Assembly: GCA_021821185.1 (NCBI GenBank)
Contig: JAKACU010000133.1
Span: 1-5,183, forward strand
Origin: Bacillota bacterium
GTDB taxonomy: Bacteria > Bacillota > Bacilli > Alicyclobacillales > SLC66
DNA length: 5,183 nt
Reading direction: 5' to 3'
The notes under the pieces were generated by a model. The model was not told the DNA's origin, searched no databases, and was given only the letters and a program-made list of their open reading frames with translations. A program made the translations under genes and the position numbers. Positions 1 to 5,183 of the stretch are shown here, in pieces; the stretch's first letter is position 1; each line of letters begins with the position of its first letter.

Positions 1-588
1 CTGGAATTCCTTCGTCGTATATACGATGGTATCCGTATCATTGTCGTTTTGAACAATGGATATGAAATTATCTACAGCATACCCACGGGACTTGAGTAAC
101 TGGATTTTCTTGTTGATTTTCGGCATCCCAATGATCATCTTGAAGATCTCTTTTGGGCTTTGTTTCATGAGCCGTGCTGTGTGCCGATTAAATGCAAAAG
201 TTGTAGTTGAACAGATATAAGGGATGTCTAATTTTTTGGCAAATAATTTCCCCCAAAAACTCAAGGAATCGGATACAATACAATCTGGTTGAAATTCTCT
301 TAATTCCGCACACACCTTTTCATCCAAAGCAATGGTTGTATCCACAATCATTTCGATCAATGCAGCAAAATTTTTTCCCACTTTACGATTTAATTCTTCT
401 TCTGATGCTGGTGGCAAGTAGTCATCGCAGGGGATAAATTTAGCCCCAACGGTTTCGATTTTTTCTTGAAATTCATAAAAGGAATAGTACCAAACTTGAT
501 GCCCCTTGCTTACCAAATGCGAAATTACAGGAAGCGTTGGGTTTGTGTGCCCATGTGCGGGGATAGAAAAGAATACAATTTTACTCAT
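1..588 (-). CDS. MGT-family (macrolide-type) UDP-glycosyltransferase, N-terminal part, truncated by window edge
   Basis: The reading frame enters at the left edge and starts at the ATG whose complement is 586-588, giving 196 residues with no stop. It begins MSKIVFFSIPAHGHTNPTLP, followed by a helix ending SKGHQVWYY, then VGAKFIP and QPDCIVSDSLSFWG. These are typical of the N-terminal acceptor-binding half of GT1 enzymes of the MGT/YjiC type. The His in the AHGHTNP motif (residues 11-17) occupies the usual catalytic-base position. Such enzymes transfer sugar from a UDP-sugar in the cytosol to macrolides, flavonoids or other hydrophobic acceptors; the real substrate cannot be read here. The UDP-sugar-binding C-terminal half lies outside the window, and full-length members have about 390-400 residues. 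The start is supported by AAGGAG at 599-604, 10 nt upstream. It is the last minus-strand gene here, 115 bp beyond the 704-1150 gene. Confidence 0.9.
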   Translation of the reverse strand, partial: MSKIVFFSIPAHGHTNPTLPVISHLVSKGHQVWYYSFYEFQEKIETVGAKFIPCDDYLPPASEEELNRKVGKNFAALIEMIVDTTIALDEKVCAELREFQPDCIVSDSLSFWGKLFAKKLDIPYICSTTTFAFNRHTARLMKQSPKEIFKMIIGMPKINKKIQLLKSRGYAVDNFISIVQNDNDTDTIVYTTKEFQ

Positions 589-608
589 TCTGCCTCATCT
601 CCTTCATA

Positions 609-637
609 ATTATTTTTAGTACGAGTCTAGTTGTAAA
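609..637 (-). promoter_or_regulatory. Possible promoter of the glycosyltransferase gene
   Basis: On the minus strand TTTACA (632-637) and AATAAT (609-614) are separated by 17 bp, each close to the vegetative consensus. The predicted transcription start near 602 would fall inside the Shine-Dalgarno sequence at 599-604, which is unusually close. The true -10 may therefore lie a little further upstream. The -35 lies inside the palindrome at 633-652. Confidence 0.35.
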
Positions 638-652
638 AACAACAATGTTTAC
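633..652. promoter_or_regulatory. Imperfect palindrome, candidate repressor operator
   Basis: GTAAAAACAACAATGTTTAC is a 20-bp imperfect dyad with outer half-sites GTAAA and TTTAC and a further symmetric pair inside. It overlaps the likely -35 of the glycosyltransferase gene. Its length and position resemble operators of TetR- or MarR-type regulators, which often control drug-modifying glycosyltransferases. No regulator gene is visible in the window, so binding is inference only. Confidence 0.35.
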
Positions 653-703
653 GAAATGAGCCTACGAAAAAGAGAGGCGCGCCACGTTGTTGCAAGAAAT
701 TTC

Positions 704-1150
704 CTATAGGTCATCGTGCTTTTGCTGCTGATTCCACACCTGAACAAGCCTTTTCACCGCTACGGCGTCCTGACGGGACACGGTAATTATCATGCGTGGG
801 AATCGTTTGTTTTTGTGGCGGATCGAAAGGGTTAAGGCGCCTCTTCGTAAAGAAATGGTGCGAATCCACCATCCGTCTTTGACATCAAACTGTCGCTTCC
901 CGATCGAAAGGTGCGATGAAGTCATACGCAGCAAGAAACGTCTTTTGGCCATCATCACAAAATAGGTGACGACGCTGACAAGATAGATCAGTCCAAAGGG
1001 TATGAAAAACCAATCCCAATACTTCTGAGGAATGGGCAAAAATAAGTGCGACAGTATCACGATCTCTTGGCATAGAAAGATGAGAAATAGGTATACCAGC
1101 CAGAAACCATCATTGGCTTTTACCCGAAACTCTTGCATAACCTCTGGCAT
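704..1150 (-). CDS. Two-helix membrane protein with possible PH-like cytosolic domain, unknown function
   Basis: This encodes 148 residues from ATG at 1150. That start is preferred because GAGGT lies 7 nt upstream; the frame is also open to a TTG at 1168, which lacks a comparable site. Residues about 16-38 and 47-67 are strongly hydrophobic and form two probable membrane helices around a short loop (LPIPQKYWD). KRR follows, suggesting the C-terminal half faces the cytosol. Residues about 70-140 read as alternating beta strands (RFLLRMTSSHLSIG, ALTLSIRHKNK, RMIITVSRQDA) ending in a helix (VAVKRLVQVWNQQQ). This resembles bacterial PH-like domains, but I cannot place it in a family. It has its own promoter at 1189-1218. 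No good terminator follows its stop, so readthrough into the glycosyltransferase is possible. Confidence 0.75.
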   Translation of the reverse strand: MPEVMQEFRVKANDGFWLVYLFLIFLCQEIVILSHLFLPIPQKYWDWFFIPFGLIYLVSVVTYFVMMAKRRFLLRMTSSHLSIGKRQFDVKDGWWIRTISLRRGALTLSIRHKNKRFPRMIITVSRQDAVAVKRLVQVWNQQQKHDDL

Positions 1151-1188
1151 CAGGATTACCTCGCTCAACTGGGCAGACTCTTACAAAA

Positions 1189-1218
1189 ATTCTAGCAAAA
1201 GGCTCCGTTAACCGTCAA
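1189..1218 (-). promoter_or_regulatory. Sigma-A-type promoter of the 704-1150 gene
   Basis: On the minus strand TTGACG (1213-1218) and TAGAAT (1189-1194) are separated by 18 bp. An extended -10 TG lies just upstream of TAGAAT (TGC TAGAAT). Transcription would start near 1182, leaving a leader of about 30 nt before the ATG at 1150. Confidence 0.65.
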
Positions 1219-1275
1219 TCCTTGCGATCTATCTTCCAGCGATTTGGCATTTTTCAAAACGGCAAAAAGTCCGCA

Positions 1276-1289
1276 ATGCCTTGTGGCAT
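1276..1289. repeat. Short inverted repeat between divergent promoters
   Basis: ATGCC and GGCAT are separated by TTGT, a perfect 5-bp dyad. It lies between the minus promoter at 1189-1218 and the plus promoter at 1313-1341. It could be a small operator or chance; no T-run follows on either strand, so it is not a terminator. Confidence 0.25.
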
Positions 1290-1312
1290 AAGGAAAGTTA
1301 GCATAAAAAAGG

Positions 1313-1341
1313 GGGACAAACTGGCAGTTTTATGGTAAAAT
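1313..1341 (+). promoter_or_regulatory. Promoter of the 42-residue peptide gene
   Basis: TAAAAT (1336-1341) is a good -10 and is preceded by TGG, an extended -10 signature. GGGACA (1313-1318) is a weak -35 at 17-bp spacing. Transcription would start near 1348, just before GGAAG, giving a leader of about 60 nt with substantial secondary structure. Confidence 0.55.
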
Positions 1342-1370
1342 AAGAGACAGGAAGGGTGTTGTACTTCCGC

Positions 1371-1401
1371 CTTTCCTCCGACGCCGGAAACGGGGAGGAG
1401 G
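1371..1401 (+). promoter_or_regulatory. Leader hairpin that can sequester the Shine-Dalgarno sequence
   Basis: In the peptide mRNA, positions 1372-1379 (TTTCCTCC) can pair with 1394-1401 (GGAGGAGG): six Watson-Crick pairs and two G-U pairs around a 14-nt loop. The right arm contains GGAGG of the near-perfect ribosome binding site GGAGGTGA (1397-1404). A second small hairpin, GGAAG 1350-1354 with CTTCC 1364-1368, sits at the predicted 5' end. Leaders that mask the SD until processed or refolded are typical of type I toxin mRNAs. The pairing is seen directly; the regulatory role is inference. Confidence 0.5.
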
Positions 1402-1409
1402 TGAGGGAC

Positions 1410-1538
1410 ATGATACCGTTGTTGCTTGCTTTGTGCAGCGTGGCGAAAGCCTATCTGGAGTATGCGGCCGCGAAAGCTAAAACGAGGACAAATGAAAACG
1501 GGGCCTCCCACAAGAGTAAACCCCGTCATCATCGGTAA
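1410..1538 (+). CDS. 42-residue hydrophobic/cationic peptide, candidate type I toxin
   Basis: The ATG at 1410 lies 5 nt after GGAGGTGA (1397-1404), nearly the full anti-Shine-Dalgarno complement, so I choose it over the in-frame upstream ATG at 1356, which lies upstream of the SD. The peptide starts MIPLLLALCSVAKAYLEYAA, a single membrane-length or amphipathic helix over residues 2-20. It continues with a polar, strongly basic tail (KAKTRT, then HKSKPRHHR). This layout matches small membrane-active toxins of Gram-positive type I systems (TxpA/BsrG/Fst-like), although I recognise no specific family. Its context supports the reading: a structured leader, its own promoter and terminator, and an opposing antisense unit over its 3' end. 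It could instead be an ordinary small membrane peptide, or the locus could be a regulatory RNA. Confidence 0.6.
   Translation: MIPLLLALCSVAKAYLEYAAAKAKTRTNENGASHKSKPRHHR
1494..1526 (-). terminator. Intrinsic terminator of the candidate antisense RNA
   Basis: On the minus strand ACGGGG and CCCCGT form a 6-bp stem (plus positions 1521-1526 and 1498-1503), closed by a possible G-U pair, with a 17-nt loop. TTT then C and further T residues follow. On the plus strand the same dyad is followed by CATC, so it has terminator polarity only for minus-strand transcripts. It lies inside the peptide coding region. The loop is large and the U-tail is interrupted, so strength is uncertain. Confidence 0.45.
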
Positions 1539-1589
1539 TCGCGTCCTGGCGGAAGAGCTGGTCTCCAGCCTGACCCTTCCGCTTTCTGT
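1495..1589 (-). ncRNA. Candidate antisense RNA (type I antitoxin) overlapping the peptide mRNA 3' end
   Basis: A promoter-like element at 1596-1624 reads leftward with a predicted start near 1589, and a minus-polarity terminator ends near 1495. The product would be about 95 nt with no meaningful ORF. It would be fully complementary to the last 14 codons of the peptide and to the terminator hairpin of its mRNA. Convergent 3' overlap of this kind is how RatA opposes txpA and SR4 opposes bsrG in Bacillus subtilis; no sequence similarity to those RNAs is claimed. The assignment depends on weak promoter and terminator signals. Confidence 0.4.
1549..1587 (+). terminator. Terminator of the peptide mRNA
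   Basis: GCGGAAG (1549-1555) pairs perfectly with CTTCCGC (1576-1582). An inner stem GCTGG (1557-1561) with CCAGC (1565-1569) closes on a TCT loop, leaving a bulge on the 3' side. TTTCTGTAGTTTT follows. It starts 10 bp after the peptide stop. The outer stem is perfect, but the U-tail is short and interrupted. Confidence 0.6.
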
Positions 1590-1595
1590 AGTTTT

Positions 1596-1624
1596 AGCAT
1601 AGCACCGACAACATAAACCTGCAA
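1596..1624 (-). promoter_or_regulatory. Candidate antisense promoter
   Basis: On the minus strand TTGCAG (1619-1624) and TATGCT (1596-1601) are separated by 17 bp, with an extended -10 TGC directly before TATGCT. Each hexamer matches consensus at about four positions. It points into the 3' end of the peptide gene and has no coding gene of its own downstream, which is why it is read as an antisense promoter. Confidence 0.45.
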
Positions 1625-1638
1625 GAGACGCGTGCAGG
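1618..1638. repeat. Perfect 6-bp inverted repeat overlapping the antisense -35
   Basis: CCTGCA (1618-1623) and TGCAGG (1633-1638) flank a 9-bp spacer. The left arm coincides with the -35 hexamer of the candidate antisense promoter. It could be an operator for that promoter or a hairpin in the leader of the downstream operon. No T-run follows. Confidence 0.3.
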
Positions 1639-1693
1639 CAAGTTATGCAAGAAATTGCGCACCGAACACGAAATGCACAGGAGGCGTTTTTCT

Positions 1694-1888
1694 ATGCTGA
1701 CCAAACGCCTTATCTTGGCGATTTTTTGTGGTACGGCAGGGGCACTTGTGATTGGCCTTATCACCGGGCAATGGATCAAAGGTTTTTTGTTTTGCTATGC
1801 ACTCGCATTGTTGGGCGTCTATGTGTATCAACGTCGCACGCAGAAAAAGGGGGGAGGACAAGATGGAGGATCAACGCTTTCGTCGTGA
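1694..1888 (+). CDS. Small two-helix membrane protein, unknown function
   Basis: This encodes 64 residues from ATG 1694, chosen because AGGAGG (1679-1684) lies 9 nt upstream. An in-frame ATG at 1655 has no such site. Residues about 5-24 (RLILAIFCGTAGALVIGLI) and 28-46 (IKGFLFCYALALLGVYVY) are probable membrane helices separated by TGQW. A basic stretch QRRTQKK and a glycine/serine-rich tail follow. The last 26 bp overlap the next gene, and the next gene's ribosome binding site encodes the KKGGG part of the tail, so the two are almost certainly cotranscribed. I recognise no family and found no convincing promoter directly upstream; transcription may come through the terminator at 1549-1587. 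Confidence 0.7.
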   Translation: MLTKRLILAIFCGTAGALVIGLITGQWIKGFLFCYALALLGVYVYQRRTQKKGGGQDGGSTLSS

Positions 1889-2099
1889 AACGCTTCGGGC
1901 ACGAAGGTGGATCGACCTCATTCTCATCGTGGCGTTCCTTTTGAGTCTGATGGTTTCCTTGTTGTTGCACTGGCATAACAGTGGGCTCTCTGTGACGGTA
2001 GCGATGCTGATGCTTTTGACGAGTGTCATTAATCTATGGACCCTGCACAAGGACAAAAATCCGTCTTTACGTACACTGACACAAGAAGCTAAAGAGTGA
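1863..2099 (+). CDS. Small two-helix membrane protein, unknown function
   Basis: This encodes 78 residues from ATG 1863, chosen for GGGAGG (1852-1857) 5 nt upstream. The frame is open further upstream, but that extension lies wholly within the preceding gene. The N-terminus is charged (MEDQRFRRETLRARR). Two probable helices follow: about 16-36 (WIDLILIVAFLLSLMVSLLL) and 42-62 (LSVTVAMLMLLTSVINLWTL). A charged tail contains HKDKN and ends QEAKE. The basic N-terminus suggests both ends face the cytosol. It overlaps the previous gene by 26 bp and is followed after 16 bp by the GRAM-like gene, so translation of the three is probably coupled. No family is recognised. Confidence 0.75.
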   Translation: MEDQRFRRETLRARRWIDLILIVAFLLSLMVSLLLHWHNSGLSVTVAMLMLLTSVINLWTLHKDKNPSLRTLTQEAKE

Positions 2100-2115
2100 G
2101 TGAGGTAAGAAAAAT

Positions 2116-2553
2116 ATGTTAATAGCCACTTTGCTGGTATCAATTATTGTATTTGTCTTACTATTCACGTTGCTAATACTAATATTCTCTAATCTTCTTG
2201 GACGAAAAAGCACTGAGTTTTTAGTGAAGGGTGAGAATGTTATCAAGGTAGGACGAGCTAATATTTGGAAAGGTATTGAAGCGGTTGGCGGTATGTTGTA
2301 TTTAACAGACAAAGGCAGACTCGTTCATGTTCCTCATAGTGTAAACATCCAAAGAAGCATTGTGGCGGTACAGGTGCCGAATATTATTGATGTGGAAACA
2401 AGGTGGACAAGATTTTTGGGGATTCCAATTGCGAAGAACGGTTTATTCGTAACGCAATCGCAAGGACAGGATTTCAAATACGTCGTATGGGGTACAAAAT
2501 CATGGCGGGAGTCCATCAATTCGTTCCGTGGAAGTTATGAAAAAAGGCAATAA
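2116..2553 (+). CDS. Membrane-anchored GRAM/PH-like domain protein
   Basis: This encodes 145 residues from ATG 2116 with GAGGT (2102-2106) 9 nt upstream. Residues 2-28 form one long membrane anchor (LIATLLVSIIVFVLLFTLLI). Residues about 34-135 look like a GRAM/bacterial PH-like beta barrel. Visible marks are GGMLYLTDKGRLVHVPHSVN (59-78), then IIDVETR, FLGIPIAKNGLFV, and a closing FKYVVWGTKSWRESI with the tryptophan helix. In related small Bacilli proteins the segment GGxLYLTDxRLxFxPH opens the domain. The function is probably membrane-associated binding; the ligand is unknown. The gene is more AT-rich than the two before it, which may mean a separate origin. It is last in the three-gene run. 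Confidence 0.75.
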   Translation: MLIATLLVSIIVFVLLFTLLILIFSNLLGRKSTEFLVKGENVIKVGRANIWKGIEAVGGMLYLTDKGRLVHVPHSVNIQRSIVAVQVPNIIDVETRWTRFLGIPIAKNGLFVTQSQGQDFKYVVWGTKSWRESINSFRGSYEKRQ

Positions 2554-2567
2554 CAAGTATTCAATTC

Positions 2568-2595
2568 TTGAACATTCGGGGGCGAATTTTATACA
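2568..2595 (+). promoter_or_regulatory. Promoter upstream of the 55-residue gene
   Basis: TTGAAC (2568-2573) and TATACA (2590-2595) are separated by 16 bp. Transcription would start near 2602, leaving a leader of about 110 nt before the ATG at 2713. Confidence 0.5.
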
Positions 2596-2630
2596 AGAAT
2601 GTCTTTGACAAAGGAATTTGAGGCGGCCCA

Positions 2631-2653
2631 CCTTACAGCAGGCGCTGTGGTAG
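2631..2653 (+). other. Leader hairpin before the 55-residue gene
   Basis: ACAGC (2635-2639) and GCTGT (2644-2648) form a 5-bp stem with a 4-nt loop. G-U pairs and a CC/GG pair beyond a small bulge extend it. No U-run follows, so it is not a terminator. No known riboswitch pattern is recognised in the 2602-2712 leader. Confidence 0.3.
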
Positions 2654-2712
2654 GAGGGTATCTGGTACGGGGGCGCTTTTGAAATAGAAACTTTGCGTGA
2701 GGGTTTGAAACC

Positions 2713-2880
2713 ATGAATCGAAGTGTACTATCTATTTTGGTTGGAATCGTATTTGCGGTTATTGGCGGTCTAAGGCTTTTGTTAATCCATAGCTTTATAA
2801 ACATCATTCTATCATCAGTAGAAATAATCGGTGGATTGCTATTGATATTTACCTATTATCTTCTCCGTAAGAGGGGGTGA
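2713..2880 (+). CDS. 55-residue two-helix membrane protein, unknown function
   Basis: The ATG at 2713 is preceded by GAGGG at a spacing of about 9 nt. The protein starts MNRSVLSILVGIVFAVIGGL, with probable helices at about 5-24 and 33-50 (IILSSVEIIGGLLLIFTYYL), and ends LLRKRG. A helix-loop-helix with a short basic end suggests a two-pass inner membrane protein. It has its own promoter about 120 bp upstream. Its stop lies only 7 bp from the stop of the convergent secreted-protein gene, and no terminator fits between them. No family is recognised; it is short, but start signal, composition and spacing are all gene-like. Confidence 0.6.
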   Translation: MNRSVLSILVGIVFAVIGGLRLLLIHSFINIILSSVEIIGGLLLIFTYYLLRKRG

Positions 2881-2887
2881 TTGGTTA

Positions 2888-3628
2888 TTATTCATGTGCA
2901 TAATAGTAGGGAGCATAGTTCACGCCGGGGATTTTGCTTGATGTGCCCCCGTATCCGTTTTTGACGAGACCATACAACGAACCTGGGTATCCCCCCATAG
3001 TCTCCCACATGCCTGCTATTTTCTGAGCCATTTGCCGGTTGGTGATGCGTTGTCCGTTCGTCAAATTGATACCCGCATAAAAACCGGTGGTAGGGTAGGG
3101 AACGCAAAAAGTGACAAACCGCCCGGTAAAGGTCATCCAATAGAGCGGCTTTGTGAAGGCTACGGACGTTACGATACGATGATCATAGGCATCCGCGAGC
3201 ACAAAGAGTGATCCCTTTTGCCTTTTGTAAACATCCAGGGCAAAAGGTTTGCCTCCTAACAGTCCCTCCCAGGCATCGACGATCGAAAACGTATGGGGAT
3301 CAAAGGATATTTTCTTGGTGCTACCCCAAAGTGCAACTGCCTGATCCCGCACATGAAGAGGCAGAGCATAGGCAGGAGCCAGGCGAGAGACGTGGTTTCC
3401 GGCGAACAATGGTAGCTTTTGTTGTGTGCCAAGCTTAGCGATTTGGCTGGCTGATAAGGAAAGCCACGCTGGCTTTGGCTGAAAACTGGCCGGTTGAACC
3501 CATAGGGTTCGCGAAACGATGGGCATTTTCCCTCTTGCCGCATGATTCACCGCATAGGCATCACCATAGCCGCCCCTTACAACGCCAAAGGCCGCCAAGA
3601 GAAGCAAAAACACGACATAGCGAAACAC
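2888..3628 (-). CDS. Secreted protein with signal peptide, unknown function
   Basis: This encodes 246 residues from GTG 3628. AAAAGGAG (3641-3648) lies 12 nt upstream, a somewhat long spacing, but no in-frame start lies nearer. Residues 1-26 form a Sec signal peptide: basic RY, a hydrophobic core (VVFLLLLAAFGVV), and a likely signal peptidase I site after DAYA. The mature part of about 220 residues has many aromatics, one cysteine (175) and no lipobox. Readable segments include PIVSRTLWVQPASFQPKPAW (36-55), WMTFTGRFVTFCVPYPTTGF (164-183) and a Gly/Tyr-rich C-terminus (GGYPGSLYG, APYYYAHE). I see no catalytic motif and recognise no family. It is transcribed alone; a clear promoter is not evident, with TTGATC-18-TACAGA near 3680-3710 as a weak candidate. 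Confidence 0.8.
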   Translation of the reverse strand: MFRYVVFLLLLAAFGVVRGGYGDAYAVNHAARGKMPIVSRTLWVQPASFQPKPAWLSLSASQIAKLGTQQKLPLFAGNHVSRLAPAYALPLHVRDQAVALWGSTKKISFDPHTFSIVDAWEGLLGGKPFALDVYKRQKGSLFVLADAYDHRIVTSVAFTKPLYWMTFTGRFVTFCVPYPTTGFYAGINLTNGQRITNRQMAQKIAGMWETMGGYPGSLYGLVKNGYGGTSSKIPGVNYAPYYYAHE

Positions 3629-3765
3629 CCAAAGATCGCACTCCTTTTACCCAACTCGCCACGCGTAAAGCTAGGGCGGGCGGCTCTGTACCTACGGCAT
3701 CACGACTTGATCAAAAAAGGCGGGGGACTGAATACATGACGAACAAAACCAAAGTAGGGTTACAG

Positions 3766-3792
3766 AAATTGCACCTTTTTGCGCAATTTTTT
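3766..3792. repeat. AT-rich inverted repeat in the intergenic region, possible weak terminator or operator
   Basis: AAATTGC (3766-3772) and GCAATTT (3783-3789) are perfect 7-bp arms around a 10-nt loop, followed on the plus strand by TTT. No plus-strand gene ends here, so a terminator role is doubtful. It lies about 140 bp upstream of the secreted-protein gene and could act there. The rest of 3629-3846 shows no gene I can support. Confidence 0.35.
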
Positions 3793-3846
3793 GCAAGTTA
3801 GACTCCCATGAACATCACAAGCTCAAGGGTAAACGCCTGTATGCCC

Positions 3847-3877
3847 AAAAAAGGGATCCGGTACACGACCGAATCCC
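3847..3877 (-). terminator. Strong intrinsic terminator of the RHS/immunity operon
   Basis: On the minus strand GGGATTCGGT pairs with ACCGGATCCC over 10 bp (nine Watson-Crick pairs and one T-G) with loop CGTGT, directly followed by six T residues. Plus-strand arms are 3853-3862 and 3868-3877. It is the best terminator in the window and ends the minus transcript carrying the RHS fragment, tip, immunity gene and downstream small ORF. Confidence 0.9.
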
Positions 3878-3888
3878 TTGCGTCGTCC

Positions 3889-4065
3889 TTAGCTGTACCC
3901 GACCTGTCGGCACCGTGGCGGATGTGTTCGATCGATCAAGAAATTAATGGTCATACCCCTGTTCCTATTGAGCACATTCCGAATCTGTGCGGACTCAACG
4001 TCAATCCGAAAGATGCAATCGGTGTTCATCAGCAAAGGCTGAACGGAGTTATGGGCCTCGTTCAT
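3889..4065 (-). CDS. 58-codon ORF between the immunity gene and the operon terminator, uncertain
   Basis: The frame starts at ATG 4065, which begins MNEAHNSVQPLLMNTDCIFR, and includes NRNRGMTINFLIDRTHPP. It ends 11 bp before the terminator stem, so it sits neatly inside the transcript. It is in the same frame as the immunity gene, separated by that gene's TGA and a further TAA. There is no clear ribosome binding site, and I recognise no family. It could be a small gene, a decayed remnant of an older toxin or immunity gene, or just untranslated 3' sequence. The opposite strand is also open here, from 3808 to 4221, but that frame crosses the terminator and the immunity gene and is probably a shadow. 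Confidence 0.3.
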   Translation of the reverse strand: MNEAHNSVQPLLMNTDCIFRIDVESAQIRNVLNRNRGMTINFLIDRTHPPRCRQVGYS

Positions 4066-4098
4066 TGTCAGCGCTTCAAATTTGTGTTACCGACAATC

Positions 4099-4374
4099 TC
4101 AATGGGTGAGACGCTCCCACACTTCCGTAGCTTTCGCCCTAACTTGCTCACTGCTGTAATAACAGTCGTACTTCTCCAAATCCTCTTCGAACGGACTGAA
4201 CCGAGCCGTTATGTCGCATAGCTCGCCAAACGAAGATTGCTCAATATCGGTTAAAGTAGCGTAGTCGGTTTCTTGGTTAAAATAGACTGTGAATGAATCG
4301 CAAAATTCATCAATCCCCATACTACCACGAATGAAATTAGATAGAATTTCGCGAAGCTTTGCTGCATCACCCAC
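4099..4374 (-). CDS. Probable immunity protein for the RHS toxin tip
   Basis: This encodes 91 residues from GTG 4374, chosen for AAAGGTGG (plus 4384-4391) 9 nt upstream; this site overlaps the stop codon of the toxin tip, so translation is probably coupled. The protein is small, cytosolic, acidic and helical: ILSNFIRGSMGIDEFCDSFT, then DYATLTDIEQSSFGEL, then ARFSPFEEDLEKYDCYYSSE, ending in the helix EQVRAKATEVWERL. Size, acidity, position directly after a toxin tip, and the central helix leading into RFSPFEED recall the self-protective colicin-like immunity group (colicin D immunity type), a resemblance by eye only. Such proteins bind and block the cognate toxin in the producing cell. Partner and target are not shown by the sequence. 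Confidence 0.7.
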   Translation of the reverse strand: MGDAAKLREILSNFIRGSMGIDEFCDSFTVYFNQETDYATLTDIEQSSFGELCDITARFSPFEEDLEKYDCYYSSEQVRAKATEVWERLTH

Positions 4375-4389
4375 TAATTAACACCACCT

Positions 4390-4620
4390 TTACTTAGTCA
4401 GTGCCGACAAAGGTCCCATTGCCTTCCTTGCATACTCAAAATGAAGAATTGTATTCGTAGCCTTGTCATACAAGACTTCGAGATTGTACTCACTTCCATT
4501 TCTATACATGCGAGTGTAGTACATTACTGCATTGGTGCCCTGCGGATCTGGGCCTTCAACACCATGTTCGATGGCCTGCTTCAAGGTTTGGACGGGCACG
4601 GCTCGTCCTGGATTATCCAT
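4390..4620 (-). CDS. RHS-type C-terminal toxin tip, orphaned in its own frame
   Basis: This encodes 76 residues from ATG 4620: a start MDNPGRAVPVQTLKQAIEHG, then DPQGTNAVMYYTRMYRNG, SEYNLEVLYDKATNTILHFE and ARKAMGPLSALTK. The even pattern of helix then beta hairpins (YNLEVLYD, NTILHFEYA) resembles compact C-terminal tips of polymorphic toxins of Bacilli, and the immunity gene follows after 15 bp. I cannot assign the catalytic class; candidate polar residues are H19, D25, Y35, R37, E45 and H58. The frame is closed upstream by TAG 15 bp before the ATG and has no convincing Shine-Dalgarno site. It overlaps the end of the RHS frame by 40 bp, so expression could be by coupling, or it could be a silent remnant. 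A normal tip would be fused in frame to the RHS core. Confidence 0.65.
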   Translation of the reverse strand: MDNPGRAVPVQTLKQAIEHGVEGPDPQGTNAVMYYTRMYRNGSEYNLEVLYDKATNTILHFEYARKAMGPLSALTK

Positions 4621-5183
4621 CCATACGTTGGACTGCTAGATCCCGCCTGAATCTCTACGGCGTGCGCCCCAATCTGTGCGGTACTTGTGGTGTCAGTCAC
4701 CGTACCCGTGCCAGACGCATCCTGCCAGTCGGTTGGGAGGCCATTTGTGACGTCCTCAAAGCTGCCGTTTGGCAGCAGGTTTTGTCCGAGCCCCATCGGA
4801 GCACTGCTCGTCGTGGACTGGTCATAGCTGTTCATATTGACGAGTGCCGTTTTGCCCGTGGCGGTTGTGCTATCGCCAGGAATGGTATGGGTGTATGCGA
4901 CGGAATTTTTACCGCCGCCTGGCGTAGTTGCCGAGACCAACTCACCGTTTGCGTTGCTTGCATACTGTTCGATGCCACCGTTTGGCAAGGTTACCGTCAT
5001 CGGGACACCCGTGCCCCCATTGTAAAAGGAACTGTTGTCGTAAGCATACGTGGTGGTGTTGCCGTTTGGATCGGTGACGCCCATGAGCTGGTCATCCTGA
5101 TTCCACTGGTACTTTGTCGTCAGATTTAGCCCGGAAGGATCCACTTGTTGTTCTTGCACTTCACCGCCTGGTGCGATCGTGTA
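4581..5183 (-). pseudogene. YD-repeat/RHS protein fragment broken inside a carbohydrate-binding-like module
   Basis: The frame enters at the right edge and runs for 200 residues to a TGA at 4581. Residues about 20-90 hold YD/RHS repeats: YQWNQDDQLMGVTDPNGN, TTYAYDN, LPNGGIEQYASNANGELVSA. From about residue 135 NLLPNGSFEDVTNGLPTDWQ opens a carbohydrate-binding jelly-roll module of the kind placed between YD repeats in secreted Bacillota RHS proteins; it continues with AHAVEIQAG and YGWIIQD. The module stops after roughly 60 residues, about half the usual length, and the frame ends in the unrelated EPCPSKP. No RHS core or DPxG motif follows; the toxin tip starts at once in another frame. I therefore call a broken gene with an internal deletion. 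The intact parent would deliver a C-terminal toxin to neighbouring cells. Confidence 0.75.

Follow-up and report, generated by a model that had tools for sequence, protein, structure and literature searches.

Type I toxins are hard to detect through protein similarity. The Gram-positive type I pairs known at the time are described in PMC4147584 as all overlapping at their 3' ends. In txpA/RatA of B. subtilis, as outlined in PMC6562991, toxin mRNA and antisense RNA overlap in this way and the SD is near-perfect, and bsrG/SR4 and bsrE/SR5 of the same species combine a cis-antisense RNA of about 100 nt, convergent with the mRNA and overlapping its 3' end, with an SD closed by pairing and a small hydrophobic peptide. 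The par locus of pAD1 (fst/RNA II) is reported to have convergent RNAs, a 5' stem-loop that sequesters the SD and direct repeats that give two regions of complementarity (PMC7472228), and the toxin mRNAs of aapA/IsoA (Helicobacter pylori) and hok/Sok are presented as closed over a long distance from 5' to 3' end (PMC6733600). The locus described here appears to match the B. subtilis type I layout, including the 3' overlap and the near-perfect SD, and to add a mirrored leader and terminator; unlike bsrG/SR4, its leader and terminator are mirror copies that could swap partners. With par pAD1 it shares the repeats and would share the convergent RNAs and a 5' stem-loop predicted to sequester the SD, but Fst has one bidirectional terminator whereas the new unit has two separate hairpins. 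Its predicted 5'-3' closure recalls aapA and hok; in aapA, however, the 3' element covers the SD itself, whereas in the new units a separate anti-SD lies upstream of the SD and closure would run via the terminator arms; aapA and hok mRNAs also need 3' trimming for translation, for which the new units give no evidence. We estimate at roughly 85% the probability that the locus belongs to a family of chromosomal type I toxin-antitoxin (TA) modules that appears to be new and in which toxicity and the antisense RNA are predicted. It would be a new family within a known kind, and its predicted type I assignment rests on comparative anatomy.

The window, by which we mean the whole stretch of 5,183 nucleotides that was analysed, had been proposed in an earlier note to carry such a locus with an extended -10 promoter, a structured leader and a near-perfect SD, and all of these are present as the note describes them. 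The promoter of the predicted toxin mRNA has the extended -10 element TGgTAAAAT (1333-1341, plus strand) and a poor -35, and the 5' leader (1350-1409) holds GGAAGGG at 1350-1356, the segment CTTCCGCC at 1364-1371 and the CU-rich anti-SD CCTTTCCTCC at 1370-1379, which is the predicted pairing partner of the SD aggaggtg (1396-1403, within AGGAGGTGAGG at 1396-1406). The proposed 42-residue reading frame and sense terminator are also found, the former being a predicted toxin ORF with an ATG start (MIPLLLALCSVAKAYLEYAAAKAKTRTNENGASHKSKPRHHR, 1410-1538) and the latter a stem-loop at 1549-1582 with one mismatched pair, or 1549-1595 with its T-rich tail. The opposing promoter and terminator likewise exist on the minus strand: the promoter (1624-1596) consists of a -35 TTGCAG (1624-1619), a spacer of 17 bp and TGc plus TATGCT (1604-1596), and the proposed terminator of the antisense RNA is a hairpin inside the 3' end of the ORF (1498-1526), accompanied by TTTTCATTT on the minus strand and by a T-rich tail that reaches to about 1493. 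From these two signals an antisense RNA of about 95 nt (1493-1589, minus strand) is predicted, within a few bases of the span 1495-1589 given by the note, and it would extend over the sense terminator into the 3' end of the ORF. The note had called each element modest alone, and this is what the counts say: consensus scans of the window returned 6 promoter-like sites, where shuffles lead one to expect 8.1 +/- 2.3, and 5 terminator-like sites, where they lead one to expect 4.9 +/- 2.3, the score of the antisense promoter was equalled in 6 of 100 shuffles and that of the in-ORF hairpin in 7 of 100, and Rfam gave no match on the window at gathering score. Since the consensus scans show no excess of signals and Rfam no match, the window alone leaves the type I case unsettled, and it is conservation at related loci, not the window by itself, that raises the signals above chance.

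A protein search with the single peptide yielded one relative (P0001), whose predicted first 18 residues are identical to those of a longer reading of the window from a GTG, and thus the DNA of the leader is conserved. Genome contigs, when scanned, gave a locus (L001) in a Bacillota MAG whose promoter, leader, SD, ORF, terminator and convergent promoter align with those of the window, and a blastn match between window and L001 is confined to the TA-like unit. Profile searches reached 14 database proteins at E <= 4.5e-14, seven of them letter-identical to query rows and seven not, and these relatives include 'hypothetical proteins' of Alicyclobacillus sacchari, tolerans, vulcanalis and hesperidum; from the peptides common to both sets we infer that the order of the genome with L001 is that of Alicyclobacillus. 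Two proteins of 56 aa (P0015, P0016) with a GVLKAYLEYLA.KKKGKG core and a basic tail appeared at E ~0.12 and were left uncounted as possible distant relatives. A profile of 13 rows gave 10 matches (1 truncated) in 7 of 59 genomes of this order, and in a class-wide sample it matched 7 of 398 genomes: five within the order, all real, and two outside it (G690 and G633) with weak matches in long frames (L019, L020). In a phylum-wide sample a 3-row profile matched 4 of 398 genomes, and G001 alone was real. Candidates without flanking signals were rejected, namely L004, L005 and L006 from the phylum-wide sample and L013 from the order search. The plasmid and phage collections held no match to the DNA of window 1180-2120 or to the P0001 protein, and the IMG/VR viral contigs neither an encoded relative nor a match to the leader pattern, so that a phage origin is unsupported.

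Ten loci could be aligned as DNA (group A: the window, L003, L007, L014, L008, L009, L010, L011, L012 and L015), and conservation among them runs from the sense -10 to the antisense -35. The sense promoter has the extended -10 TGN-TA..T in all ten and no conserved -35, and the leader segment at 1364-1371 of the window keeps the same letters in 10 of 10. An ATG is available at the same place in every locus, and in four of them (L009, L011, L012, L015) the GTG further upstream stands in another frame, for which reason the 60-aa GTG reading of the window was rejected as the gene start. In the antisense promoter, TTG stands exactly 17 bp from a TATGCT-like hexamer in 10 of 10 loci, with little conservation between the two. 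The note had named as its refuting case related loci that keep the peptide and lose the antisense promoter and terminator; group A shows the opposite, both being kept, and the survival of the whole unit at related loci lends support to the proposed type I arrangement. Pairing is preserved in the in-ORF hairpin (CGGGG..CCCCG), where two of the six pairs have changed on both sides and the other four are invariant, and two-sided changes between loci are visible by eye in the inner stem of the sense terminator. Over the 3' module, two-sided changes were counted at 4 pairs against 1.2 in shuffles (reached by 2 of 500), and 94.7% of cells are paired against at most 57.4% when the structure is slid; covariation is 0.091 against 0.060 +/- 0.009 in shuffles (reached by none of 500), a value that a control slid by +3 also attains (0.094), and shuffles show more further pair types than the real module (5.7 vs 4). 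The in-ORF hairpin overlaps codons, and RNA constraint is therefore inseparable from protein constraint there.

The same layout was recovered by RNA models around other hydrophobic and basic peptides that are barely alignable. A covariance model of the 3' module (R1), searched in the same 59 genomes of the order, gave 17 matches in 14 genomes; nine are the training loci other than the window, and the new ones include four loci with other peptides (group B: L030, L038, L031, L032), two weak but complete loci of group C (L034, L035; E ~0.03) and L029, a 3' module without leader or ORF. A leader model (R2) added most of groups C and D. The resulting set of 28 loci, used for the counts below, comprises 10 A, 4 B, 8 C and 6 D members; dropped before counting were L076 (a near copy of L072), the degenerate L016, L070 and L077, the leader-only L045 and L068, and L029, and outside the set stand those found later (L094, L097, L099, L118, L123, L100, L124, L113, L121). 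A leader model built on the 28 loci (R3, E <= 0.01) gave 41 matches in 22 of 59 genomes with at most six in one genome: 27 training rows, found by construction, L076, five more loci that show the layout by eye (L094, L097, L099, L118 and L123, the -10 of L118 being among the least clear), seven remnants (L016, L070, L077, L113, L121, L045, L068) and one junk match (L122). The start codon is TTG in 11 of 19 loci of groups B-D, L076 included. The locus of type I layout that the earlier note had described stands, and the family is larger than the note supposed, several peptide groups sharing the layout. Matches of the three models at L033, L054, L057-L060, L062-L066, L078-L082, L103 and L122 had no layout by eye and were rejected.

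Class-wide, R3 matched 24 of 398 genomes, 16 within the order and 8 outside it, of which G509, G785, G696 and G761 were inspected and G482, G612, G657 and G751 left out. In G509, L100 has the layout by eye and L124 is less clear; the match in G761 has nothing with TA layout. In G785, L102 (1501-1800) shows by eye a leader, a 51-aa peptide (MEFLTDVLTAAMKAIINQLVALVFKTVRSKK...), an in-ORF hairpin and TGcTATAAT on the opposite strand, and looks like a further type I-like locus. The match in G696, of the same class, is an Fst-family type I toxin gene (L101, 1518-1708; NF033608, E 7.7e-14) overlapping Rfam RefB11 (63.7 bits); that the leader model scores an Fst-family locus is a further likeness to that family, at an E of 9.5e-4 near which unrelated DNA matches too.

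Across the 28 loci the best antisense promoter score averages 9.6, against 0.4 in dinucleotide shuffles (maximum 4.0 in 100 rounds), -3.6 in a control region and -2.4 on the forward strand (with -9 assigned where there was no candidate). Its -10 carries the TG extension in 25 of 28 loci, and in 27 of 28 the hexamer follows the terminator stem at a distance of 11-17 nt. Weak promoters are those of A_L012 and A_L015, whose scores 60 and 68 of 100 shuffles reach, and B_L032 (25 of 100); taken singly, the other group A promoters are reached by 3-12 of 100. The in-ORF hairpin scores 23.2 on average against 15.8 in mononucleotide shuffles, and at no locus do more than 10 of 100 shuffles score as high, a comparison which matters because the finder returns hairpins for random sequence too. 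Its stems differ between groups A, B, C and D, and at some group C loci the best-scoring hairpin is not the obvious homologue. The T-tract behind the hairpin is good in A, set back in B, interrupted in D and mixed in C (2-6 T in 10). Promoter and terminator signals for an antisense gene are present across the set, weakly at a few loci, and the transcript is predicted.

The SD is predicted to be paired in all 28 loci (0.77-1.00) and the paired columns are kept. Occlusion is 0.88 in the own leaders against 0.68 in shuffled ones, which is partly a composition effect of the C-rich leader, and for the window alone 27% of shuffles are as high. The 5' end and leader repeat both arms of the terminator in groups A/B, C and D: in A/B, GGAAGGG..CTTCCGCC in the leader goes with GGCGGAAGGG..CCCTTCCGC in the terminator, in D GGGAGAGGG with GGAAGAGGG..CCCTCTTCC, and in C GGGAGGG with GGAGGG..CCCTCC. 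The 5' end pairs with the 3' arm of the terminator at -15.3 kcal/mol within clades, against -11.1 between clades and about -9.9 when shuffled, and the leader pairs with the 5' arm at -15.3 within and -11.5 between. Clade specificity of the 5'/3' pairing rests on A/B and D, between which the sequences change while the complementarity of leader and terminator stays. Group C leaders show no preference for their own terminator in either half: they pair about equally strongly with A/B 3' arms (-13.0, -13.7) and their own 3' arms (-13.3), and more strongly with D 5' arms (-13.4) than with their own 5' arms (-12.3). In MFE folds the RNA of every group A locus but L009 and L014, eight of the ten, is closed end to end. 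In ensemble folds closure exceeds 0.5 in 15 of 28 loci and stands at 0.50 in one more; D loci lie at 0.05-0.50, and L052, L074, L014 and L073 are essentially open. The full-length RNA of the window closes with probability 1.00, its value of -7.6 kcal/mol stemming from a shortened segment. All 14 of the C and D loci in the set have their stop codon at the terminator loop, so that a ribosome finishing the ORF would enter the terminator.

The earlier note recognised no family in the peptide, and within the libraries scanned it is indeed undescribed: the 13-row alignment of group A gave no significant row in Pfam (best E 0.023), NCBIfam (best E 0.12), PHROGs or PADLOC (no match). The weak PHROG match, to the holin phrog_2877 (E 0.029, 3 of 13 rows), is taken as chance, yet it is notable for a small membrane peptide. 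Pfam and NCBIfam were scanned with groups A-D, PHROGs and PADLOC with group A rows, and for groups B-D (18 rows) the best values, E 0.022 in Pfam and E 0.0036 in NCBIfam, each from a single row, are likewise taken as chance. None of the 13 group A and 18 group B-D rows matched NF033608/PF13955 (Fst/Ldr), and the same libraries detect L101 (NF033608 51.2 bits, cut-off 26; PF13955 31.6 bits, below the cut-off of 36); this also separates the new peptides from Fst. A permissive Rfam scan at 15 of 28 loci found no RF01412 at the unit itself and, at the scanned units, only chance-level GlsR17 (E 0.55, 0.68) and SurA (E 0.3). The peptides therefore differ from those of bsrG/SR4 in matching no such family, and from TxpA they are set apart as unrelated by the family scans alone; by RNA or peptide match the units do not belong to the BsrG/TxpA families, the sole BsrG match being a neighbour in L014. 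Among titles and abstract beginnings of the literature on Alicyclobacillus with type I TA or antisense RNA, no paper on such systems was found.

What emerges from the comparison is a short mRNA from an extended -10, a peptide of about 50 aa that has a single hydrophobic segment and, in most members, a basic tail, and a strong end hairpin. The 29 peptides measure 42-54 aa, and their best hydrophobic 17-mers reach 1.42-2.87 on the Kyte-Doolittle scale alone; tail charge is 0 in L012 and L015. The window peptide (1.55) is inside this range, and it is the only aligned member without 7 residues of the hydrophobic segment. Relatives of the predicted toxin ORF are under purifying selection: pN/pS is 0.13 for L007/L014 and 0.36 for six group D members, synonymous changes dominating in the first codons of both, and C_L050/L083 and L052/L074 show few changes with the same lean toward synonymous ones. 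The pair C_L034/C_L035 is saturated and uninformative.

Degenerate copies (L016, L070, L077, L113, L121) and orphan halves (L029, L045, L068) are found as expected of a dispensable module. L029 (1501-1638) has the in-ORF hairpin, the terminator and the antisense promoter without leader or toxin ORF, its downstream part being very like L010 by eye, and is possibly an orphan antitoxin. In L045 and L068 a leader alone is followed by unrelated sequence with an ORF, which by its look we take to encode an AbrB-type protein. Among 406 pairs of loci, 132 match in the unit, 8 in the upstream flanks and 4 in the downstream flanks, 12 of the 29 flank sets falling short of 1,200 nt on one side or both, and 8 of these having less than 420 on both. 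Fourteen within-genome pairs of units are 70-93% identical over the aligned parts, and such copies are therefore not recent. Members of A and D from three genomes (L010, L011, L053) have upstream flanks 71-76% identical over 407-1194 nt, so that different toxins seem to occupy one chromosomal site, and L007 (A) and L038 (B) have 160 nt of flank in common. Such common flanks of A/D and A/B members would fit toxin replacement or duplication on a fixed frame.

We picture the type I module as follows. The upstream CU-rich anti-SD would keep the SD closed, and the 5' end and leader could exchange partners with both terminator arms at the 3' end, so that the mRNA would be closed from one end to the other. 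The in-ORF hairpin would end the antisense RNA after about 95 nt, and this RNA would pair with the 3' ~95 nt of the mRNA, leading to RNase III decay and/or a further block of translation as in txpA/RatA and bsrG/SR4. Were the antisense RNA to fall, the peptide would insert in the membrane and be toxic. A bolder picture, which we consider rather doubtful, is a superfamily with one RNA scaffold and exchangeable toxins, whose mirrored leader and terminator would serve as terminator, mRNA lock and antitoxin docking site at once; making the terminator would lock the message, and in C and D a ribosome finishing the ORF could unlock it, giving a self-reinforcing switch. Because the leader has both arms in common with the terminator, it is complementary to the antisense RNA too (-13.6 and -14.9 within clades vs -10.6 and -11.4 between), and the complementarity fits mRNA closure and docking of the antisense RNA on the leader alike, so that both may hold. 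That the repeat serves antisense-leader pairing rather than intramolecular closure, as the two direct repeats of par pAD1 are described to do (PMC7472228), is a real possibility short of even odds; the stronger complementarity within clades speaks for it, and the MFE folds that set the 5' end against the 3' arm of the terminator in 8 of 10 group A loci speak for closure.

Other readings concern the peptide and the window copy. A membrane peptide might be real and regulated by antisense RNA without being a toxin, for example a modulator of the stress response or of membrane proteins whose dosage is set by the antisense RNA. The selection pattern would suit any functional peptide and two members are without a net basic tail, but multi-copy, lineage-restricted units with several peptide groups, remnants, predicted occlusion of the RBS and a 3' convergent antisense RNA form the Gram-positive type I pattern as presented in PMC6562991, and one copy adjoins a BsrG-like RNA; we hold this reading to be improbable. 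The same multiplicity, with up to six leader matches in one genome and mostly different flanks, could suggest a non-coding repeat or a miniature transposable element that merely resembles a TA locus. No inverted repeats were seen by eye at the ends of four units, however, within-genome pairs at 70-93% identity are not recent copies and the ORF is conserved at the protein level, which leaves very little room for such an element. As for the window, its copy of the predicted toxin module may be weakened by the shortened hydrophobic core, and it may even be a decayed, non-toxic relic of the family, given the 7 residues that it alone is missing, the mismatched pair in its sense terminator and the degenerate copies known elsewhere. 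Its frame is open, though, with SD, both promoters and both hairpins present, its RNA still folds end to end and its hydrophobicity is within the range of the other members, and we judge a relic fairly unlikely.

For the search for type I toxins, these results mean that conservation is stronger in the RNA architecture than in the peptide: models from one group found peptides sharing almost no sequence, so RNA covariance search is a usable method and adds an apparently undescribed family. Two testable questions are raised, whether the regulatory RNA stays fixed while its toxins are exchanged, and whether the 5'-3' locking of toxin mRNAs described for aapA and hok (PMC6733600) occurs in Gram-positive bacteria as well.

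Several observations concern the neighbourhood of individual members. In L014, directly upstream of the group A member, the minus strand carries at 1209-1464 a BsrG-like RNA (RF01412, E 5.8e-5; 34.9 bits, short of the gathering score of 55), so that two type I-like modules stand side by side; its ORF, MVTWQGLSFAVSFAMLVLAIVSFNKKNRP, has no Pfam or NCBIfam family at cut-off. The member in the JA6.bin5 MAG (L001, 6300-7471; L003, 28-1159) adjoins a long CRISPR array with repeats like CRISPR-DR9, just under the gathering score. In the window, three more small hydrophobic ORFs follow downstream of the locus (1694-1888, 1863-2099 and 2713-2880), with no Pfam or NCBIfam family above cut-off. At the ends of the window, both on the minus strand, lie a partial glycosyltransferase like the macrolide family (1-588; TIGR01426, 113 bits, below the whole-protein cut-off) and the end of an RHS/YD-repeat protein (4581-5183).
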